From positions 151,158 to 215,157 of the forward strand of contig NZ_LTAQ01000069.1 in NCBI RefSeq assembly GCF_001590835.1: a stretch of 64,000 nucleotides of DNA, written 5' to 3'. This document shows positions 1 to 64,000 of the stretch, piece by piece. Each line of letters begins with the position of its first letter. The stretch's first letter is position 1. The position numbers and the translations under genes are program-made. Below the pieces are notes generated by a model. It saw only the letters and a program-made list of their open reading frames with translations. It searched no databases and had not been told where the DNA came from. Source of the DNA: Bacillus gaemokensis (lineage in GTDB: Bacteria; Bacillota; Bacilli; Bacillales; Bacillaceae_G).

Positions 1-831
1 ATGTTTGGTGACAATCTATCGTTTATTTCTGATACGACAATTGCGGCTGTTCGTTCGCAAGGAACAGAAATGAAGGATAAGTTTAAAACAAATTTCTTAA
101 TTGTATTACCAGCTGCAATAATTACAATTTTATTATTGGTTTTCATTACATTAGGGAATCATACAGAAATAAAAGCTCATACATTTGACTGGGTGAAAAT
201 TTTGCCATATGCAGGTGTGCTTGTTACAGCGTTACTTGGATGGAATGTGCTCATTGTATTAACGGGTGGAACGGTTTTATCTGGAGTTATAGGCCTTGTA
301 GATGGAAGTTATACATTGGCAAGCTTCTTTAAAAGTGTAACAACGGGAATCAACGGGATGATGGAGCTAGTGCTATTGGCCATTTTAATCGGTGGAATGG
401 TTGAAATCATTCAATATAATGGTGGTATTCAATATTTAATGGATACATTAACACGTAATATTCGTTCGCAAAAAGGTGCAGAATTTGGGATTGCTGGATT
501 AGTTAGTCTGACGAATATGTGCACAGCGAATAACACCATTTCTATTATATTCACGGGTCCACTTGCAAAAAATATTGCGGATCAATATGAAATTGATCCA
601 CGAAAATCAGCGAGTGTATTAGATCTTTTCTCATGTTGTGTTCAAGGATTAGTTCCATATGGTGCTCAAATGTTAACGGCAGCAGGATTTGCAGCATTAT
701 CTCCGATTGAATTGTTGCCATATGCATTTTATCCAATATTAGTTGGGATTTGTGGTATAGTTTCAATTCTGATTGGCTTTCCGCGGTTTTCAAAGGCGGC
801 GGAAAAAAAGAAATATCATAAAACAGCGTAA
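1..831 (+). CDS. NhaC-type Na+/H+ antiporter, C-terminal part (runs in from the left edge)
   Basis: This is the C-terminal 276 residues of a multi-pass transporter of the NhaC antiporter family, which exchanges Na+ (sometimes with an organic acid) for H+ across the cytoplasmic membrane. At least five hydrophobic segments are visible. A polar membrane stretch around residues 165-185 (LTNMCTANNTISIIF) and the later CCVQGLVPYGAQ segment are typical of the family. The ATG at position 1 is an internal methionine, because the sequence starts mid-protein and family members exceed 450 residues. The gene ends just before a terminator. The substrate cannot be told from this part; a malate/Na+-lactate exchanger of the same family is possible. 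Confidence 0.8.
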   Translation: MFGDNLSFISDTTIAAVRSQGTEMKDKFKTNFLIVLPAAIITILLLVFITLGNHTEIKAHTFDWVKILPYAGVLVTALLGWNVLIVLTGGTVLSGVIGLVDGSYTLASFFKSVTTGINGMMELVLLAILIGGMVEIIQYNGGIQYLMDTLTRNIRSQKGAEFGIAGLVSLTNMCTANNTISIIFTGPLAKNIADQYEIDPRKSASVLDLFSCCVQGLVPYGAQMLTAAGFAALSPIELLPYAFYPILVGICGIVSILIGFPRFSKAAEKKKYHKTA

Positions 832-833
832 AG

Positions 834-866
834 AAAAAGGATGTCTTGTATAAGGCATCCTTTTTT
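834..866. terminator. Bidirectional terminator between the antiporter and the DUF4240-like gene
   Basis: A hairpin with arms AAAAAGGATG and CATCCTTTTT lies three bases after the antiporter stop. It has a T-run on the plus strand and, read backwards, on the minus strand, so it can end both convergent transcripts. Confidence 0.8.
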
Positions 867-921
867 CGAATCGCTCTTTGGTTTACAATATGAAAAAGTT
901 TTTTTAATGTAGTGTATACAC

Positions 922-1863
922 TTACTTCCAACCTGCTTTATTTGAAAAGGATTCATAATCACATCCTGTTTCATATTTAAAGTCTTTATTCATCCTTCGC
1001 ATATATGCTTTTTCTGCCAGATATAGTAGCGGTTCAAACTCTTCGTCTTTTGGCATATGAACAGGTTCTACTAGAGCCTGTTCGTATAAATCTTTTCCTC
1101 TCGCGATTGCAAGACAGCGTGTATATAAGAACCCATCGGCTGAAACATAATCTTTTGTTTTGCAAAAGGAAGCTGTGCTAATATGTTTGGCATGCTCTAT
1201 TGTATCTAAGAGATACAATTTATAAGATAGAGATTCATGAAATTACTTTATATCTTTTACTTTCATAAGGGACAGTGCCTCGATGGCAGGTTCTAATACA
1301 TCATAATTATCTTCGACTTGTAATTCCAAATCTAAGAGGGAAATAATTTTCCAAAATGTACAATCCTCCATCATTTCTTTGGGAGACTGTGGTAGCTCTT
1401 TCCATTCACGCAGCATGTTTTCTTCTTCTTCACGTATTTCTTTTTCAAAGTTTACTCTATCGTGTTTCCAGCGCCATTCATGCCAAACTTCTATGCCAAT
1501 ATGTTCGTCCCATCCACCGCTATATGAAGAACATGTTAATTTCTTCTCTATATTGGAGAGAGGAATGTTCCCAAGATAAATAGCGTCTGGTGGAACATGT
1601 CCATCTACCCAATATAATGCAAGTTCATTTTCATAGAAAAAGCGATTTTCTTTCAAAATATGGTGTAAACGTTTATCTTCTAGGTTTGGGATGCCTACAT
1701 CTAAATAGGGAGTTGTTGCAAGTAAAGTGGAATTACTTATTCTATTTATCACTCGAACAGCTCCGTACCAATTATTAGGTAAAGTCACCGCATAGATATC
1801 ACCAATTTCTACAGGTTGAATGCGCTTCTCTTTCAATATATCCGGCCCCCTATAATTAGGCAT
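922..1863 (-). pseudogene. DUF4240-like protein interrupted by one in-frame stop codon
   Basis: A single minus-strand frame of 312 sense codons is cut by a TAA at 1243-1245. The first part (206 codons) has a domain opening with a GDIYAVTLPNNWYGAVRVI-type stretch, a charged helix near residue 150, and then FWKIISLLDLE, which starts a DUF4240-like domain. After the stop the same frame continues without any shift: FHESLSYKLYLLDTIEHAK, then ADGFLYTRCLAIARGK and LLYLAEKAYMRR, the rest of that domain. The codon sits where homologues, as I recall them, have a polar residue such as Gln, so CAA to TAA is the simplest explanation. The downstream part could restart at the TTG at 1218 but has no good ribosome site. 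Function is unknown; the family is common in the B. cereus group, sometimes near immunity genes. A 20-bp palindrome covers the start codon. Confidence 0.75.
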
Positions 1864-1897
1864 AGATACTCTTTTATTATCTATGCCTAATTATAGG
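1849..1897. repeat. Perfect 20-bp inverted repeat over the start of the DUF4240-like gene
   Basis: The arms 1849-1868 and 1878-1897 are exact reverse complements (core TATGCCTAATTATAGG) around a 9-nt loop. On the minus strand the right-hand copy contains the ATG at 1863, so a transcript starting upstream would fold the start codon into a 20-bp stem. There is no T-run, so it is not a standard terminator. Confidence 0.85.
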
Positions 1898-1982
1898 ATG
1901 CAACAAGAATTTCATAAGCCTTAATAAAAACTTTAAAGCCATATTTACTAAAGAAAATGTTCTTTTTAGCTCTCCTGTTTGG

Positions 1983-2097
1983 TTTATCCCGCTATTTTAG
2001 GGTAGTAAGACCCCCACCTCAAGGTTCGGAGAGAAATGAGGAAGATAGGTGGGGGATAACTGCCCGTAAAAGTCCGATTGGTGAGAGTTAATATAGG
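1983..2097 (+). repeat. bcr1-like repeat, 3' end missing
   Basis: This copy starts TTTATCCCGCTATTT and runs through the CCCCCACCTC ... TAGGTGGGGG hairpin and the CCGATTGGTGA segment, then diverges before the distal GTGGGG hairpin seen in the full copies at 14119 and 23858. bcr1 is a repeat of about 155 bp restricted to the B. cereus group. The copy ends just before the lia promoter region. Confidence 0.8.
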
Positions 2098-2107
2098 GCT
2101 GACCTGA

Positions 2108-2180
2108 AATAGGTCTTAAGTCTGATTCGAAAACGGTTCTTAAGCTCGTTATGGAAAAATGAAAAAATAGTTAAGATAAG
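2108..2180 (+). promoter_or_regulatory. Candidate LiaR-responsive promoter region of the lia operon
   Basis: Between the bcr1 fragment and liaI lie two TCTTAAG repeats at 2114-2120 and 2138-2144, 24 bp apart, flanking TCTGATTCGAAAACGG. LiaR-controlled promoters have an operator just upstream of a weak promoter that lacks a good -35 box. A possible -10 (TAAGAT) lies near 2172. The placement fits; the exact operator is inferred. Confidence 0.4.
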
Positions 2181-2210
2181 AGTATCAAATCGAAGGGAGG
2201 CGAGCACAAG

Positions 2211-2567
2211 ATGAAACAATTTTTAGCGTTTATCGCAGCTGGTATTCTGGCTTTAATTGCTCTTAGTAGTTTTGCTGGTATTGTAGGATTGGCAATTGGA
2301 GCTGGGATTGTATATTGGAGCTATAAATCATTTGTGCGAGCACAATCATTTTTTGGAAAGTTAGCTTGGGGTATTGTCGGTTTAATCGGCTTGTCAATCG
2401 CCCTTTCCTACTCTCCAGCATTAATTGGGATCGGGGCATTAGTAGTTCTATACTACGGGTACCGTGAGTGGAAAAAAGAAAAAGATGTAGTAGTTGATTC
2501 TACTTCAGAAGGTTCTAAACCATACAGTAACTTTGAAGCTGAGTGGAACAAATTAATAAAAAACTAA
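2211..2567 (+). CDS. liaI: LiaI-like small membrane protein of the lia operon
   Basis: This 118-residue protein is mostly hydrophobic, with three or four membrane segments in residues 1-85, followed by a charged tail (YGYREWKKEKD) ending in SNFEAEWNKLIKN. In B. subtilis LiaI is the small membrane partner that anchors the PspA-like LiaH during envelope stress. The identification rests on size, topology and position directly before liaH rather than on a diagnostic motif. The start is set by GGGAGG ten bases before the ATG. The gene probably shares a LiaR-controlled transcript with liaH. Confidence 0.65.
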   Translation: MKQFLAFIAAGILALIALSSFAGIVGLAIGAGIVYWSYKSFVRAQSFFGKLAWGIVGLIGLSIALSYSPALIGIGALVVLYYGYREWKKEKDVVVDSTSEGSKPYSNFEAEWNKLIKN

Positions 2568-2621
2568 TGAAAACTAATATAAAACAACTTAAATTATAAA
2601 GTAGAAGAGAGGAAGATTATA

Positions 2622-3284
2622 ATGAAACAATCTTTATTCGGACGTGTACGTGAGGCGATTTTAGCAGATTTCCATAATGTTTTAGATGAGAAGGAAAGAA
2701 AAAATCCAATTGCTATGTTAAATCAATATTTACGCGATAGTGAGCGTGAAGTAACAAAAATTGAAAAGTTAATTCAGCGTCATAAAACATTAAAATCTAA
2801 CTTTGCTCGGGAACTTGAGCAGGCTCGTTACTTCGTAAATAAGAGATCAAAGCAAGCTGTAATTGCACAAGAAGCAGGAGAATTACAATTACATGAACGT
2901 GCATTAGAAGAAGTGGCGTACTACGAAGGGCAAGTAGCTCGCTTAGAAGAAATGTATGCAGGTGTTGAGGAGCAAATTGACGAATTAGAACGTCGCTTAT
3001 CTGAAATGAAAAACAAGCTAAAAGAAATGAATGCGAAGCGTATGGAATTAATGGCACGTGAAAATATGGCGCATGCGAATCGTCGGATGAATACGGCTCT
3101 TCATAAAATGGATGAAAATAACCCATTTTTACGATTTGAAGAAATTGAAGATCACGTTCGTGATTTAGAGCTGCGCATGAATGAAGATCATGAGCGTGAT
3201 ACATTTGATATGAAAATTGCAAAGCTTGAGCGTGAAATGAAAGAAAAAAATGAAGTATCTTTAGATAAAGAAGTAATAAAATAA
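2622..3284 (+). CDS. liaH: LiaH, PspA/IM30-family envelope-stress protein
   Basis: This 220-residue protein is almost entirely alpha-helical coiled coil with heptad-like Glu/Lys/Leu patterns. It has the PspA-family N-terminus (SLFGRVREAILADFHNVLDEKE, then NPIAMLNQYLRD). PspA/LiaH proteins form large oligomers that coat and stabilise the cytoplasmic membrane when antibiotics damage the envelope. Length matches the B. subtilis protein (about 225). The ATG follows a GAGAGGA site. It lies 54 bp after liaI and is followed by a hairpin that could lower readthrough into liaF, which would fit the strong liaIH and weak liaFSR expression known from B. subtilis. Confidence 0.9.
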   Translation: MKQSLFGRVREAILADFHNVLDEKERKNPIAMLNQYLRDSEREVTKIEKLIQRHKTLKSNFARELEQARYFVNKRSKQAVIAQEAGELQLHERALEEVAYYEGQVARLEEMYAGVEEQIDELERRLSEMKNKLKEMNAKRMELMARENMAHANRRMNTALHKMDENNPFLRFEEIEDHVRDLELRMNEDHERDTFDMKIAKLEREMKEKNEVSLDKEVIK

Positions 3285-3322
3285 TTGTAGTATATTATAA
3301 AACGTGCTTATGATATAGTGAG

Positions 3323-3360
3323 AGAAGAAAAGGTGTTGGAAAGCAATACCTTTTTCTTCT
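3323..3360 (+). terminator. Leaky terminator or attenuator between liaH and liaF
   Basis: An imperfect long hairpin (AGAAGAAAAGGT ... ACCTTTTTCTTCT) ends in a T/C-rich run. It lies between the highly induced liaIH pair and the sensory genes, where partial termination would be expected. Confidence 0.6.
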
Positions 3361-3391
3361 ATTTATATGTAATAAGAAGGGGGGAGCTGAA

Positions 3392-4132
3392 ATGAAGCAA
3401 CAATTTTCAAAAACACAATTAGTGGGGATGCTCCTCATCATATTTGGATTTGGTCTTTTTATTGATATGGTTCTTGGACATTTTGAACCAGGCGGCCTTA
3501 TTTTTGCATTTATTATGATTATGTTTGGTAGGCATTATCGAAAAAAGAATCGTTATGTGAGAGGGAATGTGTTTTTATTTGTCGGAGGTCTTGTTTTTTT
3601 ATTCTTCCTATTTTCTTCGGCAGCCTTCGTGCTCGTTGTATTTGCTTGCTTAGCTTTTATCGGCTATCAACTTATTCAAGGAAAGCAGAAGCAAAAAGTT
3701 GTCCAGGTAGAAATTAAAGAAAAAGGATATATAGATGAAGACAAACAAATATATCGTACAGAACCATATTTGAAAAATATGATGGTAGGTAATGTACGAA
3801 TGATGGATCATATTTATGAGCTAGAAGATATTAATGTTCAGTATGGAGTCGGTGATGTTGAAATTGATTTGACGACTGCGATGATCCCAGAGGGCGAAAC
3901 GGTTATTGTGATTCGCGGTGTTATTGGGAATATTCGTTTGTATGTTCCTTACGATATTGAATTATCTTTAAATCATTCTGTTATTGTTGGTAGAATGCTG
4001 CTTCCAGGGCATGAAGAAACAGGGTTTAATCGAAATGTTACGTTCAAGACAGAGCAGTATAAAGAAGCACCTCGTCGTATTAAAATTATTTCTTCGCTTG
4101 TCGTAGGCGATACGGAAGTGAGGAAAGTATAA
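3392..4132 (+). CDS. liaF: LiaF, membrane inhibitor of the LiaRS two-component system
   Basis: This 246-residue protein has four membrane segments in residues 8-92 and a cytoplasmic C-terminal domain from about residue 130 (MMVGNVRMMD ... GVGDVEIDLTTAMIPEGE ... VVGDTEVRKV). The repeated glycine-rich beta-strand pattern is typical of LiaF/YvqF and cell-wall-active-antibiotic response proteins. In Firmicutes LiaF holds the kinase LiaS inactive until cell-wall antibiotics appear. The stop overlaps the liaS start by one base (TAATG), implying translational coupling. The start is preceded by AAGGGGGGAGC. Confidence 0.9.
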   Translation: MKQQFSKTQLVGMLLIIFGFGLFIDMVLGHFEPGGLIFAFIMIMFGRHYRKKNRYVRGNVFLFVGGLVFLFFLFSSAAFVLVVFACLAFIGYQLIQGKQKQKVVQVEIKEKGYIDEDKQIYRTEPYLKNMMVGNVRMMDHIYELEDINVQYGVGDVEIDLTTAMIPEGETVIVIRGVIGNIRLYVPYDIELSLNHSVIVGRMLLPGHEETGFNRNVTFKTEQYKEAPRRIKIISSLVVGDTEVRKV

Positions 4133-5184
4133 TGAAAAAGCAAAAGAATATTTCATGGATGTATATTCGTTACTCTATGTTATCTTCTGTTAGTATCGCG
4201 CTTATTTGTACGATTGTGTATGTATGGAAAAGTGGGCAAGATGTATACGATTTATTATGGAAAGAATCCATCGCTTCTGTTCCAATTAGCTTGTTCATTA
4301 TGAGCACAAGTCTTCTTATTGGGGGGATTGTCGGATATGCGATTGGTTACTATATGCAACAACGTATTCAAGGCTTAAATACTTTTTTATTTGAAGTAGA
4401 GCGAGGGAATTTTCCAAAGGACGTTTCGTTTACTGCAGAGGATGAATTTCATGAAGTAGAGCGAAAGGTAATTGCGCTTGCTAAGCGATTAGAGGAACAA
4501 GCTGGATTGTTTCAAAAAGTAACGAATGAACGAGCTCATTGGAATGAAGAGATGAGACAAGAAGCTATTTCTCAAGAAAGGCATCGATTAGCTAGGGAAC
4601 TGCATGATTCAGTGAGTCAGCAGTTATTTGCAATGTCTATGATGATGTCAGCCATTAATGAGCAGGTTGACAAAATTCCAGAAACAACAAAAAAACAATT
4701 ACATCTTGTTGAAAATATGGTTGTGAATGCACAATCAGAAATGAGGGCATTACTTCTTCATTTGCGTCCTGTACAACTTGAAGGTAAAAAATTGACTGAA
4801 GGTATAGAAGAGTTATTAACAGAACTTTCTAGAAAACAACATATGAAAATTGAATGGCTGATTGAACCAATTCAATTGAAAAAAGGTGTGGAAGATCATT
4901 TGTTCCGTATTGTGCAAGAAGCATTGTCTAATACACTGCGGCATGCGAAAGCAAAGAAAACGGAGGTACGTCTTCGGCAAATTGATCAATATGCAATTCT
5001 AAAAATCATTGATGATGGTGTTGGATTCAAAGTAGGTGTCAATAAGGCTGGATCATATGGTTTAAGGTCTATTCAAGAGCGTGTCCATGAAATTGGTGGA
5101 ACGTTAAAGGTACTAAGCTTCCCAAATAAAGGTACACAAATTGAAGTGAAAGTGCCAATTATGATAGAGAGAGAGGGGGAATAA
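4132..5184 (+). CDS. liaS: LiaS, NarL-group sensor histidine kinase
   Basis: This 350-residue kinase has two membrane helices (about residues 15-31 and 50-75) separated by only about 20 extracellular residues, the intramembrane-sensing layout. A HAMP-like segment follows. The HisKA_3 dimerisation helix carries the phospho-accepting His158 in [15 protein letters not shown]. The HATPase domain has [10 protein letters not shown] and DDGVGFK. It phosphorylates LiaR in response to lipid-II-binding antibiotics and is held in check by LiaF. It overlaps liaF by one base and is followed after one base by liaR. Confidence 0.92.
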
Positions 5185-5185
5185 C

Positions 5186-5818
5186 ATGATTAAAGTATTA
5201 CTTGTTGATGATCATGAAATGGTTCGGATGGGCGTATCGGCGTATTTATCGACACAATCAGATATTGAAGTAGTTGGAGAAGCTGAAAATGGAAGAAAAG
5301 GTTCGGAATTAGCGTTAACCTTAAAGCCAGATATTATTTTAATGGACCTTGTAATGGATGAAATGGATGGTGTTGAGGCAACGCGTGCAATTATTCAAGA
5401 ATGGCCAGAAGCGAAAATCGTAGTCGTAACAAGCTTTTTAGATGATGAAAAATTATATCCTGTCATTGAGGCGGGAGCAACGAGTTATTTACTCAAAACG
5501 TCAAAAGCCAGTGATATTGCAGATGCAGTGAGAGCGACTTATGATGGGGAAACAGTGTTAGAGCCGAAAGTGACTGGAAAAATGATGTCTCGTATGCGCC
5601 AGAAGAAAGAACAGCCCCTTCATGAAGATTTAACAGAAAGAGAATTTGAAATTTTATTGTTAATTGCAGAAGGGAAAAGTAATCAGGAAATTGCAGACGA
5701 ATTATTTATTGCGCTCAAGACAGTGAAAACGCATGTAAGTAATATATTGAATAAATTAAATGTAAGTGATCGTACGCAGGCGGTTATTTATGCATTTAGG
5801 CATCAATTAACGAAATAA
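5186..5818 (+). CDS. liaR: LiaR, LuxR/NarL-type response regulator
   Basis: This 210-residue regulator has a receiver domain (DD at residues 8-9, phospho-acceptor Asp54 in [12 protein letters not shown], Thr and Lys of the switch in VTSFLDD and YLLKTS). A C-terminal LuxR-type helix-turn-helix follows ([22 protein letters not shown] ... [11 protein letters not shown]). It is the DNA-binding partner of LiaS and is expected to activate the liaIH promoter upstream. It is the last gene of the liaIHFSR unit and is followed by a strong terminator. Confidence 0.93.
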
Positions 5819-5856
5819 AAAAGAGCTTCCATACGCATTGTGGAAGCTTCCTTTAT
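5819..5856 (+). terminator. Terminator of the lia operon
   Basis: The hairpin GAGCTTCCA ... TGGAAGCTTC follows the liaR stop directly and runs into CTTTATT. Confidence 0.8.
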
Positions 5857-5884
5857 TGACGCACCTTCTTGAAAGCGTTATCAT
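5856..5884 (+). promoter_or_regulatory. Sigma-A promoter overlapped by a perfect CcpA cre site
   Basis: The promoter reads TTGACG (5856-5861), a 17-bp spacer, then TATCAT (5879-5884). TGAAAGCGTTATCA at 5870-5883 matches the cre consensus TGWNANCGNTNWCA at every position and covers the -10 box. This layout predicts catabolite repression of the small gene at 5921. Confidence 0.75.
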
Positions 5885-5920
5885 TTAATTAGAAACAGTA
5901 CATACAAAGGGGGAGAGTGT

Positions 5921-6184
5921 ATGTTAGTTCAAACGATATTTGAAACAGGTAAAAAAGAAAAGTTAGGGAATTTCGTGAACGCATTGCAGGCACTGCAGGA
6001 GCAGTATGATGTTGATACGGATTGTATTGCGATTATCGAGTCGAAAGAAGATTATTATTTATTTCTAGTAAAACAAAAAGATGGCTATGATGTTGTAAAA
6101 GTAGAAACAGTTGATACGAATCTTGAATATTATATGAAGGCGTATAAAGTAAGTAGCTTTAACCATACTTCTTACCAAATATAA
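5921..6184 (+). CDS. Conserved hypothetical protein, 87 aa, probably CcpA-repressed
   Basis: I do not recognise this small soluble protein. It has no signal peptide or membrane helix. It reads as alternating helix and strand (LGNFVNALQALQEQYD, DCIAIIES, YYLFLVKQKDGYDVVKVET). The ATG follows a strong AAGGGGGAGAG site. It is a single-gene unit, with its own promoter carrying a perfect cre, and terminators on both sides. The regulatory site suggests a role when preferred carbon sources run out; the biochemical role is unknown. Confidence 0.75.
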   Translation: MLVQTIFETGKKEKLGNFVNALQALQEQYDVDTDCIAIIESKEDYYLFLVKQKDGYDVVKVETVDTNLEYYMKAYKVSSFNHTSYQI

Positions 6185-6210
6185 AAAACTCCCTTAAATG
6201 GGAGTTTTGT
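6185..6210. terminator. Terminator between the 87-aa gene and brnQ
   Basis: The arms AAAACTCCC and GGGAGTTTT surround a 6-nt loop. The structure is symmetrical enough to serve both convergent genes. Confidence 0.8.
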
Positions 6211-6212
6211 TA

Positions 6213-7568
6213 TTAGGAGGCCTCAGCTTCAGAATGAATTTCTATTAGTGGTACTGGTGTTGTACCCTTTAACTTTGCGACTACAAGACCAATAATTGCT
6301 CCTGCTAGTGCCGGTAAGAACCAACCAATTCCTTCGCTGTATAATGGGATAGATTCAAAATAAGACGTAATAAATGTGACTGATATATTTCCTTGCTTTA
6401 ATCCATCGAATACACTTATTACTGCTGCGCCAATTAAAGCACCGACATAAACTGATCGGTAACCGCCGAAGTACTTATGAAGTAGTGATAATAGTACCAG
6501 TACGATAGCGATTGGATATACAACAAGTAAAATTGGGACAGAGATAGCAATAATGTTTGTTAGCCCTAGGTTTGCTACTAGTAGTCCTAATCCACAAATT
6601 GTAGCGGCTAAATTCTTGTATGAAAATTTTGTAAATAACGTTGAGAAATATTGACTACATGCTGCAATAAGGCCAACGCATGTTGTTAAACAAGCAAGTG
6701 TAACAATAACTGCTAATAAAGTAAGGCCATAAGGACCAAATAATTGTTGAACAATAATAGTAAGCAATTGACCGCCATTCTTTGCATATCCAAGAGAAAT
6801 ACTAGTTGCACCAAGCCAACCAAGTGCTCCATATACAAGTACGAGACCAGTAGCCGCAATAAGTCCTGCTTTTGTCGTTGCAATTGCGATTGATTTACGA
6901 TCTTCGATACCTTTAGAGCGGATTGCATTTACAACAATAATTCCAAATGCAAGTGCTGAAATGGTATCCATTGTTAAATATCCTTCCATAAACCCTTTGA
7001 AGATAGGAGACGTTTGATACTCTTGCATCGCTGGTCCTGATTGTCCAAGTGGGGTGAATACACTTTTGACAAATAATAAAAAAATAGAAAGTAATAAAAT
7101 AGGCGTTAATAGATTTCCGATACGATCAACTAGCTTAGAAGGATTTAAGCTAAGCCAATATACGATGGAAAAGAAAATGATTGTATATAGAAATAGTGCT
7201 AAGCTGCTAGTACGAACTGTTTCTGGTAAAAACGAACTAACACCCATTTCGTAAGCGACGTTGGCAACACGTGGAATTCCCATAGATGGACCAATTGAAA
7301 TATATACGACAACTGTAAAGAAAATCCCGAACATGGGGTGAACACGACTAGCAAGTTGCTGCATTCCATTACCTGAAAGAGAAATTGCAATAACTGTTAA
7401 TAGTGGTAAACCGACACCAGTTAGTAAAAATCCAATCATTGCTGGCCAAAAGTGTTCACCAGCATTTTGACCAAGCATTGGAGGGAAAATTAAATTACCT
7501 GCTCCAAAAAATAAAGAAAATAGCATAAGACCTGTGAAAAAAACATGTTTTTTTGATACAGTTTTCAT
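6213..7568 (-). CDS. brnQ: BrnQ, branched-chain amino acid carrier (LIVCS family)
   Basis: This 451-residue protein has about 12 membrane segments. It starts with the family signature LFSLFFGAGNLIFPPMLGQNAG near residues 15-35. LIVCS carriers import leucine, isoleucine and valine with Na+ or H+. The start follows AAAAGGAGGAACAACAATG. The gene is preceded on the minus strand by an isoleucine-type T-box leader, so transcription should rise when tRNA-Ile is uncharged. That supports isoleucine as a physiological substrate. The downstream hairpin is shared with the convergent 87-aa gene. Confidence 0.93.
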   Translation of the reverse strand: MKTVSKKHVFFTGLMLFSLFFGAGNLIFPPMLGQNAGEHFWPAMIGFLLTGVGLPLLTVIAISLSGNGMQQLASRVHPMFGIFFTVVVYISIGPSMGIPRVANVAYEMGVSSFLPETVRTSSLALFLYTIIFFSIVYWLSLNPSKLVDRIGNLLTPILLLSIFLLFVKSVFTPLGQSGPAMQEYQTSPIFKGFMEGYLTMDTISALAFGIIVVNAIRSKGIEDRKSIAIATTKAGLIAATGLVLVYGALGWLGATSISLGYAKNGGQLLTIIVQQLFGPYGLTLLAVIVTLACLTTCVGLIAACSQYFSTLFTKFSYKNLAATICGLGLLVANLGLTNIIAISVPILLVVYPIAIVLVLLSLLHKYFGGYRSVYVGALIGAAVISVFDGLKQGNISVTFITSYFESIPLYSEGIGWFLPALAGAIIGLVVAKLKGTTPVPLIEIHSEAEAS

Positions 7569-7607
7569 TGTTGTTCCTCCTTTTAGAAAAATTCATCCGT
7601 AAGAACA

Positions 7608-7870
7608 CAAAAAACTCGCCCCTTAAAAAAGGGACGAGTTATATTTACCCGCGATACCACCCTAGTTCATACATGTAGAAATATCTATATGTATGCGGCT
7701 TTGCAACGTACAACATGATACGTGTTCCTTGTAACGGGGGACGACCGGTAAGAACTTACTACATCGTTCGGTTCTACTTCTCGGAGATGATTTTCGGTTA
7801 CGCACTGAACATTGGCTTTCAGCAAAATGCCAACTCTCTGGGGAACAGCTTTATAACGTACTCGTTCTCT
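7608..7870 (-). promoter_or_regulatory. T-box riboswitch upstream of brnQ, isoleucine specifier
   Basis: Read on the minus strand, the leader has the AGAGAG kink-turn motif near its 5' end. The specifier region GAAAATCATCTCCGAG (about 7780-7795) contains AUC whichever of two adjacent triplets is used. The antiterminator T-box is AGGGTGGTATCGCG (7650-7663), one base from the consensus AGGGTGGNACCGCG. A terminator with arms AACTCGTCCCTT/AAGGGGCGAGTT and a T-run lies at 7608-7640. Uncharged tRNA-Ile is expected to stabilise the antiterminator and switch on brnQ. Confidence 0.92.
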
Positions 7871-7926
7871 TCAATGAATTTTGTTCAAGTATTCTGACAG
7901 TATTTTCACATGTTTTTTTCATAAAG

Positions 7927-9465
7927 TCAATAGATTTTTTGAATAAAGTTTTGAGGAAGTGTATTTATATGAGTAACAGAGCGGATAAAATTTGCAAATG
8001 ATTCTTGATCTGTTGGGCCCTCGGTGCGATTTTTTCCTAATTTAAATGTCATAAATTTATCTCCTCCGTTTGCTAAGAAAGAGTTAACTACAACTGAGTA
8101 TATTTGATCATCGTGTAATGGTGTCCCGTCATCTAATGAAATTGTTTGGATTGTGTGATTCTTCCAAGTATAGTGAATCCCTAAAATTTGTAACATGCGA
8201 GTTTCTTCTTTCCATTGTTCTTGCAAGGCATTGCGGATTTCTGCTCCTGATAAATCCATTTTAATTAATGGATTGCCGAATGGCTGTATGAGGAAAGTAT
8301 CTTCCCAGGTAATATCTCCTTTTTTTAAATCGTGACGAATGCTTCCAGGATTTACAAAAGCGATATCGGTCTGCATAGCTTGTCGCTGGGCCATGGCAAG
8401 AACTGTTCCTAATTTTGATTCGCCGTGTTCATTCTGATCTCGGGTTAACTCATGATTCGTTACGCCTAGGCGTTCTGTTACTCTAGGACGGATTTTTGCT
8501 GCGTAAGAATCTATCCAATTCCGTATATATAAATCGGGAGAAAGTTTATTTTGGTAGACGGGGACAATTGTTGCATCTTTCTTCGTAATATCTTTCGTTT
8601 GACGATTTAATGTAATAGTTACGTTTGAAAATGCTTTTCCGTATGAATATGCTTGAACAAGTAGTTTCCCGTTTACCTTACCATTTATATAAGAGTGGGT
8701 ATGTCCACCAAAGATAATATCAACATCTGAATTTATTTGAGTGGCTAAATCAGCTAGAGCGCCATTTGTATTACTTCCTGTCGTATTACCACCAAGGTGA
8801 GCAAGAATAACAAATGCATGAATACCTTTCTTTTGTAGTTGATGTACATAGTGATTAATTGAAGTGGCTTCATCTAAAAAGCGAATAGATGACATATTAG
8901 TGTACATCGTTAGGAAAGGAGTATCCTTTGTGATGACACCAATGAAGGCAATTGGAATACCATCAATCCATTTAATTGTATAGGGGGGGAAGAGTGGTTG
9001 ATTTGTTTCACTGTCTACAACATTTGCACATGTGTAAGGAAATGAACTACCCGAAAACGAATTTGTTTGTGGAACGGATTCACCACTAATTAGTTGTTGC
9101 AAAGCTATAGGGCCTCTATCAAACTCATGATTTCCTATTGTACCAACATCAAATTGAAGAGTATTTAAAAACTCCATCGTTGGTTCATCATGAAAAAGTG
9201 CTGAAATAGGTGGACTTCCGCCAATCATATCTCCTGTATGCACGAGTAAAGTGTTAGGTTTTTTATCACGATAGGATTGAATATAAGCCGCTATATAATC
9301 AGCACGCCCTACTGCTTTCCCATGCAATGTTGAAGTCGTATTTAACTGACCATGAAAATCATTGAGACCGATGAGTTGTACGGATATATTGGTAGATGGA
9401 GAAGAGAGAAATAGAAAAGAAAAAATGAACTTGATAAGAAAAGTGGATAATAACAAATAGGGCAT
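7927..9465 (-). CDS. Exported 5'-nucleotidase / cyclic phosphodiesterase family protein
   Basis: This 512-residue protein begins with a hydrophobic export signal (residues 1-22). The metallophosphatase domain has the family motifs GLNDFHGQL (metal-binding Asp and His), HTGDMIGGSP, IGNHEFDRG, LAHLGG and GGHTHSYI. A C-terminal 5_nucleotid_C domain begins near residue 330 (LGTVLAMAQRQAMQTDIAFVNPGSIR). Such UshA-like enzymes release nucleosides and phosphate from nucleotides outside the cell. No sortase motif or anchor is seen at the C-terminus, so release or loose wall association is likely. No clear terminator separates it from the T-box leader downstream. Confidence 0.88.
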   Translation of the reverse strand: MPYLLLSTFLIKFIFSFLFLSSPSTNISVQLIGLNDFHGQLNTTSTLHGKAVGRADYIAAYIQSYRDKKPNTLLVHTGDMIGGSPPISALFHDEPTMEFLNTLQFDVGTIGNHEFDRGPIALQQLISGESVPQTNSFSGSSFPYTCANVVDSETNQPLFPPYTIKWIDGIPIAFIGVITKDTPFLTMYTNMSSIRFLDEATSINHYVHQLQKKGIHAFVILAHLGGNTTGSNTNGALADLATQINSDVDIIFGGHTHSYINGKVNGKLLVQAYSYGKAFSNVTITLNRQTKDITKKDATIVPVYQNKLSPDLYIRNWIDSYAAKIRPRVTERLGVTNHELTRDQNEHGESKLGTVLAMAQRQAMQTDIAFVNPGSIRHDLKKGDITWEDTFLIQPFGNPLIKMDLSGAEIRNALQEQWKEETRMLQILGIHYTWKNHTIQTISLDDGTPLHDDQIYSVVVNSFLANGGDKFMTFKLGKNRTEGPTDQESFANFIRSVTHINTLPQNFIQKIY

Positions 9466-9750
9466 GTTGACACTCCTCTAGTAAATATATTTTAGGGTGT
9501 GAATTTTCATCCTGATTTGTGAGGGATTACTATCGGTAAGGATAAAAAATATTGATGGAAGTTTCACTTTATTGTATGAGAAGTAGGAGTGAATCTTTTG
9601 TAAAAAATTCGTAAAACTATAGGAGGAATTGTAACCTTTTTTATGAAATATGACAATTAGAGAAGGAAAGCAGGAATCTTTTTTATGAATAGAGAATAAT
9701 ACTACAATCCACTTATCTGGAAAGAACAAACCAAAAAAGAGGTGACGAAA

Positions 9751-9960
9751 ATGCTTGCGATGGGTGTACTATTGGGAATTATCATTATGTGTGGTTTCAT
9801 ATGGTTATATTATTCGCGTTCGTTTAAACAAGCAGAAGTGTTGCTCTTTCAAAAAGGTAGTTTGTTGACAAGTCAGTCTAGATATTTAGTATGTTCGAAG
9901 TGTGGAAGTGCTCAGGCCAGAAGTGGAGGATATCAAGAGTGCTGTAAAGTTAGATTATGA
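9751..9960 (+). CDS. Small membrane protein with a Cys-rich tail
   Basis: This 69-residue product has one membrane helix (residues 3-22) and then a soluble tail ending CSKCG ... QECCKVRL, with four cysteines that could bind a metal or form disulfides. The ATG at 9751 is chosen because AGAGGTGA sits six bases before it; the in-frame GTG at 9742 lies inside that ribosome site. It is a lone gene pointing away from the nucleotidase and ends at a terminator. Family and function are not recognised. Confidence 0.6.
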   Translation: MLAMGVLLGIIIMCGFIWLYYSRSFKQAEVLLFQKGSLLTSQSRYLVCSKCGSAQARSGGYQECCKVRL

Positions 9961-9964
9961 AAAG

Positions 9965-9996
9965 AGAAAGCCTCACGGAATTATGTGAGGCTTTCT
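9965..9996. terminator. Bidirectional terminator
   Basis: Perfect 12-bp arms AGAAAGCCTCAC and GTGAGGCTTTCT surround an 8-nt loop between two convergent genes. Confidence 0.85.
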
Positions 9997-10772
9997 TACG
10001 CTTTTGTAGCGCTCCAAATGGTCCAGCGATCTTGTTCGATAATTGGAGCTACATTGTGTAATTCAGTGTGGATATGATGTAGCAATTGAGAAAGTTCATT
10101 GTCTGTTAAATCATATAAAATGGATCGACCTGTTCGTGGGGATAGATCTTGTATTAAAGCTTCGATAGAATCATGAGTTTTTCGGATTTCCCATTTTGAT
10201 TGAATAGGTAGCGGATGTAAGCTGCTCTGTGTTAATAATTGCTGGATATAAGAAGCTTTTGGTCTTCTTTTTGCTTCGGTTTGAATGAGCTTTGGATAAA
10301 CGGAGAAAAAATAGCCGCGAATATGTTCTGGACTCCCTGGAATTGTACAATCTTCAATGGTACGGTCTTGAAGAATAAGCAGCCCATTCTTCTTTAAAAT
10401 GCGAGAGGCCTCTTTTAAAAATTTCGGGGTGTCTTGCAAATGATGAATAACAGCGCGAGAAATAACAATATCAAATGTTTCATTAGCAAATGTAGTATGG
10501 TGAGCGTCACCGTGAATGAATGAGATGTTTTTGAATGTATTACAATTCTCTTTTGCAGCTTGTAACATTTCTTTTGAAAAGTCGAAACCGACGACATTAT
10601 TAGCACCCATAAGTGCGAGTTCTTTCGTGTAAATGCCACCACCGCAGCCAATATCGATGACGTTTTTTCCCTTTATATCTATGATGTTTTGTAGCATTTC
10701 CCGCCAAGAGGTATTTGCTTTACGCATTGCGTAGGTGTATTTATTGTTAGCATCGTGAAAATTAATGGACAT
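9996..10772 (-). CDS. SAM-dependent class I methyltransferase
   Basis: This 258-residue protein has the Methyltransf_11-type fold: motif I VIDIGCGGGIYTKEL near residues 34-48, then GFDFSKEML, GDAHHTTF, FDIVISRAVIHHL and LKKNGLLILQDRT. It should methylate an unidentified small molecule or quinone-like acceptor; a UbiE-like role is possible but not shown. The start at 10772 follows AAGGGAGG seven bases upstream; an in-frame ATG six codons earlier lies before that site. It is transcribed alone. Confidence 0.85.
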   Translation of the reverse strand: MSINFHDANNKYTYAMRKANTSWREMLQNIIDIKGKNVIDIGCGGGIYTKELALMGANNVVGFDFSKEMLQAAKENCNTFKNISFIHGDAHHTTFANETFDIVISRAVIHHLQDTPKFLKEASRILKKNGLLILQDRTIEDCTIPGSPEHIRGYFFSVYPKLIQTEAKRRPKASYIQQLLTQSSLHPLPIQSKWEIRKTHDSIEALIQDLSPRTGRSILYDLTDNELSQLLHHIHTELHNVAPIIEQDRWTIWSATKA

Positions 10773-10890
10773 GTGAAAGCCTCCCTTCATATGTAGTATA
10801 TCTTATTTTTTTATACATAACGTTTTTGTTTTATTTTGAGAAGTGAGAAGTGTTTCTTATTGTTGGAATTGTTGGATAGGAGGAATTGGA

Positions 10891-11742
10891 GTGAACAAAA
10901 AATATTTACTGTTTATATTTGTTTTTTTATTAGTAGCGTGTAGTCAAGTTGAACAAAAGAAGGAGAAAAAACAAGTAGAAGAGACGGTGAGTGATATGCA
11001 GGAGAGTATAAATATAACAATCATACAAAAAGGAAAGTTAGAAAAGGTCTTAAAGCGAGAGGAAGCAAAAGCAGTAGTTGACATTATTAATAAGGCGGAA
11101 AAACAAAAAATAACAGGAAGCTTTGGAGAGCCAGAGTACGAAATACAAATTGAGGAGAATGGAAAGAAAAAAACATATCGTGCATGGTTAAGAGGAGAGT
11201 CTCGCCAAGGATGGCTACAGGATGAAAAGGAAACGTATATGCTTACAAAGTCTAGCACAGAACAACTGTTATCTATACTTCCAGCTGTTACTGAAGAAAA
11301 CAATGACGATACAAAAGTGAGTGCATTAACAGAAGTGACAAAAAAGGATTTGCAAATTACTGCATTTCATATTAAAACAAATGAGAAGAAAATAAATTAC
11401 ACCGTATTTTATACAATTTCGGATTCGTTATATAAAACTTTAGAAAAAGAGGGAACGTATTATTTTCAATTTATCTTTCCTGAAAAGGTACAGCAGGTAG
11501 TGGGAAAGCGGATGAGTGAAATGATTCCAGCGGAAAAAATTAGAGAAGGGTATAAACAATATGAATTCAATTTATCTGTTCCTATAGAACAGGCTTCAGC
11601 TTCTCAATTAAAAGCATTAGAAAGTTATTATGATCATTATGATTTACAAGTATTAAATCATAAAAAAGAAAAAGTAGGCACATTTCAAAACATTATTCAA
11701 ATTGTAAAAGATTATGGTGAAAAAATGAATTTGCAAAGATAG
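10891..11742 (+). CDS. Hypothetical lipoprotein
   Basis: This 283-residue protein has a lipoprotein signal peptide (KKYLLFIFVFLLVACSQ) with lipobox LVAC and lipid-modified Cys18. The mature part is hydrophilic and lysine-rich, with no recognised catalytic motif. It would sit on the outer face of the membrane. The GTG at 10891 is chosen because AGGAGG lies seven bases upstream; the open frame continues further 5' but without export features. It is a single gene with its own bidirectional terminator. Function is unknown. Confidence 0.8.
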   Translation: MNKKYLLFIFVFLLVACSQVEQKKEKKQVEETVSDMQESINITIIQKGKLEKVLKREEAKAVVDIINKAEKQKITGSFGEPEYEIQIEENGKKKTYRAWLRGESRQGWLQDEKETYMLTKSSTEQLLSILPAVTEENNDDTKVSALTEVTKKDLQITAFHIKTNEKKINYTVFYTISDSLYKTLEKEGTYYFQFIFPEKVQQVVGKRMSEMIPAEKIREGYKQYEFNLSVPIEQASASQLKALESYYDHYDLQVLNHKKEKVGTFQNIIQIVKDYGEKMNLQR

Positions 11743-11769
11743 TTAAAAAATCTTTCCTAGGAAATGATA

Positions 11770-11797
11770 ATAGAGTGAACCTCTCGGTTCACTCTAT
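11770..11797. terminator. Bidirectional terminator
   Basis: Arms TAGAGTGAACC and GGTTCACTCTA with a 4-nt loop lie between convergent genes and are flanked by T-rich sequence on both sides. Confidence 0.85.
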
Positions 11798-11994
11798 TAT
11801 TTTGTTTTTGCAGAAGGCTCATTCGTTGTTTTTCGGGTGATAAGATACGAAATCATAAGAGCAGAAAGAATAATAAGGGCAATAAATAAATGGTTCGGTA
11901 ACCAATCTAATAGTAGTAAATAGCCAACTGTATAAAAAATCAGTGTCGAGGCTAAGAAAGAAAGGGCTCCGATCATGAAAGATTGTAATGACAT
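11797..11994 (-). CDS. Small two-helix membrane protein
   Basis: This 65-residue product has two hydrophobic segments (residues 7-29 and 33-50), then a basic, polar tail (RKTTNEPSAKTK). The start at 11994 follows AAAGGAGG; an upstream in-frame ATG is not needed. It is divergent from the M50 peptidase gene and shares a terminator with the lipoprotein gene. No family is recognised. Confidence 0.65.
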   Translation of the reverse strand: MSLQSFMIGALSFLASTLIFYTVGYLLLLDWLPNHLFIALIILSALMISYLITRKTTNEPSAKTK

Positions 11995-12223
11995 TTTATA
12001 TTTACCTCCTTTCATTATTTGATGATTCTCGAGCAACAAACCTTAATCATAGCCATTGTGTTGAAGAGAAGAAGGATAGTTGCCCCAAAAATCTAGATTG
12101 TAAGTGTTTTTCATCGTTAAAAATGAAGTGTATCGTGATGAAAGTAGTTCTATTATATTTTCGGCTAATTTTGGGTATTATAAACGTCATTTCCAATAAA
12201 AGAAAAAAATATGGCATAATAGA

Positions 12224-12253
12224 GAAAAAGAAAAAGAAAAAGAAAAAGAAAAA
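12224..12253 (+). repeat. Five tandem GAAAAA hexamers just upstream of the M50 peptidase ribosome site
   Basis: Five exact GAAAAA units are followed by GAAGGAGAGG, the Shine-Dalgarno sequence of the gene at 12267. The tract lies in the 5' leader, where loss or gain of a unit would move the spacing of upstream elements but not the ribosome site. Confidence 0.9.
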
Positions 12254-12266
12254 GAAGGAGAGGAAT

Positions 12267-13364
12267 ATGAAAAATAATACAAAAGGATTATGGGGAATTG
12301 TAGCTGCAGTAGGGATATTTTTGCTTTCTAAGTTAAAATGGGTATTTGCAATTTTTAAATTCGCGAAATTTTCAACGGCGTTTAGTATGCTGTTATCCCT
12401 TGGGGCATATGCAGCTATATATGGTTGGAAATTTGGGGTAGCACTGATTTATCTGCTCTTTGTTCATGAAATGGGGCATTTGTGGGCAGCAAGAAGAAAA
12501 GGCATACCTACGTCTCCAGCGATTTTTATTCCTTTTATGGGTGCTCTTATTGGTATGAAAGAGATGCCAAAAAATGCAAAGGATGAAGCTTATATTGCTT
12601 ATATGGGACCTCTTTTTGGTCTGTTATCATTTTTACCCGCTATTCCGCTGTATATGATGACAAATGAACCATTTTGGGCCCTTGTTATTTTATTGGGAAG
12701 CATGTTGAATTTCTTTAATTTAATTCCTGTTTCTCCATTAGATGGTGGACGTATTATTTCAGTAGTTAGTACGAAAATTTGGGGAGTAGGTCTTGCCATA
12801 TTACTTGGTTATTCTATTGTTTATAAAAGTATTATGGGTGGATTTATTTTTATAATAGGTTGTATGGAATTGTATAGAGTGATGAAGCGGAATAAACCGA
12901 TTGAAGAATTAGGATATAAGGTAGAAATGATGAAGAGTTATATTAGAAAATTCCAAGAAGAATTCTATGAAACAGAAGCTATTCATCGAGAAATCTATAT
13001 GATTCATTATGAAATGGGTTTGCTTAGACAGAAAGAAAAAGAGAAGACATTAGAAACTGGAGAGCGCCAAAAGATAGAAGTGCTGGAATATATATTACCG
13101 AAATTTGAGCCGCTTGACTATGTACCATATGAAGATGAAAAAGAAGAACATTTCATTCGTGTAAAAGAAGCGTTAGAAGTATCAGAAAGAAAATTGAATG
13201 AATGGGAAAAAGAAAAGAAACAGCAAGAAGACTACTATAAAATTGATACAAAAACAAAATGGACAGTGTTTGCTTGTTATATTGGGTTACTTGCAATACT
13301 TGGTTACACTGCTTATGAAGGGTATTCAGTTTTACAGGAGCACTTGCCGCAGCGAAATGTGTAG
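12267..13364 (+). CDS. Site-2-type membrane metalloprotease (peptidase family M50)
   Basis: This 365-residue protein has a multi-helix membrane domain with the zinc motif FVHEMGHLWAARR (His67, Glu68, His71) and the second motif SPLDGGR (Asp159), the two M50 signatures. After residue 215 comes a long charged, probably coiled-coil region, then a final membrane helix near residues 330-350. M50 enzymes cut substrates within the membrane, often anti-sigma factors or signal remnants; no substrate gene is adjacent. The ATG at 12267 follows GAAGGAGAGG. The frame stays open far upstream through the purine repeat, but that part is low-complexity and not credible protein. Confidence 0.88.
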   Translation: MKNNTKGLWGIVAAVGIFLLSKLKWVFAIFKFAKFSTAFSMLLSLGAYAAIYGWKFGVALIYLLFVHEMGHLWAARRKGIPTSPAIFIPFMGALIGMKEMPKNAKDEAYIAYMGPLFGLLSFLPAIPLYMMTNEPFWALVILLGSMLNFFNLIPVSPLDGGRIISVVSTKIWGVGLAILLGYSIVYKSIMGGFIFIIGCMELYRVMKRNKPIEELGYKVEMMKSYIRKFQEEFYETEAIHREIYMIHYEMGLLRQKEKEKTLETGERQKIEVLEYILPKFEPLDYVPYEDEKEEHFIRVKEALEVSERKLNEWEKEKKQQEDYYKIDTKTKWTVFACYIGLLAILGYTAYEGYSVLQEHLPQRNV

Positions 13365-13420
13365 AAAAGCAGTGTCGAAATGATAAGAAGGATTTATACA
13401 GGATTTCTGTTTCTATAAGA

Positions 13421-13464
13421 GAATGTTACAAACATAACGGTACATAAGAATAGTTGTAACATTC
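13421..13464. repeat. Perfect 11-bp inverted repeat with 22-nt spacing
   Basis: GAATGTTACAA (13421-13431) and TTGTAACATTC (13454-13464) are exact reverse complements, centred 33 bp apart (about three helical turns), just upstream of the gene at 13488. No T-run follows, so an operator is as likely as a hairpin. Confidence 0.7.
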
Positions 13465-13487
13465 ATGGTAGAAGAGGAGTTTGGTAT

Positions 13488-14006
13488 ATGAAGAGGCTGT
13501 GGGGGATACTTGGAATTATTATAGTGATGGGTATTGCGAGCTACGGGTTAATGAAAGTCTTATTATATTACGCAAGTAAACCAGCTGGAGTATCTGCAAT
13601 ACCACAAGTAGAGGGTGTGGAAGAAAAGAAAAGTGTATTGCAATTTATTCGCACGACACACGAAAGTTATAACAATTTCTTAAATTATGGTAAAGCTGAA
13701 AAGTATACGGAAGGAGATTGGAACTATCTAGTGCAGTGGTTTCAAGAACAAGAACCGTCTTTAAAAGAGATACATAAAGAAATCAAAAACGAGAAGATGA
13801 AACGAGATGTGAGAAGAAGTTATGAACTATTAAAAAAGGGTGTTGAAATTCGGAAGATTGAATATATAGTTTACGCGCATCGTATTTATCATGACTTAGA
13901 TATTATTGCAAACAAATATACAGGTGAAACAAATATATGGGGATATACAGAGTTTGGAAATGGAAGAGATGTGCAAGTGATTGAACAGGCACTACAAACT
14001 TCGTAA
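13488..14006 (+). CDS. Hypothetical membrane-anchored protein
   Basis: This 172-residue protein has one N-terminal membrane helix (residues 4-27) and an outside or inside soluble domain that is mainly helical and charged (FIRTTHESYNNFLNYGKAEKY ... RRSYELLKKGVEIRKIEYIVYAHRIYHDLDIIANKYTG in separate helices). No family is recognised. The start follows GAAGAGGAG. It lies downstream of the M50 peptidase but separated by 123 bp with an inverted repeat and a TGTCGAA motif, so it probably has its own promoter. A strong terminator follows. Confidence 0.75.
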   Translation: MKRLWGILGIIIVMGIASYGLMKVLLYYASKPAGVSAIPQVEGVEEKKSVLQFIRTTHESYNNFLNYGKAEKYTEGDWNYLVQWFQEQEPSLKEIHKEIKNEKMKRDVRRSYELLKKGVEIRKIEYIVYAHRIYHDLDIIANKYTGETNIWGYTEFGNGRDVQVIEQALQTS

Positions 14007-14036
14007 TAAGTTAACTAGGATATTGGTTAACTTATT
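14005..14036 (+). terminator. Terminator after the 172-aa gene
   Basis: AATAAGTTAAC ... GTTAACTTATT followed by TTCTTTT immediately overlaps the stop codon. Confidence 0.8.
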
Positions 14037-14118
14037 TTCTTTTGGGAAAGATATCACAGTGTATAAAGTAAAGTTTAATTCGTTTTTTCATTGTCTATTA
14101 AGGTAGTTTACTTACCTA

Positions 14119-14276
14119 TTTATCACGCGATTCGAGAGTAGTAATGCTCCCGCCTTAAAGTTCAGCAAGAGAAAAGAAGTTAGGTGGAAGATAAACTGCT
14201 CGTAAAATTCCGATTGGTGAAGGCTAATAATCAGTGGGGGATGGAGAAAACCCCACTGATTAAAGTTTCACTTTAT
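14119..14276 (+). repeat. Full-length bcr1-like repeat
   Basis: This copy is about 158 bp. It begins TTTATCACGCG, carries the internal CCCGCCTTAAAG ... TTAGGTGGAAGA arm pair and CCGATTGGTGAAGGC, and ends with the ATCAGTGGGG ... CCCCACTGATT hairpin and TTTCACTTTAT. It matches the copy at 23858-24014 along its whole length. It lies between a terminator and the hmp promoter. Confidence 0.9.
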
Positions 14277-14354
14277 CTGCTTTGTTTCCGATGTATTCTG
14301 AGATGTTGATATTACGAACTGTGAATAGCAGGATATAAATAAATCGTTCATACA

Positions 14355-14422
14355 TTTTTCACAAAAACACCATGTTTATAGTGATTAAAATCACAACACC
14401 CCGTTTAAATATCGTTTAAACT
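14355..14422 (+). promoter_or_regulatory. hmp promoter with an Fnr/Crp-type box and a ResD-like motif
   Basis: AGTGATTAAAATCACA at 14380-14395 matches the Fnr/Crp box TGTGA-N6-TCACA in nine of ten defined positions. A candidate -10 TAAACT lies at 14417-14422, which places the box about 41 bp before the likely transcription start, the class II activator position. TTTTGTGAA, similar to ResD-binding motifs, lies on the minus strand around 14357-14366. Oxygen limitation or nitrosative stress control is the natural reading. Confidence 0.6.
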
Positions 14423-14456
14423 AGCAATAGTTAAGGAAATAAAGGAGTGGGATATA

Positions 14457-15665
14457 ATGTTAAATGCAAAAACAATTGAAATTGTAAAATCAACGGTACC
14501 ATTATTACAAGAAAAAGGTGTGGAGATTACAACGCGATTTTATCAAATTTTATTCTCAGAACATCCTAAGTTATTGAATATTTTTAATCATACCAATCAG
14601 AAAAAGGGTAGACAGCAACAGGCATTAGCAAATGCTGTTTATGCGGCAGCAACATATATTGATAATTTAGAAGCGATTATTCCTGTCGTAAAGCAAATTG
14701 CTCATAAGCATCGTAGTTTAGGGATTAAAGCAGAACATTATCCAATTGTAGGTACATGCTTATTACAAGCAATTAAAGAGGTTGCAGAGGCACCAGAGGA
14801 AGTTTTAAATGCTTGGGGAGAAGCGTATGGTGTAATCGCTGATGCATTTATTGGTGTTGAAGCAGGAATGTATGAAGATGCAGCGAAAAAAGAAGGCGGT
14901 TGGAGAGATTTTCGTAACTTTATCGTTGTGAGAAAAGAAAAAGAGAGTAATGTAATTACATCATTTTATCTAAGACCAGAAGATGGTGGAGAGTTGTCTT
15001 CATTTTTACCTGGTCAATATGTAACGGTTCAATTAAGTATAAAAGGTGAAACGTATACGCATAATCGTCAGTATAGTTTATCAGACGCTTCTGGAAAAGG
15101 ATACTATCGTATTAGTGTAAAACGAGAAACAGCTGCAGAGACACCGGACGGAAAGGTATCTAATTATTTACACGATCATGTTCAAGAGGGAGATATTCTG
15201 CCACTAAGTGCACCAGCGGGAGATTTTGTATTAAATATGGATTCAAACCTACCGGTTGTGTTAATCAGTGGCGGTGTTGGAATTACACCGATGATGAGTA
15301 TGTTAAATACATTAATTGAACAAGAATCGGACCGCGACGTATACTTTATTCACGCAGCATTAAATAGCAATGTCCATGCTATGAAAGAATATGTACAGAA
15401 GACTGCGAATGAGTATGAACGAGTAAGGGCATATACTTGTTACTCTTCACCGACAGAACAAGATTTACAAGCGAAGAACTTTGATAAAGAAGGATTGATT
15501 GATTTAGCTTGGTTACAATCTGTCGTTCCTACAAATGATGTAGAAGTTTACTTCTGTGGTCCAGTACCATTTATGAAGCATGTTCACAAATCTTTAATAG
15601 AGTGGGGCGTCGCTTCAGAGCGTATTCATTATGAATTTTTCGGACCAGCAGCAAGTTTGCAATAA
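14457..15665 (+). CDS. hmp: Hmp, flavohaemoprotein nitric oxide dioxygenase
   Basis: This 402-residue cytoplasmic enzyme converts NO and O2 to nitrate using NAD(P)H. The globin domain (residues 1-140) has the proximal His85 (KHRSLGI context) and distal pocket Tyr29. The FAD-binding domain has RQYSLS near residues 206-211. The NAD domain has ISGGVGITPMMSML (about 270-283) and FCGPVPFM near the end. Length is that of the family (about 400). The ATG follows AAAGGAGTGG. The upstream Fnr-like box and the neighbouring convergent Crp/Fnr-type regulator suggest control by oxygen or NO. Confidence 0.95.
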   Translation: MLNAKTIEIVKSTVPLLQEKGVEITTRFYQILFSEHPKLLNIFNHTNQKKGRQQQALANAVYAAATYIDNLEAIIPVVKQIAHKHRSLGIKAEHYPIVGTCLLQAIKEVAEAPEEVLNAWGEAYGVIADAFIGVEAGMYEDAAKKEGGWRDFRNFIVVRKEKESNVITSFYLRPEDGGELSSFLPGQYVTVQLSIKGETYTHNRQYSLSDASGKGYYRISVKRETAAETPDGKVSNYLHDHVQEGDILPLSAPAGDFVLNMDSNLPVVLISGGVGITPMMSMLNTLIEQESDRDVYFIHAALNSNVHAMKEYVQKTANEYERVRAYTCYSSPTEQDLQAKNFDKEGLIDLAWLQSVVPTNDVEVYFCGPVPFMKHVHKSLIEWGVASERIHYEFFGPAASLQ

Positions 15666-15724
15666 AGTGAAATCTATGAATTGTTTTTGTACGTGAATCG
15701 AGGGATAAAGCGAAAAACGAGGTG

Positions 15725-16237
15725 TTAGTTTACCTCGTTTTTTGTTTGCTCTCGGAGTAAGCGATTTACTGTTTCGCGGCGAATTCCTATGAGTTGACCA
15801 ATTTCTGTTTGAGTTAAAATTTCATAGATGGGAACGCCTCCTAAATATAATGAAAACCATTCTTGTAAACGGTGAAGACGTTCTTTTGGAGAAACCGTTG
15901 TTAATTGGTCAATGCGTTGTTGCATCATTCGTAATTTCATTTGTAGTTGCATAGCAACATCAGCGTAGGATTCAGGATTGGCCTGTAGTTTTTCGTACCA
16001 TGTATTAGAAACAATAGGTTCTACTTCTGTTTTAATTAAAGCAATTGCTGTACCGTGATATTCTTTCGGTGAAATTAAAGAATGGTGAGGAATCGTTTCG
16101 CCAGGCACAATAATGTTAAATAAAAAAGGTGTCCCGTCTTCTTGTAATCGAATTACTTTCAATAAACCAGTTTTAATAAAGTATAAAGGCCCGTCCTCAC
16201 CTTGACGAAATAATACTTCTCCTTTATGTAAAATCAA
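15725..16237 (-). CDS. Small Crp/Fnr-family transcription regulator
   Basis: This protein of about 170 residues has a truncated cyclic-nucleotide-binding-like beta-roll (EVLFRQGEDGPLYFIKTGLLKV), a dimerisation helix, and a C-terminal Crp-type helix-turn-helix (LTQTEIGQLIGIRRETVNRLLRE). It has no cysteine at all, so an Fnr-like iron-sulfur cluster is excluded. The usual ligand-contacting residues of cAMP binding are not evident. The TTG at 16237 is chosen because GAGGTG lies seven bases before it; the GTG at 16246 sits inside that site. It is convergent with hmp, whose promoter has a matching box, so hmp may be a target. Confidence 0.8.
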   Translation of the reverse strand: MILHKGEVLFRQGEDGPLYFIKTGLLKVIRLQEDGTPFLFNIIVPGETIPHHSLISPKEYHGTAIALIKTEVEPIVSNTWYEKLQANPESYADVAMQLQMKLRMMQQRIDQLTTVSPKERLHRLQEWFSLYLGGVPIYEILTQTEIGQLIGIRRETVNRLLREQTKNEVN

Positions 16238-16254
16238 TGTTAGCACCTCACTAT

Positions 16255-16298
16255 GTATTTCTATAGGTTCATTTTAAATGTTCTATAGTATTTCTATA
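16255..16298 (-). repeat. Direct repeat GTATTTCTATA in the regulator promoter region
   Basis: GTATTTCTATA occurs at 16255-16265 and 16288-16298, 33 bp apart (three helical turns), each preceded by CTAT. It is immediately upstream of the Crp/Fnr-like gene, consistent with an autoregulatory site, though this is only inferred. Confidence 0.55.
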
Positions 16299-16420
16299 AT
16301 ATAAATATAAAAAAGCTTACAAAACAGCAATTTTATTGACGAAATGTATGCTATTACAGTAGTATACTATTTAGTGTGTAATAGTACTAGCAATGAATAC
16401 GCTGTAGGGGGTTTAGTATA

Positions 16421-16645
16421 TTGTTAGATGCGAAGATGACTGATATGAAAATTCCAGCTAATGCCGTCATACATGTAGAAGAGATGAAGGGCGGAGTCGT
16501 TCTATCAGTTGAAATAGATGGACAAATTATTTATACGATGGCTTACGATGAAGAAACGGATAGTTATGCTGAATTGTATGACCGAAATGATAAACGAGCA
16601 CGTCAAGTACATGAAGATTTTATGGGGTGGTCACTCCTTCACTAA
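16421..16645 (+). CDS. Conserved hypothetical protein, 74 aa
   Basis: This is a small acidic soluble protein with alternating strands (AVIHVEEMKGGVVLSVEIDGQ, IIYTMAYDEET) and a C-terminal helix (RARQVHEDFMGW). It has no signal or membrane segment. The start is a TTG at 16421, set by a GGGGG site upstream. It is a single-gene unit ending in a strong terminator and diverges from the Crp/Fnr regulator gene. I do not recognise the family. Confidence 0.7.
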   Translation: MLDAKMTDMKIPANAVIHVEEMKGGVVLSVEIDGQIIYTMAYDEETDSYAELYDRNDKRARQVHEDFMGWSLLH

Positions 16646-16671
16646 AAAGATGTCAATATGACATCTTTTTT
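16644..16671 (+). terminator. Terminator after the 74-aa gene
   Basis: AAAAAGATGTC-aatat-GACATCTTTTT is a perfect 11-bp stem with a T-run. Confidence 0.9.
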
Positions 16672-16818
16672 TATTGAATCGATAGATTATACAAATAGGT
16701 GCAATAAACGGCTAAAATTTGTAATAATTGATTTAGCATTGTTAGCACTTTGTAACCGTAAAGTGCCTGTTTTTTCGTTATGATAAGGGTAACAGTCACA
16801 GCCGTAGGAGTGATCACC

Positions 16819-16911
16819 TTGAATAAATTACGTATTTCAAATTTGATGTTGTTGAGTGTATGCGTAGTGTTATGTTTCATTTTAGGAACGTTTTTATATA
16901 CCTGTGTATAA
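16819..16911 (+). CDS. Putative 30-residue membrane peptide
   Basis: A short frame starts at a TTG eight bases after AGGAG and encodes a 30-residue peptide. It has a basic N-terminus (NKLRISN) followed by one continuous hydrophobic helix (LMLLSVCVVLCFILGTFLY) and ends TCV. It lies between the terminators at 16644 and 16918. Charge distribution and ribosome site favour a real single-pass peptide, but length alone cannot exclude chance. Function is unknown. Confidence 0.4.
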   Translation: MNKLRISNLMLLSVCVVLCFILGTFLYTCV

Positions 16912-16917
16912 TAAAAA

Positions 16918-16941
16918 AACGCATTCTCAAAAGAACGCGTT
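16918..16941 (-). terminator. Terminator of the TauE/SafE gene
   Basis: On the minus strand AACGCGTTCT ... AGAATGCGTT is followed by TTTTTT. It overlaps the stop codon of the exporter gene. Confidence 0.75.
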
Positions 16942-17740
16942 ACAGGAAGGAACTAATAATTAATCTAGTCCCAAGAATAATTAATGTAATGCGTAATAAA
17001 TTAATGATGGCATTACCGCTTAACTTTGTATTAACATAAGCTCCGATTTTTCCACCAATCCAGGCACCAGGTATAAGGATTAATGCATATACCCAACTAA
17101 CATTTCCAAGAGAGATGTGAGTTAAAGAACTTACAATTGCTGATAAAAAGACAATAAACATTGAAGTTGCGACAGCAATTTGTGCTGGGAAAGCAAAAAG
17201 AAGCATCATTGCTGGCACGAGTAATGCACCGCCACCAATTCCGAATAATCCAGATATAAAACCCACTACAAATGCAATAATAATAGAAAGAAACGGTGGG
17301 AATTGATAATGAACTGTTTTCCCTTCAGAATCTGTAAAAGAACGTTTAATAACTGTTACATTTGATAGGGAAAGAGGTTTCAATTTATCACGTAACATGA
17401 GAAGGATGGAGACGAAAATAAGGAAAATCCCAAAATATAAAGAGAACGTATCCTGATTTAAAAACTTGTTTGCCCACGAGCCAATGATACCCCCAGGACC
17501 ACTACCAATAAATAAAATAAGTCCACTTTTATAATCTACTCGCTTATGCTTCATGTAAGTAAGGGTAGAAGATAGACCGGTAAAAACAACGGTCACAATT
17601 GAAGTTCCAACTGCTAGTTGCGGAGATAAACTATGCAGTCCAATCAGTAAAGGAACGATAATAATTCCTCCTCCAAGCCCGACTAGGCTTCCGATTGATC
17701 CTGCAATTAATCCAATGAAAAGTAACATGATGTATTCCAA
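16940..17740 (-). CDS. TauE/SafE-family membrane exporter
   Basis: This 266-residue protein of about eight membrane helices shows the two-fold repeat of the family: SLVGLGGGIIIVPLL near residues 15-30 and GLFGIGGGALLVPAMMLL in the second half. Family members are thought to export sulfite, sulfoacetate or other small organosulfur anions; the substrate here is not known. The TTG at 17740 is chosen because GAGGAG lies nine bases upstream; the longer open frame lacks a ribosome site. It is in the same orientation as the Pit operon but separated from it by a terminator. Confidence 0.85.
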   Translation of the reverse strand: MEYIMLLFIGLIAGSIGSLVGLGGGIIIVPLLIGLHSLSPQLAVGTSIVTVVFTGLSSTLTYMKHKRVDYKSGLILFIGSGPGGIIGSWANKFLNQDTFSLYFGIFLIFVSILLMLRDKLKPLSLSNVTVIKRSFTDSEGKTVHYQFPPFLSIIIAFVVGFISGLFGIGGGALLVPAMMLLFAFPAQIAVATSMFIVFLSAIVSSLTHISLGNVSWVYALILIPGAWIGGKIGAYVNTKLSGNAIINLLRITLIILGTRLIISSFL

Positions 17741-17816
17741 AATTGCCAACTCCTCTGTATAACTAATCCAACATTCATTATACACACTTTTTGAAAAGAA
17801 ATAGGGTTGTTCACAA

Positions 17817-17855
17817 AAAAGTCGTCTTCCTAGAAAAATAAGGAAGACGACTTTT
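17817..17855 (-). terminator. Terminator of the DUF47-pit operon
   Basis: Arms AAAAGTCGTCTTCCT and AGGAAGACGACTTTT are exact 15-bp complements with a 9-nt loop. The T-run is on the minus strand. Confidence 0.9.
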
Positions 17856-17857
17856 AA

Positions 17858-18856
17858 TTAGAAAACTAACTGTAATAGGTAATAGAATAAAGCAGCTAAA
17901 GAAGCTGAAATCGGAAGTGTAATTACCCATGTAATTAACATACGTTTTGCAGTTCCCCATTTTACACCTTTTACACGATGTGAAGCACCTACCCCTAAAA
18001 TAGAAGAAGAGATAACGTGCGTTGTACTAACTGGTAAATGAATAAATGTTGCTCCAAAAATTACAAGAGATGATGATAAATCAGCAGCTACACCATTCAC
18101 AGGACGAATTTTCATAATTTGTCCGCCGACCGTTTTAATAATTTTCCATCCACCGACAGAAGTGCCAAGACCCATTGCAACTGCACAGGCAAATTGAACC
18201 CAAAACGGAATATCTGTGGAAGTATGATAATTATTGGCAATAAGGGCCATTGTAATGATACCCATTGCTTTTTGAGCATCATTTGTTCCATGTGTGTAAG
18301 CTTGTAATGCAGCTGTGAAAATTTGGAATATACGGAAATTCTTGTTTGTTTTTGTTAAATTAAAGTTTTTAAAGGCTACTTTAAAAATACTGTACACGAT
18401 ATAACCAATAACAAAGGCTACAATTGGTGAAATGATTAAAGATTCAAGAATTTTAATAAATCCTTTATAATTTAATGAACTTAAACCAGCAGCAGCAATA
18501 GCTCCACCTGCAATTGCACCAATAATTGCATGCGAAGAACTACTTGGAATACCATAGTACCAAGTAACTAAATTCCAAACAATAGCAGCGAGTAGAGCTG
18601 CTAAAATTACAAGAGAGCCATTCGGCAATTCAAAAGGATTAACGATGTCTTTTGTAATTGTTTTTGCTACCCCTGTAAATGTCATTGCACCTAAAAAGTT
18701 CATAATAGCTGCCATAATAATTGCATGTCTTGGTTTCAAAGCTTTCGTTGAAACTGCTGTTGCAATGGCGTTCGCTGTATCATGAAACCCATTAATAAAA
18801 TCGAACGCTAGAGCGCAAATGACAATTAAAATAGTTAAAAACAAGAGTGTATCCAT
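17858..18856 (-). CDS. pit: PiT-family inorganic phosphate transporter
   Basis: This 332-residue protein of about ten membrane helices shows both PiT signatures: FDFINGFHDTANAIATAVSTKAL near residues 15-40 (in two pieces) and YTHGTNDAQKAMGII in the second half, plus the SSSHAIIG loop. PiT carriers import phosphate as a metal-phosphate complex with H+ or Na+. The ATG at 18856 follows AAGGAG. The upstream DUF47 gene lies 11 bp away and is the usual regulatory partner. Confidence 0.93.
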   Translation of the reverse strand: MDTLLFLTILIVICALAFDFINGFHDTANAIATAVSTKALKPRHAIIMAAIMNFLGAMTFTGVAKTITKDIVNPFELPNGSLVILAALLAAIVWNLVTWYYGIPSSSSHAIIGAIAGGAIAAAGLSSLNYKGFIKILESLIISPIVAFVIGYIVYSIFKVAFKNFNLTKTNKNFRIFQIFTAALQAYTHGTNDAQKAMGIITMALIANNYHTSTDIPFWVQFACAVAMGLGTSVGGWKIIKTVGGQIMKIRPVNGVAADLSSSLVIFGATFIHLPVSTTHVISSSILGVGASHRVKGVKWGTAKRMLITWVITLPISASLAALFYYLLQLVF

Positions 18857-18867
18857 GATCAAACTCC

Positions 18868-19488
18868 TTATGCATTCTTCATAATAATTGTTTCTAACAC
18901 GTTTGCGACGCTTTGACAGCTATCAGCTACTTCTTCTAGCTCTTCATAAATTTCTTTGTACTGAATAATCTTAATTGGATCTTTTTCACGAGAGAACAAA
19001 TGCTTAATTGCGTGACGACGAATATCATCACATTGTGATTCATAATCCTTAATTTTAATTGCATTTGTACGAATGTCTACTAACTTTTTGTTTGACATAA
19101 GCTCGACAGAATTTGCGATTTCAATTGCACATTGATTAATCGCTTCTACGAATTTAATCATGTATTCATCTGCTTCTGTAATAGAATACATTTCAAATAG
19201 AGCAGCACTGTGATCTAATCCGTCTAATACATCATCCATACTCATTGCAAGCTGTAGGATGTCTTCACGTTCAATAGGAGTGATAAACGCTTTGTTTAGC
19301 TCCATAATGATTTCGTGAATAAATGAGTCACCTTTTGACTCATATTCTTTCATGCGCATAGAAAATTCTTTTAAATCGCTAGCATTTTTAATTTTATACT
19401 CCACGAAAAATTGCGCGCCTTCTTTTAAATTTTCGGAAACATTCATTAACATTTCAGAAAATTTATCTTTTTTAGATTTAAAGACCAT
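18868..19488 (-). CDS. DUF47/PhoU-like Pit accessory protein
   Basis: This 206-residue all-helical cytoplasmic protein has the DUF47 (PhoU_div) pattern: FSEMLMNVSENLKEGA, then YESKGDSFIHEIIMELNKAFITPIEREDI (in pieces) and a C-terminal EELEEVADSCQSVANVLE. Acidic residues in repeated helices bind metal in this family. The protein is thought to control or escort the phosphate transporter encoded directly downstream. The start at 19488 (VFKSKKDKF) follows GTGGGGGTAAC; the hydrophobic upstream extension is not part of the family. Confidence 0.88.
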   Translation of the reverse strand: MVFKSKKDKFSEMLMNVSENLKEGAQFFVEYKIKNASDLKEFSMRMKEYESKGDSFIHEIIMELNKAFITPIEREDILQLAMSMDDVLDGLDHSAALFEMYSITEADEYMIKFVEAINQCAIEIANSVELMSNKKLVDIRTNAIKIKDYESQCDDIRRHAIKHLFSREKDPIKIIQYKEIYEELEEVADSCQSVANVLETIIMKNA

Positions 19489-19707
19489 TATTGTTACCCC
19501 CACGAAAAGTAATATATGTAAAATATATTGGCTAGTTAATTCTAACAAAAAACTGTCGTTTTTTAAAACATTTTATCGAAAAGTTTACAAAAACTTAACA
19601 TAATACATATTGTTGCATTAATAATACTAATAATGACTAATAAATATCTTACTTGTAGAATGTCCTTTTCTTGTAAAAAGTATGAATATGAAAGAAATCC
19701 TTTACAC

Positions 19708-19735
19708 TTGACAAACTATTGCGTTATTATAATAA
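19708..19735 (+). promoter_or_regulatory. Candidate sigma-A promoter of the class A PBP gene
   Basis: A TTGACA box is followed after about 16 bp by TAATAA, close to 70 bp upstream of the GGAAG site of the PBP gene. A TATAAT also occurs, but only 14 bp from the -35. The rest of the 312-bp gap (19489-19800) holds the DUF47 promoter region and no gene. Confidence 0.45.
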
Positions 19736-19800
19736 ATTTAAAAGGAGGGAGTTTCTTCCTTTTTCTATTGAAAGTGTAAACAAATGAAGGAAGTGAATAA

Positions 19801-21840
19801 ATGAAATTGAACAACATTCATTTCAAGAAAATGCTTGAGTGGTTCAACAAGAGGAAGAAACTACGTAATACATTATTCGTTTTCGGTGGTTTTTTCCTTA
19901 TTATATTTATTGCAATAAATATAATGATCTTCATTCAAGATATATCAGCATTAAAGCAGGCTGTTCCGCAGCCAACACTTATTTATGATGCAAATAAAGA
20001 AGTGGCGGCAAAGCTATCTTCTTCCAAGACAGAAGGAATTACAAGAAAAGATATCCCTGATATTATGATTCAAGCAATTGTAGCAGTAGAAGACAAGAAA
20101 TTTTTTAGTCATCATGGTATTTACTATAGCGGGATTATGAGTGCTGTATTAAAAAATGTTACTGCCGGGGAAGTGGTCGCTGGAGGTAGTACGATTACAC
20201 AACAGCTCGCAAAAAATGTTTTTTTAACGCAAGAACGCACATTTTCACGGAAGTTTAAAGAGTATTTTTTAACAAAAAAAATAGAACGTACGTATACAAA
20301 AGATGAGATTATTGAAATGTATGTAAATCAGATCTATTTCGGTGAAGGAGCTTGGGGAATAAAAAAAGCAGCAAAATCATATTTCGATAAAGAAGTAAAA
20401 GATTTAACAGCAGCAGAAGCTGCGACAATAGCAGGTTTAATAAAGGCACCATCAACTTATTCACCATATAAAAATTTTAATAAGTCGATTGAGAGACGTA
20501 ACGTTGTTTTATCGCTTATGAAAGAGCAAGGCTATATTACAGAGGAGCAATATAACAAAGAGAAAGAAACTGGTCTCGTATTACGTCGAGGTGTTGATGA
20601 TAAGTATAAAGGAAAATACTCACAATATGTGGATTATATTGTGAGGGAGGCAATGGAGAAATATGAATTAACACAAAATGAAATCTTAGCTGGTGGCTAT
20701 CGTATTTATACAGAGCTGGATCCAAAAAAACAACAGGCAGTAGAAGATGTTGCCAATAATGATAGTTATTTTAAGGGGAGTAGCTCTGATCAGCTTATGC
20801 AAACGGGTATTGTACTTATGGATCCGAAAACAGGCGGTATCCCAGCATTAGTTGGTGGTAGGGGAACGTATCAATTTTTACAATTTAATCATGCGACACA
20901 ATTAAAAAGACAACCAGGATCAACGTTAAAGCCTCTTGCGGTATATGTTCCAGCTTTAGAACAAGGCTATGAGGTGTACGATATATTAAAGGATGAGCCA
21001 TTTAATATAAAGGAATATCAACCTCAAAATAGTGATCACAATTTTCATGGTGATGTGACAATGTATGAAGCGGTCGCAAAATCTTATAATGTACCAGCGG
21101 TGTGGTTGTTAGAACAAATTGGACTAGAGAAAGGTTTGAAATCTTTAGAACGATTTGGTATTCCATTACAAGAGGAAGACCGTACTTACCCTATTGCTTT
21201 AGGCGGGATGCATACTGGTACGTCTCCATTTGTAATGGCTCAAGCTTATGCTACTTTTGCTAATAATGGTGTACAAATTGAAGGCCATGCAATCCAAGAA
21301 ATACAGAATGCTGAAGGAGAAATAGTTGGGAAATGGTACAAAAAAGAAACCCGAGTAACGAATGAGAAAATTGCTCAAAAAATAACGTACTTATTAAAAG
21401 GCGTTGTTGAAAAGGGAACAGGTGAAAAAGCAAAGGTGAAAGCTATTGATACTGCCGGTAAAACAGGGACAACTCAGCTTGTGGATGGCCCGAGCAGTGG
21501 AGCGAAAGATTCATGGTTTGTTGGTTATACTCCAGATTTAGTTGGGGCAATTTGGGTAGGGTATGATAAGACAGATAGTGAGCATTATGTGCCAGGTGGT
21601 AGCCAAATTACAACGACAATGTTTCGAGATATTATGAAAAAGGCTACTGGAAATCCTGCTCAAAAAGCATTTGATTTATCACTTATATCGGAAGTAGATT
21701 ATACAAAACAGCTGAAGACAGTTGAAGAAGAAAAAAGAAGAAAAGAAGAAGAGAAGAAACGAAAAGAAGAAGAGAAACAAAGACAAGAAAAGCAGAAAGA
21801 ATGGATCGATAAAGTAAAAGGGTGGATCCCCTTCTTTTAA
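19801..21840 (+). CDS. Class A penicillin-binding protein (transglycosylase/transpeptidase)
   Basis: This 679-residue bifunctional cell-wall synthase has a short cytoplasmic tail, one membrane anchor (residues 24-47), a GT51 domain with catalytic Glu97 in AVEDKKFFSHHG and GGSTITQQLAKN, and a transpeptidase domain. The latter has Ser374 of GSTLK, SYN at 428-430 and KTGTT from Lys554. It ends in a Lys/Glu-rich coiled tail (EEEKKRKEEEKQRQEK) before WIPFF. It polymerises lipid II and cross-links peptidoglycan outside the membrane. Length and layout resemble Bacillus PbpF/PbpG; which one it corresponds to is uncertain. A strong terminator follows. Confidence 0.93.
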   Translation: MKLNNIHFKKMLEWFNKRKKLRNTLFVFGGFFLIIFIAINIMIFIQDISALKQAVPQPTLIYDANKEVAAKLSSSKTEGITRKDIPDIMIQAIVAVEDKKFFSHHGIYYSGIMSAVLKNVTAGEVVAGGSTITQQLAKNVFLTQERTFSRKFKEYFLTKKIERTYTKDEIIEMYVNQIYFGEGAWGIKKAAKSYFDKEVKDLTAAEAATIAGLIKAPSTYSPYKNFNKSIERRNVVLSLMKEQGYITEEQYNKEKETGLVLRRGVDDKYKGKYSQYVDYIVREAMEKYELTQNEILAGGYRIYTELDPKKQQAVEDVANNDSYFKGSSSDQLMQTGIVLMDPKTGGIPALVGGRGTYQFLQFNHATQLKRQPGSTLKPLAVYVPALEQGYEVYDILKDEPFNIKEYQPQNSDHNFHGDVTMYEAVAKSYNVPAVWLLEQIGLEKGLKSLERFGIPLQEEDRTYPIALGGMHTGTSPFVMAQAYATFANNGVQIEGHAIQEIQNAEGEIVGKWYKKETRVTNEKIAQKITYLLKGVVEKGTGEKAKVKAIDTAGKTGTTQLVDGPSSGAKDSWFVGYTPDLVGAIWVGYDKTDSEHYVPGGSQITTTMFRDIMKKATGNPAQKAFDLSLISEVDYTKQLKTVEEEKRRKEEEKKRKEEEKQRQEKQKEWIDKVKGWIPFF

Positions 21841-21873
21841 AAAAAAGAGGCGAATACGATTCGTCTCTTTTTT
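21841..21873 (+). terminator. Terminator of the PBP gene
   Basis: AAAAGAGGCGAAT-acg-ATTCGTCTCTTTTTT forms a 13-bp stem (one G-U) with a T-run, directly after the stop. Confidence 0.9.
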
Positions 21874-21906
21874 GTATGAAGTGAAATTCTTTAATTGGAT
21901 GAATTA

Positions 21907-22341
21907 TTATTCATTGAAAAGAACTTTTGTATTGGAATGAGATTGTGGACTGTAAGTAATTGAGAGTGTTCCTTTACTAATCGGTTCATAAGATAGATCT
22001 TCTTCGTACTTTCCATTATTTTTATTGTGAATAGACAATGTAATTTCATCAATGTCCTTGTCCTTATATTGTTCTTTAATTTCCTCTGCGATTTGATTTA
22101 AATCATGATGGGCAGAAGCTTCTGTAATAATCATTCCCTTGATAACTCTTTTTTCTTTAGAAGAGGAAGACGAGAGAGGTATTGTGTTTTGTTTTGCATA
22201 TAACAGCTCATATGGGGCGGTATTACGGTTTCCTTCTGCTTTTGATGTATTATTATATTCCAGAGCTAAAAAGAATCCAGAGCCTAAAAGCATACATGAC
22301 ATAAGGATAATCCAAAAACGTATTGATGATGAGATTTTCAT
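21907..22341 (-). CDS. Hypothetical exported or membrane-anchored protein
   Basis: This 144-residue product has an N-terminal hydrophobic helix (residues 8-28, FWIILMSCMLLGSGFFLAL) that could be a signal or anchor. A hydrophilic domain follows (KRVIKGMIITEASAHHDLNQ, KDKDIDEITLSIHNK) that looks like a small alpha/beta fold. The start is set by AGAGGG a few bases upstream. It shares orientation with the kinase upstream but is 171 bp away with a bcr1 fragment between. No family is recognised. Confidence 0.7.
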   Translation of the reverse strand: MKISSSIRFWIILMSCMLLGSGFFLALEYNNTSKAEGNRNTAPYELLYAKQNTIPLSSSSSKEKRVIKGMIITEASAHHDLNQIAEEIKEQYKDKDIDEITLSIHNKNNGKYEEDLSYEPISKGTLSITYSPQSHSNTKVLFNE

Positions 22342-22447
22342 TTTCATCCCTCTTTCATATCAATGTCTTCGTTATCTATCATACAAAATAAGCGTTAAGC
22401 TAGAGTAAATTTGAGGTAAAGAAAAGTAAAGAAGGTGATAATGCGGA

Positions 22448-22510
22448 AGTGGTTCAACTAGCTATCGGTGGAAGATGAAAAAACTTCCACTGACGGGAGT
22501 TTCACTTTAA
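22448..22510 (-). repeat. bcr1-like 3'-end fragment
   Basis: The sequence GTGGTTCAACTAGCTATC, a GTGGAAG ... CTTCCAC hairpin and GGGAGTTTCACTTTA correspond to the distal hairpin and end of the full bcr1-like copies. The 5' two thirds are missing. It directly follows the stop of the histidine kinase gene and could act as its terminator. Confidence 0.6.
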
Positions 22511-22512
22511 AA

Positions 22513-23757
22513 CTACATTTTTTTTGTTAATGGAATTGAGATGATAAATGTTGTACCATTTTCATTACTCGAAACTTTTAAAGTTCCATTATGATTTTGA
22601 ATGATTTTTTTTGTAACTGATAGCCCGAGTCCGGTTCCTGTATCTTTTGTAGAGAAGAATGGATCGAATATATAGTCTTGAATAGCCGCCGGAATGCCAG
22701 TTCCATTATCTTGGAATGTGATGCGGACAAAGTTATCCAAACGATGGCTTGCGATTTGAATGGCTAAAGGCTTATTGCTTTTCGCATCTACAGCATTTTG
22801 AAATAAGTTCAAGAAGACTTGAACCAGCTCATGCCGGTCGATATTCACGAAAATGCCTTCTAATTCGGAAGATAAATGATAATCAATGGAAATGTTATGC
22901 AAAAATACTTCACTAGCGAGTAGTTGCTGAATGTATTCACGTAAAAAGGCATTGATGGGAAATGGTTCCCTTTTAAATTCGTGTGCTTTTGAAATTGATA
23001 AAAACTTAGTGATGATATTATTTGCGCGATCTAATTCAGGTATGAGTAAGTTTTTAAATAGTTCTTTATTGGAATATGAAACACTCTCTTGTAAAAATTG
23101 TAAATATCCACGTACTGTTGTAAGTGGGTTGCGAACTTCATGTGCAATTCCAGCTGCAATTCGACCAGCTAAAGCGAATTTTTCAGCATCGCGTTCTGTA
23201 TTTAAATAATGAAAGACACTAATTACGCGGAAAACTTCTCCATTATGGTCACGAATAATTCGATTGTTAGAAATGCCATAGTTTTTGTCTAGCACTTCTT
23301 CATTATATATTTCTTTCCCACTTCGTAATGTTTCTAGAGCTTTAATTTTTTCTTCGGGTAAGTTTAATAAATCTTGAATTGGTTTTCCGATTATAGCACT
23401 CCGCAGTACACCGAAGTCATCTGCTGCAGCTTGATTACATAACGTAATTATTCCTTTATTATCAATGAAAGTTACATGGTGTGAGAAGGCATCAAAAATA
23501 TGAACAAAATGTTTTTCCAGTTGTTCAAATAGAAACAAGGAATCACAAGTAAGAAGAAAATTTGGTTGTTTATCTTCTTTTGGTATGTGTTCAATAGAAT
23601 GAGAATGTTCTTTTTTTTGTAATCGTAAACCAAGCTGTGAGTTTTCATATGTAAAATGGTGTGGTAATTCATCCACTAATTGTTCATAAAATCGAACTTT
23701 ATTTTCTAATTCTTTGATTTGATTTTCACGAGATAAAATAGTATCCTCTTGAAGCAT
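22513..23757 (-). CDS. PAS-domain sensor histidine kinase (sporulation-kinase type)
   Basis: This 414-residue soluble kinase has no membrane helix. It has an N-terminal region, a PAS domain (about residues 88-185, HVTFIDNKGIITLCNQAA), then HisKA with phospho-accepting His206 in GIAHEVRNPLTTVRGY, and HATPase motifs NLFQNAVDA, DNGTGIP and TGTGLGLSVTKKI. The layout matches the orphan kinases that feed Spo0F in Bacillus sporulation. No response regulator is adjacent, so a phosphorelay role is inferred. The start at 23757 follows GAGGGG. Confidence 0.85.
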   Translation of the reverse strand: MLQEDTILSRENQIKELENKVRFYEQLVDELPHHFTYENSQLGLRLQKKEHSHSIEHIPKEDKQPNFLLTCDSLFLFEQLEKHFVHIFDAFSHHVTFIDNKGIITLCNQAAADDFGVLRSAIIGKPIQDLLNLPEEKIKALETLRSGKEIYNEEVLDKNYGISNNRIIRDHNGEVFRVISVFHYLNTERDAEKFALAGRIAAGIAHEVRNPLTTVRGYLQFLQESVSYSNKELFKNLLIPELDRANNIITKFLSISKAHEFKREPFPINAFLREYIQQLLASEVFLHNISIDYHLSSELEGIFVNIDRHELVQVFLNLFQNAVDAKSNKPLAIQIASHRLDNFVRITFQDNGTGIPAAIQDYIFDPFFSTKDTGTGLGLSVTKKIIQNHNGTLKVSSNENGTTFIISIPLTKKM

Positions 23758-23857
23758 AAATAAATAACCCCTCAATTTAAAAATTCTTCCATCTAGTATA
23801 TCATATTTTTATAAGAGGAATTTTAAATGAAGTTGAATGTTTTTCCAATATAAGTAG

Positions 23858-24014
23858 TTTATTCCGCTATTTGCGGGCAGTAATACTCCCACCTCAAAAT
23901 TTGGTGAAAGCAAAGAAGTTAGGTGGGAGATAAACTGCCTGTAAAAGCCCGATTGGTGAAGGCTAATAATCAGTGGGGGATGGAGCCCCCCGACTGATTA
24001 AATTTCCACTTTAT
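23858..24014 (+). repeat. Full-length bcr1-like repeat
   Basis: This is a 157-bp copy beginning TTTATTCCGCTATTTGCGGG and ending in the ATCAGTGGGGGATGGAGCC ... CGACTGATT hairpin and TTTCCACTTTAT. It closely matches the copy at 14119-14276. It fills most of the 364-bp gap between the divergent kinase and DUF72 genes. Confidence 0.92.
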
Positions 24015-24121
24015 GATATAGCGTGAAAATTTGTTAAGGGGGATTAGCGTAGCCCTTGTCAGTTAAGGATTCACTGAGTGGAAAGAATAGGATATATAAT
24101 CGTGAGAAGGGAGGAATAGGA

Positions 24122-24967
24122 ATGATTTCTATTGGATTAACAGGCTGGGGAGATCACGACTCTTTATATACAGATTCCTATGAAAATAGAAATAAATTGC
24201 GAACATATAGTGAGTATTTTCCCATTGTTGAAGTTGATAGTTCATTTTATGCCATGCAACCAGCTCGTAATTATACGAAATGGGCTGCTGAAACACCAAA
24301 AGATTTTTCATTTGTCGTCAAAGCATATCAAGGGATGACTGGACATCTACAGGGAGACATTCCATTTTCAAATATTGATGAGATGTTTGAATCATATAAA
24401 CAATCGATTCTTCCGCTTCAAGAAGCACATAAATTAAAGGTAATTTTATTTCAATATCCACCGTGGTTTGATTGTCAAAAGAAAAATGTAGATTTACTTC
24501 GTTATACAAAAGAGAAAATGGGAGACTTTCCATGTGCAATTGAGTTTCGAAATCAAACATGGTTTTATCCAAATATGCACGATAAGACATTGCAATTTTT
24601 AGAACAAGAAAAGTGGATTCATACAATCTGTGATGAACCACAAGCTGGAATCGGGTCTGTTCCACTTGTATTAGAGGCAACTCATTCTGAAATGGCATTG
24701 ATACGTTTTCATGGTCGTAATGTTCATGGATGGCTTGATAAAGGAGAAAATTGGCGAGCGGTCCGGTGTTTATATCGCTATAATAAAAAGGAACTAGGAG
24801 AATGGGTGGAACGATTGGAAACAATGCAGAAAAAAACGAAGAATATATATGTATTATTTAATAATAATTCCGGTGGAGATGCTGCTGATAATGCGAAGCA
24901 ACTGATGGAAATGATGCACATTACATATGGAGACCCGAAACCAGAACAATTAAACCTATTTGAATAA
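24122..24967 (+). CDS. yunF: DUF72 family protein (YunF-like)
   Basis: This 281-residue soluble protein shows DUF72 features: ISIGLTGWGDHDSLY at the start, YSEYFPIVEVDSSFYAMQP, the FQYPPWFDC strand, CAIEFRNQTWF and a C-terminal LFNNNSGGDAADNAKQL before QLNLFE. The fold is a TIM-barrel of unproven activity; a nuclease or sugar-phosphate role has been suggested for relatives. The start at 24122 follows GGGAGG; the open frame upstream of it extends through non-coding sequence. It ends at a strong terminator shared with the small RNA on the opposite strand. Confidence 0.88.
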   Translation: MISIGLTGWGDHDSLYTDSYENRNKLRTYSEYFPIVEVDSSFYAMQPARNYTKWAAETPKDFSFVVKAYQGMTGHLQGDIPFSNIDEMFESYKQSILPLQEAHKLKVILFQYPPWFDCQKKNVDLLRYTKEKMGDFPCAIEFRNQTWFYPNMHDKTLQFLEQEKWIHTICDEPQAGIGSVPLVLEATHSEMALIRFHGRNVHGWLDKGENWRAVRCLYRYNKKELGEWVERLETMQKKTKNIYVLFNNNSGGDAADNAKQLMEMMHITYGDPKPEQLNLFE

Positions 24968-24970
24968 TAT

Positions 24971-25080
24971 AAAAAGAAAAACACTGTACAAACAGGGGGA
25001 ATGTACAGTGTTTTTCTATATGAAAAAGAGGGGTAACAATGTTACTGAGCGTTTGGTTGATTCATCAATTGTTGGCTTCA
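24971..25080 (-). ncRNA. Candidate Fur-regulated small RNA (FsrA-like)
   Basis: A near-consensus promoter reads leftward: TTGACA (25110-25115), 17-bp spacer, TATCAT (25087-25092). The predicted RNA of about 110 nt starts near 25080. It has two small 5-bp hairpins (TTGAT-GA-ATCAA and GTAAC-ATT-GTTAC), then an unpaired TTACCCCTCTTTTTC stretch. It ends in a perfect 15-bp terminator stem (GAAAAACACTGTACA) whose loop is TTCCCCCTGTT. The Fur box over the promoter and the exposed C-rich segments, which can pair with Shine-Dalgarno sequences, are hallmarks of FsrA-class iron-sparing RNAs in Bacillus. A 21-codon frame near its 5' end lacks a ribosome site. Identity with FsrA is inferred. Confidence 0.6.
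24976..25016. terminator. Bidirectional terminator of yunF and the small RNA
   Basis: Perfect 15-bp arms (24976-24990 and 25002-25016) enclose an 11-nt loop. Both strands show a T-rich exit. Confidence 0.92.
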
Positions 25081-25086
25081 TATTAA

Positions 25087-25115
25087 ATGATAATGGTTAT
25101 CATTATCATTGTCAA
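25087..25115 (-). promoter_or_regulatory. Promoter with Fur box for the candidate small RNA
   Basis: GATAATGGTTATCATTATC at 25089-25107 matches the 19-bp Fur consensus in 17 positions. It spans the -10 box and spacer of the TTGACA-17-TATCAT promoter on the minus strand, so bound Fur should block transcription when iron is sufficient. Confidence 0.75.
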
Positions 25116-25144
25116 TAGTTTTTCATAAATAAAATAAAAAATAA

Positions 25145-25173
25145 TTTGTCCCGCTATTTGCAGGCAATAATAC
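25145..25173 (+). repeat. bcr1-like 5'-end fragment
   Basis: TTTGTCCCGCTATTTGCAGG and the following CAATAATAC match the first 29 bp of the full bcr1-like copies. It then joins directly to the decayed transposase sequence, so one element has interrupted or replaced part of the other. Confidence 0.75.
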
Positions 25174-25412
25174 GGACGTAATTTCTTTTCTATGAAATCA
25201 AAATGATTGGTAGTTTTAATCGCATGAAGGAAATGATCTTGTGGAACGAATTCTTTTGTGAAAATTTTCAAACACTCATCGAGGAGATTGTTTCATGCAC
25301 CCCTCATAGTAAAATCTCTTCGTTTCCTCTTGTGAATCAGTGTTAACAGATAAGATGTGAGATTCAGATACAAAAACAGGCTGTGGAGAAAACTTTCTCC
25401 ACAGCCTGAAGA
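25174..25412 (-). pseudogene. Decayed left end of an IS1182-like element with transposase start
   Basis: Read on the minus strand, the segment has the CAGGCTGTGGAGAAA hairpin (25377-25408) and the untranslated leader. The transposase start then follows: a methionine, then a stop at codon 5, then FTKEFVPQDHFLHAIKTTNH and FDFIEKKLRPYYC. The same hairpin, leader and EELVPQDHFLRTIE sequence occur intact at 63794-64000. Only about 45 codons remain before the match breaks into a bcr1 fragment. Confidence 0.85.
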
Positions 25413-25419
25413 ACAACGC

Positions 25420-25614
25420 TTAGAGCTCTTCTTTTTCAGTTACATATTGTTGTAAATCAAATGGAGTTATTTCTTGAATGAACTCCTTTGAGATAAGTGA
25501 TTGAACGAGTGTGCTTTCTGAAATTGTAGCACCTGTTTTCTTTTGATATGCCTGTTTCAATAAGCCGAGTTTTTCTGCCGTTTCTTTTGGTAATTCGATT
25601 GTTAATGTGTTCAT
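25420..25614 (-). CDS. Small ribbon-helix-helix-like protein
   Basis: This product of about 64 residues opens with NTLTIELPKETAEKLGLLKQ, the strand-helix pattern of ribbon-helix-helix DNA-binding proteins and antitoxins. A second helix (SESTLVQSLISKEF) and an acidic tail follow. The start is the second of two tandem ATGs after GGGGGAGA. No toxin gene accompanies it: its downstream side is the IS remnant, eight bases after the stop, so a partner may have been lost. DNA binding is inferred from the fold pattern only. Confidence 0.65.
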   Translation of the reverse strand: MNTLTIELPKETAEKLGLLKQAYQKKTGATISESTLVQSLISKEFIQEITPFDLQQYVTEKEEL

Positions 25615-25683
25615 CATTTCTCCCCCTTATTACTAGAGTACCACTACAAAATAGGAGAAACAAGGAAAGAGAATATGAAACAT

Positions 25684-25721
25684 AAAAAAGGTTACCAACT
25701 TTAAACTTGGTAACCTTTTTT
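25684..25721. terminator. Terminator between the RHH gene and the recombinase gene
   Basis: Perfect 15-bp arms AAAAAAGGTTACCAA and TTGGTAACCTTTTTT with an 8-nt loop. It ends the minus-strand recombinase transcript. Confidence 0.9.
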
Positions 25722-25746
25722 ATGTATAAGAACTATATTTATTCTT

Positions 25747-26277
25747 TTATGCAATACCGATATACTTTAAAGTTTTTGATGGGGTACTATGATCAAAGAA
25801 GTGTTGTAAAAATGCAATATCAACACCAGATTTATATGCACAATATCCCCAAGTTTTTCGAAGTGTATGTGAGCTAATCCCTTCTAAACCAACTTCTTTT
25901 GCAGCTTTGTTTAAAATGTACCATGCATGCTGTCTTGTAATGGATTTTGTTCCTTTTTGAGACTTTAACAATGGTTCATTTCGTTTCCAATTTTTACGTT
26001 CTTTCATGTAATGTTCGATCGCGTGCTGTAAGTCTTCATTTACAGCAAACCATTTATGTTTCTTTACTTTTTCATTGTAAAATAAAATGGAATGACGAAC
26101 ATTTTCGTTTTCATCAATGACATCACCGACTTTTAATTGTAAAATCTCGCTTACTTTTAGACCAGAATTTACAGCTAATACGAATAATAAGCCATCACGT
26201 TTCGAAGATTGTAAAAGTATATTTTTGATTTTTTCTAATTGTTTTTCGTTTTGAATAGGTTGTCCTGCTTGTTTCAT
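25747..26277 (-). CDS. Solo tyrosine-recombinase catalytic-domain protein
   Basis: This 176-residue protein consists only of a phage-integrase catalytic domain. It shows VNSGLKVSEILQLKVGD (first motif), SSHTLRKTWG (His137, Arg140), FFDHSTP (His163) and KYIGIA with the nucleophile candidate Tyr172. The first catalytic arginine, normally in the TGLR motif, is Lys41 here. The N-terminal SAM-like core-binding domain is absent. It may be a weak or accessory recombinase or a DNA-binding relic. The start at 26277 follows AAAGGAGAG. No attachment site or mobile cargo is seen around it. Confidence 0.85.
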   Translation of the reverse strand: MKQAGQPIQNEKQLEKIKNILLQSSKRDGLLFVLAVNSGLKVSEILQLKVGDVIDENENVRHSILFYNEKVKKHKWFAVNEDLQHAIEHYMKERKNWKRNEPLLKSQKGTKSITRQHAWYILNKAAKEVGLEGISSHTLRKTWGYCAYKSGVDIAFLQHFFDHSTPSKTLKYIGIA

Positions 26278-26384
26278 TTCACGCACTCTCCTTTTTTATA
26301 TGTGTAAAGGAAAGGATTAACTTGTTTACTACTATAAAGGGAGAGTGTGAATTTCATGTGAACTCCTCGTGAAATTAAGACAAA

Positions 26385-28202
26385 TTATTTGACTTCTTTT
26401 ATTTTTTGTAAATCGAAATAGAAGACGACACTATCATCGGTATTATACACACCGTACTCAGCATGATGAAGTTCTAAAATGTTTTTCACAATGGATAGAC
26501 CAAGACCGGTTCCCCCAGTATGACGGCTACGGGAAGCATCTAGACGATAGAAGCGGTCCCATATTTTCTGGAGACTTTCATCTGGGATTGGATTACCGGT
26601 ATTCTCGATTTCTATTTTCACTTTTTCTTCATTTTCTATAATACGAATGCTCACCTCTTTACCATCAGGTGTATAGCGAATTGCATTACTAAGTAGATTC
26701 ACAACAACTTGTTCAATACGATTGCGGTTCGCTTCAACATAGATAGAAGGATTTGCATCGATTTCTACTTGTAAATGTTTTTTTTCCATACTAAATAATA
26801 GCTTTGTATATACTTGTTGAACAAGTTCCCCCATTGAAAAAGGGCTCATTTCTAATTTATACGTTCCAGATTCTAGTTTGGCCAGTTCTAGCATTTCGAC
26901 GATAAGTCGATTCATATTTTCTGTTTCCTCTAAAATAACATCTGTATAGTATGTGTTATCTTTACTGACACCATCTTTAATGCCTTCTGCAAAGCTTCTA
27001 ATAACACTTAGTGGTGTTTTTAATTCATGAGATACACCAGAAATAAATTCTTTTCGAGTTTTTTCTAATTGGCGCTCTCGCTCGATATCTTGTTGTAATT
27101 TTGTGTTTGCGATATTTAATCGATCAATTCGGTCTTTTAAGTTAACTGATAATGTATTAATGCTGTTAGATAAACCGCCAATTTCATCATCTGCTGAAAC
27201 AGGTAATTTTTCAGTGAAATCAAAATTAGCCATTTTTTTTGTAACACGATTCATTTTAATCAGTGGTTTAGCAATGATTTTTGAATAATAAAAGGATAGT
27301 AAAATAATAACAAAAAATACGATAATTAATGCATAGACATAATAGTCTTTTAAAACGAGCATTGCTTCATCGACAGGTTGTAAGGATGTCATTGCAAAAG
27401 CAAATTCGTTAATTTTCCCTTTTTCAATAACAGGTTGTACAAAAATTTGGCTTTTGACCTCATCGTCTCCACCTATTATATAAGTAGTCAATTCGTTTGA
27501 ATCAGCTTTACCAAGGAGGACAGATAATTCCCAGTGTTGAACACCTTGTAGTGTCTCTAAATTATTTGCAAGGCGAATATCATTTTTTGAAGGCAGGTGT
27601 ATTTTTGATACAATCCCTTCAAAATCATGGATACCTAGTCTTGTATCTTTTGTGTACTTGTTTTTCTTGGAGTTTGTCCAGTCAATATCAAATAATTTAA
27701 AGTCAGAAATGATGTTATCATTTTTCCAAGAATTATAATTAGTTGTAATTGTAACAGGGATAATTACGTTTTCTTTTAAAATGCCATTAATGAGAATTAA
27801 ATCATTATTTTTCAACTGTAAATTCATAAATTTTGTGTATTCATCGGTCGTTAAAATGTTGTTGAGCGGAATTGAAAATGTTTTATTAGACTTACTATCA
27901 ACAATTTCAATATAGTAATTATTTTCATCTCTTATAATTCCATTGCGATCTAATAACACAACGTCAGCATTTGTTCTTTCGTGAAATTCTTGTTTGAGTT
28001 TTCGTGTTTCTTCAAAGGACTTATCACTTTTTTCGTAACGGGATAAAAAATTTTCAAAAGCAGTTTGGACTGTTTTCACTTTTTTATTGACATAAAATTT
28101 TTCTAAAAATAATGATTGTCCAAGGAAAAAAAGTAGAAAGGTAATAGTAAATAGTGTTGATGTTAATAAAAATAGTTTAAAGACAATACTTCTTTTTTTC
28201 AC
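26385..28202 (-). CDS. Orphan membrane sensor histidine kinase
   Basis: This 605-residue kinase has a first membrane helix (residues 9-31), a large extracellular sensor domain of about 250 residues, and a second helix near 287-309. A HAMP domain follows, then HisKA with phospho-acceptor His392 in SGVSHELKTPLSVIRSF, then HATPase motifs NLLSNAIRYTP and TGGTGLGLSIVKNIL. It starts at a GTG after GAGGTG. No response regulator gene lies on either side; the partner is elsewhere or has been separated. The extracellular ligand is unknown. Confidence 0.88.
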   Translation of the reverse strand: MKKRSIVFKLFLLTSTLFTITFLLFFLGQSLFLEKFYVNKKVKTVQTAFENFLSRYEKSDKSFEETRKLKQEFHERTNADVVLLDRNGIIRDENNYYIEIVDSKSNKTFSIPLNNILTTDEYTKFMNLQLKNNDLILINGILKENVIIPVTITTNYNSWKNDNIISDFKLFDIDWTNSKKNKYTKDTRLGIHDFEGIVSKIHLPSKNDIRLANNLETLQGVQHWELSVLLGKADSNELTTYIIGGDDEVKSQIFVQPVIEKGKINEFAFAMTSLQPVDEAMLVLKDYYVYALIIVFFVIILLSFYYSKIIAKPLIKMNRVTKKMANFDFTEKLPVSADDEIGGLSNSINTLSVNLKDRIDRLNIANTKLQQDIERERQLEKTRKEFISGVSHELKTPLSVIRSFAEGIKDGVSKDNTYYTDVILEETENMNRLIVEMLELAKLESGTYKLEMSPFSMGELVQQVYTKLLFSMEKKHLQVEIDANPSIYVEANRNRIEQVVVNLLSNAIRYTPDGKEVSIRIIENEEKVKIEIENTGNPIPDESLQKIWDRFYRLDASRSRHTGGTGLGLSIVKNILELHHAEYGVYNTDDSVVFYFDLQKIKEVK

Positions 28203-28240
28203 TTTTTCACCTCATAAAAGAATACTTGCATAAATATTTT

Positions 28241-28316
28241 CTGCTGGTAATACTGTCCCTGCTTAACTAACTAGGTTGGCGATAAAGTGTTCAGGGATTA
28301 AATTTTAACTTTATTA
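28241..28316 (+). repeat. Degenerate bcr1-like remnant
   Basis: CTGGTAATACTGTCCC, AACTAGGTTGGCGATAAA and TCAGGGATTAAATTTTAACT align in order with parts of the full bcr1-like copies, with large internal losses. It lies in the 294-bp gap between deoD and the kinase; nothing else is recognised in that gap except the deoD terminator. Confidence 0.5.
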
Positions 28317-28456
28317 TAACAAACGTCAAAAGAAAGTAGGTATTGAAAATCTGTCTCCTTTTGGAGTAGTTTTTTATAAAAAGTCATATAAATTGAAACG
28401 AAAAGTGGTTCTTTAAGAGGGTGCATTTCAGTTTGCTTTGGATATTTATGGATGAC

Positions 28457-28491
28457 AAAAAGAACTTGCCAGACGTATGACAAGTTCTTTT
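28457..28491 (-). terminator. Terminator of deoD
   Basis: AAAAGAACTTG ... CAAGTTCTTTTT on the minus strand directly follows the deoD stop. Confidence 0.85.
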
Positions 28492-28496
28492 ATGTA

Positions 28497-29204
28497 TTAT
28501 TGTTGAATAGCTGCGTCTAAAGCGATTTCAATCATTTCGTTAAATGTTGTTTGACGCTCTTCAGATGTTGTTTCTTCGCCAGTGAAGATATGATCACTTA
28601 CAGTTAACACAGATAATGCATTGACGCCGTATTTTGCTGCTAATGTATAAAGGGCAGTTGTTTCCATTTCTACAGCTAATACACCGTAATCACCAAGTTT
28701 TTTAACCATGTCCATGCTTTCACGGTAGAATACATCTGCTGTTAAAACGTTACCAACACGAATGTGTAATCCTTTTTCTGTTCCCGCATCATATGCTTTC
28801 TTTAAAAGGTCGAAGTTTGCAGCTGGTGCAAAATCAAATCCAGGGAATGTTAAACGGTTCATGTTAGAGTCAGTGCAAGCTGTCATCGCAATAATAACGT
28901 CGCGCACTTTAACATCTTTTTGAATTGCGCCACATGTTCCAACGCGAATTAAGTTTTTCACTCCATAGCTTTGGATCAATTCGTTAACATAGATAGAGAT
29001 AGAAGGAACACCCATGCCTGTACCTTGAACGGAGACACGCTTTCCTTTATAAGTTCCAGTGAACCCTAACATACCACGCACGTTGTTATAGCAAGTTACA
29101 TCCTCTAAAAATGTTTCTGCGATATATTTTGCACGTAATGGATCACCAGGTAGTAAAATAGATTCAGCGATTTCGCCTTGTTTTGCTTCAATATGAATAC
29201 TCAT
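28497..29204 (-). CDS. deoD: DeoD, purine nucleoside phosphorylase
   Basis: This 235-residue cytosolic enzyme of the trimeric/hexameric DeoD family splits purine nucleosides with phosphate into base and ribose-1-phosphate. Motifs are [15 protein letters not shown], the GTGMGVPS substrate loop, [10 protein letters not shown] (phosphate binding), [10 protein letters not shown] and LTVSDH with the catalytic Asp. Length equals the family norm (about 235). The ATG follows AAGGAGG. It is monocistronic and could work with the exported 5'-nucleotidase nearby in nucleoside salvage. Confidence 0.95.
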
Positions 29205-29420
29205 AAAACAACCTCCTTGTTATGTATCGATATAAATCAACATCATCTGCATTATACACTAGGAATCCAGCCATTTAAAATCTTTTTCTTATTTGTAATA
29301 TGTGCAACATAGAAGGATTTAATAAACTACAATATAGAATAAATAGTAACAGGAATCTTTTTTATAGAATGAAAAAACTGAATTAGGATTAGATTTATAA
29401 AAAATACGGCAGGTGATTTC

Positions 29421-30185
29421 GTGAAAAATCTTGTCATTGGATTAATTGCATTATTACTTATTGTAGCCGGTGGATTTTATATGAAAAAACATCAAGGAAA
29501 GACAGAAACAACAGGGGATGTTCAAGAAGTAAAGTGGGATATAAAAAATAGAAAAGGAAATGAAAAAGTAGATATTAATTTTCAATTGTTCAATAAAAAT
29601 AACAATGAAGTTCGTGGAGTTAATGATCAAATTCGAGCAATTATTGTAGATGAACAGCTGAAAGAAATGCAACAAATGAAGCCTGCTTTTGCTGGTAATG
29701 GCTCATATAAGTTGTCTCCAGGTATAGAGAAGGATAAAGCTTATACCATTTTCTTGTATGAAGATCGTGATAAGACAGAACAATCATTTTCTAAGAAAAA
29801 ATTTGGGGAAGAAGAGAAGAAGAAACAGAAAAGTCTAGTTGGAGACAGTGTACTTACAAAAAAAATTGGTGATTATCAAACTTCTCTTTTATTTGGGGCC
29901 TTACATCCAAATGAAGCTGCTACATTAACATTTCAGTTTCAGACGAAAAAGGGAGAAAGGGTGAAGCTTAGTTCTAATACAGGTGAACGTGCAGCCCTTT
30001 ATATTATTGATGAAGCAAGAGAACACTTTATATACGCAGTGCCTGTCGATGATGAAGAGCAGTTGCAATATCGCATTACATTTCCGGAAGAAGGAGTATA
30101 TAAAATATGGGGTGATTTTTATTTAAATGGGAAAAAGTATGATAAAGAGTTTGTAATACAAGTACAGAAACGAAAAAACAGCTAG
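29421..30185 (+). CDS. Hypothetical secreted or membrane-anchored protein
   Basis: This 254-residue protein has an N-terminal hydrophobic helix (residues 3-21, LVIGLIALLLIVAGGFY) acting as signal or anchor. The remainder is a beta-rich extracellular domain (VKWDIKNRKGNEKVDINFQLF, GVYKIWGDFYLNGKKYDKEFVIQV), reminiscent of YtkA/FixH-type immunoglobulin-like folds in its second half. The GTG start follows AGGTGA. Its last codons form one arm of the hairpin shared with mprF. Function is unknown. Confidence 0.75.
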   Translation: MKNLVIGLIALLLIVAGGFYMKKHQGKTETTGDVQEVKWDIKNRKGNEKVDINFQLFNKNNNEVRGVNDQIRAIIVDEQLKEMQQMKPAFAGNGSYKLSPGIEKDKAYTIFLYEDRDKTEQSFSKKKFGEEEKKKQKSLVGDSVLTKKIGDYQTSLLFGALHPNEAATLTFQFQTKKGERVKLSSNTGERAALYIIDEAREHFIYAVPVDDEEQLQYRITFPEEGVYKIWGDFYLNGKKYDKEFVIQVQKRKNS

Positions 30186-30205
30186 TGATGCTAGCTGTTT
30201 TTTCG
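30171..30205. terminator. Bidirectional terminator whose arms are coding
   Basis: CGAAAAAACAGCTAG and its exact reverse complement flank a 5-nt loop (TGATG). Each arm encodes Arg-Lys-Asn-Ser-stop of one of the two convergent genes, and each ends in a T-run. Confidence 0.95.
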
Positions 30206-32767
30206 TTTTCCTATTAATTTTGTTACGGCAAGCATTGTAATTGGTAAGGAGTGATTTTTTCGGAATGCTAAATATTTTCCACTCCATGCTGGTTTATATT
30301 TTTCTTTAAAATGTCGTAAACCACTAAAACTATACGTATAACGAACATTATTGAAAATTGCAGCAGCGACACGCTCAGACCAAAATGATTGGGCTGATAA
30401 ACCAACATTAGAGAGAGGAGCCATACCAATATTAAAGGAATGGTAATCGTTATCTTTTGCCCATTGGAATAAATGGATAAAGATTGCATCCATAATTCCA
30501 CCAGGTGCATCAGGATAATAGCGCATTAAATCAACAGAAATTTCACCGTCTTGATAAACAGGCATAAATGTTGTAAATGCAATGATTTTCCCTTCAGCGT
30601 TAGATAGAGTTGCAATAGGGGCGCGATTTATATACTCACGATCAAAGTATCCAAGAGAAAAACTTTTTTCTTTTTTTCCTCCAAGCCAAGCGTCTGAAAC
30701 TGTTTTTAACTCCTCATATAATTCGTTTGAAAATGGTGGCTGATGAATAGAGAATGTATAGCCTTCACGCTCAAAACGATTAAAAGTCGCTCGTAATCCA
30801 GCACGTTTTTTCCCTGATATGGTAAAGGTATTTAAATCCACGACAGCTTCTTCACCAAGTTTAAAGAAATTATAGCCAAAGTCATGATATAGGCTCATCC
30901 ATTTACTTTCAATTTGATAGAAGACACAAATATAACCAAATCGATCCGCCTCGGCTAAAAATTCTTGTAGTACGTTGCGAAACGAAGAAGGATCACCGAT
31001 TGGATCGCCCAGTACTACAAGCCGTTTTCCAGCTGTTGAAAATAGAAGAAGTGCTTTTCCATCATTACTGAAAAAGAATTGTTTATCACCTAAAAAACCT
31101 AAGTGACTTAATACATTTCCGCCGTATTCATCTAAAAAGTTTTGCAAGCGTTTATCGTTTGCTGGTTGCCCAGGAAATACACTGCGATAGCGATTCGCAA
31201 TAATAGATCCGATGAGTAAAAAAGTTGGTACAAAGAAGGCAGCAGCAAGTGCACTTCGCTTTACTTGTGTAATATTACGAACGACAAAATCAGGCTTGAA
31301 GGCTTCTTTTGCTCCTGCGAATAGAATACCTAAATTTTTATACAAGTACAGTGTTAGCAGTAAGAATATGAATACTTTTACGATATCAGAAAGTGAAACC
31401 TCCATTTTTTCACGCACAAATCTTTTGCGAAGCATATATAACACAGCAAGCACAATTAGTAAAATAAAAGTCTCTTCAATATCGATTCCTTTTAGTGTGT
31501 TAAAAATGGCTGCTCCAATTAAAGAAACAATTGTCATGTAGTAGGAACGTTTCGTCCCATAATAGATACCCCTTGATAGAATAAGGAGAAGAATTCCAAA
31601 TGTGAGCGATAAACTAAAAGAAAATTGAATAAGATGTTTTGGAGCTAAAATATGTAACGCGTGAGCGCGATTTACACTTGTTGGTAAAATGGTTGATAAG
31701 ATAACCATTAAGCCGGCAAAGACTGTTAAAGCAGCAGATGCCCATGAGCCTAATTTTCCTAAGAAATCGCGTTGTAAGGTCCAAATGACACCTGTTGTTT
31801 CCAATGCAGGTGCAATAAATGGTTTATCTTCAATCTTTTTTAATGCTGCTCCGGTCATTTCGAAAGCGGCAAAAATTAAACCGAGACAAAATGGTAAAAT
31901 ATAGTATACAAGGCGGTATAATAACATAGCTGGTAATAATACGCCTGTATCAATCCCGTATTGGCCTAATCCAGTTAAAAAGACAAGATCAAATGAACCA
32001 AGTCCTCCTGGGACAAGACTAACAACCCCTGCTAAAGCAGCGATAACATAAACACCTAAAAATTTTCGGAAATCAATGTCGATTCCAAATAATATTAGAA
32101 TGACATACATAACAATACCGGCAGAGAGCCATTCGACTAATGAAACGAGTGAATATAGAACCGTTGGGTTTTTTTCTTCTTCTTGTCCTTCGATGGTTTG
32201 TTGTTTTCGATTTTTGATTTTAGAAAATCCAATATATAAGGGTACAAAAAGAGCGAAAAAGATGAGAACGGGCCAGAGCCAAGGTTTTTCGTGCAAAATA
32301 AAACTGGTATCTAGTATTCCTATAAGACCAAGGAATGAGAGAAGGGCTAATCCATTAATAAAGGCGGTTGTCATCCAAGCGATACTTTTAATGAGTTTAC
32401 CATTCTCTTTTACGTGAGGCCGATATAGCATGGTGCGTATACCAGCTCCAACGAGGCCACCAAAACCAAGAAATCCATTTAAAGTATTGGCGGTCCATGA
32501 AACGCGGAAAATCTTTTGCACTGGTATATCTGCTTTTAAATAACGTAGCATCACAAAGTCATAAAAGAACATTGTAGAAACAGCAAATGCACCAAGCGTA
32601 ATTGCTAAAAAGACTCCTCCGGTTGGAATGTTTTTAATTGTTTCAATCGCTTCTCGAAATGAAATACCTGATAACTCTTTTCGAGCCTGAAAGAATACAA
32701 TTGTTAATACAACAAATGGAAAAATAATTTTTCCGATTTGTAAGAAACGTTTCCATGAAAACGACAT
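30191..32767 (-). CDS. mprF: MprF, phosphatidylglycerol lysyltransferase/flippase
   Basis: This 858-residue protein has an N-terminal flippase of about 14 membrane helices and a C-terminal cytoplasmic GNAT-like synthase domain from about residue 530. That domain includes ANDKRLQNFLDEYGGNVLSHLGFLGDK (in pieces), GDPIGD, KEKSFSLGYFD and MRYYPDAPGGIMDAIF. It transfers lysine (or alanine) from aminoacyl-tRNA to phosphatidylglycerol and flips the lipid, giving resistance to cationic antimicrobial peptides. The start at 32767 (SFSWKRF) follows AAGGAGAG; the longer open frame adds a hydrophobic stretch without a ribosome site. It is monocistronic. Confidence 0.94.
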   Translation of the reverse strand: MSFSWKRFLQIGKIIFPFVVLTIVFFQARKELSGISFREAIETIKNIPTGGVFLAITLGAFAVSTMFFYDFVMLRYLKADIPVQKIFRVSWTANTLNGFLGFGGLVGAGIRTMLYRPHVKENGKLIKSIAWMTTAFINGLALLSFLGLIGILDTSFILHEKPWLWPVLIFFALFVPLYIGFSKIKNRKQQTIEGQEEEKNPTVLYSLVSLVEWLSAGIVMYVILILFGIDIDFRKFLGVYVIAALAGVVSLVPGGLGSFDLVFLTGLGQYGIDTGVLLPAMLLYRLVYYILPFCLGLIFAAFEMTGAALKKIEDKPFIAPALETTGVIWTLQRDFLGKLGSWASAALTVFAGLMVILSTILPTSVNRAHALHILAPKHLIQFSFSLSLTFGILLLILSRGIYYGTKRSYYMTIVSLIGAAIFNTLKGIDIEETFILLIVLAVLYMLRKRFVREKMEVSLSDIVKVFIFLLLTLYLYKNLGILFAGAKEAFKPDFVVRNITQVKRSALAAAFFVPTFLLIGSIIANRYRSVFPGQPANDKRLQNFLDEYGGNVLSHLGFLGDKQFFFSNDGKALLLFSTAGKRLVVLGDPIGDPSSFRNVLQEFLAEADRFGYICVFYQIESKWMSLYHDFGYNFFKLGEEAVVDLNTFTISGKKRAGLRATFNRFEREGYTFSIHQPPFSNELYEELKTVSDAWLGGKKEKSFSLGYFDREYINRAPIATLSNAEGKIIAFTTFMPVYQDGEISVDLMRYYPDAPGGIMDAIFIHLFQWAKDNDYHSFNIGMAPLSNVGLSAQSFWSERVAAAIFNNVRYTYSFSGLRHFKEKYKPAWSGKYLAFRKNHSLPITMLAVTKLIGKRKNS

Positions 32768-32979
32768 AAATACAACTCTCCTTGTGTAAAAAAACTGAGA
32801 CAATACTATTATTATGACAAACTTCATAGAAAATAAAAAGGTAAATTACAGGATATAAAAGCTATTTTTTATATAAATATGGAATTTATATATTTTTTCA
32901 TAAATATCACGCCTTTGAAGTTTGTTTATTCAGAAAAATGAGTTAGAATGAAGCAAAAGAAGGAAGAGAGGGAATGTAG

Positions 32980-33369
32980 ATGCTGGTAATAGGTTATGTA
33001 GGCTATGAATTAGAAAAAGCACAACCTAATACATCGGAAGATTTTTTTAATCGTTCTGAAATGACATATATATTGGACGGACAGGAAAAAACATTTTCTG
33101 TATTATATCTCCGTTATTTTGAAGAGATTTTGCAAGAATTTACTTCTTTTGAAGGAAATCCAGTTTTTAAAATAGAAGAACAAGACATATATTTACGTGA
33201 TATCGTGGCTCTCGCTTGTTTTATTAAGAATAAAGAGCTACGTGGACAGAAACGGGTTTATATAAATATAATAGAAGATTTTCAAAAATATTTTGATGAT
33301 AAAACAATGGTAAAAGTACAAGAGATAATGATTCAGTTACATAAGAATAAAAAAGTAGAAATAGTGTGA
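32980..33369 (+). CDS. Conserved hypothetical protein upstream of ypuI
   Basis: This 129-residue soluble protein is of mixed alpha/beta pattern and rich in Glu, Phe and Tyr (YVGYELEKAQPNTSEDF, LYLRYFEEILQEFTSFEG, KYFDDKTMVKVQEIMIQLHKN). The ATG follows GAAGAGAGGGA. It is 23 bp upstream of the ypuI start and probably cotranscribed with it. I do not recognise the family; in B. subtilis this position is held by chromosome-segregation genes, which this is not. Confidence 0.75.
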   Translation: MLVIGYVGYELEKAQPNTSEDFFNRSEMTYILDGQEKTFSVLYLRYFEEILQEFTSFEGNPVFKIEEQDIYLRDIVALACFIKNKELRGQKRVYINIIEDFQKYFDDKTMVKVQEIMIQLHKNKKVEIV

Positions 33370-33392
33370 AATGGCAAAGGAGAGAAAAGGAT

Positions 33393-33884
33393 ATGTCTAA
33401 TTCAATGGTTGAAAATCAAACACAGCAGGTTTCAGTGTTTTTAGAAGAAGTCATTACCTTGATGACGGATTATGTAAATTATCATACATTACCCTCTTTA
33501 TTGGAGGAGACACCAGCAGGTAATAAAAATTATTATGAGGGATTGTTAGCGTCATTAAGACGACTGCTTGTATTTTGTGAAGAAGGATTAGATGCATGTC
33601 TTGTTTTGCTTAGTAGTCAACCGTTTCGAAAAACAGCTGCCGAAAAAACATTATATAAAATTTATCATCAAGTGATTGCTGAATTTTTCTCACCAAAAAG
33701 TGATCAGTGGTATGAGAATAGCCGGTCTGCATATACGGGGAAAAATTCCATTGCTTTTCAACAAACGCCACCACATTCAATTGGAAAAGTGATGGAAAAA
33801 TTAGAGGGGAAGTTTCAGACAATGCGTGAAGAACTTGAGTATTATGAAACTGATTATCAAACAAAGATGTTACACAAATATTAA
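33393..33884 (+). CDS. ypuI: YpuI-like DUF3907 protein
   Basis: This 163-residue helical soluble protein has the YpuI/DUF3907 pattern: SLRRLLVFCEEGLDACLVLL, PFRKTAAEKTLYKIYHQ, AEFFSPKSDQWYENSRSAYTGKN (in pieces) and REELEYYETDYQTKM. Function is unknown. In B. subtilis it also precedes dacB. The start at 33393 follows AAAGGAGAG; the open frame upstream overlaps the previous gene without a ribosome site. A terminator follows. Confidence 0.88.
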   Translation: MSNSMVENQTQQVSVFLEEVITLMTDYVNYHTLPSLLEETPAGNKNYYEGLLASLRRLLVFCEEGLDACLVLLSSQPFRKTAAEKTLYKIYHQVIAEFFSPKSDQWYENSRSAYTGKNSIAFQQTPPHSIGKVMEKLEGKFQTMREELEYYETDYQTKMLHKY

Positions 33885-33941
33885 TAGGGAATGTAAAGTT
33901 ATATACGATATTTAAATATAAAGTATATGTTTAAATAAAGC

Positions 33942-33975
33942 GAAGAAGCTATGGGAGACATAGCTTCTTTTCCTT
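33942..33975 (+). terminator. Terminator after ypuI
   Basis: GAAGAAGCTATG-ggaga-CATAGCTTCTTTTCC has a 12-bp stem and T/C run. Confidence 0.88.
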
Positions 33976-34041
33976 TTTGTACGGAATATAAAACACTTCA
34001 ATTGAATATAGTTAAAGTGGATAGCATCAAGGAGGTGTCCT

Positions 34042-34965
34042 ATGAATCAGCAAGGTGTATTTACGGATTACTTTCATGAAGTAGAGAGTTGGTGCGAAAG
34101 TGTTCTTCATGTATTAGATAGTCGTGCAATGGAAGTGTATGATGTCCATATGCTTGCTTATAAAATTCAAATGTTATTAGAGCGTATGAAAGAAAATGAA
34201 TATGAGACAGATACTGAATTTATGTATGAGATAAGCGAGGATGTAGAACATATTCAGCACCATTTGCAGGAAGTATTTATGCAAGAAAATGAACAGAATG
34301 AACAATATGAAGTGTATGAGAGAACGTATACAGAACGAGCCGTTCCAATTGGTGGGCACACGCTTCCTCCCTTACCTTATCCATATAATGCGTTAGAACC
34401 GTATATTTCTCGAGAAATTATGATATTACACCATGATAAACACCATCGTAGTTATGTTGAAGGATTGAATAAAGCTGAAAAAATGATGGAAGAAGCAAGA
34501 AAAACAAATCAGTTTGATTTAATAAAGCATTGGGAAAGAGAAGCTGCTTTTCATGGTTCAGGGCACTATTTGCACACGATATTTTGGAATAACATGAAAA
34601 AAAATGGAGGCGGAAGCCCACGAGGGGCATTATCACAAGAAATTGAGAAGGACTTTGGCAGCTTTTTACGTTTTCAAAAGCATTTTACTGAAGCGGCATC
34701 GAAGGTAGAGGGATCTGGCTGGGCCATTCTTGTGTGGGTACCTCGTTCCGGGAGATTAGAAATTTTACAAAGTACTCTTCATCAATTATTTACACAGTGG
34801 GATACGATACCATTACTTGTGCTTGATGTATGGGAACACGCATATTACTTACAGTATCAAAATCGCAAGGATGAGTACATTAAAAATTGGTGGAATGTTG
34901 TAAATTGGAAGGATGTAGAAAAAAGATTTGAAAGTGCCAAACAACTTGAGTGGATACCATATTAG
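34042..34965 (+). CDS. Fe/Mn superoxide dismutase with N-terminal extension
   Basis: This 307-residue protein is about 100 residues longer than a normal SOD. Residues 1-100 are an acidic helical extension (SWCESVLHVLDSRAMEVYD, MYEISEDVEHIQHHLQE) of unknown role. Residues 104-300 are a full Fe/Mn-SOD with metal ligands His130 (LHHDKHH), His178 (GHYLHTIFW) and the Asp/His pair of LDVWEHAYYLQY. It dismutates superoxide in the cytosol or forespore region. It resembles the extra B. anthracis SOD known as sod15. It sits between ypuI and dacB, so a sporulation link is possible. Confidence 0.9.
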   Translation: MNQQGVFTDYFHEVESWCESVLHVLDSRAMEVYDVHMLAYKIQMLLERMKENEYETDTEFMYEISEDVEHIQHHLQEVFMQENEQNEQYEVYERTYTERAVPIGGHTLPPLPYPYNALEPYISREIMILHHDKHHRSYVEGLNKAEKMMEEARKTNQFDLIKHWEREAAFHGSGHYLHTIFWNNMKKNGGGSPRGALSQEIEKDFGSFLRFQKHFTEAASKVEGSGWAILVWVPRSGRLEILQSTLHQLFTQWDTIPLLVLDVWEHAYYLQYQNRKDEYIKNWWNVVNWKDVEKRFESAKQLEWIPY

Positions 34966-34988
34966 ACGCATATTTGTGCGTCTTTTTT
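34965..34988 (+). terminator. Terminator after the SOD gene
   Basis: GACGCA-tatttg-TGCGTC followed by TTTTTT begins at the stop codon. Confidence 0.8.
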
Positions 34989-35075
34989 GCTGGGATGGAA
35001 CAGAATATTTCATTCATAATTTAAAGGGCCAAGCATACACTTGTACAAAAAAGTGCCAAAAGGACGTGGGGGAAT

Positions 35076-36197
35076 ATGAGACGAACTTGGATAATGATTA
35101 TACTTCTCATAATGTGTGCAAGTGTTCTGCCAATTCATACATATGCACAGATGAATGATGTGAGTGCCCATAATGCCATATTGATGGAAGAGAATTCTGG
35201 ACGTGTTTTATACGGGAAGTTAGAACATGAATCGCAAAAGATTGCTAGCATTACGAAAATCATGACAGCTTTACTTGCTGCTGAATCAGGAAGAATGAAA
35301 GAAGCTGTTCCTATTAGTGATAAAGCTGTTCGCGTTGAAGGATCCGCGATTTATTTAAAACCCGGATGGAAAGTACCACTAGAGGACTTAGTTTACGGCT
35401 TAATGCTTCGTTCGGGTAATGATGCAGCACAAGCAATTGCTGAAAATGTTGGGGGGAGTATAGAGGGATTTGTTTATTTGATGAACGAAAAGGCGAAAGA
35501 AATTGGAATGAAAGATACGCATTTTTCAAATCCACATGGTTTAGATGGGGATGGCACGCACTATTCGTCTGCGTATGATATGGCAATTTTAACGAGATAT
35601 GCAATGGGGAATGAAACGTTCCGGAAAATTTTTGGGACAAAAACATACCAATCGAAAGTGTGGGACTATCCGTGGAAAAATAAACATAAGCTTGTGACAT
35701 CTTATTATGAGTTTGCAACTGGTGGGAAGACGGGATTTACGAAAAAAGCAGGAAGAACACTTGTTACAACAGCTTCAAAAGATGGCTTAAATCTAATTGT
35801 CGTCACACTCAATGCTTCTAATGATTGGGAAGATCATATGTATTTATTTAATCAAGGGTTTAAACAATACATGTTAACGAAAGTTTTGCAAAAAGGAGCT
35901 TTGTCTAATTTGCAAGAGAAAAAGTATGCAAATCATGTTTATACAAAAAATGATTTCTCTCTACCGCTAACGGAAGATGAGAAGAGCCAGGTTATGCTAA
36001 AAGTGGAGTTTGATAAAACTGCAAATTTAGTAGATGGAGAAAAAATCGGTAAGACAATTGTTTATGTCGGGAAAGAAAAAGTCGGGGAACGTAATTTATT
36101 TTATAGTAAGCGAAAAATGGTTGCTACAACAGGGGTATATTGGAATGATGTCAGAGAAATCTTTTCTCACATGTTAGGTGTTGGAATAGATGGTTAA
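35076..36197 (+). CDS. dacB: DacB, sporulation-specific D-alanyl-D-alanine carboxypeptidase
   Basis: This 373-residue protein is a low-molecular-weight PBP. It has a signal peptide (residues 1-24, ending HTYAQ), the catalytic SITK motif (Ser58, Lys61), SGN at 113-115 and GGKTGFT near residue 216, plus a PBP5-type C-terminal beta domain and amphipathic anchor. It trims peptide cross-links in spore cortex. The identification as DacB rests on its place directly before spmA-spmB. The ATG follows GTGGGGG. Its stop overlaps spmA by eight bases. Confidence 0.92.
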   Translation: MRRTWIMIILLIMCASVLPIHTYAQMNDVSAHNAILMEENSGRVLYGKLEHESQKIASITKIMTALLAAESGRMKEAVPISDKAVRVEGSAIYLKPGWKVPLEDLVYGLMLRSGNDAAQAIAENVGGSIEGFVYLMNEKAKEIGMKDTHFSNPHGLDGDGTHYSSAYDMAILTRYAMGNETFRKIFGTKTYQSKVWDYPWKNKHKLVTSYYEFATGGKTGFTKKAGRTLVTTASKDGLNLIVVTLNASNDWEDHMYLFNQGFKQYMLTKVLQKGALSNLQEKKYANHVYTKNDFSLPLTEDEKSQVMLKVEFDKTANLVDGEKIGKTIVYVGKEKVGERNLFYSKRKMVATTGVYWNDVREIFSHMLGVGIDG

Positions 36198-36786
36198 CCT
36201 CGTATGGGTGGCGATGGCGATCATTGGAATTGTATATGCAATGGTGAATGGAACAATGGAGGAAGTCAACAAAGCGGTTTTTGAAGGATCGAAAGACGCG
36301 GTGACAATCTGTATTGGACTCATTAGTGTGCTAGTTTTTTGGTTAGGTTTAATGAAGATTGCTGAAGAAGCAGGTTTGTTAAAGAAACTAGTTTCATTTT
36401 TCATGCCGGTTGTAAAGCGGTTATTCCCAGAAATACCGAAGGACCACCCTTCGATGGGATTTATTTTATCCAATATGATGGCGAACTTTTTTGGGCTCGG
36501 AAATGCAGCGACCCCACTTGGTATTAAAGCGATGGAACAGCTGAAAGAGCTAAATGGAGGAAAGGATTCAGCAAGTCGCTCAATGGTCACGTTTTTAGCT
36601 TTAAATACATCTGCGATCACATTGATTCCAACTACTGTAATTTCAATTCGGATGACATATGAGTCAGCGAATCCTACTGAAATTGTTGGTGTTACGTTTA
36701 TCGCACAAGTACTATCGATGATTGGAGCGATTTGGATTGACCGCTATTTTTACCGAAGAAGGAGTAGAAAGGGGCGGAAAAAATGA
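36190..36786 (+). CDS. spmA: SpmA, spore maturation protein A
   Basis: This 198-residue membrane protein of the nucleoside-recognition (Gate) family has five or so helices. It has DAVTICIGLISVLVFWLGLMKIA (in pieces) and the Gate-domain stretch NMMANFFGLGNAATPLGIKAMEQL near residues 95-120. SpmA and SpmB are required for proper dehydration of the spore core. It overlaps dacB at the 5' end and shares the ATGA of its stop with the spmB start, so the three genes are translationally linked. Confidence 0.93.
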   Translation: MVNLVWVAMAIIGIVYAMVNGTMEEVNKAVFEGSKDAVTICIGLISVLVFWLGLMKIAEEAGLLKKLVSFFMPVVKRLFPEIPKDHPSMGFILSNMMANFFGLGNAATPLGIKAMEQLKELNGGKDSASRSMVTFLALNTSAITLIPTTVISIRMTYESANPTEIVGVTFIAQVLSMIGAIWIDRYFYRRRSRKGRKK

Positions 36787-37313
36787 GTCTTATTAATACA
36801 ATTTCATTATGGGTAATTCCATGTGTTATAGGCTTTATATTATTGTATGGGACGATAAAAAAAGTTCCGACCTATGAATCATTTGTAGAGGGCGGAAAAG
36901 AAGGGATTCAAATTGCTATTTCTATTTTGCCGTTTATGGTTGGGATGCTTGTATCTATTTCTATTTTTAGGGCATCAGGTGCACTAGATGCGATGATATT
37001 GTTCATGAAGCCGATGTTAGATATGGTTCATGTGCCTGCAGAAATTGTACCACTCGCTCTCATACGCCCGATTTCAGGATCTGCAGGTTTAAGTATTACA
37101 ACAGATTTAATTGCTACATACGGGCCAGATTCGTTTATTGGAAGGTTAGCTTCGACAATGCAAGGCAGTACAGATACAACTTTTTATATTTTAACAGTGT
37201 ATTTCGGTGCTGTTGGAATTCGTAAAATGGGAGATGCATTAAAGGTAGGATTGTTCGCGGATTTAATTGGTATTATTTGTTCTATTGTGTTTGTTTCTTT
37301 ATTGTTTCATTAA
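36783..37313 (+). CDS. spmB: SpmB, spore maturation protein B
   Basis: This 176-residue membrane protein is a Gate-domain partner of SpmA. It has about five membrane helices, with YESFVEGGKEGIQIAI near residues 30-46 and PLALIRPISGSAGLSITTDL in the second half. Together with SpmA it promotes spore core dehydration and heat resistance. It starts inside the spmA stop (ATGA). It is the last gene of the dacB-spmA-spmB unit and is followed by a strong terminator. Confidence 0.93.
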   Translation: MSLINTISLWVIPCVIGFILLYGTIKKVPTYESFVEGGKEGIQIAISILPFMVGMLVSISIFRASGALDAMILFMKPMLDMVHVPAEIVPLALIRPISGSAGLSITTDLIATYGPDSFIGRLASTMQGSTDTTFYILTVYFGAVGIRKMGDALKVGLFADLIGIICSIVFVSLLFH

Positions 37314-37356
37314 TTCTATTCATTTTTTGAGTCACTTCGCTTATAATACGTATACG

Positions 37357-37393
37357 ACCACTATTAAGGTTTAGCTTAATAGTGGTTTTTTTA
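37357..37393 (+). terminator. Terminator of dacB-spmAB
   Basis: ACCACTATTAAG ... CTTAATAGTGGT with a 6-nt loop and seven T residues. Confidence 0.92.
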
Positions 37394-37601
37394 TGGAGTA
37401 TTTTTGACAAAATAATGAACTTTTGTTGTGAACAATAATAGAGAGGTAAACAATAATAAAGGATTAAAGTCGCGTTTGACCTTTATAAGTTTACAATCAT
37501 GGCTATGTTGTTTATGGTAGGCTAAGCAAATTGCCGTATGTTCTAGGCGGTTGCCAAGTCTTTCTAATGAAGGTAAGATAAATTTGAGGTGAAAAAAGGA
37601 A

Positions 37602-38330
37602 ATGGAACGACTACAAAAAGTGATTGCGCAAGCAGGTATTGCATCAAGAAGAAAAGCTGAAGAACTTATTCAGCAAGGAAAAGTGAAAGTTAACGGTAAA
37701 GTAGTGACTGAGTTAGGAACGAAGGTAACTCCTCAAGATAAAGTAGAAGTAAATAATATTCCCCTTGAAAAAGAAGAACCTGTTTATTTCTTACTATATA
37801 AACCAACTGGTGTAATTTCGAGTGTATCAGATGACAAAGGTAGAAAGGTTGTTACAGACTTCTTCCCTGAAATCAAGCAGCGTCTTTTCCCAATTGGACG
37901 CTTAGACTATGATACGTCTGGTGTATTACTTATGACAAATGACGGTGATTTTGCAAACATATTAATGCATCCAAAGTATAAGGTTGAAAAAACATATGTT
38001 GCGAAAGTAAAAGGACCTTTAACAGGTGAGAAAATTCGTATGCTAGAAAAAGGTGTTGTATTAGAAGATGGAAAAACAGCACCGGCACATGTGAAAATTA
38101 TTTCTTGGGATAAACGTAAAGAAATCGCAATTGTACAGTTAACAATTCATGAAGGACGTAATCGTCAAGTTCGTCGCATGTTTGAAGCGCTTGGCTGTAA
38201 AGTAATGAAACTAAAACGCGAACGCTATGCTTTCTTAGAAGCAGGTAGTCTGCGTCCTGGTGATGCGCGAGAGTTATCACCTCATGAAGTGAAACAATTA
38301 CGTGCAGCTGCGTCTACGAAACCGAGATAA
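37602..38330 (+). CDS. rluB: RluB, 23S rRNA pseudouridine synthase
   Basis: This 242-residue RsuA/RluB-family enzyme has an N-terminal S4 RNA-binding domain (residues 2-60, LQKVIAQAGIASRRKAEELI). The catalytic domain has the nucleophile Asp in PIGRLDYDTSGVLLMTNDG and LTIHEGRNRQVRRMFEALG. It isomerises one uridine in the large-subunit rRNA. B. subtilis has the same gene (ypuL) between spmB and resA. The ATG follows AAAAGGA. A hairpin follows the stop. Confidence 0.93.
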   Translation: MERLQKVIAQAGIASRRKAEELIQQGKVKVNGKVVTELGTKVTPQDKVEVNNIPLEKEEPVYFLLYKPTGVISSVSDDKGRKVVTDFFPEIKQRLFPIGRLDYDTSGVLLMTNDGDFANILMHPKYKVEKTYVAKVKGPLTGEKIRMLEKGVVLEDGKTAPAHVKIISWDKRKEIAIVQLTIHEGRNRQVRRMFEALGCKVMKLKRERYAFLEAGSLRPGDARELSPHEVKQLRAAASTKPR

Positions 38331-38346
38331 GTGATAAAGTAAAACG

Positions 38347-38375
38347 ATCACCAGTGGGAATATCCCACTGGTGAT
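38347..38375 (+). terminator. Hairpin after rluB, probable weak terminator
   Basis: ATCACCAGTGGGA-ata-TCCCACTGGTGAT is a perfect 13-bp stem. It is followed only by TAGTTAAATG, so termination may be partial. Confidence 0.65.
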
Positions 38376-38390
38376 TAGTTAAATGAAACA

Positions 38391-38408
38391 TTTTTGTGAG
38401 CGGTTACG
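38391..38408 (+). promoter_or_regulatory. Candidate cre and ResD-like site upstream of resA
   Basis: TGTGAGCGGTTACG at 38395-38408 matches the cre consensus TGWNANCGNTNWCA in 13 of 14 positions. The overlapping TTTTTGTGA resembles ResD-binding motifs. It lies 90 bp before resA, where CcpA and ResD control would be expected from B. subtilis. Confidence 0.5.
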
Positions 38409-38497
38409 AAAAAATATATGCTAGTGCGAATAATGTGAGGGATAAGTTAATAGTTGTAGAAATTCTATATACATTCATCAAAGAGAGGAGAGAGAAT

Positions 38498-39019
38498 ATG
38501 AAGAAGAATCGCTTACTATTTCGCGTGCTCATTTTGCTTGTTTTAAGCGGAGCAGTAGGTTTTACACTGTATCAAGGTTTTTTTGTTGATAAAGAAAAAA
38601 TGCAAATTGGGGAAAAAGCACCTAACTTTGTTGTTTCAGATTTAGAAGAAAAGAAGATTGAACTAAAAGGTTTGAAAGGAAAAGGAGTATTCTTAAACTT
38701 TTGGGGAACGTGGTGCAAACCTTGTGAAAAAGAGATGCCTTATATGAATGAGTTATATCCAAAATATAAAGAAAAAGGCGTTGAAATCATTGCATTAGAT
38801 GCAGATGAAACGAACATTGCGGTGAAAAATTTTGTCAATCAATATGGTTTAAAGTTCCCAGTTGCAATTGATAAAGGTTCAGAAGTAATCGGTACATATG
38901 GAGTTGGACCTTTACCAACAACATTTTTAATTGATAAAGAAGGTAAGGTAATCGAGAAGATTACTGGTACGCAAACGAAAGAACAAATGGAAGCGTATTT
39001 AAAGAAAATTACTCCGTAA
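38498..39019 (+). CDS. resA: ResA, extracytoplasmic thiol-disulfide oxidoreductase
   Basis: This 173-residue thioredoxin-like protein has one N-terminal membrane anchor (residues 6-25) and a redox domain with [14 protein letters not shown] (Cys73, Cys76). ResA reduces the haem-binding cysteines of apocytochrome c outside the membrane before haem attachment. The linker between the cysteines is Lys-Pro rather than the Glu-Pro of B. subtilis. The start at 38498 follows GAGAGGAGAG. It is the first gene of resABC. Confidence 0.94.
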
Positions 39020-39173
39020 TAAAGAAAACCTTTACATAATAGATAGAAAAAGTTCAATAGAGGACGGTGCTTTGCATTGCAATAGTACCTCTCTAGAAAA
39101 TTCTGAGTATTGCGGTAAATTGATTTTAGAAGATACAATGATATATAGAGAGAAACAAGGGGCGGTGAGAATA

Positions 39174-40799
39174 GTGGAACAAATAAAGTGTGAATGTGGA
39201 CATATAAATCCAATAGGTACAATTTTTTGTGAAGCTTGCGGGAAACTATTTGAAAACAATGAAGGTAAAAATCTATTGGATATGCGCTATGAGGGAAGCG
39301 CAAGGAGGTCTCTCACTCATACAAAAACGATAGTTGATAAAATCTGGAGTTTTTTCTCTTCTGTTAAAGTAGGCGTATGGCTTATTGTTATTACTCTTTT
39401 AGCATCAGCGGTAGGAACGATCTTTCCGCAAGAAATGTATATCCCTCCCGGTGTCGCTCCAAGTGAATATTATGAACAGGAGTATGGTGTTCTCGGACAA
39501 CTGTATTACCAATTAGGCTTTAATAATTTATATAGCTCATGGTGGTATATGATTCTGATTGCCTCAATTGGTACTTCACTTGTGATATGTAGTTTAGATC
39601 GTGTAATACCACTCTATAAAGCTTTAAAAAAGCAGGGAGTAAAAAGACATCCAAGTTTTTTAAAGAGACAACGATTGTACGGGACCGGTTCTCCAAAAGA
39701 GGGAGATTTAGAACAGATTCAAGTTAATTTAAAGAAGAAGAATTATAATGTAAGGGTCGAAGATGAGAATATTTTAGCGGAAAAAGGCCGTTTCTCTCGC
39801 TGGGGCCCATATGTAAATCATATTGGTCTTATTATTTTTCTATTTGGAGCAATGCTACGTTTTCTTCCAAGCATGTATGTGGATGAATCAATGTGGTTAC
39901 GTGATGGTGAAGTGAAAGAAATCCCAGGGACAGATGGCAAATACTATTTAAAGAATGAGAAATTTATAAAAGAAGTGTACGATAAAGAAAATAAAGAGGA
40001 TAAAGTGTTTAATGCTGCCATTGATCGTATAGGGGATAAAATGATAGCGAAAAATTTTCAAACAAATGCTGTGTTATATAAGGCAGTAGGAGAAAATATA
40101 GCAGGTCAAAAGCCGAAACTAGAGAAGGTACAAAAAGCCGAGATTCGAGTAAATGAACCGCTGAAGTTTGATCAACTCGCAATATATCAAGTCTCTTATA
40201 AAGAGAGTGAGTTCCGTAGTATGTCGTTCCATTTGCAAAATAAAGAAAGTAGTCAAAAATGGGGACCAATTACTGTTGATTTAGCGAATCCAAAGGAGAC
40301 GTATGATTTAGGGAATGGGTATTCTCTTACACTATTAAGCTATTTTCCAGATTTTTATTTCGATGAGAATGGGAAGCCAAATACAAAGACAAAGCTGCCA
40401 AACAACCCGGCTTTCGTGTTTAAAATGTTTACACCAGAAACGCCAGAAGGAGAAGTGAGTTTTGTAGGGATTCAGCAAAATATAGAGCCAGCAGGGAACA
40501 ATAAATATAAAATGTCATTTGCTGGAGTGGAAATGCAAAATGCCACAGCACTTACTGTGCGTAAGGACTTGACGCTATGGATTCTTGGAATCGGGGGATT
40601 TATTTTCATGGTGGGTGTCATTCAAGGGATGTACTGGAATCATCGTCGCATCTGGATACAACGAGTTAAAGATGAATGGTGGATCGCTGGGCATACAAAT
40701 AAAAATTGGTTCAGCTTAAAGAAAGATATTGAAAAAATACTTGAAGGAACATCGATTCCACAACCATACGATAAAGTAACTGATAAAAAAATTAGCTAA
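39174..40799 (+). CDS. resB: ResB, cytochrome c synthesis protein
   Basis: This 541-residue membrane protein starts with a small zinc-ribbon-like segment ([19 protein letters not shown]), then three N-terminal membrane helices near residues 60-240. A large extracellular domain follows, then a final helix near 460-480 ([18 protein letters not shown]). ResB and ResC form the system II haem exporter and cytochrome c haem lyase. The GTG at 39174 is chosen because GGCGGTGAG lies just upstream and the length equals that of B. subtilis ResB (about 542); the frame is open 34 codons further 5'. Confidence 0.92.
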
Positions 40800-40813
40800 G
40801 GTGGGGAGAATAT

Positions 40814-41971
40814 ATGGTACAAATAAGCAGTAATTTCTTGTTTGTCGCTTTTATTTTGTATTTAATTGCAACACTCTTCTTTGGAGGAGCAATTAAAGAA
40901 AAAGGTAGAAAGTGGGCGAATATAGGGATAACCATAACAATTTTAGGATTTGTCGCCCAAACCGTATATTTCGTAACAAGGTGGATAGCCTCAGGGCATG
41001 CGCCAGTAAGTAATTTCTTTGAGTTTGGTACATTCTTTGGCATGATGCTTGTTGGTGCTTTTATTATTATGTACTTTATGTATCGAGTAAGTATAGTGGG
41101 GCTATTTGCTTTACCAGTGGCTCTTTTATTGATTGCATATGCGAGTATGTTTCCGAGAGAGATTTCACCGCTTATTCCATCATTAAAAAGTAACTGGCTA
41201 CATATTCATGTAACAACAGCTGCAGCCGGACAAGCTATTTTAGCAATTAGTTTTATTACGGGTGTTATATACTTGCTTAAAAATGTAGATCAATCAAAAC
41301 GAAGTAAACGGACATTTTGGCTTGAAGTAATTATGTTTACACTTGTCTGTACTGTTGGATTTATAGCGGTAACAACGGTCTTCTCTAGCACAAAATATGA
41401 AGCTAAGTTCCAATGGATTGATAAAAATGAACAGAAAGCAGAGATGAAATATAATCTTCCAGCTTTAGTTGGGCCACATGAAGGTAAGCTAGTGACAAAT
41501 GGGAAATTTGAGCCTATTACAGAAGTACCTGCAATTATAAATGCGAAAAAACTAAATACAGTTATTTGGTCGTTGTTTGTCGGCACAGGACTTTATATTT
41601 TATTAAGGTTAATCTTACGTAAAAGAGTATCGGCAGCTATTCAGCCAGTAGTGAGAAACGCAAATAGTGATTTACTTGATGAAATTGGATATCGCTCTAT
41701 TGCGATTGGATTCCCGGTGTTTACATTAGGAGCATTAATATTTGCGATGATTTGGGCACAAATTGCATGGACACGTTTTTGGGGATGGGATCCAAAAGAA
41801 GTTTGGGCACTTATTACATGGCTTTTTTATGCCGCGGTTCTACATTTACGTCTATCCAAAGGGTGGCACGGTGAAAAGTCAGCATGGCTTGCAGTAATTG
41901 GATTTGCTATCATCATGTTTAATTTTATCGTGGTAAACTTAATTATTGCTGGTTTACACTCTTATGCGTAA
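40814..41971 (+). CDS. resC: ResC, CcsA-type cytochrome c synthesis protein
   Basis: This 385-residue protein of about eight helices has the haem-handling WWD-type motif [14 protein letters not shown] near residues 318-331 and conserved histidines in the flanking helices ([13 protein letters not shown]). With ResB it carries haem out and joins it to apocytochrome c. The ATG follows AAGGTGGGGAG, 14 bp after resB, so the two are coexpressed. A terminator follows before resD. Confidence 0.93.
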
Positions 41972-42003
41972 GTTGTTTATTGTTTTTGTAAGCAGGAGAA
42001 AAT

Positions 42004-42037
42004 GGGAAAGTGAATGTCACTTTCCTATTTTATTTTT
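42004..42037 (+). terminator. Terminator after resC
   Basis: GGAAAGTGA-atg-TCACTTTCC followed by a T-rich tract. Beyond it, the gap up to resD at 42300 shows no gene and no promoter I would defend. Confidence 0.8.
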
Positions 42038-42299
42038 GTCAATTTTTCTTCTTTTTTGAGAAAAACATGACAAAGTATAGGTTGATTTTGTAAAATGATG
42101 TCGAGGCCTAAATGTCCTGTTCAAGAAAAATACATAGTTTTGGAAAAAAAATGAACAAACTTTATTATTCTTGTGAAGCATAATCTCTAAGATGGAATCA
42201 CTTTGGAATTGCCTATTATGAGATAAGAGTAAGCACAGTATTACATTGCAGAAGGGTAGGTGTAAACCGTTGGGGTAATTTTGTACGCAACGGGTAAAT

Positions 42300-43016
42300 A
42301 TGGAAAATGAACCGAGAATTTTAATTGTAGATGATGAGGATCGTATTCGTCGTTTATTAAAAATGTATTTAGAAAGAGAACAATATACAATTGATGAGGC
42401 TGATAATGGTGATACAGCTTTAGAAAAAGCATTGCAAAATGACTATGACTTAATTTTACTAGATATCATGATGCCTGGAAAAGATGGGATTGAAGTTTGT
42501 AAAGGTATTCGTGAGAAAAAAGCAACGCCAATTATTATGTTGACAGCAAAAGGTGAAGAGGTAAACAGAGTACAAGGGTTTGAAGTTGGTTCGGATGATT
42601 ATATTGTGAAGCCATTTAGTCCGCGTGAAGTAGTTCTTCGTGTAAAAGCGGTGCTACGTCGTTCTGTGCCAACAACCTTCTTTACACAAGATACAACAAC
42701 AAAAGATGTTACTGTATTTCCGTATCTAACAATTGATAACGATGCACATCGTGTGACAGCTGGTGGTAATGAAGTTAACTTAACACCAAAGGAATATGAA
42801 TTGCTACTATTTTTAGCAAAAGCTCCTGATAAAGTGTTTGATCGTGAGCAACTATTAAAAGAAGTATGGCAATATGAATTCTTTGGAGATTTGCGTACAG
42901 TAGATACGCACGTAAAACGTTTACGTGAAAAACTAAGTAAAAAATCACCTGATGCGGCGAAGATGATTGTAACTGTATGGGGTGTTGGTTACAAATTTGA
43001 GGTTGTGAACGACTGA
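42300..43016 (+). CDS. resD: ResD, OmpR-family response regulator of aerobic/anaerobic respiration
   Basis: This 238-residue regulator has a receiver domain (acidic DDEDR near 11-15, phospho-acceptor Asp55 in LLDIMMPGKDG, Lys in VKPFSPRE). A winged-helix DNA-binding domain follows (VNLTPKEYELLLFLAKAPDKVFDREQLL in pieces, RTVDTHVKRLREKL, VWGVGYKF). ResD activates respiratory, cytochrome c maturation and NO-response genes including hmp, which is in this window. It overlaps resE by one base. Confidence 0.94.
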   Translation: MENEPRILIVDDEDRIRRLLKMYLEREQYTIDEADNGDTALEKALQNDYDLILLDIMMPGKDGIEVCKGIREKKATPIIMLTAKGEEVNRVQGFEVGSDDYIVKPFSPREVVLRVKAVLRRSVPTTFFTQDTTTKDVTVFPYLTIDNDAHRVTAGGNEVNLTPKEYELLLFLAKAPDKVFDREQLLKEVWQYEFFGDLRTVDTHVKRLREKLSKKSPDAAKMIVTVWGVGYKFEVVND

Positions 43017-44791
43017 TGCTTTGGAGAAGTGTAGTAGGAAAGTTATGGATGACCATATTACTTCTTGTTTCATTTGTTCTTGGCTTTGTTGCTATCCTAC
43101 TCTCACAGTTTTTTGAAAACTATTATGTAGAAATGAGTGAAACGAGGCTCACAAAAGTAGCGACGAGCGTTACAGAGTTAATTGAGGCAGGGGCAGATAA
43201 AAAAACGATTCAGAATGTCGCATATAAGTTTACTGACCCACTCTCGCGAATTGTGATTGTAGAAAATGGAAATGAAGTTTCTTCTTCTTCGAAACAAGAA
43301 GGGTTGGTAACTCTTACGATAGATGATTTGAAAAAAGATAAAGAGTTAGCAGCTGTTTTTATTGATAAAAAAGAAAATAAAGATAAGATTAGAAAAGTGT
43401 CTGATGGGAAAACGAAACAAAATTCCGAAAATGATATTATGATAGTGGGTAAACCACTTCAATCATCAAATCAGGGCGCGGTATTTGTATATCAGTCATT
43501 ACAAGTTCCGAGACAGGGAATGGAACAAGCGACAGATTTTATTTTTCTATCAGCAGGAATTGCGATTATTTTAACAACATTCTTCGCCTTTTTCTTATCG
43601 ACACGAATTACAGCGCCGCTTCGTAAAATGCGTGAGGTAGCCTTTGAGGTAGCAAGAGGTAAATTTGATACGAAAGCACCGATGGTTTCTCAAGATGAAA
43701 TAGGAGAGCTAGCAACGGCTTTAAATCAAATGGGAAAGCAATTAAAGTTTAATATGAATGCTTTGCAGCAAGAAAAAGAACAGCTTTCTAGTATTTTAAG
43801 TAGTATGGCAGATGGTGTTGTTACGCTAAATCAAGAGTGTGAAGTTGTTGTAATTAATCCGCCAGCAGAACATTTCTTACAAGTTTGGCAAGAAGAAAAA
43901 GAGTTGGAGTTAAGTAGGAATTTACCTCCTGAACTTGTTGAGTTGTTCCACCTTGTAGTAGAAAGTGAACAACAGCAAGTTATTGAAATTAATTTACAAA
44001 AGGGTAATTATGTTGTACTTATGACACCGTTATATAATCAAACGAAAATACGTGGTGCTGTGGCAGTCCTTCGAGATATGACAGAAGAACGTCGTCTTGA
44101 AAAAATGCGTAAAGACTTTATTGCAAATGTTTCACATGAACTGCGCACACCGATGGTAATGCTACAAGGGTATAGTGAGGCAATTTTAGATGATATTGTT
44201 CAAACGAAAGAAGAAATAAATGAATTTGTGCAAATTATTTATGATGAGTCTGTTCGTTTAGGACGTCTTGTAAATGAATTGCTTGATTTAGCTCGTATGG
44301 AAAGTGGACATGTGGAATTACATATATCCGAAGTTGATATTCATCCGTTTGTTGAGAAAATCGGTCGTAAATTCCAAGGAATTGCAAAAGATAAAGATGT
44401 ACAGTTAACAGTTGACTTCCGTAATCAGGTGGAACAACATCCGTTTGATCCAGACCGTATGGAACAAGTGTTAACGAACTTAATTGATAATGCGATCCGT
44501 CATACAAATGCAGGTGGGCATGTTCAACTTGCGATTGATACGAAAAATAATGGTCTTGTTTTTGAAGTGAAAGATTCAGGGGCTGGTATTCCTGAAGAAG
44601 ATATCCCATTCCTGTTTGATCGTTTCTACAAAGCGGATAAAGCAAGAACACGCGGTAAAACAGGTGGGACTGGTTTAGGTCTTGCGATTGCTAAAAATAT
44701 TGTTCAAGGTCATGAGGGGAAAGTCTCTATATCGAGCGTTGTTGGAGAAGGGACAATATTCTCTGTGTATTTACCAGATCGCTCACTTTAA
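43016..44791 (+). CDS. resE: ResE, membrane sensor histidine kinase
   Basis: This 591-residue kinase has two membrane helices (about 10-30 and 175-200) around an extracellular domain. A HAMP domain follows, then a PAS domain (SSILSSMADGVVTLNQECE), HisKA with phospho-acceptor His374 in NVSHELRTPMVMLQGYSE, and HATPase (NLIDNAIRHT, TGGTGLGLAIAKNI). It senses oxygen limitation or NO through the PAS domain and phosphorylates ResD. Its start overlaps the resD stop (TGATG). No terminator is evident right after it. Confidence 0.94.
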   Translation: MLWRSVVGKLWMTILLLVSFVLGFVAILLSQFFENYYVEMSETRLTKVATSVTELIEAGADKKTIQNVAYKFTDPLSRIVIVENGNEVSSSSKQEGLVTLTIDDLKKDKELAAVFIDKKENKDKIRKVSDGKTKQNSENDIMIVGKPLQSSNQGAVFVYQSLQVPRQGMEQATDFIFLSAGIAIILTTFFAFFLSTRITAPLRKMREVAFEVARGKFDTKAPMVSQDEIGELATALNQMGKQLKFNMNALQQEKEQLSSILSSMADGVVTLNQECEVVVINPPAEHFLQVWQEEKELELSRNLPPELVELFHLVVESEQQQVIEINLQKGNYVVLMTPLYNQTKIRGAVAVLRDMTEERRLEKMRKDFIANVSHELRTPMVMLQGYSEAILDDIVQTKEEINEFVQIIYDESVRLGRLVNELLDLARMESGHVELHISEVDIHPFVEKIGRKFQGIAKDKDVQLTVDFRNQVEQHPFDPDRMEQVLTNLIDNAIRHTNAGGHVQLAIDTKNNGLVFEVKDSGAGIPEEDIPFLFDRFYKADKARTRGKTGGTGLGLAIAKNIVQGHEGKVSISSVVGEGTIFSVYLPDRSL

Positions 44792-45032
44792 ATATGCTTG
44801 TTGATCATAAATACATTGCTGTTTGTAATCAATACATACAAAAGTTCTAATGTTTTTTATTCTTTTTGAGTGAATAGCAGTTTCTCAAGTGAATAAAGAA
44901 TAGTAGAGCTTTTGTTTTATTTTCTTCATTTAGAGGGGGACAGCTCATTCTGATTGAATAGAATATAACATCCTACATGGAATCGGAATCATAGGGTAAT
45001 AAATGAAAATGAAAAAAAGGGGTGTAAGATAG

Positions 45033-45614
45033 TTGAAGTTATATACGAAAACAGGAGATAAAGGACAAACGAGTGTTATTGGCGGCCGAGTTGATAAAAA
45101 TCATATCCGTGTTGAAGCATATGGAACAATTGATGAGCTGAATTCTCATATCGGGTATGCAATGACTATGCTACAAGATGAATGTTTCCATGACATTTAT
45201 AATGAACTTGAAAACATTCAACATGAATTGTTTGATTGCGGTGGAGATTTAGCAATGGTACAGCAAAAAAATCCATATAAAGTAAATGAAGAAATGGTCA
45301 TATATTTAGAAGAACGAATTGATAATTATGTAGAAGAAGCACCTCCTTTAGAACGCTTTATTTTGCCTGGAGGGAGCAGGGCGTCTGCTATCATTCATGT
45401 TGCTCGTACAGTAACAAGAAGAGCTGAGCGATGTATTGTAACTTTAGGGAAACAAGAGGAAACGAATGCAATTGTATTACGATATGTGAATCGACTATCC
45501 GATTATTTATTTGCAATTGCTAGGGTTATAAATGCTCGTCTTAAAGTGAAAGATGTTGAATATAAACGTAGTGCACTTGTTTTTCGTGATAAACAAGAGA
45601 AGGAAGTGGAGTAG
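45033..45614 (+). CDS. yvqK: PduO-type cob(I)yrinic acid a,c-diamide adenosyltransferase
   Basis: This 193-residue enzyme transfers adenosyl from ATP to cob(I)alamin. It has the PduO motifs LYTKTGDKGQTSVIGG at the N-terminus, EAYGTIDELNSHIGYA, and ARTVTRRAERCIV plus YVNRLSDYLFAIAR at the C-terminus. The start is a TTG after AAGGGGTG, seven bases upstream. No cobalamin riboswitch is seen in the 241-bp leader. It is monocistronic and ends in a terminator. Confidence 0.93.
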   Translation: MKLYTKTGDKGQTSVIGGRVDKNHIRVEAYGTIDELNSHIGYAMTMLQDECFHDIYNELENIQHELFDCGGDLAMVQQKNPYKVNEEMVIYLEERIDNYVEEAPPLERFILPGGSRASAIIHVARTVTRRAERCIVTLGKQEETNAIVLRYVNRLSDYLFAIARVINARLKVKDVEYKRSALVFRDKQEKEVE

Positions 45615-45631
45615 TTCCGCTTCTTTTTTTG
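45604..45631 (+). terminator. Terminator after the adenosyltransferase gene
   Basis: The GAAGTGGA ... TTCCGCTTC stem (one G-U) is followed by seven T residues and overlaps the stop codon. Confidence 0.85.
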
Positions 45632-45698
45632 TATACTTTTTTCCGTAATATACCACAATAGAGAAAGTGCCAGGGTAATTTAAAAACGGAGGATGTAT

Positions 45699-46313
45699 AT
45701 GAAAGGTTTAAATATCGGAATACTCGTCTTTGGGTTGTTGTTTCTATCTCAAGTATCTGTTTATGCTGAAGAGGAGAGATGGACATGGCCTGTTGAGGGG
45801 AGGATTAGTGATTATTTTGGAACAAGACATGGGAAACATTATGGAATCGATATAGCTGCCTCGATCGGAACACCGGTTGCGGCAATTCGAGGTGGTACGG
45901 TAACAAAATCTTATTTTTCAAATAGTTACGGCCATGTTGTATTTATTAAACATGGAGAATATGAGGCTGTTTATGCTCATTTGAATAAGAGATATGTAGT
46001 TCAAGGAACTCGAGTTGGGAGAGGAGAAGTAATTGGTGAAGTAGGAAACACAGGCGAATCGCGGGGGGCGCATCTGCATTTAGAAGTCCATCAAGGTCGT
46101 TGGACAATTGAGAAAAGATATGCAATGAATCCATTGCTTGTCTTACATGAGGAAAAAAACGAAGTAGCTTCAGCGTCAATATATGTTGTACAAAAAGGGG
46201 ACACGCTTATTAGTATTGCACGTAAGTTTGGTACAACAGTTGATGAAATAAAAGTAAAAAATGCTTTGCAAAAAGAGAAAATTTATCCAAATCAAAAATT
46301 GTATATAAATTAA
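45699..46313 (+). CDS. Secreted M23 peptidase with C-terminal LysM domain
   Basis: This 204-residue exported protein has a signal peptide (residues 1-23, ending VYAEE). The LytM-type M23 domain has zinc ligands in HYGIDIAA and the HLHLEVH motif near residues 120-126. A C-terminal LysM wall-binding repeat follows (YVVQKGDTLISIARKFG ... YPNQKLYIN). It should cleave peptidoglycan stem peptides at the wall. The ATG at 45699 is six bases after GGAGG; an ATG two codons earlier is too close to it. Confidence 0.9.
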   Translation: MKGLNIGILVFGLLFLSQVSVYAEEERWTWPVEGRISDYFGTRHGKHYGIDIAASIGTPVAAIRGGTVTKSYFSNSYGHVVFIKHGEYEAVYAHLNKRYVVQGTRVGRGEVIGEVGNTGESRGAHLHLEVHQGRWTIEKRYAMNPLLVLHEEKNEVASASIYVVQKGDTLISIARKFGTTVDEIKVKNALQKEKIYPNQKLYIN

Positions 46314-46343
46314 AAAAAGAGCCAGTAGCACTAGCTCTTTTTT
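46314..46343. terminator. Bidirectional terminator
   Basis: AAAAAGAGC ... GCTCTTTTTT lies between the M23 gene and the convergent membrane protein gene. Confidence 0.85.
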
Positions 46344-47028
46344 ACCAAAAAATAAAGACACATATAAATCCAGAAATGGCTAAATAGCTATAATAATAAA
46401 AAACTTTTGCTCTCGTTTTTTCTGTCGTTCGAAATAATACAATAGTTGGTTCGATTAAACCGATTGTAAAGCATAGTAGTCCAAGGAGCATACAACCGAT
46501 AGAAAAAGAATACAAGGCAACTTGTGCTTGCTGAAATGGAAGTAACCATTTTAATAAAAAGGCAATAAGTGCGGTATAACAAATGCTACCAATGTATTTG
46601 TTTAATATTGTATTAGAACGAAAACCAGGAAGCTTTTTCAAAAAGGATCGGGAAACAATCTCTATTTGTAGAGATGTATGTTCTTCGATTATTTGTTGAG
46701 CTTCTTTTCCTTTGTGAAAAAGGGAGAGAATCCAGTTGCGCTTTCCTTGGAAAACGAATTGTGAAGTTGTTAAATAGTGATCGATTTTCACTTTATCCCA
46801 ACTCTTCCATGTATGACGCTCGCATAGCTTTAGTTTGCTTTCTGTTGTTTTATCATACTGATAAATGCTAATTCCCTCTTTATCAAAAGTAGCATAGTAT
46901 GTTTCACTTGAAAATGTGCCTAAATCGATTGGACAGCAGAAAAGTAACTCTTTTTTTAAATAAAAGTATTCTTTTCGTAAGTTTTTTTTCATTGTCTCTT
47001 GAATAGAGTGTCTTTTTTCTTTCTTCAT
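46342..47028 (-). CDS. Hypothetical membrane protein, 228 aa
   Basis: The protein has a soluble N-terminal domain of about 140 residues with a PH-like strand pattern (GTFSSETYYATFDKEGISIY in part, RNWILSLFHKGKEAQQII). Three membrane helices follow (around 145-165, 170-192 and 208-226). The start follows GGAGG six bases before the ATG. It is a lone gene. I do not recognise the family. Confidence 0.75.
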   Translation of the reverse strand: MKKEKRHSIQETMKKNLRKEYFYLKKELLFCCPIDLGTFSSETYYATFDKEGISIYQYDKTTESKLKLCERHTWKSWDKVKIDHYLTTSQFVFQGKRNWILSLFHKGKEAQQIIEEHTSLQIEIVSRSFLKKLPGFRSNTILNKYIGSICYTALIAFLLKWLLPFQQAQVALYSFSIGCMLLGLLCFTIGLIEPTIVLFRTTEKTRAKVFYYYSYLAISGFICVFIFW

Positions 47029-47232
47029 GACATTTCCTCCATATTAAGAAAATGCTCTTATCTTAACAATTCAATATCTTATCACTTTTTTCTAGGGATG
47101 ACTAGGGAATTGCGCAGGAAAAAAGTAAGATTGTAAAAAATATGGGTTTAATTATAAAATAATTGCGCTTTATTTTTTATTGAAAGTGAAATAAGTAAAC
47201 AACTTATTTTTAATAAGTTACAATCTTTTTTA

Positions 47233-47261
47233 TTCACAACTGTATAATGTTGTTGTATAAT
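47233..47261 (+). promoter_or_regulatory. Promoter of the FMN riboswitch and ribU
   Basis: TTCACA (47233-47238), 17-bp spacer, TATAAT (47256-47261), about 20 bp before the riboswitch aptamer. A second TATAAT lies ten bases upstream. Confidence 0.65.
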
Positions 47262-47285
47262 GATGGAGAAAATAGAATATCGGTC

Positions 47286-47508
47286 TATCTTCGGGGCAGG
47301 GTGAAAATCCCGACCGGCGGTGATGAACAATGCTTTTTTGTTCTAAGCCCGCGAGCCGTTAAGGCAGGATTTGGTGTGATTCCAAAGCCGACAGTACAGT
47401 CTGGATGGGAGAAGATGGAGGTTCAAGCGTTCAAAAAAGATAAGTATTTGAACGTCTGTTTGATGTGCCTAAAATTCTCCCTTTGTGTAATACGCAAAGG
47501 GTTTTTTT
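47286..47508 (+). promoter_or_regulatory. FMN riboswitch (RFN element) with terminator
   Basis: The aptamer shows the conserved blocks in order: TCTTCGGGGCAGGGTGAAA, TCCCGACCGGCGGT, AGCCCGCGAGC, GGTGTGATTCCAAAGCCGAC and AGTCTGGATGGGAGAAGATGG, spanning about 47286-47420. The expression platform ends in CCCTTTGTGT-aat-ACGCAAAGGG with seven T residues (47479-47508). FMN binding should terminate transcription before ribU. Confidence 0.96.
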
Positions 47509-47583
47509 CGTGTCATAAACAAATAGGCATAGCAGAACCTTTCCACTTTCCATGAGATGATCGATGGAAAAGGAGAGAGAACG

Positions 47584-48162
47584 ATGAAACAAAAGAAAAG
47601 TGTAGTACAAATGGTGAGCGTAGCAATGCTGAGTAGTATTGCGTATTTGCTTATGATGTTGGATTTCCCATTCCCAGGGCTTCCACCATTTTTGAAAATT
47701 GATTTTAGTGATGTGCCAGCTTTAATCGCAGCGATTATTTTTAGTCCAGTTGCAGGTGTGATTGTAGAAGGGATAAAGAATATTCTTCACTATGGGATTC
47801 AAGGTAGTTTAACGGGAGTCCCAGTGGGAGAAGTAGCAAACTTTATTGCCGGGTGCCTATTTATTGGTCCAGCAGCCTTCTTATTTCGGAAGTATCGTAC
47901 AGTAAAAAGTTTAACGACAGGATTAATGCTAGGGACGATTACGATGGCATTAATTATGAGTGTGTTAAATTATTTCATCATTTTACCAGCTTACACTTGG
48001 TTTTTAAATTCACCCGCTATGTCTAGTGATGGTATGCGCCAAATGATTGTAACCGCGATTTTGCCGTTTAATTTAATTAAAGGAATTGTTGTAACAGTTG
48101 TGTTTGTAGCGCTGTTTTCACGTTTAAAAGTATGGGTATTTGCAAAAATGAAAAATGCATAG
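47584..48162 (+). CDS. ribU: RibU, riboflavin-specific ECF transporter substrate-binding protein
   Basis: This 192-residue protein of six membrane helices is the S-component for riboflavin uptake. It has the helix-1 pattern VSVAMLSSIAYLLMMLDFPFPG, then FLKIDFSDVPALIAAIIFSPVAG (in pieces) and GVPVGEVANFIAG. It works with the shared EcfAA'T energising module encoded elsewhere. The FMN riboswitch upstream confirms the substrate. The ATG at 47584 follows AAAGGAGAGAG; an earlier in-frame ATG lacks a site. Confidence 0.94.
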   Translation: MKQKKSVVQMVSVAMLSSIAYLLMMLDFPFPGLPPFLKIDFSDVPALIAAIIFSPVAGVIVEGIKNILHYGIQGSLTGVPVGEVANFIAGCLFIGPAAFLFRKYRTVKSLTTGLMLGTITMALIMSVLNYFIILPAYTWFLNSPAMSSDGMRQMIVTAILPFNLIKGIVVTVVFVALFSRLKVWVFAKMKNA

Positions 48163-48228
48163 AAATTTTGGCCATCGGAGGTAAATATACTGCTGATGGC
48201 TTTTTAAATTGTAAGTTAGATGCATAAC

Positions 48229-48264
48229 AAAAAATCCCCCTCATGAAAATGAGGGGGATTTTTT
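48229..48264. terminator. Bidirectional terminator between ribU and fer
   Basis: AAAAATCCCCCTCAT-gaaa-ATGAGGGGGATTTTT is a perfect 15-bp stem with T-runs on both strands. Confidence 0.95.
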
Positions 48265-48280
48265 GAAGTTAATAAAAAGA

Positions 48281-48586
<306 letters not shown>

Positions 48587-48625
48587 TTATTGTAAAACGG
48601 TTTTTCAAACTTTTCAACATAAAAT

Positions 48626-48658
48626 TATAATGATAATGCTTATCAATTAGAGTGTCAA
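48626..48658 (-). promoter_or_regulatory. Ferredoxin promoter overlapped by a Fur-like box
   Basis: On the minus strand TTGACA (48653-48658), a 17-bp spacer and TATCAT (48630-48635) form a strong promoter, about 95 bp upstream of fer. TATAATGATAATGCTTATC at 48626-48644 matches the 19-bp Fur consensus in 16 positions and covers the -10. The rest of the 349-bp gap to 48879 shows no gene. Confidence 0.7.
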
Positions 48659-48878
48659 CGTTTTTCTGATTTATTTCACAAGATTTTCAAAATGCCTAAA
48701 TGCTGAGCAGTTTGATACAATAGTAAATAGAGAACAAAATGATTCTGAGTTAGTTTTGGGTTCCTAATGAGAATCATGTCTACAAATCGACAGTTATTAT
48801 CTACTATTTGTTTGGGTTCTTCATAAAAATGAGGTGAACAAATAGGAAGATGCATACCATTGAAAGGTAGGAGCGGTG

Positions 48879-49940
48879 ATGCAGTTACAATATACTTTAT
48901 TATATTGTTTAAAACAATTGAATGGTGAAAGAACCGTTTCTTCCATTTACTATCTTCTAAAAGGAAAACGCTCTTCGCAAACGTTACAAGATGGAAATAT
49001 GTTTCAAATTTCTTTTCTGTTTGGAATATATAAATCATTAACAAGGTCGGATTATAATAAAGAAATTGAGCATGTTTTACGTGCAGAATGGATTCAGCTT
49101 GTACATGATAATACGTATGTTTTAACTGATACTGGGGAGAAGCAATTAAATGATTGGAAAGAAACATTAGCCTTTCCGCTACATTTACATGGTTTGCATT
49201 ATGGTGACCTTGGTCAAAGTTTTTGGAAGCGGCTATCATTAATTATTCAAACAGTGTCAAATTTGCAACAACAAAATGCGAAATTTATTCCGATTCAACA
49301 AGATATGGAAGTAACGATGTGGGTCAAACAGTTTCTCATCGGATTACCATACGTAAGGAGTCAACTTGCGGAAAAATTATGGGATGAGATGCATAAGCTA
49401 TTAAAAGGTGTGAACCCCGTAGAAGCAACGATTCTTACTTATCGTTTAACTGGATATGAACGGATTGGATATACATTGCAGCAACTTGCGGAAATTACAA
49501 AGCAAGATGTGTTCCGCGTACATCTTTTATTTTGGGGTACGATCCATTTCTTTATTCAAGCCGTTCGAGAGAAGGAGAAGGAATTTCCGCTAATAACAAA
49601 GATTATTTCTTATCCGAACGAAAGAGAAGATTTATTTAGCTTATCAACGAAGAAAACATATCAACTTTGGAAACGTGGGCTTTCTTTAGAAGAAATTGCA
49701 ACAATTCGAAATTTAAAGAGTGCAACGATAGAAGATCATTTTGTTGAAATCGCATTACGAGAAAGAGAGTTTTCTATTGAAATGTTTATGGAAAAGCAGA
49801 AGATAGAGCACGTGCAGTATGTTATTGAAACATTGCAAACGCGCAAGTTACGTGTATTAAAGCAAGAAGTAGGAAAAGCAGTTTCTTATTTTGAAATTCG
49901 TCTTGTATTAGCGCGGATGGAGGTTGTAAATGAGAATTGA
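48879..49940 (+). CDS. ypbB: YpbB-like protein with C-terminal helix-turn-helix
   Basis: This 353-residue soluble protein is mostly helical, with a C-terminal winged/HTH segment (LWKRGLSLEEIATIRNLKSATIEDHFVEIALRE in two helices) similar to the domain found at the end of RecQ helicases. B. subtilis ypbB likewise lies directly upstream of a recQ-like gene. The ATG at 48879 follows TAGGAG. Its 3' end overlaps recQ by 11 bp, so the two proteins probably act together as helicase and accessory domain. The role is otherwise unknown. Confidence 0.85.
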   Translation: MQLQYTLLYCLKQLNGERTVSSIYYLLKGKRSSQTLQDGNMFQISFLFGIYKSLTRSDYNKEIEHVLRAEWIQLVHDNTYVLTDTGEKQLNDWKETLAFPLHLHGLHYGDLGQSFWKRLSLIIQTVSNLQQQNAKFIPIQQDMEVTMWVKQFLIGLPYVRSQLAEKLWDEMHKLLKGVNPVEATILTYRLTGYERIGYTLQQLAEITKQDVFRVHLLFWGTIHFFIQAVREKEKEFPLITKIISYPNEREDLFSLSTKKTYQLWKRGLSLEEIATIRNLKSATIEDHFVEIALREREFSIEMFMEKQKIEHVQYVIETLQTRKLRVLKQEVGKAVSYFEIRLVLARMEVVNEN

Positions 49941-51477
49941 GGATTATTTATATAAAAGGTTCGGTTATCATGAATTTCGTCAAGGACAAAAAGAGGTGAT
50001 TGAAGATTTATTGCAAGGGAAAAATGTTGTAGCAATGCTTCCGACTGGGAGAGGGAAATCAATGTGTTATCAGCTACCTGGCCTCATGCAAGATGGAACT
50101 GTATTAATTGTTTCCCCGTTGTTATCGTTAATGGAAGATCAAGTTACACAGCTCAAATATGTGGTGAAAAATCGTGTGATTGCGTTTAATAGTTTCAGGA
50201 CATTAGGTGAAAAAAAGGAGGCAATGAAAAGATTATCATCTTATAAGTTTGTCTTCGTTTCCCCTGAAATGTTGCAATCGGATTTATTGGTAAGAGAATT
50301 AAAAAAAATTCATATTTCGCTATTTGTTGTAGATGAAGCCCACTGTATTTCACAATGGGGTTATGATTTTCGAACTGACTATAAAAAACTAGATCAAGTT
50401 ATTGCGAGTATCGGACATCCGCCTGTATTGGCACTAACCGCTACTGCAACTAAAGAAGTATTGCAAGATATTATAGAAAGCCTAAAGCTTACGAATGTAG
50501 TGCAGCATTTGTATTCAATTGACCGTCCGAATATTGCAATGGAAGTACAATTTGTTCAAACGATTGAAGAAAAAAAGGAATCGCTTCTTTCTTATATTAC
50601 TTATTTACAAGGTCCAGGGATTATTTATTGCTCTAGTAGAGCGTGGACGGAGCGCTTAACGGAATACTTAAGGAGTAAAGGTGTAACGGACGTTGCCTTT
50701 TATCATGGAGGAATGGAGCATGAAGAAAGGATGTTGATTCAGCAACAATTTATGAATGATCAGTTGCAGCTCGTTATTTGTACAAGTGCTTTTGGGATGG
50801 GCGTAAATAAACCGAATACAAGGTATATTATCCATTTTCATTATCCAACAAATATTGCCTCCTATTTACAGGAGATTGGTCGAGCTGGAAGGGATGGAGA
50901 AGCGAGTATCGCGCTTTTGTTATGTAGTCCATTAGATCATGACTTGCCAATTTCTATCATTGAGGATGAATTACCAAATAAACAACAAATTCAATTTTTA
51001 TTTTCTTTATTACAAGAAAGAATGCTTCAAACGCAAGTGTTATCAATAGAAGATGTGGAAGGAATTTGTTATAATGCAGCAAGATTTAGTGAGCAACATT
51101 GGCGCTTTGTACGTTACCATTTAGAAAAGATGAAAATCATACAACAGAGGAAACTCATGATGGGATCTTTGTCAGATGAGATTATGCAAAAGTTAATATT
51201 GGAAGTGGAAGGACGTCTCCGTAGTAAGTATAGTCAATTAGAAAATATGAGAGCGTGGTTACAATTTCAAGGGTGCAAAAGAGAACGGTTATTACATCAA
51301 TTTGGCTACAGGAAAGAAGTTGAGATAAAAAACTGTTGTGACTACTGTGGTATTACAAAAGAAGATTATAAAAAAAGACGAGCAAGACAATCTGTTTTCG
51401 ACTATAATTGGGAAACAGAGTTACAATCGCTCTTTGGTATGGAAGAACGGAGGAATGATGGATATTCAAAGGCGTAG
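49930..51477 (+). CDS. recQ: RecQ-family ATP-dependent DNA helicase (RecS-like)
   Basis: This 515-residue helicase has MLPTGRGKSMCYQLPG (Walker A), VDEAHCISQWGYDFR (motif II and the aromatic-rich loop), LTATAT (motif III), IIYCSSR, FYHGGM, TSAFGMGVNKPNTR and QEIGRAGRDG (motif VI). A C-terminal zinc-binding region has cysteines in FQGCKRE and CCDYCGI. It lacks the HRDC domain; that matches the short RecS type of B. subtilis. It unwinds DNA 3' to 5' during repair. It overlaps ypbB at the start and contains the ypbD start near its end. Confidence 0.93.
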   Translation: MRIEDYLYKRFGYHEFRQGQKEVIEDLLQGKNVVAMLPTGRGKSMCYQLPGLMQDGTVLIVSPLLSLMEDQVTQLKYVVKNRVIAFNSFRTLGEKKEAMKRLSSYKFVFVSPEMLQSDLLVRELKKIHISLFVVDEAHCISQWGYDFRTDYKKLDQVIASIGHPPVLALTATATKEVLQDIIESLKLTNVVQHLYSIDRPNIAMEVQFVQTIEEKKESLLSYITYLQGPGIIYCSSRAWTERLTEYLRSKGVTDVAFYHGGMEHEERMLIQQQFMNDQLQLVICTSAFGMGVNKPNTRYIIHFHYPTNIASYLQEIGRAGRDGEASIALLLCSPLDHDLPISIIEDELPNKQQIQFLFSLLQERMLQTQVLSIEDVEGICYNAARFSEQHWRFVRYHLEKMKIIQQRKLMMGSLSDEIMQKLILEVEGRLRSKYSQLENMRAWLQFQGCKRERLLHQFGYRKEVEIKNCCDYCGITKEDYKKRRARQSVFDYNWETELQSLFGMEERRNDGYSKA

Positions 51478-52021
51478 TATTGAAGGCATGAGTCCGAAAG
51501 AAATACGACTTAACCTCTATATAACACAATTAATAATTATAGGTGTTGGTTGTTTACTAGCATATATATTATTTCCAAATAAGGATGAATTTTATAATTT
51601 GTGGAAATGGGAGCCGATTTCCATTCTTGTAATAGGAAGTGGGATAGCTTGTAGTATTGTCTTACTAGATTATCTTGCCATGCAGGTGTTGCCAGAATCT
51701 TGGTTCGATGATGGGGGTATTAATGATCGAATGTTCCGGGGGATTTCTGTCATGCATCTACTAGTTATTACATTTGCTATTGGTTTTGCTGAAGAACTTT
51801 TATTTCGGGGGGTACTACAGACTCACTTTGGACTTGTAATTGCGAGCGTTATTTTTGCTGTTTTACATATTCGATATATAATGAAGCCATTTTTATTTTG
51901 TTTTGTATGTATGATTAGCTTTGTGTTTGGATATGTATTTCAATGGACAGGGAATTTATTTATAACAATCTTTGCACATTTTCTTGTTGATTTTATAATG
52001 GGACTTCAATTGAGAAAATAA
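51458..52021 (+). CDS. ypbD: YpbD-like CPBP (CAAX/Abi) membrane protease
   Basis: This 187-residue membrane protein has about five helices and the Abi/CPBP motifs: EELLFRGVLQ (glutamates and arginine of motif 1), the histidine of AVLHIRY and HFLVDF (motif 3). Such proteins are intramembrane glutamic proteases. The ATG at 51458 is four bases after ACGGAGG; it lies inside the last codons of recQ in another frame, implying coupled translation. The target is unknown. Confidence 0.88.
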   Translation: MDIQRRSIEGMSPKEIRLNLYITQLIIIGVGCLLAYILFPNKDEFYNLWKWEPISILVIGSGIACSIVLLDYLAMQVLPESWFDDGGINDRMFRGISVMHLLVITFAIGFAEELLFRGVLQTHFGLVIASVIFAVLHIRYIMKPFLFCFVCMISFVFGYVFQWTGNLFITIFAHFLVDFIMGLQLRK

Positions 52022-52043
52022 ATGGAAGGTGGTGGTGAACAGC

Positions 52044-52508
52044 ATGAGGAAACAGATTCCTGATTTTGAAGAAGAGTTGGAAGAAGAGCAAACAGACGAA
52101 GGTTTACCGCCGCGTAGTGAGGTTCATAGGAATAAAGAAAAAAAAGAATCAAAATTTAAGATTAACCACTTTTTTGTTCGAGTATTAACGGTGCTATTTG
52201 TTTTGTTACCACTTTGTATCCTATGGTATACAGATAAGTATATCGAGGTGAAAAGTGCGAAAGATAGTAATGAAGCCGGAAAAAGTGCGTTTGATGTAAT
52301 CTTTTTTGATTCGAATAAACAGGGAGAACAGAAACAACCTGAAACATTTGACACTCATATTGTAAAAGAAGGTGAGACTGTCGAAAGTATAGGGAAGGAC
52401 TACTTTCCTAATGAAGATGGAGCTACAATCATCAAAAAATATAATAATTTACAAGATGTTCAGTTAGAAGTAGGGCAGGAATTGAAGATTCCTATTAAAG
52501 CGAAATAA
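52044..52508 (+). CDS. ypbE: YpbE-like membrane protein with LysM domain
   Basis: This 154-residue protein has a charged cytoplasmic N-terminus (residues 1-42, rich in Glu), one membrane helix (about 44-63) and an extracellular C-terminal LysM-type repeat (HIVKEGETVESIGKDYFP ... VGQELKIPIKAK). It would tether the membrane to the wall. The start at 52044 follows AAGGTGGTG. It is 22 bp after ypbD in the same unit as recQ. Function is unknown. Confidence 0.85.
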   Translation: MRKQIPDFEEELEEEQTDEGLPPRSEVHRNKEKKESKFKINHFFVRVLTVLFVLLPLCILWYTDKYIEVKSAKDSNEAGKSAFDVIFFDSNKQGEQKQPETFDTHIVKEGETVESIGKDYFPNEDGATIIKKYNNLQDVQLEVGQELKIPIKAK

Positions 52509-52623
52509 ATATAGTAAAGTAATTGTTGTGACAATGAGAGAAATTTCCTGCAGTATATAGGATTTTTATAGAGATATGATTAGCTTTAATTATATTTTTT
52601 GAGAGGGAAGTTGAGAAGAAGAT

Positions 52624-53397
52624 ATGTTATGGATTGGATTAGGTAGTATGTTCATAAGTATTGTCTTTATTTGTCTTTTCATGATGTATAGAGAAGCGAT
52701 GCGTGATACACTAATGGAACACTCTTTGTCGTTTGGAGATTTTCCAGCAAGCTTCAAAAAGGTTAGGATCTTTTTTATTTCCGATATTCATAGGAGAAGC
52801 GTTTCGCGTTCTTTAATTGAAAAGGTAAAAGGAAAGGCTGACCTCGTTATTATTGGTGGTGATCTAGCAGAAAAAGGTGTATCGTTATCACAAATCGCTA
52901 GTAATATTCAAATATTAAATGAAATTGCTCCTGTTTATTTTGTGTGGGGAAATAATGATTATGAAATCGAATACCATGAGTTAGACGCATTATTATTAGA
53001 ACATGGTGTGAAAGTTTTAGATAATACAAGGGCATTATTCGAGTCGGAGATAGGGGAGAAGCTTTGTTTGTTAGGGGTGGATGATGTTGGATTAGGGCGA
53101 GATCGTTTAGATTTGGCACTAGCAGATTGCCAGGAACAAGGCTTTCGTATTTTAATTAGTCACAACCCTGCTATTGTAAACAAAATGTCTGGACAAGAAC
53201 AAATTTCTCTCGTATTAAGTGGCCATACACATGGAGGTCAAATTCGTTTATTTCATTCTAAAAAGTATTTAAAAGGTGGCGTATATAAGTATCTAGATAT
53301 GACTTTGTTTGTGAGTAACGGATATGGAACGACATTTATACCACTACGCTTTCGAGCGCCAGCTCAAACGCACTTGATTACTTTACGAGGGAAATAA
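52624..53397 (+). CDS. ypbG: YpbG-like membrane-anchored metallophosphoesterase
   Basis: This 257-residue protein has an N-terminal membrane helix (residues 2-22) and a calcineurin-like phosphoesterase domain with ISDIHRR, IIGGDLAEKG, VWGNNDYE, LISHNP and LSGHTHGGQIRL, the two-metal motifs in order. The substrate is unknown; relatives act on nucleotides or lipid-linked phosphates. The ATG is at 52624, in the same orientation as ypbE, 115 bp downstream. Confidence 0.9.
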   Translation: MLWIGLGSMFISIVFICLFMMYREAMRDTLMEHSLSFGDFPASFKKVRIFFISDIHRRSVSRSLIEKVKGKADLVIIGGDLAEKGVSLSQIASNIQILNEIAPVYFVWGNNDYEIEYHELDALLLEHGVKVLDNTRALFESEIGEKLCLLGVDDVGLGRDRLDLALADCQEQGFRILISHNPAIVNKMSGQEQISLVLSGHTHGGQIRLFHSKKYLKGGVYKYLDMTLFVSNGYGTTFIPLRFRAPAQTHLITLRGK

Positions 53398-53429
53398 TAA
53401 GAGATATTTAGCTTAAAGGTGGGGAAAAT

Positions 53430-54329
53430 ATGCCAACTTTAAAAGGAAAATATAATATAAAAGCAGTCTCGAACATGCTTGGAATTCAGCCAGGTACACT
53501 TAGAGCTTGGGAGAGACGATATCATATTATTGCCCCAAAACGCAATGATGTTGGGCATCGTTTATATACAGAAGAGCATATTAAAATCTTAAAATGGTTA
53601 ACAACTAAAGTGAATGAAGGCTTTACAATTGGTCAGGCAGTGCAATTATTAGAGGAAAATCGATTGCAAAATCACAATTTACTAGAAGTCGCATACAATA
53701 AAGAAATACTTTTAGTAGACGATATCCTCCGCTCTTTGTTAAAATTTGATGAAATACAAGCCTATGCATTATTAAATGAAGCTTTTGCTATTTATTCAAC
53801 TGAAAAAGTTATCACTCATACATTTGTTCAAATCATGAATCAATTAGAGGTTATGAGGAGAAATAATGAGATTACAACGGTACAGGAGCGATATATAGAA
53901 TCATTTTTATGCTCACGCATTGGAATGATTTATCATAGTACAAATGCTCAGCCGTCGTCACCTAAAGCTTTGTCTTTATGTGCACCAGGGGAAATGAGTA
54001 CATTGCATCTCTTTGTTTTAACAACATATTTACGCCTAAAGGGTTACCGAGCAATGTATCTTGGGACAGGCATAGGAGAAGAGGAGCTCAATTCAGTCCT
54101 AACACATTTGACACCTAAATATGTATTTGTTTCTTGTTCGCAAGAGCGATATTTTAAAAGTACAATAAAATTGGTTCGTAAGCTACAAAATGAGAATCCT
54201 GATCTCTATATAGGCCTTGTTGGATTTATAAATCAGTTTGTTTCAGATGCAGAGCGAACTGGACTTCAGAATGTATTTATAGGTGGTACAAAAGAAGAGT
54301 GGGATGAATGGATAAAAATGTCAGAATAG
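53430..54329 (+). CDS. MerR-type regulator with a degenerate B12-binding-like domain
   Basis: This 299-residue protein has an N-terminal MerR helix-turn-helix (YNIKAVSNMLGIQPGTLRAWERRYHI in two helices, then GHRLYTEEHIKILKW). A helical linker and a C-terminal Rossmann-like domain resembling the cobalamin-binding domain of CarH-type regulators follow. In CarH-like proteins a His in the first loop is the lower cobalt ligand; here the matching region APGEMSTLHLFV has its only His displaced, so B12 binding is doubtful. The ATG follows AAGGTGGGG. The target genes are unknown. Confidence 0.85.
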   Translation: MPTLKGKYNIKAVSNMLGIQPGTLRAWERRYHIIAPKRNDVGHRLYTEEHIKILKWLTTKVNEGFTIGQAVQLLEENRLQNHNLLEVAYNKEILLVDDILRSLLKFDEIQAYALLNEAFAIYSTEKVITHTFVQIMNQLEVMRRNNEITTVQERYIESFLCSRIGMIYHSTNAQPSSPKALSLCAPGEMSTLHLFVLTTYLRLKGYRAMYLGTGIGEEELNSVLTHLTPKYVFVSCSQERYFKSTIKLVRKLQNENPDLYIGLVGFINQFVSDAERTGLQNVFIGGTKEEWDEWIKMSE

Positions 54330-54406
54330 TTGTTCGAAAAGAACCATCTATTTTCTATTTCATATAATAAAAATTAGATTCAACGGTTATGTAGGGAGGT
54401 TATAAG

Positions 54407-55009
54407 ATGAGGCTGGAACGTTTAAATTATAATAAAATAAAGATTTTCCTAACATTTGATGATTTGTCTGAACGAGGGTTGACAAAGGAAGATTTATGGA
54501 AAAATGCGCCAAAAGTACAACAGTTATTTCGTGATATGATGCAAGAAGCGAATAAAGAACTTGGATTTGAAGCAGATGGTCCAATTGCAGTTGAAGTATT
54601 CTCTTTGCAAGCACAAGGGATGGTTGTAATTGTAACAAAAGAGAACCAGGAAATGGATACAGAAGATGAATTTCGTGATGAATTTATTGAGATGCAAGTA
54701 ACTCTAGATGAGAGTGAACATATATTATATGAATTTGCTACATTGGAAGATGTAATTAATTTGGCGAATCGTTTGTATAACCTAGGTGTAACCGGAGGGA
54801 AACTTTATACATGGGATGGGCGTTTTTATCTTTGGATGGAAGACGAAACACCTTTATTGAAGTCGGATATTATTGCTATCTTAGCGGAATACGGTAATTC
54901 TTCTACAGCAACAATCTATCGCGTTATGGAATATGGAAAGGAATTAATGGATTTTCAAGCAATTCAACAAATATATCATTATTTCGTTTTAAAGCAAAGC
55001 CTCAGCTAA
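54407..55009 (+). CDS. mecB: MecB, MecA-family ClpC adaptor (YpbH)
   Basis: This 200-residue adaptor has the family N-terminal domain (MRLERLNYNKIKIFLTFDDL, target recognition), an acidic linker around 95-110 and a C-terminal domain that binds ClpC (EFATLEDVINLANRLYN, GKLYTWDGRFYLWM). MecA paralogues deliver substrates to ClpCP for degradation. The context, upstream of gudB in the ypb cluster, matches B. subtilis ypbH (mecB) rather than mecA. The start follows GGGAGG. Confidence 0.92.
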   Translation: MRLERLNYNKIKIFLTFDDLSERGLTKEDLWKNAPKVQQLFRDMMQEANKELGFEADGPIAVEVFSLQAQGMVVIVTKENQEMDTEDEFRDEFIEMQVTLDESEHILYEFATLEDVINLANRLYNLGVTGGKLYTWDGRFYLWMEDETPLLKSDIIAILAEYGNSSTATIYRVMEYGKELMDFQAIQQIYHYFVLKQSLS

Positions 55010-55031
55010 TATAAAATAGCTTGAGGTTTTG
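55000..55031 (+). terminator. Terminator after mecB
   Basis: CCTCAGCT ... AGCTTGAGG followed by TTTTG overlaps the stop codon. Confidence 0.7.
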
Positions 55032-55128
55032 TTTGTATTTAGTCCTATTGAAACGGTAAAAGGACAGTGTGAAATAAAAAACATTTAAATATTTAAGTAT
55101 TTTACTTTTCTAAAAGTAATAAAAGGAC

Positions 55129-55190
55129 TATAATAATAGTGAAAACGCTTGCAAATAAGAATAATTTGTATATATTTGTTAGCGTTTTCT
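55129..55190 (+). promoter_or_regulatory. gudB promoter with two CcpA cre sites
   Basis: A TATAAT -10 lies at 55129-55134. TGAAAACGCTTGCA (55140-55153) and TGTTAGCGTTTTCT (55177-55190) each match the cre consensus TGWNANCGNTNWCA in 13 of 14 positions. The first sits on the likely transcription start, the second 37 bp downstream, a layout that predicts repression by CcpA. Confidence 0.75.
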
Positions 55191-55269
55191 ATTGCATTCC
55201 AAATTTAACGGTGTATACTAGGCAATGAAGGTTTACTAAACAAGTGAAATTACAGGGGGTTTACTTACT

Positions 55270-56553
55270 ATGGTAGCCGAAAAGGGAGCTCAAACACAAA
55301 CACAACAAAGGGAACAACACTTTGAACTGTTGAATTCAACGCAAATTGTTATTAACGAAGCCCTAGAAAAATTGGGTTATCCAAACGAAGTATATGAATT
55401 ACTTAAAGAACCAATTCGTATGATGACAGTGAAAATTCCAGTTCGTATGGATGACGGGACTGTTAAAATATTTACAGGATATCGCGCACAACACAATGAT
55501 GCTGTTGGTCCAACGAAAGGTGGAATTCGCTTCCATCCGAATGTAACAGAAAACGAAGTGAAAGCACTTTCTATTTGGATGAGTTTGAAATGTGGTATTG
55601 TTGATTTACCTTATGGTGGAGGTAAAGGTGGTATCATTTGTGATCCGCGTGAAATGTCTTTCCGTGAATTAGAAAGATTAAGCCGTGGATATGTACGAGC
55701 AATTAGCCAAATTGTTGGTCCAACAAAAGATATTCCTGCTCCAGACGTATTTACAAACTCACAAATTATGGCATGGATGATGGATGAATATAGCCGCATC
55801 GATGAATTTAATTCACCTGGATTCATTACAGGAAAACCACTTGTATTAGGTGGATCCCATGGGCGTGAAACAGCGACTGCGAAAGGTGTAACAATCTGTA
55901 TTCGCGAAGCTGCAAAAAAACGTGGAATTGACATTAAAGGGGCACGTGTTGTTGTCCAAGGATTTGGTAATGCTGGAAGTTTCTTAGCTAAATTTATGCA
56001 CGATGCTGGTGCAAAAGTAATTGCAATTTCTGATGCTTATGGTGCATTGCATGATCCAAATGGATTAGATATTGATTACTTACTCGATCGTCGTGATAGT
56101 TTTGGTACAGTAACAAAATTATTTAACAATACAATTTCAAACAAAGAATTGTTAGAACTTGATTGTGATATTTTAGTTCCAGCTGCAATTGAGAACCAAA
56201 TTACAGAAGAAAATGCTGCTAATATTAAAGCAAAAATTGTTGTAGAAGCAGCAAATGGACCGACTACATTAGAGGCAACAAAAATCTTAACAGATCGTGG
56301 TATTCTACTTGTTCCAGATGTATTAGCAAGTGCAGGTGGGGTTACAGTATCTTATTTTGAGTGGGTACAAAATAACCAAGGTTACTATTGGTCAGAAGAA
56401 GAAGTAGAACAACGTTTAGAAAAAGTAATGGTAAGATCATTTGATTCTATTTATGAAACATCACAAGTTCGTAAAGTTAATATGCGTCTAGCTGCATATA
56501 TGGTTGGCGTACGTAAAATGGCAGAAGCTAGCCGATTCAGAGGCTGGGTATAA
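55270..56553 (+). CDS. gudB: GudB, NAD-dependent glutamate dehydrogenase
   Basis: This 427-residue hexameric-type enzyme oxidises glutamate to 2-oxoglutarate and ammonia. It shows the catalytic-lysine region VDLPYGGGKGGI, TKDIPAPDVFTNSQIM, the Rossmann motif VVQGFGNAGSFLA, ILVPAAIENQIT and EAANGPTT. The frame is intact: it has no small in-frame duplication in NEVKALSIW, where a laboratory B. subtilis gudB carries a repeat that inactivates it. The ATG follows ACAGGGGG, ten bases upstream. Catabolite control is suggested by the cre sites. It ends at a strong terminator. Confidence 0.95.
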   Translation: MVAEKGAQTQTQQREQHFELLNSTQIVINEALEKLGYPNEVYELLKEPIRMMTVKIPVRMDDGTVKIFTGYRAQHNDAVGPTKGGIRFHPNVTENEVKALSIWMSLKCGIVDLPYGGGKGGIICDPREMSFRELERLSRGYVRAISQIVGPTKDIPAPDVFTNSQIMAWMMDEYSRIDEFNSPGFITGKPLVLGGSHGRETATAKGVTICIREAAKKRGIDIKGARVVVQGFGNAGSFLAKFMHDAGAKVIAISDAYGALHDPNGLDIDYLLDRRDSFGTVTKLFNNTISNKELLELDCDILVPAAIENQITEENAANIKAKIVVEAANGPTTLEATKILTDRGILLVPDVLASAGGVTVSYFEWVQNNQGYYWSEEEVEQRLEKVMVRSFDSIYETSQVRKVNMRLAAYMVGVRKMAEASRFRGWV

Positions 56554-56572
56554 TAGAACGAAAAGTTCAGAG

Positions 56573-56611
56573 AAAACGTGGTTTCCTTGAAAGGAAGCCA
56601 CGTTTTTTTTA
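56573..56611 (+). terminator. Terminator of gudB
   Basis: AAAACGTGGTTTCCTT ... AAGGAAGCCACGTTTTTTT, a stem of about 15 bp with a T-run. Confidence 0.92.
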
Positions 56612-56655
56612 TTGAAGTACATAATGATACGTTATAGAGAAGGAGGTGAGGAGAG

Positions 56656-56877
56656 TTGAAAGTAAGTAAGGATGAGAGAAGGCGAGTAGATGAATTAGAA
56701 AAGAGGATTGCAAATTTAGAAAAACAAACACTTCAAACAAAATCGTCTGAAAATATAGGATTGATCCGAATGTTTGGAGAAGGGATTATGTCTCTTGTAT
56801 TTGGAATTTTGATTGTAGGACCTGTAATTGCGATTGTTTATGCGTTGGTGGTATTGTTTTTTAGTTTGGTTGAATAA
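56656..56877 (+). CDS. Small coiled-coil membrane protein
   Basis: This 73-residue product has an N-terminal coiled coil of about 25 residues (DERRRVDELEKRIANLEK) and a C-terminal membrane helix (about 48-70, LVFGILIVGPVIAIVYALVV). The start is a TTG after AAGGAGGTGAGG. It is unrelated to its neighbours in sequence and of unknown function. Confidence 0.65.
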   Translation: MKVSKDERRRVDELEKRIANLEKQTLQTKSSENIGLIRMFGEGIMSLVFGILIVGPVIAIVYALVVLFFSLVE

Positions 56878-56987
56878 CTGTAGAAAAAAAGGATATAAAA
56901 AACAAAAGAACACTTGTTCTATGCGAACGTTTGTGCTATACTCTCTTTAGATAAACAAAACGGAAACAAGATAAGGGGAGATTAGTA

Positions 56988-57221
56988 ATGAAAATGACAG
57001 CAGACCAAAGGTTTATGATGACAGCAGATGTTATGGAACGAGTAGAAGTTTTACGAAATAAAAAGGGTAAGCGTCTATCCCTATTGCAATCAGTGAACAA
57101 ATTTTTCGGTTTAGATACAAAAGAAGATTGTGTTTGGTTTTATGGGTTTTATGGTACGGCTGCAAGTATTTTATTATTTATGATGCTTACTTCGAACATT
57201 TTTGATTTCCTCTTTGCGTAA
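56988..57221 (+). CDS. Small single-helix membrane protein
   Basis: This 77-residue product has an amphipathic N-terminal half (TADQRFMMTADVMERVEVLRN), a basic segment (KKGKRLSLLQ) and a membrane helix near residues 52-75. The ATG follows AAGGGGAG. It is 111 bp after the coiled-coil gene. No family is recognised. Confidence 0.65.
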   Translation: MKMTADQRFMMTADVMERVEVLRNKKGKRLSLLQSVNKFFGLDTKEDCVWFYGFYGTAASILLFMMLTSNIFDFLFA

Positions 57222-57299
57222 GAAATATGCAATATGAACATTGAGGTTGAATACATATATATGGAAGAAAGGTCATTTTCTTGAGCGGAGTTGATAGAA

Positions 57300-57830
57300 A
57301 TGGTGATGTTCCCTATAGAGCGAAATTATATTGGGTACGGAAGCTCACGACCAGGAATCCCTCTTTCAAAGGTGAGATTCATTGTAAGCCATGATACGGG
57401 GAACCCTGGTAGCAATGCGATAGGAAATCGAGATTACTTTGAGGAAATACAGCCGAAAGCATCGGCACATACTTTCATAGATGATAAGACAATATTGGAA
57501 ATTATTCCGATAAATGAAGTAGCCTATCATGTAAGATATAATGTACCGACGGATAATGATTTATATGGTTATGATGCAAATAAAGCAGCTATCGGTGTTG
57601 AACTTTGCTATGGTGGAGAGGTTAATTTTTGGGATGCATATACCCGTTTTACATGGTATCACGCTTATTTATGCCAAAATTTCGGCTTAAATCCTAAAAC
57701 GGATATTGTTTCGCACAAAACGCTGGATCCTTCTCGAAAGATTGATCCAGAAAATGTATTAGGCCAACAAGGAATTAGATTCAGGCAATTTTTAGCAGAT
57801 GTCTATCGAATGTACGTATCGTTTAGATGA
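57300..57830 (+). CDS. N-acetylmuramoyl-L-alanine amidase (Amidase_2 family)
   Basis: This 176-residue zinc amidase cuts between muramic acid and the peptide stem. Zinc ligands are in FIVSHDTGNP (first His) and VSHKTLDPSRKIDP (second His and the following Asp-type position), with HTFIDDKTILEIIP and GVELCYGG between. There is no signal peptide and no wall-binding domain, so it resembles phage or mother-cell enzymes such as PlyL-type catalytic domains. The ATG at 57300 is chosen over a TTG three codons earlier because GGAG lies about nine bases upstream. It is a lone gene with its own terminator. Confidence 0.88.
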   Translation: MVMFPIERNYIGYGSSRPGIPLSKVRFIVSHDTGNPGSNAIGNRDYFEEIQPKASAHTFIDDKTILEIIPINEVAYHVRYNVPTDNDLYGYDANKAAIGVELCYGGEVNFWDAYTRFTWYHAYLCQNFGLNPKTDIVSHKTLDPSRKIDPENVLGQQGIRFRQFLADVYRMYVSFR

Positions 57831-57866
57831 CAAATATATGAAAAATGAATACAATGAAGATAGGTG

Positions 57867-57893
57867 CCTACTGCTGAAAGTAGGTTTTTTCTT
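57867..57893 (+). terminator. Terminator after the amidase gene
   Basis: CCTACT-gctgaa-AGTAGG followed by TTTTTTC. Confidence 0.8.
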
Positions 57894-57942
57894 GTTTTAT
57901 AATAAATAGCGATTGAGGCAGAAGACTAGGAGTGAACCGAGT

Positions 57943-58926
57943 ATGCAAAAAGAAATAGCTATTATAATCGGGGGAGGCCCATGTGGATTAGCGGCAGCGA
58001 TTTCACTACAACAATCAGGAATAAATCCGCTAGTAATTGAAAAAGGGAATATTGTGAATGCGATTTATCATTATCCAACCCATCAAACATTCTTTTCTTC
58101 TAGTGAAAAGTTAGAAATTGGTGACGTTGCTTTTATTACAGAAAATCGTAAACCGGTTCGTAATCAAGCGTTGGCGTATTATCGTGAGGTGGTAAAACGT
58201 AAAGATGTGCGCGTAAATGCATTTGAACGTGTAGAACAAGTTCAAAAAGATGGAGATTTCTTTAGAGTCAATACAAAGAAATGTGACGGGAGTGAAGAAA
58301 CGTACATTTCAAAGTATATTGTGGTGGCAACGGGATATTATGATAATCCAAACTATATGAACGTTCCTGGAGAGGACTTAGAGAAAGTATCACACTATTT
58401 CAAAGAAGCCCATCCGTATTTTGATCAAGATGTAGTTGTAATAGGTGGGAAAAACTCAAGTGTAGATGCTGCACTAGAACTTGTAAAAGCTGGTGCGCGC
58501 GTAACAGTATTATATCGCGGAGGTGAATATTCACAGAGTATTAAACCGTGGATTTTACCTGAATTTGAAGCGTTAGTACGAAACGGTACGATTCAAATGC
58601 ATTTTCACGCTCATGTAAGAGAAATTACTGAGCATACACTTACGTATACAGCTGGAGAGAACGTATTTACGATTCAAAATGATTTTGTGTTTGCGATGAC
58701 AGGATACCATCCTGATCATAGTTTCTTAACGAAAATGGGAGTAGAGATTGATAAAGAAACAGGACGTCCCGTGTATACAGAAGAAACGATGGAAACAAAT
58801 GTTGAGAATATTTTTATTGCTGGTGTTATTGCAGCTGGAAATAATGCGAATGAAATATTTATTGAAAACGGAAGGTTTCATGGTGGAGTAATTACACAAA
58901 CAATTGCAGTACGAGAACAAAAATAA
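57943..58926 (+). CDS. ypdA: YpdA, bacillithiol disulfide reductase
   Basis: This 327-residue FAD/NADPH pyridine-nucleotide-disulfide-like oxidoreductase has FAD-binding IIGGGPCGLAAAISL with the conserved Cys14, the NADPH-binding VVVIGGKNSSVDAALEL in the middle, and the C-terminal FIAGVIAAGNNANEIFIENGR. YpdA (Bdr) reduces oxidised bacillithiol. The start at 57943 follows TAGGAG; the longer frame lacks a site. It follows gudB in B. subtilis as well. Confidence 0.92.
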   Translation: MQKEIAIIIGGGPCGLAAAISLQQSGINPLVIEKGNIVNAIYHYPTHQTFFSSSEKLEIGDVAFITENRKPVRNQALAYYREVVKRKDVRVNAFERVEQVQKDGDFFRVNTKKCDGSEETYISKYIVVATGYYDNPNYMNVPGEDLEKVSHYFKEAHPYFDQDVVVIGGKNSSVDAALELVKAGARVTVLYRGGEYSQSIKPWILPEFEALVRNGTIQMHFHAHVREITEHTLTYTAGENVFTIQNDFVFAMTGYHPDHSFLTKMGVEIDKETGRPVYTEETMETNVENIFIAGVIAAGNNANEIFIENGRFHGGVITQTIAVREQK

Positions 58927-58950
58927 GCTGTCGAATTTCGACAGCTTATT
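58922..58950. terminator. Bidirectional terminator between ypdA and ansA
   Basis: AATAAGCTGTCGAA and TTCGACAGCTTATT are exact 14-bp arms around a single base, with T-runs on both sides. Confidence 0.88.
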
Positions 58951-58952
58951 TT

Positions 58953-59927
58953 TTAATCGTGCATAAACATTTGTTGGAGTTTTTTCGGAGAATGGTCACC
59001 TTCTAAAGCGACAAGTAATTTAATACGAGCCTTTTGGGCATTTAGACCATAAGTGAAAACAACGCCCATATCTTTTAATTGTTTTCCGCCGCCCTCATAG
59101 GAATATACATCCTGAACAATGCCGTTAAAGCAGCGAGAAACGAGAACAATTGGAATGCCCTTGTTTATTAAGCGTTGTAGACTAGGCAGTGTTCGTGGTG
59201 GTAAATTACCTTGTCCAAGTGCCTCGATTACAAGACCATCCACTGGAAGTGCTTCAATGGCAGATAATAATGTATCGTCCATACCAGCATATGCTTTTAA
59301 TACGACAACGTTTTTAGAAATTTGTCCAATTACGTATGTTTCGTGATGGACTAATGCGTGATGAAATACGACACCACGTTTTGTCACCATACCAATTGGT
59401 CCGTACTGCGGACTTTGGAATGTTGCGACATTACTTGTATGTGTTTTGGTTACATTTGTTGCACAGTGGATTTCGTCGTTTAAAACGACGAGAACACCCT
59501 TTCCTATCGCTTCATTGCTACTTGCAACTTTTACAGCAGACAAGAAGTTATATAAGCCATCTGCACCTAATTCATTGCTAGAACGCATTGCACCTGTTAC
59601 AACGATTGGAATGTTCGCTTGGACCGTTAAGTCTAGGAAATATGCAGTCTCTTCTAATGTATCAGTACCATGCGTGATAACAACGCCATGGATGTCTTCG
59701 TGTTTTACTCTTTCATCAATGATGACTTGTAATTGTAACATCTCACTTGGTGTCATATGAGGAGATGGAAGGTGGAAGACATCTTCCACAATTAAATCAA
59801 TATCGTCTTCTAAATCAGGAATGAATTTTAAAAGAGGATTCTGTTCCCCTGGTTGTACAACCCCAGTTTCTTTATCTTCCTCCATTGAAATTGTTCCACC
59901 AGTGTGTAAAACTAGGATTCTTTTCAA
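58953..59927 (-). CDS. ansA: AnsA, type I L-asparaginase
   Basis: This 324-residue cytosolic enzyme hydrolyses asparagine to aspartate and ammonia. It has the first threonine motif VLHTGGTISM near residues 5-14, the second VVITHGTDTLEETAYFL near 85-100, and VVTGAMRSSNELGADG. There is no signal peptide, in line with type I. The start is a TTG at 59927 eight bases after AAAGGGG. It is transcribed alone, convergent with ypdA. Confidence 0.93.
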   Translation of the reverse strand: MKRILVLHTGGTISMEEDKETGVVQPGEQNPLLKFIPDLEDDIDLIVEDVFHLPSPHMTPSEMLQLQVIIDERVKHEDIHGVVITHGTDTLEETAYFLDLTVQANIPIVVTGAMRSSNELGADGLYNFLSAVKVASSNEAIGKGVLVVLNDEIHCATNVTKTHTSNVATFQSPQYGPIGMVTKRGVVFHHALVHHETYVIGQISKNVVVLKAYAGMDDTLLSAIEALPVDGLVIEALGQGNLPPRTLPSLQRLINKGIPIVLVSRCFNGIVQDVYSYEGGGKQLKDMGVVFTYGLNAQKARIKLLVALEGDHSPKKLQQMFMHD

Positions 59928-60136
59928 TGCCTGTACCCCTTTCAAGTTGAAAAATACATTTAGAACATATCATGTTTTTAGCAGATTCGACAATGAAAAT
60001 GTATAAAAGTTTATATGAAAAATGACAATAAAGGAAGATGGCTAAAATGTTCTTTATAGGGATGAGCGAGAAATGGGGATTTTTTCTATCGCAAGCATTT
60101 GCATGAAAGGGAGAAAAATGAAGAGGGGTTAGTTTT

Positions 60137-60310
60137 TTGAAAATAATTGAGAGAGTGCTAATTCGCATCTTATTGATCCAATTTATTCTGCTTTGTATTG
60201 TTCAAATACTATTTATGCAAGAATCTATGGTGAGGTATGTGTCGAAAATCGTTTATTATGAAGGGGTTATCAGGGAAAAACCAACTGATACTTTACAAGT
60301 GAATAAGTAG
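60137..60310 (+). CDS. ypfB: YpfB-like small membrane protein (DUF5359)
   Basis: This 57-residue product begins at a TTG after GAGGGGTTAG. It has a basic start (KIIERVLIR), one hydrophobic helix (ILLIQFILLCIVQILF) and a hydrophilic end (YVSKIVYYEGVIREKPTDTLQVNK in two parts). It lies directly upstream of cmk, where B. subtilis has ypfB. The motor regulator gene ypfA, which precedes ypfB in B. subtilis, is not present here. Function is unknown. Confidence 0.75.
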   Translation: MKIIERVLIRILLIQFILLCIVQILFMQESMVRYVSKIVYYEGVIREKPTDTLQVNK

Positions 60311-60379
60311 TTTTCATTTTCTTCTAGAGGGGATTGTGCTACAATAATTGAGGATTTAATGGCGTGAACCAAAAAGGAG

Positions 60380-60404
60380 AAGCAGGGAGATGTACCTGCT
60401 TTTC
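60380..60404 (+). terminator. Hairpin with T-run in the cmk leader
   Basis: AAGCAGG-gagatgta-CCTGCTTTTC lies 35 bp before cmk. A TACAAT box upstream (about 60340) could start a short leader ending here, so either an attenuator or the ypfB terminator. Confidence 0.6.
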
Positions 60405-60439
60405 ATTTTGTTTTATAAGTGAAAAAATGAGGTGTTACA

Positions 60440-61117
60440 ATGGATAAAAGAATTTCAATTGCGATAGATGGTCCGGCGGCTGCTGGAAAAAGTACAGTAG
60501 CAAAAATTGTTGCAAAAGAGCTTTCTTATGTTTATATTGACACAGGTGCAATGTATCGTACTCTTACATACGCTGCTCTTGAACAAAACGTCGATATTGA
60601 AAATGAAGAAGAACTAATGGAAGTTTTGAAGAATGTACATATTGAGTTTCAACAAGGAGAAGATACACAACTTGTTTTTCTAAATGGTCAAGATGTATCT
60701 GATGCGATTCGTACACCGAACGTAACAAATCGCGTCTCCATTGTTGCGAAACATCGTCTTGTTCGTGAGGAAATGGTACGTCGTCAACAAGGTTTAGCTG
60801 AAAAGGGCGGAGTAGTAATGGATGGCCGCGATATCGGTACACATGTGTTACCGAATGCACAAGTGAAAATTTTTATGCTTGCTTCTGTTGATGAGAGGGC
60901 AGAACGAAGACATTTAGAAAATATGAATAAAGGCTTTTCTTCTAGTTTAGAGCAATTGAAAAAAGAGATTGCTCAGCGCGATAAGTTGGATTCAGAGCGC
61001 GAAGTTTCTCCACTAAAAAAAGCGGATGATGCATTAGAATTAGATACAACATCTTTATCAATTGAAGAAGTTGTCCAAAAAATTATGGGCATTGTTGCTG
61101 GAGCATTTGCGAAATAA
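60440..61117 (+). CDS. cmk: Cmk, cytidylate kinase
   Basis: This 225-residue nucleotide kinase phosphorylates CMP and dCMP with ATP. It has the P-loop [14 protein letters not shown] (residues 8-21), the CMP-binding [30 protein letters not shown] and the lid region [10 protein letters not shown]. Length is typical of Cmk (about 225). The ATG follows GAGGTG. The order cmk then ypfD is conserved in Bacillus and mirrors cmk-rpsA of other bacteria. Confidence 0.96.
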
Positions 61118-61119
61118 AA

Positions 61120-61149
61120 AAGAAAGGGGATATCCTCTTTCTTTTTTTA
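61120..61149 (+). terminator. Terminator of cmk
   Basis: AGAAAGGGGATATCCTCTTTCT stem followed by a T-run. Confidence 0.85.
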
Positions 61150-61150
61150 T

Positions 61151-61484
61151 TTTGGTATTACTTCTAAAAACATCAGTATAGTGGTGAATGATAAGACGCT
61201 TTTCTTGACAAATAAGTTAATTTGTAAGAAGTTAGTAAAAGAGGAGAGGAACTGTCAGAATATATTCGCTATTATATTTCAAAACATACTTTATTCAAGG
61301 AGATTTTGCTGTATACTATTTATATAGGCGTATATATCTTTCTATGAAGTGTATTGAAAAAAATGATATATGTATTGTAAGCGAGTATATGCTAAAAATC
61401 TCTTATAACATGCAAATGAAAGCATTTGTTTTCATTTCGTATATACATAAAAAAGCTTTGTCAATTCTGTAGGGAGGTATTTCC
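61151..61484 (+). promoter_or_regulatory. Leader and promoter region of the S1-like gene
   Basis: This 334-bp stretch holds no gene. A possible -10 TATACT lies at 61312-61317. AAATGAAA and TTTCATTT (61414-61437) form an 8-bp hairpin about 50 bases before the ATG, a possible site for autoregulation, as ribosomal S1 proteins often bind their own leader. The promoter call is tentative. Confidence 0.4.
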
Positions 61485-62633
61485 ATGGTAGAGAAAATGA
61501 ATGAAGAAGTTGTGGATTCAAAAGAATTACAAGTGGGTGACGTTGTTACGGGTTCTGTAACAAAGGTTGAAGAAAAGCAAGTTCTTGTAAATGTTGGATA
61601 CAAAACAGATGGTGTTATTCCTATTAGTGAATTAGCTAACGTTCATATTGAAAAGGCAAGCGATGTTGTAGAGTTGGATCAAACCCTTGAGTTAAAAGTT
61701 ATTAAATTAGAAGAAGAAGATCTTGTATTATCCAAACGAGCTGTTGATGCAGAAAAAGCATGGGTAGAGTTGCAGGAGAAATTCACTTCAGGTGAAGTAT
61801 TTGATGTTACGGTAAAAGATATTGTGAATGGTGGTTTAGTCGTGGATCTTGGTGTCCGTGGATTCATTCCGGCTTCACTTGTAGAAGTGCATTATGTAGA
61901 AGATTTTACTGACTATAAAGGGAAAACATTAGCAGTGAAAATCGTTGAATTAGATCGTGAAAAGAATCGTGTCATTCTTTCACATAAAGCGGTTGTAGAG
62001 CAAGAATTAGATTCTAAGAAAAAAGAAGCTATTTCTTCATTAAAAGAAGGAGACGTTGTGGAAGGGACAGTGCAACGACTAACGGACTTTGGTGCCTTTG
62101 TTAACGTTGGTGGTGTAGATGGTTTAGTGCACATTTCACAAATTTCTCATGACCGCGTTGAACAACCTTCTGATGTGTTAACACAAGGACAAAATGTAAA
62201 AGTAAAAGTGCTATCCGTTGATGCAGATACACACCGTATCTCTTTATCAATTAAAGCAGCTCAGCCAGGACCTTGGGCAAATGTTGGTGCTGAAATTAAA
62301 GCGGGAGACGTTCGAGAAGGAACAGTAAAACGAATTGTTACATTCGGTGCTTTCGTTGAAATTTTACCAGGTGTAGAAGGGCTTGTACACGTGTCGCAAA
62401 TTGCAAATCGTCATGTAAAAAATCCAGGTGAAGTATTAGAGCTGGGGCAAGAAGTAAAAGTAAAAGTACTTGAAGTACATGCAGCAGAAAAACGTATTTC
62501 TTTAAGTATAAAAGAAGTTCTTGAAGAAAATAATGTAACAGAAGATTATAGCCAATATGAGCCAACTTCTGAATCTGCAACTTTCCAATTTAGCGATATT
62601 ATCGGTGAACAACTGAAAAAATTAAAGAAATAA
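61485..62633 (+). CDS. ypfD: YpfD, four-domain S1 RNA-binding protein (RpsA homologue)
   Basis: This 382-residue protein has four S1 domains, near residues 15-85, 100-170, 188-256 and 273-342. Each shows the GxV..I...G..V.v pattern; [22 protein letters not shown] and [13 protein letters not shown] are the clearest. It is the Firmicute relative of ribosomal protein S1, shorter than the six-domain enterobacterial form, and binds mRNA or ribosomes. The ATG follows AGGGAGG. It is followed after 12 bp by fni and probably cotranscribed. Confidence 0.93.
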
Positions 62634-62645
62634 AGAGGGGTACAA

Positions 62646-63695
62646 GTGGTAAGGGCAAAACGTAAATTAGAACATATTGAATATGCTCTTTCCACCGGAC
62701 AGTCTCGTATACATGGCTTTCATGACATTGCTTTTGTCCATCAAAGCTTGCCAAATTCAAGTTATGAGAGTATTACATGTGAAACAAAAATCGGCGAACT
62801 TTCACTAAGTTCGCCGATTTTTATCAATGCGATGACTGGCGGTGGTGGAGAGCACACGCTACATATTAATGAACAGTTAGCATATGTAGCAAAACACCAC
62901 AATCTTGCAATGGCTGTTGGTTCTCAAATGGCAGCATTGAAAGATGAAAAAGAAGCATCTTCTTATCGGATTGTTAGAAAGGTGAATCCGAATGGAATTG
63001 TTTTTGCAAATCTAGGTAGTGAAGCGACGGTTGATCAGGTGAATCGTGCTGTTGACATGCTAGAAGCAAATGCATTGCAAATTCATTTGAATGTCATTCA
63101 AGAATTAACAATGCCAGAAGGAGATCGGGATTTTACTGGTGTATTAGAGCGAATTGAAAAAATTGTGATAAGTTCTTCAGTTCCTGTAATAGTGAAAGAA
63201 GTAGGTTTTGGCATGAGTAAAGAAACAGTACAGCAATTAGTTAATGTCGGGGTTACAGCTGTAGACGTTGGTGGTTACGGTGGTACAAATTTTGCTGCTG
63301 TGGAAAATGAAAGAAGACAGCGAATGCTTTCATATTTTAATGATTGGGGCATCCAAACGTCTGCTTCAATAATAGAAGCATCCTCTATAAATAACAACCT
63401 CTCTCTTATTGCATCTGGTGGTATACAAACGGCTCTTGATGTAGCGAAAGCAATTGCACTTGGAGCGCAGGCGACCGCCTTTGCTGGATATTTCTTACGT
63501 ATATTGATGAATGAAGGTATAGAGAAATTAATCGATGAAATCGAGCTTTTGCATACAGATTTACGGTTTATAATGACAGCGCTTGGAGCGAAAACAATAG
63601 TTGAACTTCAGCAAGTGCCGCTGATTGTAAATGGTGATACGTATCATTGGTTAATGCAACGCGGGATTGATACTACATGTTATAGTCGGAGGTAA
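62646..63695 (+). CDS. fni: Fni, type 2 isopentenyl-diphosphate isomerase
   Basis: This 349-residue FMN enzyme interconverts IPP and DMAPP. It shows the substrate-binding [10 protein letters not shown] at the N-terminus, [60 protein letters not shown] and [21 protein letters not shown] (in part) from the FMN phosphate region. The GTG start follows AGAGGGG. A perfect 16-bp hairpin with T-run lies inside the coding sequence about 140 bases after the start. Confidence 0.94.
62786..62822 (+). terminator. Terminator-like perfect hairpin inside fni
   Basis: AAAAATCGGCGAACTT (62786-62801) and AAGTTCGCCGATTTTT (62807-62822) are exact complements around a 5-nt loop, ending in five T residues. It has every feature of an intrinsic terminator yet lies in codons 48-59 of fni. 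Translation coupled closely to transcription would suppress it. Confidence 0.7.
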
Positions 63696-63765
63696 TGCAT
63701 TCTCATATAGGGATATTTCATATGGCTATTTTTGAATGATGAAGCAAGAATAATAGAAGATAAAA

Positions 63766-63793
63766 AAGAAATCAACCGTTCGGTTGATTTCTT
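63766..63793 (+). terminator. Terminator after fni
   Basis: AAGAAATCAACCG-tt-CGGTTGATTTCTT is a perfect 13-bp stem next to the IS end. Confidence 0.85.
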
Positions 63794-64000
63794 CAGGCTG
63801 TGGAGAAAGTCTTCTCCACAGCCTGTTTTTGTGTCTGAACCTCTTTTTATCTGTCAACACTGATAAAAAAGAGGAAAAGGAGAGATTTATTATAATGGGT
63901 GCATTAAAAAATCACCGAGACGAGCGCGTAACGGTTTCTGTAGAAGAATTAGTTCCACAAGACCATTTTCTTCGTACAATTGAAGCCACAATTAATTTTG
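63794..64000 (+). mobile_element. Left end of an IS1182-like insertion sequence (runs off the right edge)
   Basis: It begins with a perfect 14-bp hairpin CAGGCTGTGGAGAA-agtc-TTCTCCACAGCCTG and a T-run at 63794-63830, then a 65-bp leader and the transposase start. The same hairpin and leader occur in the decayed copy at 25174-25412, which fixes the shared left end near 63790. The right end is outside the window. The hairpin next to the end may stop outside transcription from entering the transposase. Confidence 0.85.
63895..64000 (+). CDS. IS1182-like transposase, N-terminal 35 residues
   Basis: The ATG at 63895 follows AAAGGAGAG. The visible peptide contains HRDERVTVSVEELVPQDHFLRT, written here in parts as HRDERVTVSV and EELVPQDHFL, then RTIEATINF, the start of DDE transposases of the IS1182 type. 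The gene is cut by the window edge, so integrity of the catalytic domain is unknown. Confidence 0.85.
   Translation, partial: MGALKNHRDERVTVSVEELVPQDHFLRTIEATINF

What the first reader, a model, noticed from the sequence alone, without database searches (positions are those of the whole stretch)
24971..25115. Candidate Fur-repressed small RNA of the FsrA class hidden between yunF and an IS remnant
Seen: a minus-strand TTGACA-17-TATCAT promoter whose spacer and -10 lie under a 17/19 match to the Fur consensus, then about 110 bases ending in a perfect 15-bp terminator stem. No plausible protein is encoded. Two short hairpins leave TTACCCCTCTTTTTC single-stranded, and the terminator loop is TTCCCCCTGTT. 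Known: FsrA is the Fur-controlled, C-rich RNA that spares iron in B. subtilis by pairing with ribosome sites. Inferred: this is its B. cereus-group counterpart or a functional analogue.
Basis: partly seen in the sequence, partly recalled or inferred. Interest (0 to 1): 0.85.

Follow-up and report, generated by a model that had tools for sequence, protein, structure and literature searches.

The report
Iron-starvation small RNA targeting aconitase
Next to the gene yunF lies a short, apparently non-coding RNA gene with an iron-repressor site on its promoter, whose conserved C-rich loop can pair with the ribosome site of the iron enzyme aconitase in related bacteria, so it probably saves iron when iron is scarce.

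Summary
The same unit sits directly after yunF in five other genomes (Ectobacillus panaciterrae, Bacillus sp. 165, three unnamed). There the terminator stem covaries while the loop CAU(U/C)CCCCCUGUUUGUA is almost fixed. The loop is the probable seed. In Bacillus sp. 165 it has one perfect 15-nt complement in the genome: the Shine-Dalgarno region of aconitase (AcnA). AACAGGGGG precedes the aconitase start in 5 of 5 genomes with this RNA and in 1 of 18 genomes where it was not found; aconitase ranks 1st to 3rd among 56-71 start regions per genome. Best reading: a Fur-repressed iron-sparing RNA that blocks translation of aconitase and perhaps other mRNAs.

It works like FsrA but does not pass as FsrA: no hit to the Rfam FsrA model, no significant sequence similarity, different neighbours. 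The 'IS remnant' is a conserved tyrosine-recombinase gene. Expression, Fur binding and repression are untested, and the window organism's own aconitase gene was not available.

The parts
25110..25115 (-). -35 hexamer TTGACA
25087..25092 (-). -10 hexamer TATCAT, 17 nt from the -35
25089..25107 (-). Fur box GATAATGATAACCATTATC (18/19 to the recalled consensus GATAATGATAATCATTATC), over spacer and -10
   Evidence: in the five relatives the best match has 1 mismatch in four and 2 in G004
24970..25081 (-). small RNA, about 110 nt; start inferred from promoter spacing (about 25080), end from the terminator
   Evidence: model R1 matches 24970-25081, (the window row is one of the model's own sequences)
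25057..25068 (-). short 5' hairpin UUGAUGAAUCAA
   Evidence: fold; not conserved in the alignment of relatives
25033..25045 (-). second short hairpin GUAACAUUGUUAC
   Evidence: fold; not conserved in the alignment of relatives
25022..25033 (-). mostly single-stranded C-rich stretch CCCCUCUUUUUC (CCCCUCU also in Ectobacillus and Bacillus sp. 165, CCCCCUAU in G004, absent in the two short forms G003 and G005)
24975..25017 (-). terminator hairpin, 15-16 bp stem, then a T-rich tail; stem covaries among relatives
24987..25003 (-). conserved terminator-loop region CAUUCCCCCUGUUUGUA, the proposed seed for mRNA pairing
24122..24967 (+). yunF-like gene (DUF72), convergent neighbour, same place in the five relatives
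25420..25617 (-). DUF3924 gene, upstream neighbour
   Evidence: relatives by resemblance

Best explanation
This is a Fur-repressed, trans-acting iron-sparing small RNA. When iron is plentiful, Fur-Fe covers the -10 and spacer and keeps it off (inferred from the box). When iron falls, the ~110-nt RNA is made. The C-rich loop of its own terminator, CAUUCCCCCUGUUUGUA, pairs with ACAAACAGGGGG-type sequence over the Shine-Dalgarno site of aconitase mRNA and blocks translation of this Fe-S enzyme. A second free stretch, CCCUCUUUUUC, may reach other G-rich ribosome sites. Shown here by computation: promoter, Fur box, terminator hairpin, conservation in place, covarying stem with nearly fixed loop, and complementarity to aconitase in five relatives. 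Inferred: transcription, Fur binding, repression, and that the window organism's own aconitase gene carries the site.
For: Fur box and promoter. Same unit beside yunF in five genomes of one GTDB family; of 80 fetched yunF loci, the only two with the loop motif downstream are the only two with a Fur box there (G003-G005 are not among the 80). Terminator stem: 5 of 15 pairs changed on both sides (7 of 500 shuffles as many), 95.1% of 82 cells paired and covariation score 0.333 (0 of 500 shuffles each), while CAU, CCCCC and UUGUA of the loop are invariant in all six rows. In Bacillus sp. 165 the 15-mer TCCCCCCTGTTTGTA, allowing one mismatch, occurs twice, both exact: in the RNA and, as complement, 8 nt before the aconitase ATG; the gene is AcnA. 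Loop pairing ranks aconitase 1/69, 1/56, 3/68, 2/71, 1/57 among start regions. AACAGGGGGR-N3-10-ATG occurs 35 times in the five genomes (8 for the reversed pattern); aconitase is among them in all five and is the only such gene, since Bacillus sp. 165 has just two sites and the other (DUF1885) is not among the sites of G003 or G005. AACAGGGGG at the aconitase start: 5/5 with this RNA, 1/18 without. Aconitase is a reported FsrA target in B. subtilis (PMC8464778 and PMC12871923, passages).
Against: No expression data. The window genome and close kin are not held, so the target was tested only in relatives. The five genomes are related, so the aconitase result is not five independent events; G003 and G005 have identical aconitase start regions. 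Part of the pairing is simply a G-rich Shine-Dalgarno: among 49 of 316 background starts with a run of 5 or more G, 0, 5, 3, 3 and 2 pair as well as aconitase in G001-G005. With the full-length RNA aconitase ranks only 2/69, 2/56, 9/68, 8/71, 1/57, and with the part before the loop it is unremarkable (37/69, 25/56, 43/68, 25/71, 15/57). sdhC is not convincing: loop ranks 20/69, 4/56, 7/68, 4/71, 1/57, and 47, 25, 6, 13 and 2 of the 49 G-rich starts pair as well. One of the five stem measures is not raised: further pair types, 414 of 500 shuffles as high. Neobacillus drentensis (G027) has AACAGGGGG at aconitase with no such RNA found. The other AACAGGGGG genes that could be named by Pfam (DUF1885, TauE, a solute-binding protein) are not iron enzymes and many were not identified. 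Whether a loop of 11-13 nt inside the terminator can form a long duplex with mRNA is unproven.
Confidence: 0.75

Rival explanations
1. It is a divergent true orthologue of FsrA that has moved to a new place in the chromosome.
For: Same promoter architecture, C-rich free stretch before the terminator and C-rich terminator loop as FsrA of B. haynesii; the Ectobacillus form shares ACCCCTCTATC with FsrA (15 of 1000 shuffles as good), and one of three group B RNAs compared aligns to FsrA (5/1000; the other two 354 and 303/1000).
Against: Window RNA versus FsrA 337/1000, and the other three relatives tested 326, 346 and 779/1000. No Rfam FsrA match at E<=10. Model R1 does not match the FsrA RNA. Different neighbours. 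Short shared C-rich words are expected if both evolved to pair with ribosome sites.
Confidence: 0.3
2. The hairpin is only the two-way terminator of yunF and the Fur box serves another gene.
For: The hairpin begins 7 bp after the yunF stop, and its plus-strand 3' arm ends in TTTTTCT, so it may also end yunF transcription.
Against: The loop is conserved while the stem changes. Of 80 yunF loci only the two with a Fur box have this loop. Promoter and Fur box point toward the hairpin, with no gene in between, and the consensus scan lists no plus-strand promoter in 24900-25450.
Confidence: 0.07
3. A small mRNA for a 21-residue peptide (MKPTIDESTKRSVTLLPLFFI).
For: Open frame from ATG at 25081; ATG or GTG at the same place in three of five relatives.
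Against: No Shine-Dalgarno, start codon at about the inferred transcription start, frames of different length and sequence in those three (33 or more, 9 and 23 codons), no start there in the other two.
Confidence: 0.03

Closest known systems
FsrA (B. subtilis; Rfam RF02273)
   Same: Fur box over a sigma-A-type promoter, short RNA (84 nt against about 110), C-rich free stretch and C-rich terminator loop, aconitase as target (length and targets from PMC8464778 passages)
   Different: No covariance-model match, no significant sequence similarity for the window RNA, beside yunF rather than a DUF1797 gene (ykuJ by recall), most conserved element is the terminator loop
IsrR (Staphylococcus)
   Same: Fur-repressed RNA with C-rich single-stranded regions acting on iron-enzyme mRNAs (PMC9410917, abstract and passages)
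   Different: IsrR has two Fur boxes and three C-rich regions, and a poorly conserved terminator (same passages); here one box, and the terminator loop is the conserved part. No sequence comparison with IsrR was run
RyhB / PrrF
   Same: General logic: Fur-repressed RNA that lowers iron-enzyme synthesis (passages)
   Different: Hfq-dependent and of Gram-negative bacteria (passages); the PrrF model gives only a 15.0-bit match, over the Fur box and promoter. RyhB was not compared
   Same: Fur box, C-rich stretches; CCCC in the terminator loop in six of the nine with a recognised terminator
   Different: Longer (122-143 nt), different loop, other neighbours in the five loci read for genes (L089, L091, L092, L094, L095); FsrA-model hits of 28.5, 22.9 and 19.2 bits, all under cut-off, at the RNA in three of the nine genomes

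Membership tests
FsrA (RF02273) | Covariance-model score at or above gathering (80 bits) | tested here: not met
   No FsrA match at E<=10 in 24900-25250; 0 of 19 family genomes over cut-off; positive control B. haynesii 104.1 bits
FsrA (RF02273) | Sequence similarity to a true FsrA above shuffles | tested here: not met
   Window RNA 337/1000; Ectobacillus relative borderline, 15/1000
FsrA (RF02273) | Synteny at ykuI-ykuJ | tested here: not met
   B. haynesii FsrA lies beside a DUF1797 gene (ykuJ by recall); window RNA lies beside yunF
FsrA (RF02273) | Fur-box promoter | tested here: met
   binding not tested
FsrA (RF02273) | C-rich single-stranded region and Rho-independent terminator | tested here: met
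   (prediction)
FsrA (RF02273) | Represses iron-enzyme mRNAs including aconitase, with FbpA/B/C for some | not testable with these tools
   Complementarity to aconitase in five relatives; no expression test; Fbp proteins were not searched
Fur-repressed iron-sparing small RNA (functional class) | Fur box on promoter, non-coding RNA, complementarity to start regions of iron-protein mRNAs | tested here: met
   By sequence, for aconitase, in five relatives; the window organism's own targets were not available; sdhC not convincing
Fur-repressed iron-sparing small RNA (functional class) | Iron-dependent expression and target repression | not testable with these tools
   No transcript or protein data for this locus
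SurA, LhrC, RsaE/RoxS (RF02377, RF00616, RF01820) | Score at gathering | tested here: not met
   20.3 of 100, 20.5 of 110, 16.9 of 79 bits

The most novel reading that the evidence does not exclude
A separate, non-orthologous iron-sparing RNA family took FsrA's place in this branch of Bacillaceae and moved its main seed into the loop of its own transcription terminator, keeping aconitase as target. That would be convergent evolution of the same circuit within one family of bacteria.
Probability: 0.5. Interest if true: 0.62.

Novelty: new member of a known kind. Interest (0 to 1): 0.52.

Why it matters
An iron-starvation response that includes lower levels of some iron enzymes has been reported for a Bacillus cereus isolate under metal stress (PMC9938188, section 16 and passages), where FsrA is mentioned once, for B. 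subtilis. This locus offers a concrete RNA, a seed and a first target for such a response in the likely B. cereus-group host (organism inferred, not told). If right, it gives the iron-sparing circuit a new, easily tested example in which the same target is reached by an RNA not demonstrably related to FsrA.

Tried and rejected
Rfam at gathering over the whole window found only a T-box and an FMN riboswitch; at E<=10 the segment gave 18 weak hits (SurA E 0.0017 but 20.3 of 100 bits, aligned mainly over the terminator; LhrC, STnc370, RsaE and others), judged chance. An order-wide pattern survey (397 genomes) found 1 match, G003; its gap range was too narrow and missed G001 and G002, which were in the set and have the RNA, so it is not a survey. 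A wider pattern found 3 of 26 genomes, all three already known, 0 in the 23 others; it cannot see the short form. Exact search of viral contigs: 0. Plasmids and phages: nothing but a 40-base promoter match in one B. velezensis record. The 1-mismatch 15-mer list also gave starts of a membrane protein in G003 and G005 and an unknown protein in G004; not used as support. Letter-shuffled loops put aconitase first in 1/300, 0/300 and 1/300 for G001, G002 and G004, the three genomes tested, but in G004 the true loop itself ranks it second. R1 background is high for terminators (an unrelated place in L091 scores 36.8 bits), so R1 was used only for the cross-test with FsrA and group B. Iron-starvation array paper on B. 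anthracis Sterne (PMC2742718, term search only): no mention of aconitase or small RNA. Searches for print on such an RNA in the B. cereus group (listings only) showed none; most subscription papers are not in that library. Aconitase controls left out: G007 and G014 (start not in the fetched piece) and second aconitase copies of G002 and G026; G010, G015 and G017 were not searched; for G028 no ATG start was found and a wider stretch was used. In one search background starts with weak Shine-Dalgarno (script threshold) were dropped, leaving 68, 55, 67, 70 and 56.

Full report
What is there. On the minus strand, TTGACA and TATCAT are 17 nt apart at 25115-25087, overlain by the Fur box GATAATGATAACCATTATC at 25107-25089, one mismatch from the recalled consensus. 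About 110 nt follow to a hairpin with a 15-16-bp stem; the whole RNA folds at -26.9 kcal/mol, z -5.85. Upstream on this strand are DUF3924 and a tyrosine recombinase; on the other side lies the convergent DUF72 gene yunF. The recombinase, by resemblance, also lies near the RNA in four of the five relatives, so 'IS remnant' is wrong. A 21-codon frame exists but has no ribosome site and is not conserved as a peptide.

Conservation. No genome is held for the window, and the best YunF relative found in genome contigs is only 71% identical, so the window's own group appears to be missing from the collection (inference). In the genomes of the two best YunF hits, DNA search found promoter plus RNA at 79% (Ectobacillus panaciterrae) and 74% (Bacillus sp. 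165) identity, both directly after yunF. Among 19 genomes of that GTDB family, 14 matched at E<=0.001, but nine of these only over the Fur-box promoter. Reading them, five (G001-G005) carry this RNA beside yunF and nine carry a different Fur-boxed RNA, group B. Of 80 yunF loci, two have the loop motif downstream and the same two have a Fur box. Local alignment of the window RNA with G001-G004 beats all 1000 shuffles in each case (G005 not tested there).

What is conserved. The middle of the RNA varies and is nearly absent in the two short forms (70 nt). Kept are the Fur box (1 mismatch in five of six, 2 in G004) and the terminator loop CAU(U/C)CCCCC(C)UGUU(U)GUA. The stem around it changes by pairs: 5 of 15 pairs changed on both sides (7 of 500 shuffles as many), 95.1% of 82 cells paired and covariation score 0.333 (0 of 500 each); the number of further pair types is not raised (414 of 500) (six sequences, partly one lineage). 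A plain terminator would keep the stem and let the loop drift. The C-run of the loop is unpaired with mean probability 0.86-0.93 in all six.

Target. The 15-mer TCCCCCCTGTTTGTA, searched without regard to genes and allowing one mismatch, occurs twice in the genome of Bacillus sp. 165, both exact: in the RNA, and as complement in UACAAACAGGGGGGAAUUUCAAAAUG, the start of aconitase (AcnA). In the other four genomes the aconitase start reads AACAGGGGGGA. Duplex energies of the loop against start regions rank aconitase 1/69, 1/56, 3/68, 2/71 and 1/57; sdhC ranks 20/69, 4/56, 7/68, 4/71 and 1/57 (background from four 20-kb stretches per genome). With the full RNA aconitase ranks 2/69, 2/56, 9/68, 8/71 and 1/57, and the part before the loop alone does not favour it. 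Because any C-run pairs with a G-rich ribosome site, I compared with the 49 of 316 background starts that have five or more G in a row: 0, 5, 3, 3 and 2 do as well as aconitase. Letter-shuffled loops seldom put aconitase first (1/300, 0/300, 1/300 in the three genomes tested; in one of them, G004, the true loop ranks it second). Genome-wide, AACAGGGGGR-N3-10-ATG occurs 35 times in the five genomes against 8 for the reversed pattern. I read 30 of the 35, two of which open no real frame; aconitase is the one gene present in all five, which is settled because Bacillus sp. 165 has only two sites and all sites of G003 and G005 were read. AACAGGGGG at the aconitase start is seen in 5/5 genomes with the RNA and 1/18 without; the exception, G027, shows no such RNA by pattern. 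The genomes are related, so this is supportive and not an independent count.

Mechanism. Inferred: Fur-Fe blocks the promoter; at low iron the RNA is made and its terminator loop pairs over the aconitase ribosome site and stops translation, sparing Fe-S clusters. The free stretch CCCUCUUUUUC is a second possible pairing site. Transcription, binding and repression are not shown.

Relation to known RNAs. FsrA is an 84-nt Fur-controlled RNA with sdhCAB, citB, gltA, lutABC, dctP and leuCD as targets (PMC8464778, passages). As control, the Rfam model finds FsrA in B. haynesii at 104.1 bits. It finds nothing in the window segment at E<=10 and nothing over cut-off in 19 family genomes. Model R1, built from the six RNAs, lists no match at the FsrA RNA of L138 up to E 10; among the ten group B loci, two matches fall at or near the RNA, 20.6 bits in L092 (E 0.16) and 18.0 bits in L094 (E 0.66), no better than background. 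Window RNA versus FsrA alignment is chance (337/1000), though the Ectobacillus form shares ACCCCTCTATC (15/1000) and one of three group B RNAs compared resembles FsrA (5/1000). So: works like FsrA (likely), is FsrA (not shown). IsrR of staphylococci is a further functional parallel, described as not orthologous to FsrA (PMC9410917, passages).

Novelty. Searches in the held library (listings) showed no report of this RNA; subscription papers are mostly missing. A B. cereus isolate under metal stress shows an iron-starvation proteome with lower GltB, sulfite reductase and NarH (PMC9938188, section 16; organism); aconitase is not named there (term search).

Noticed in passing
G018 has a second such place (L101) without a recognised terminator. 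Possibly unrecognised FsrA relatives outside the Rfam family.
   Followed up: partly
L001:5018-5105 and L001:5797-5822: Bacillus sp. 165 has further Fur-box-like sites (up to 4 mismatches) to the right of its RNA promoter, the last just before a lipoprotein-like gene; no recombinase gene was seen there.
   Followed up: no
window 7627-7883 (-) and 47283-47420 (+): T-box leader and FMN riboswitch at gathering score.
   Followed up: no
window 25377-25408 (-): A 14-bp terminator-like hairpin with T tail directly after DUF3924.
   Followed up: no
L240 (G003) and L149 (G005): A membrane protein start (MKKIVKL... / VKKIVKL...) also has AAACAGGGGGGA before its start codon in both genomes; possible extra target.
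   Followed up: no
L235, L245, L253, L257 (G003) with L256, L248, L252, L238 (G005): Four further genes keep AACAGGGGG before the start in this close pair of genomes, e.g. a TauE-like transporter and a solute-binding protein; could be further targets or plain ribosome sites.
   Followed up: no
L247 (G002): One AACAGGGGG start in Ectobacillus looks like biotin synthase, an Fe-S enzyme, by recall; the 110-residue piece gave no Pfam family.
   Followed up: no
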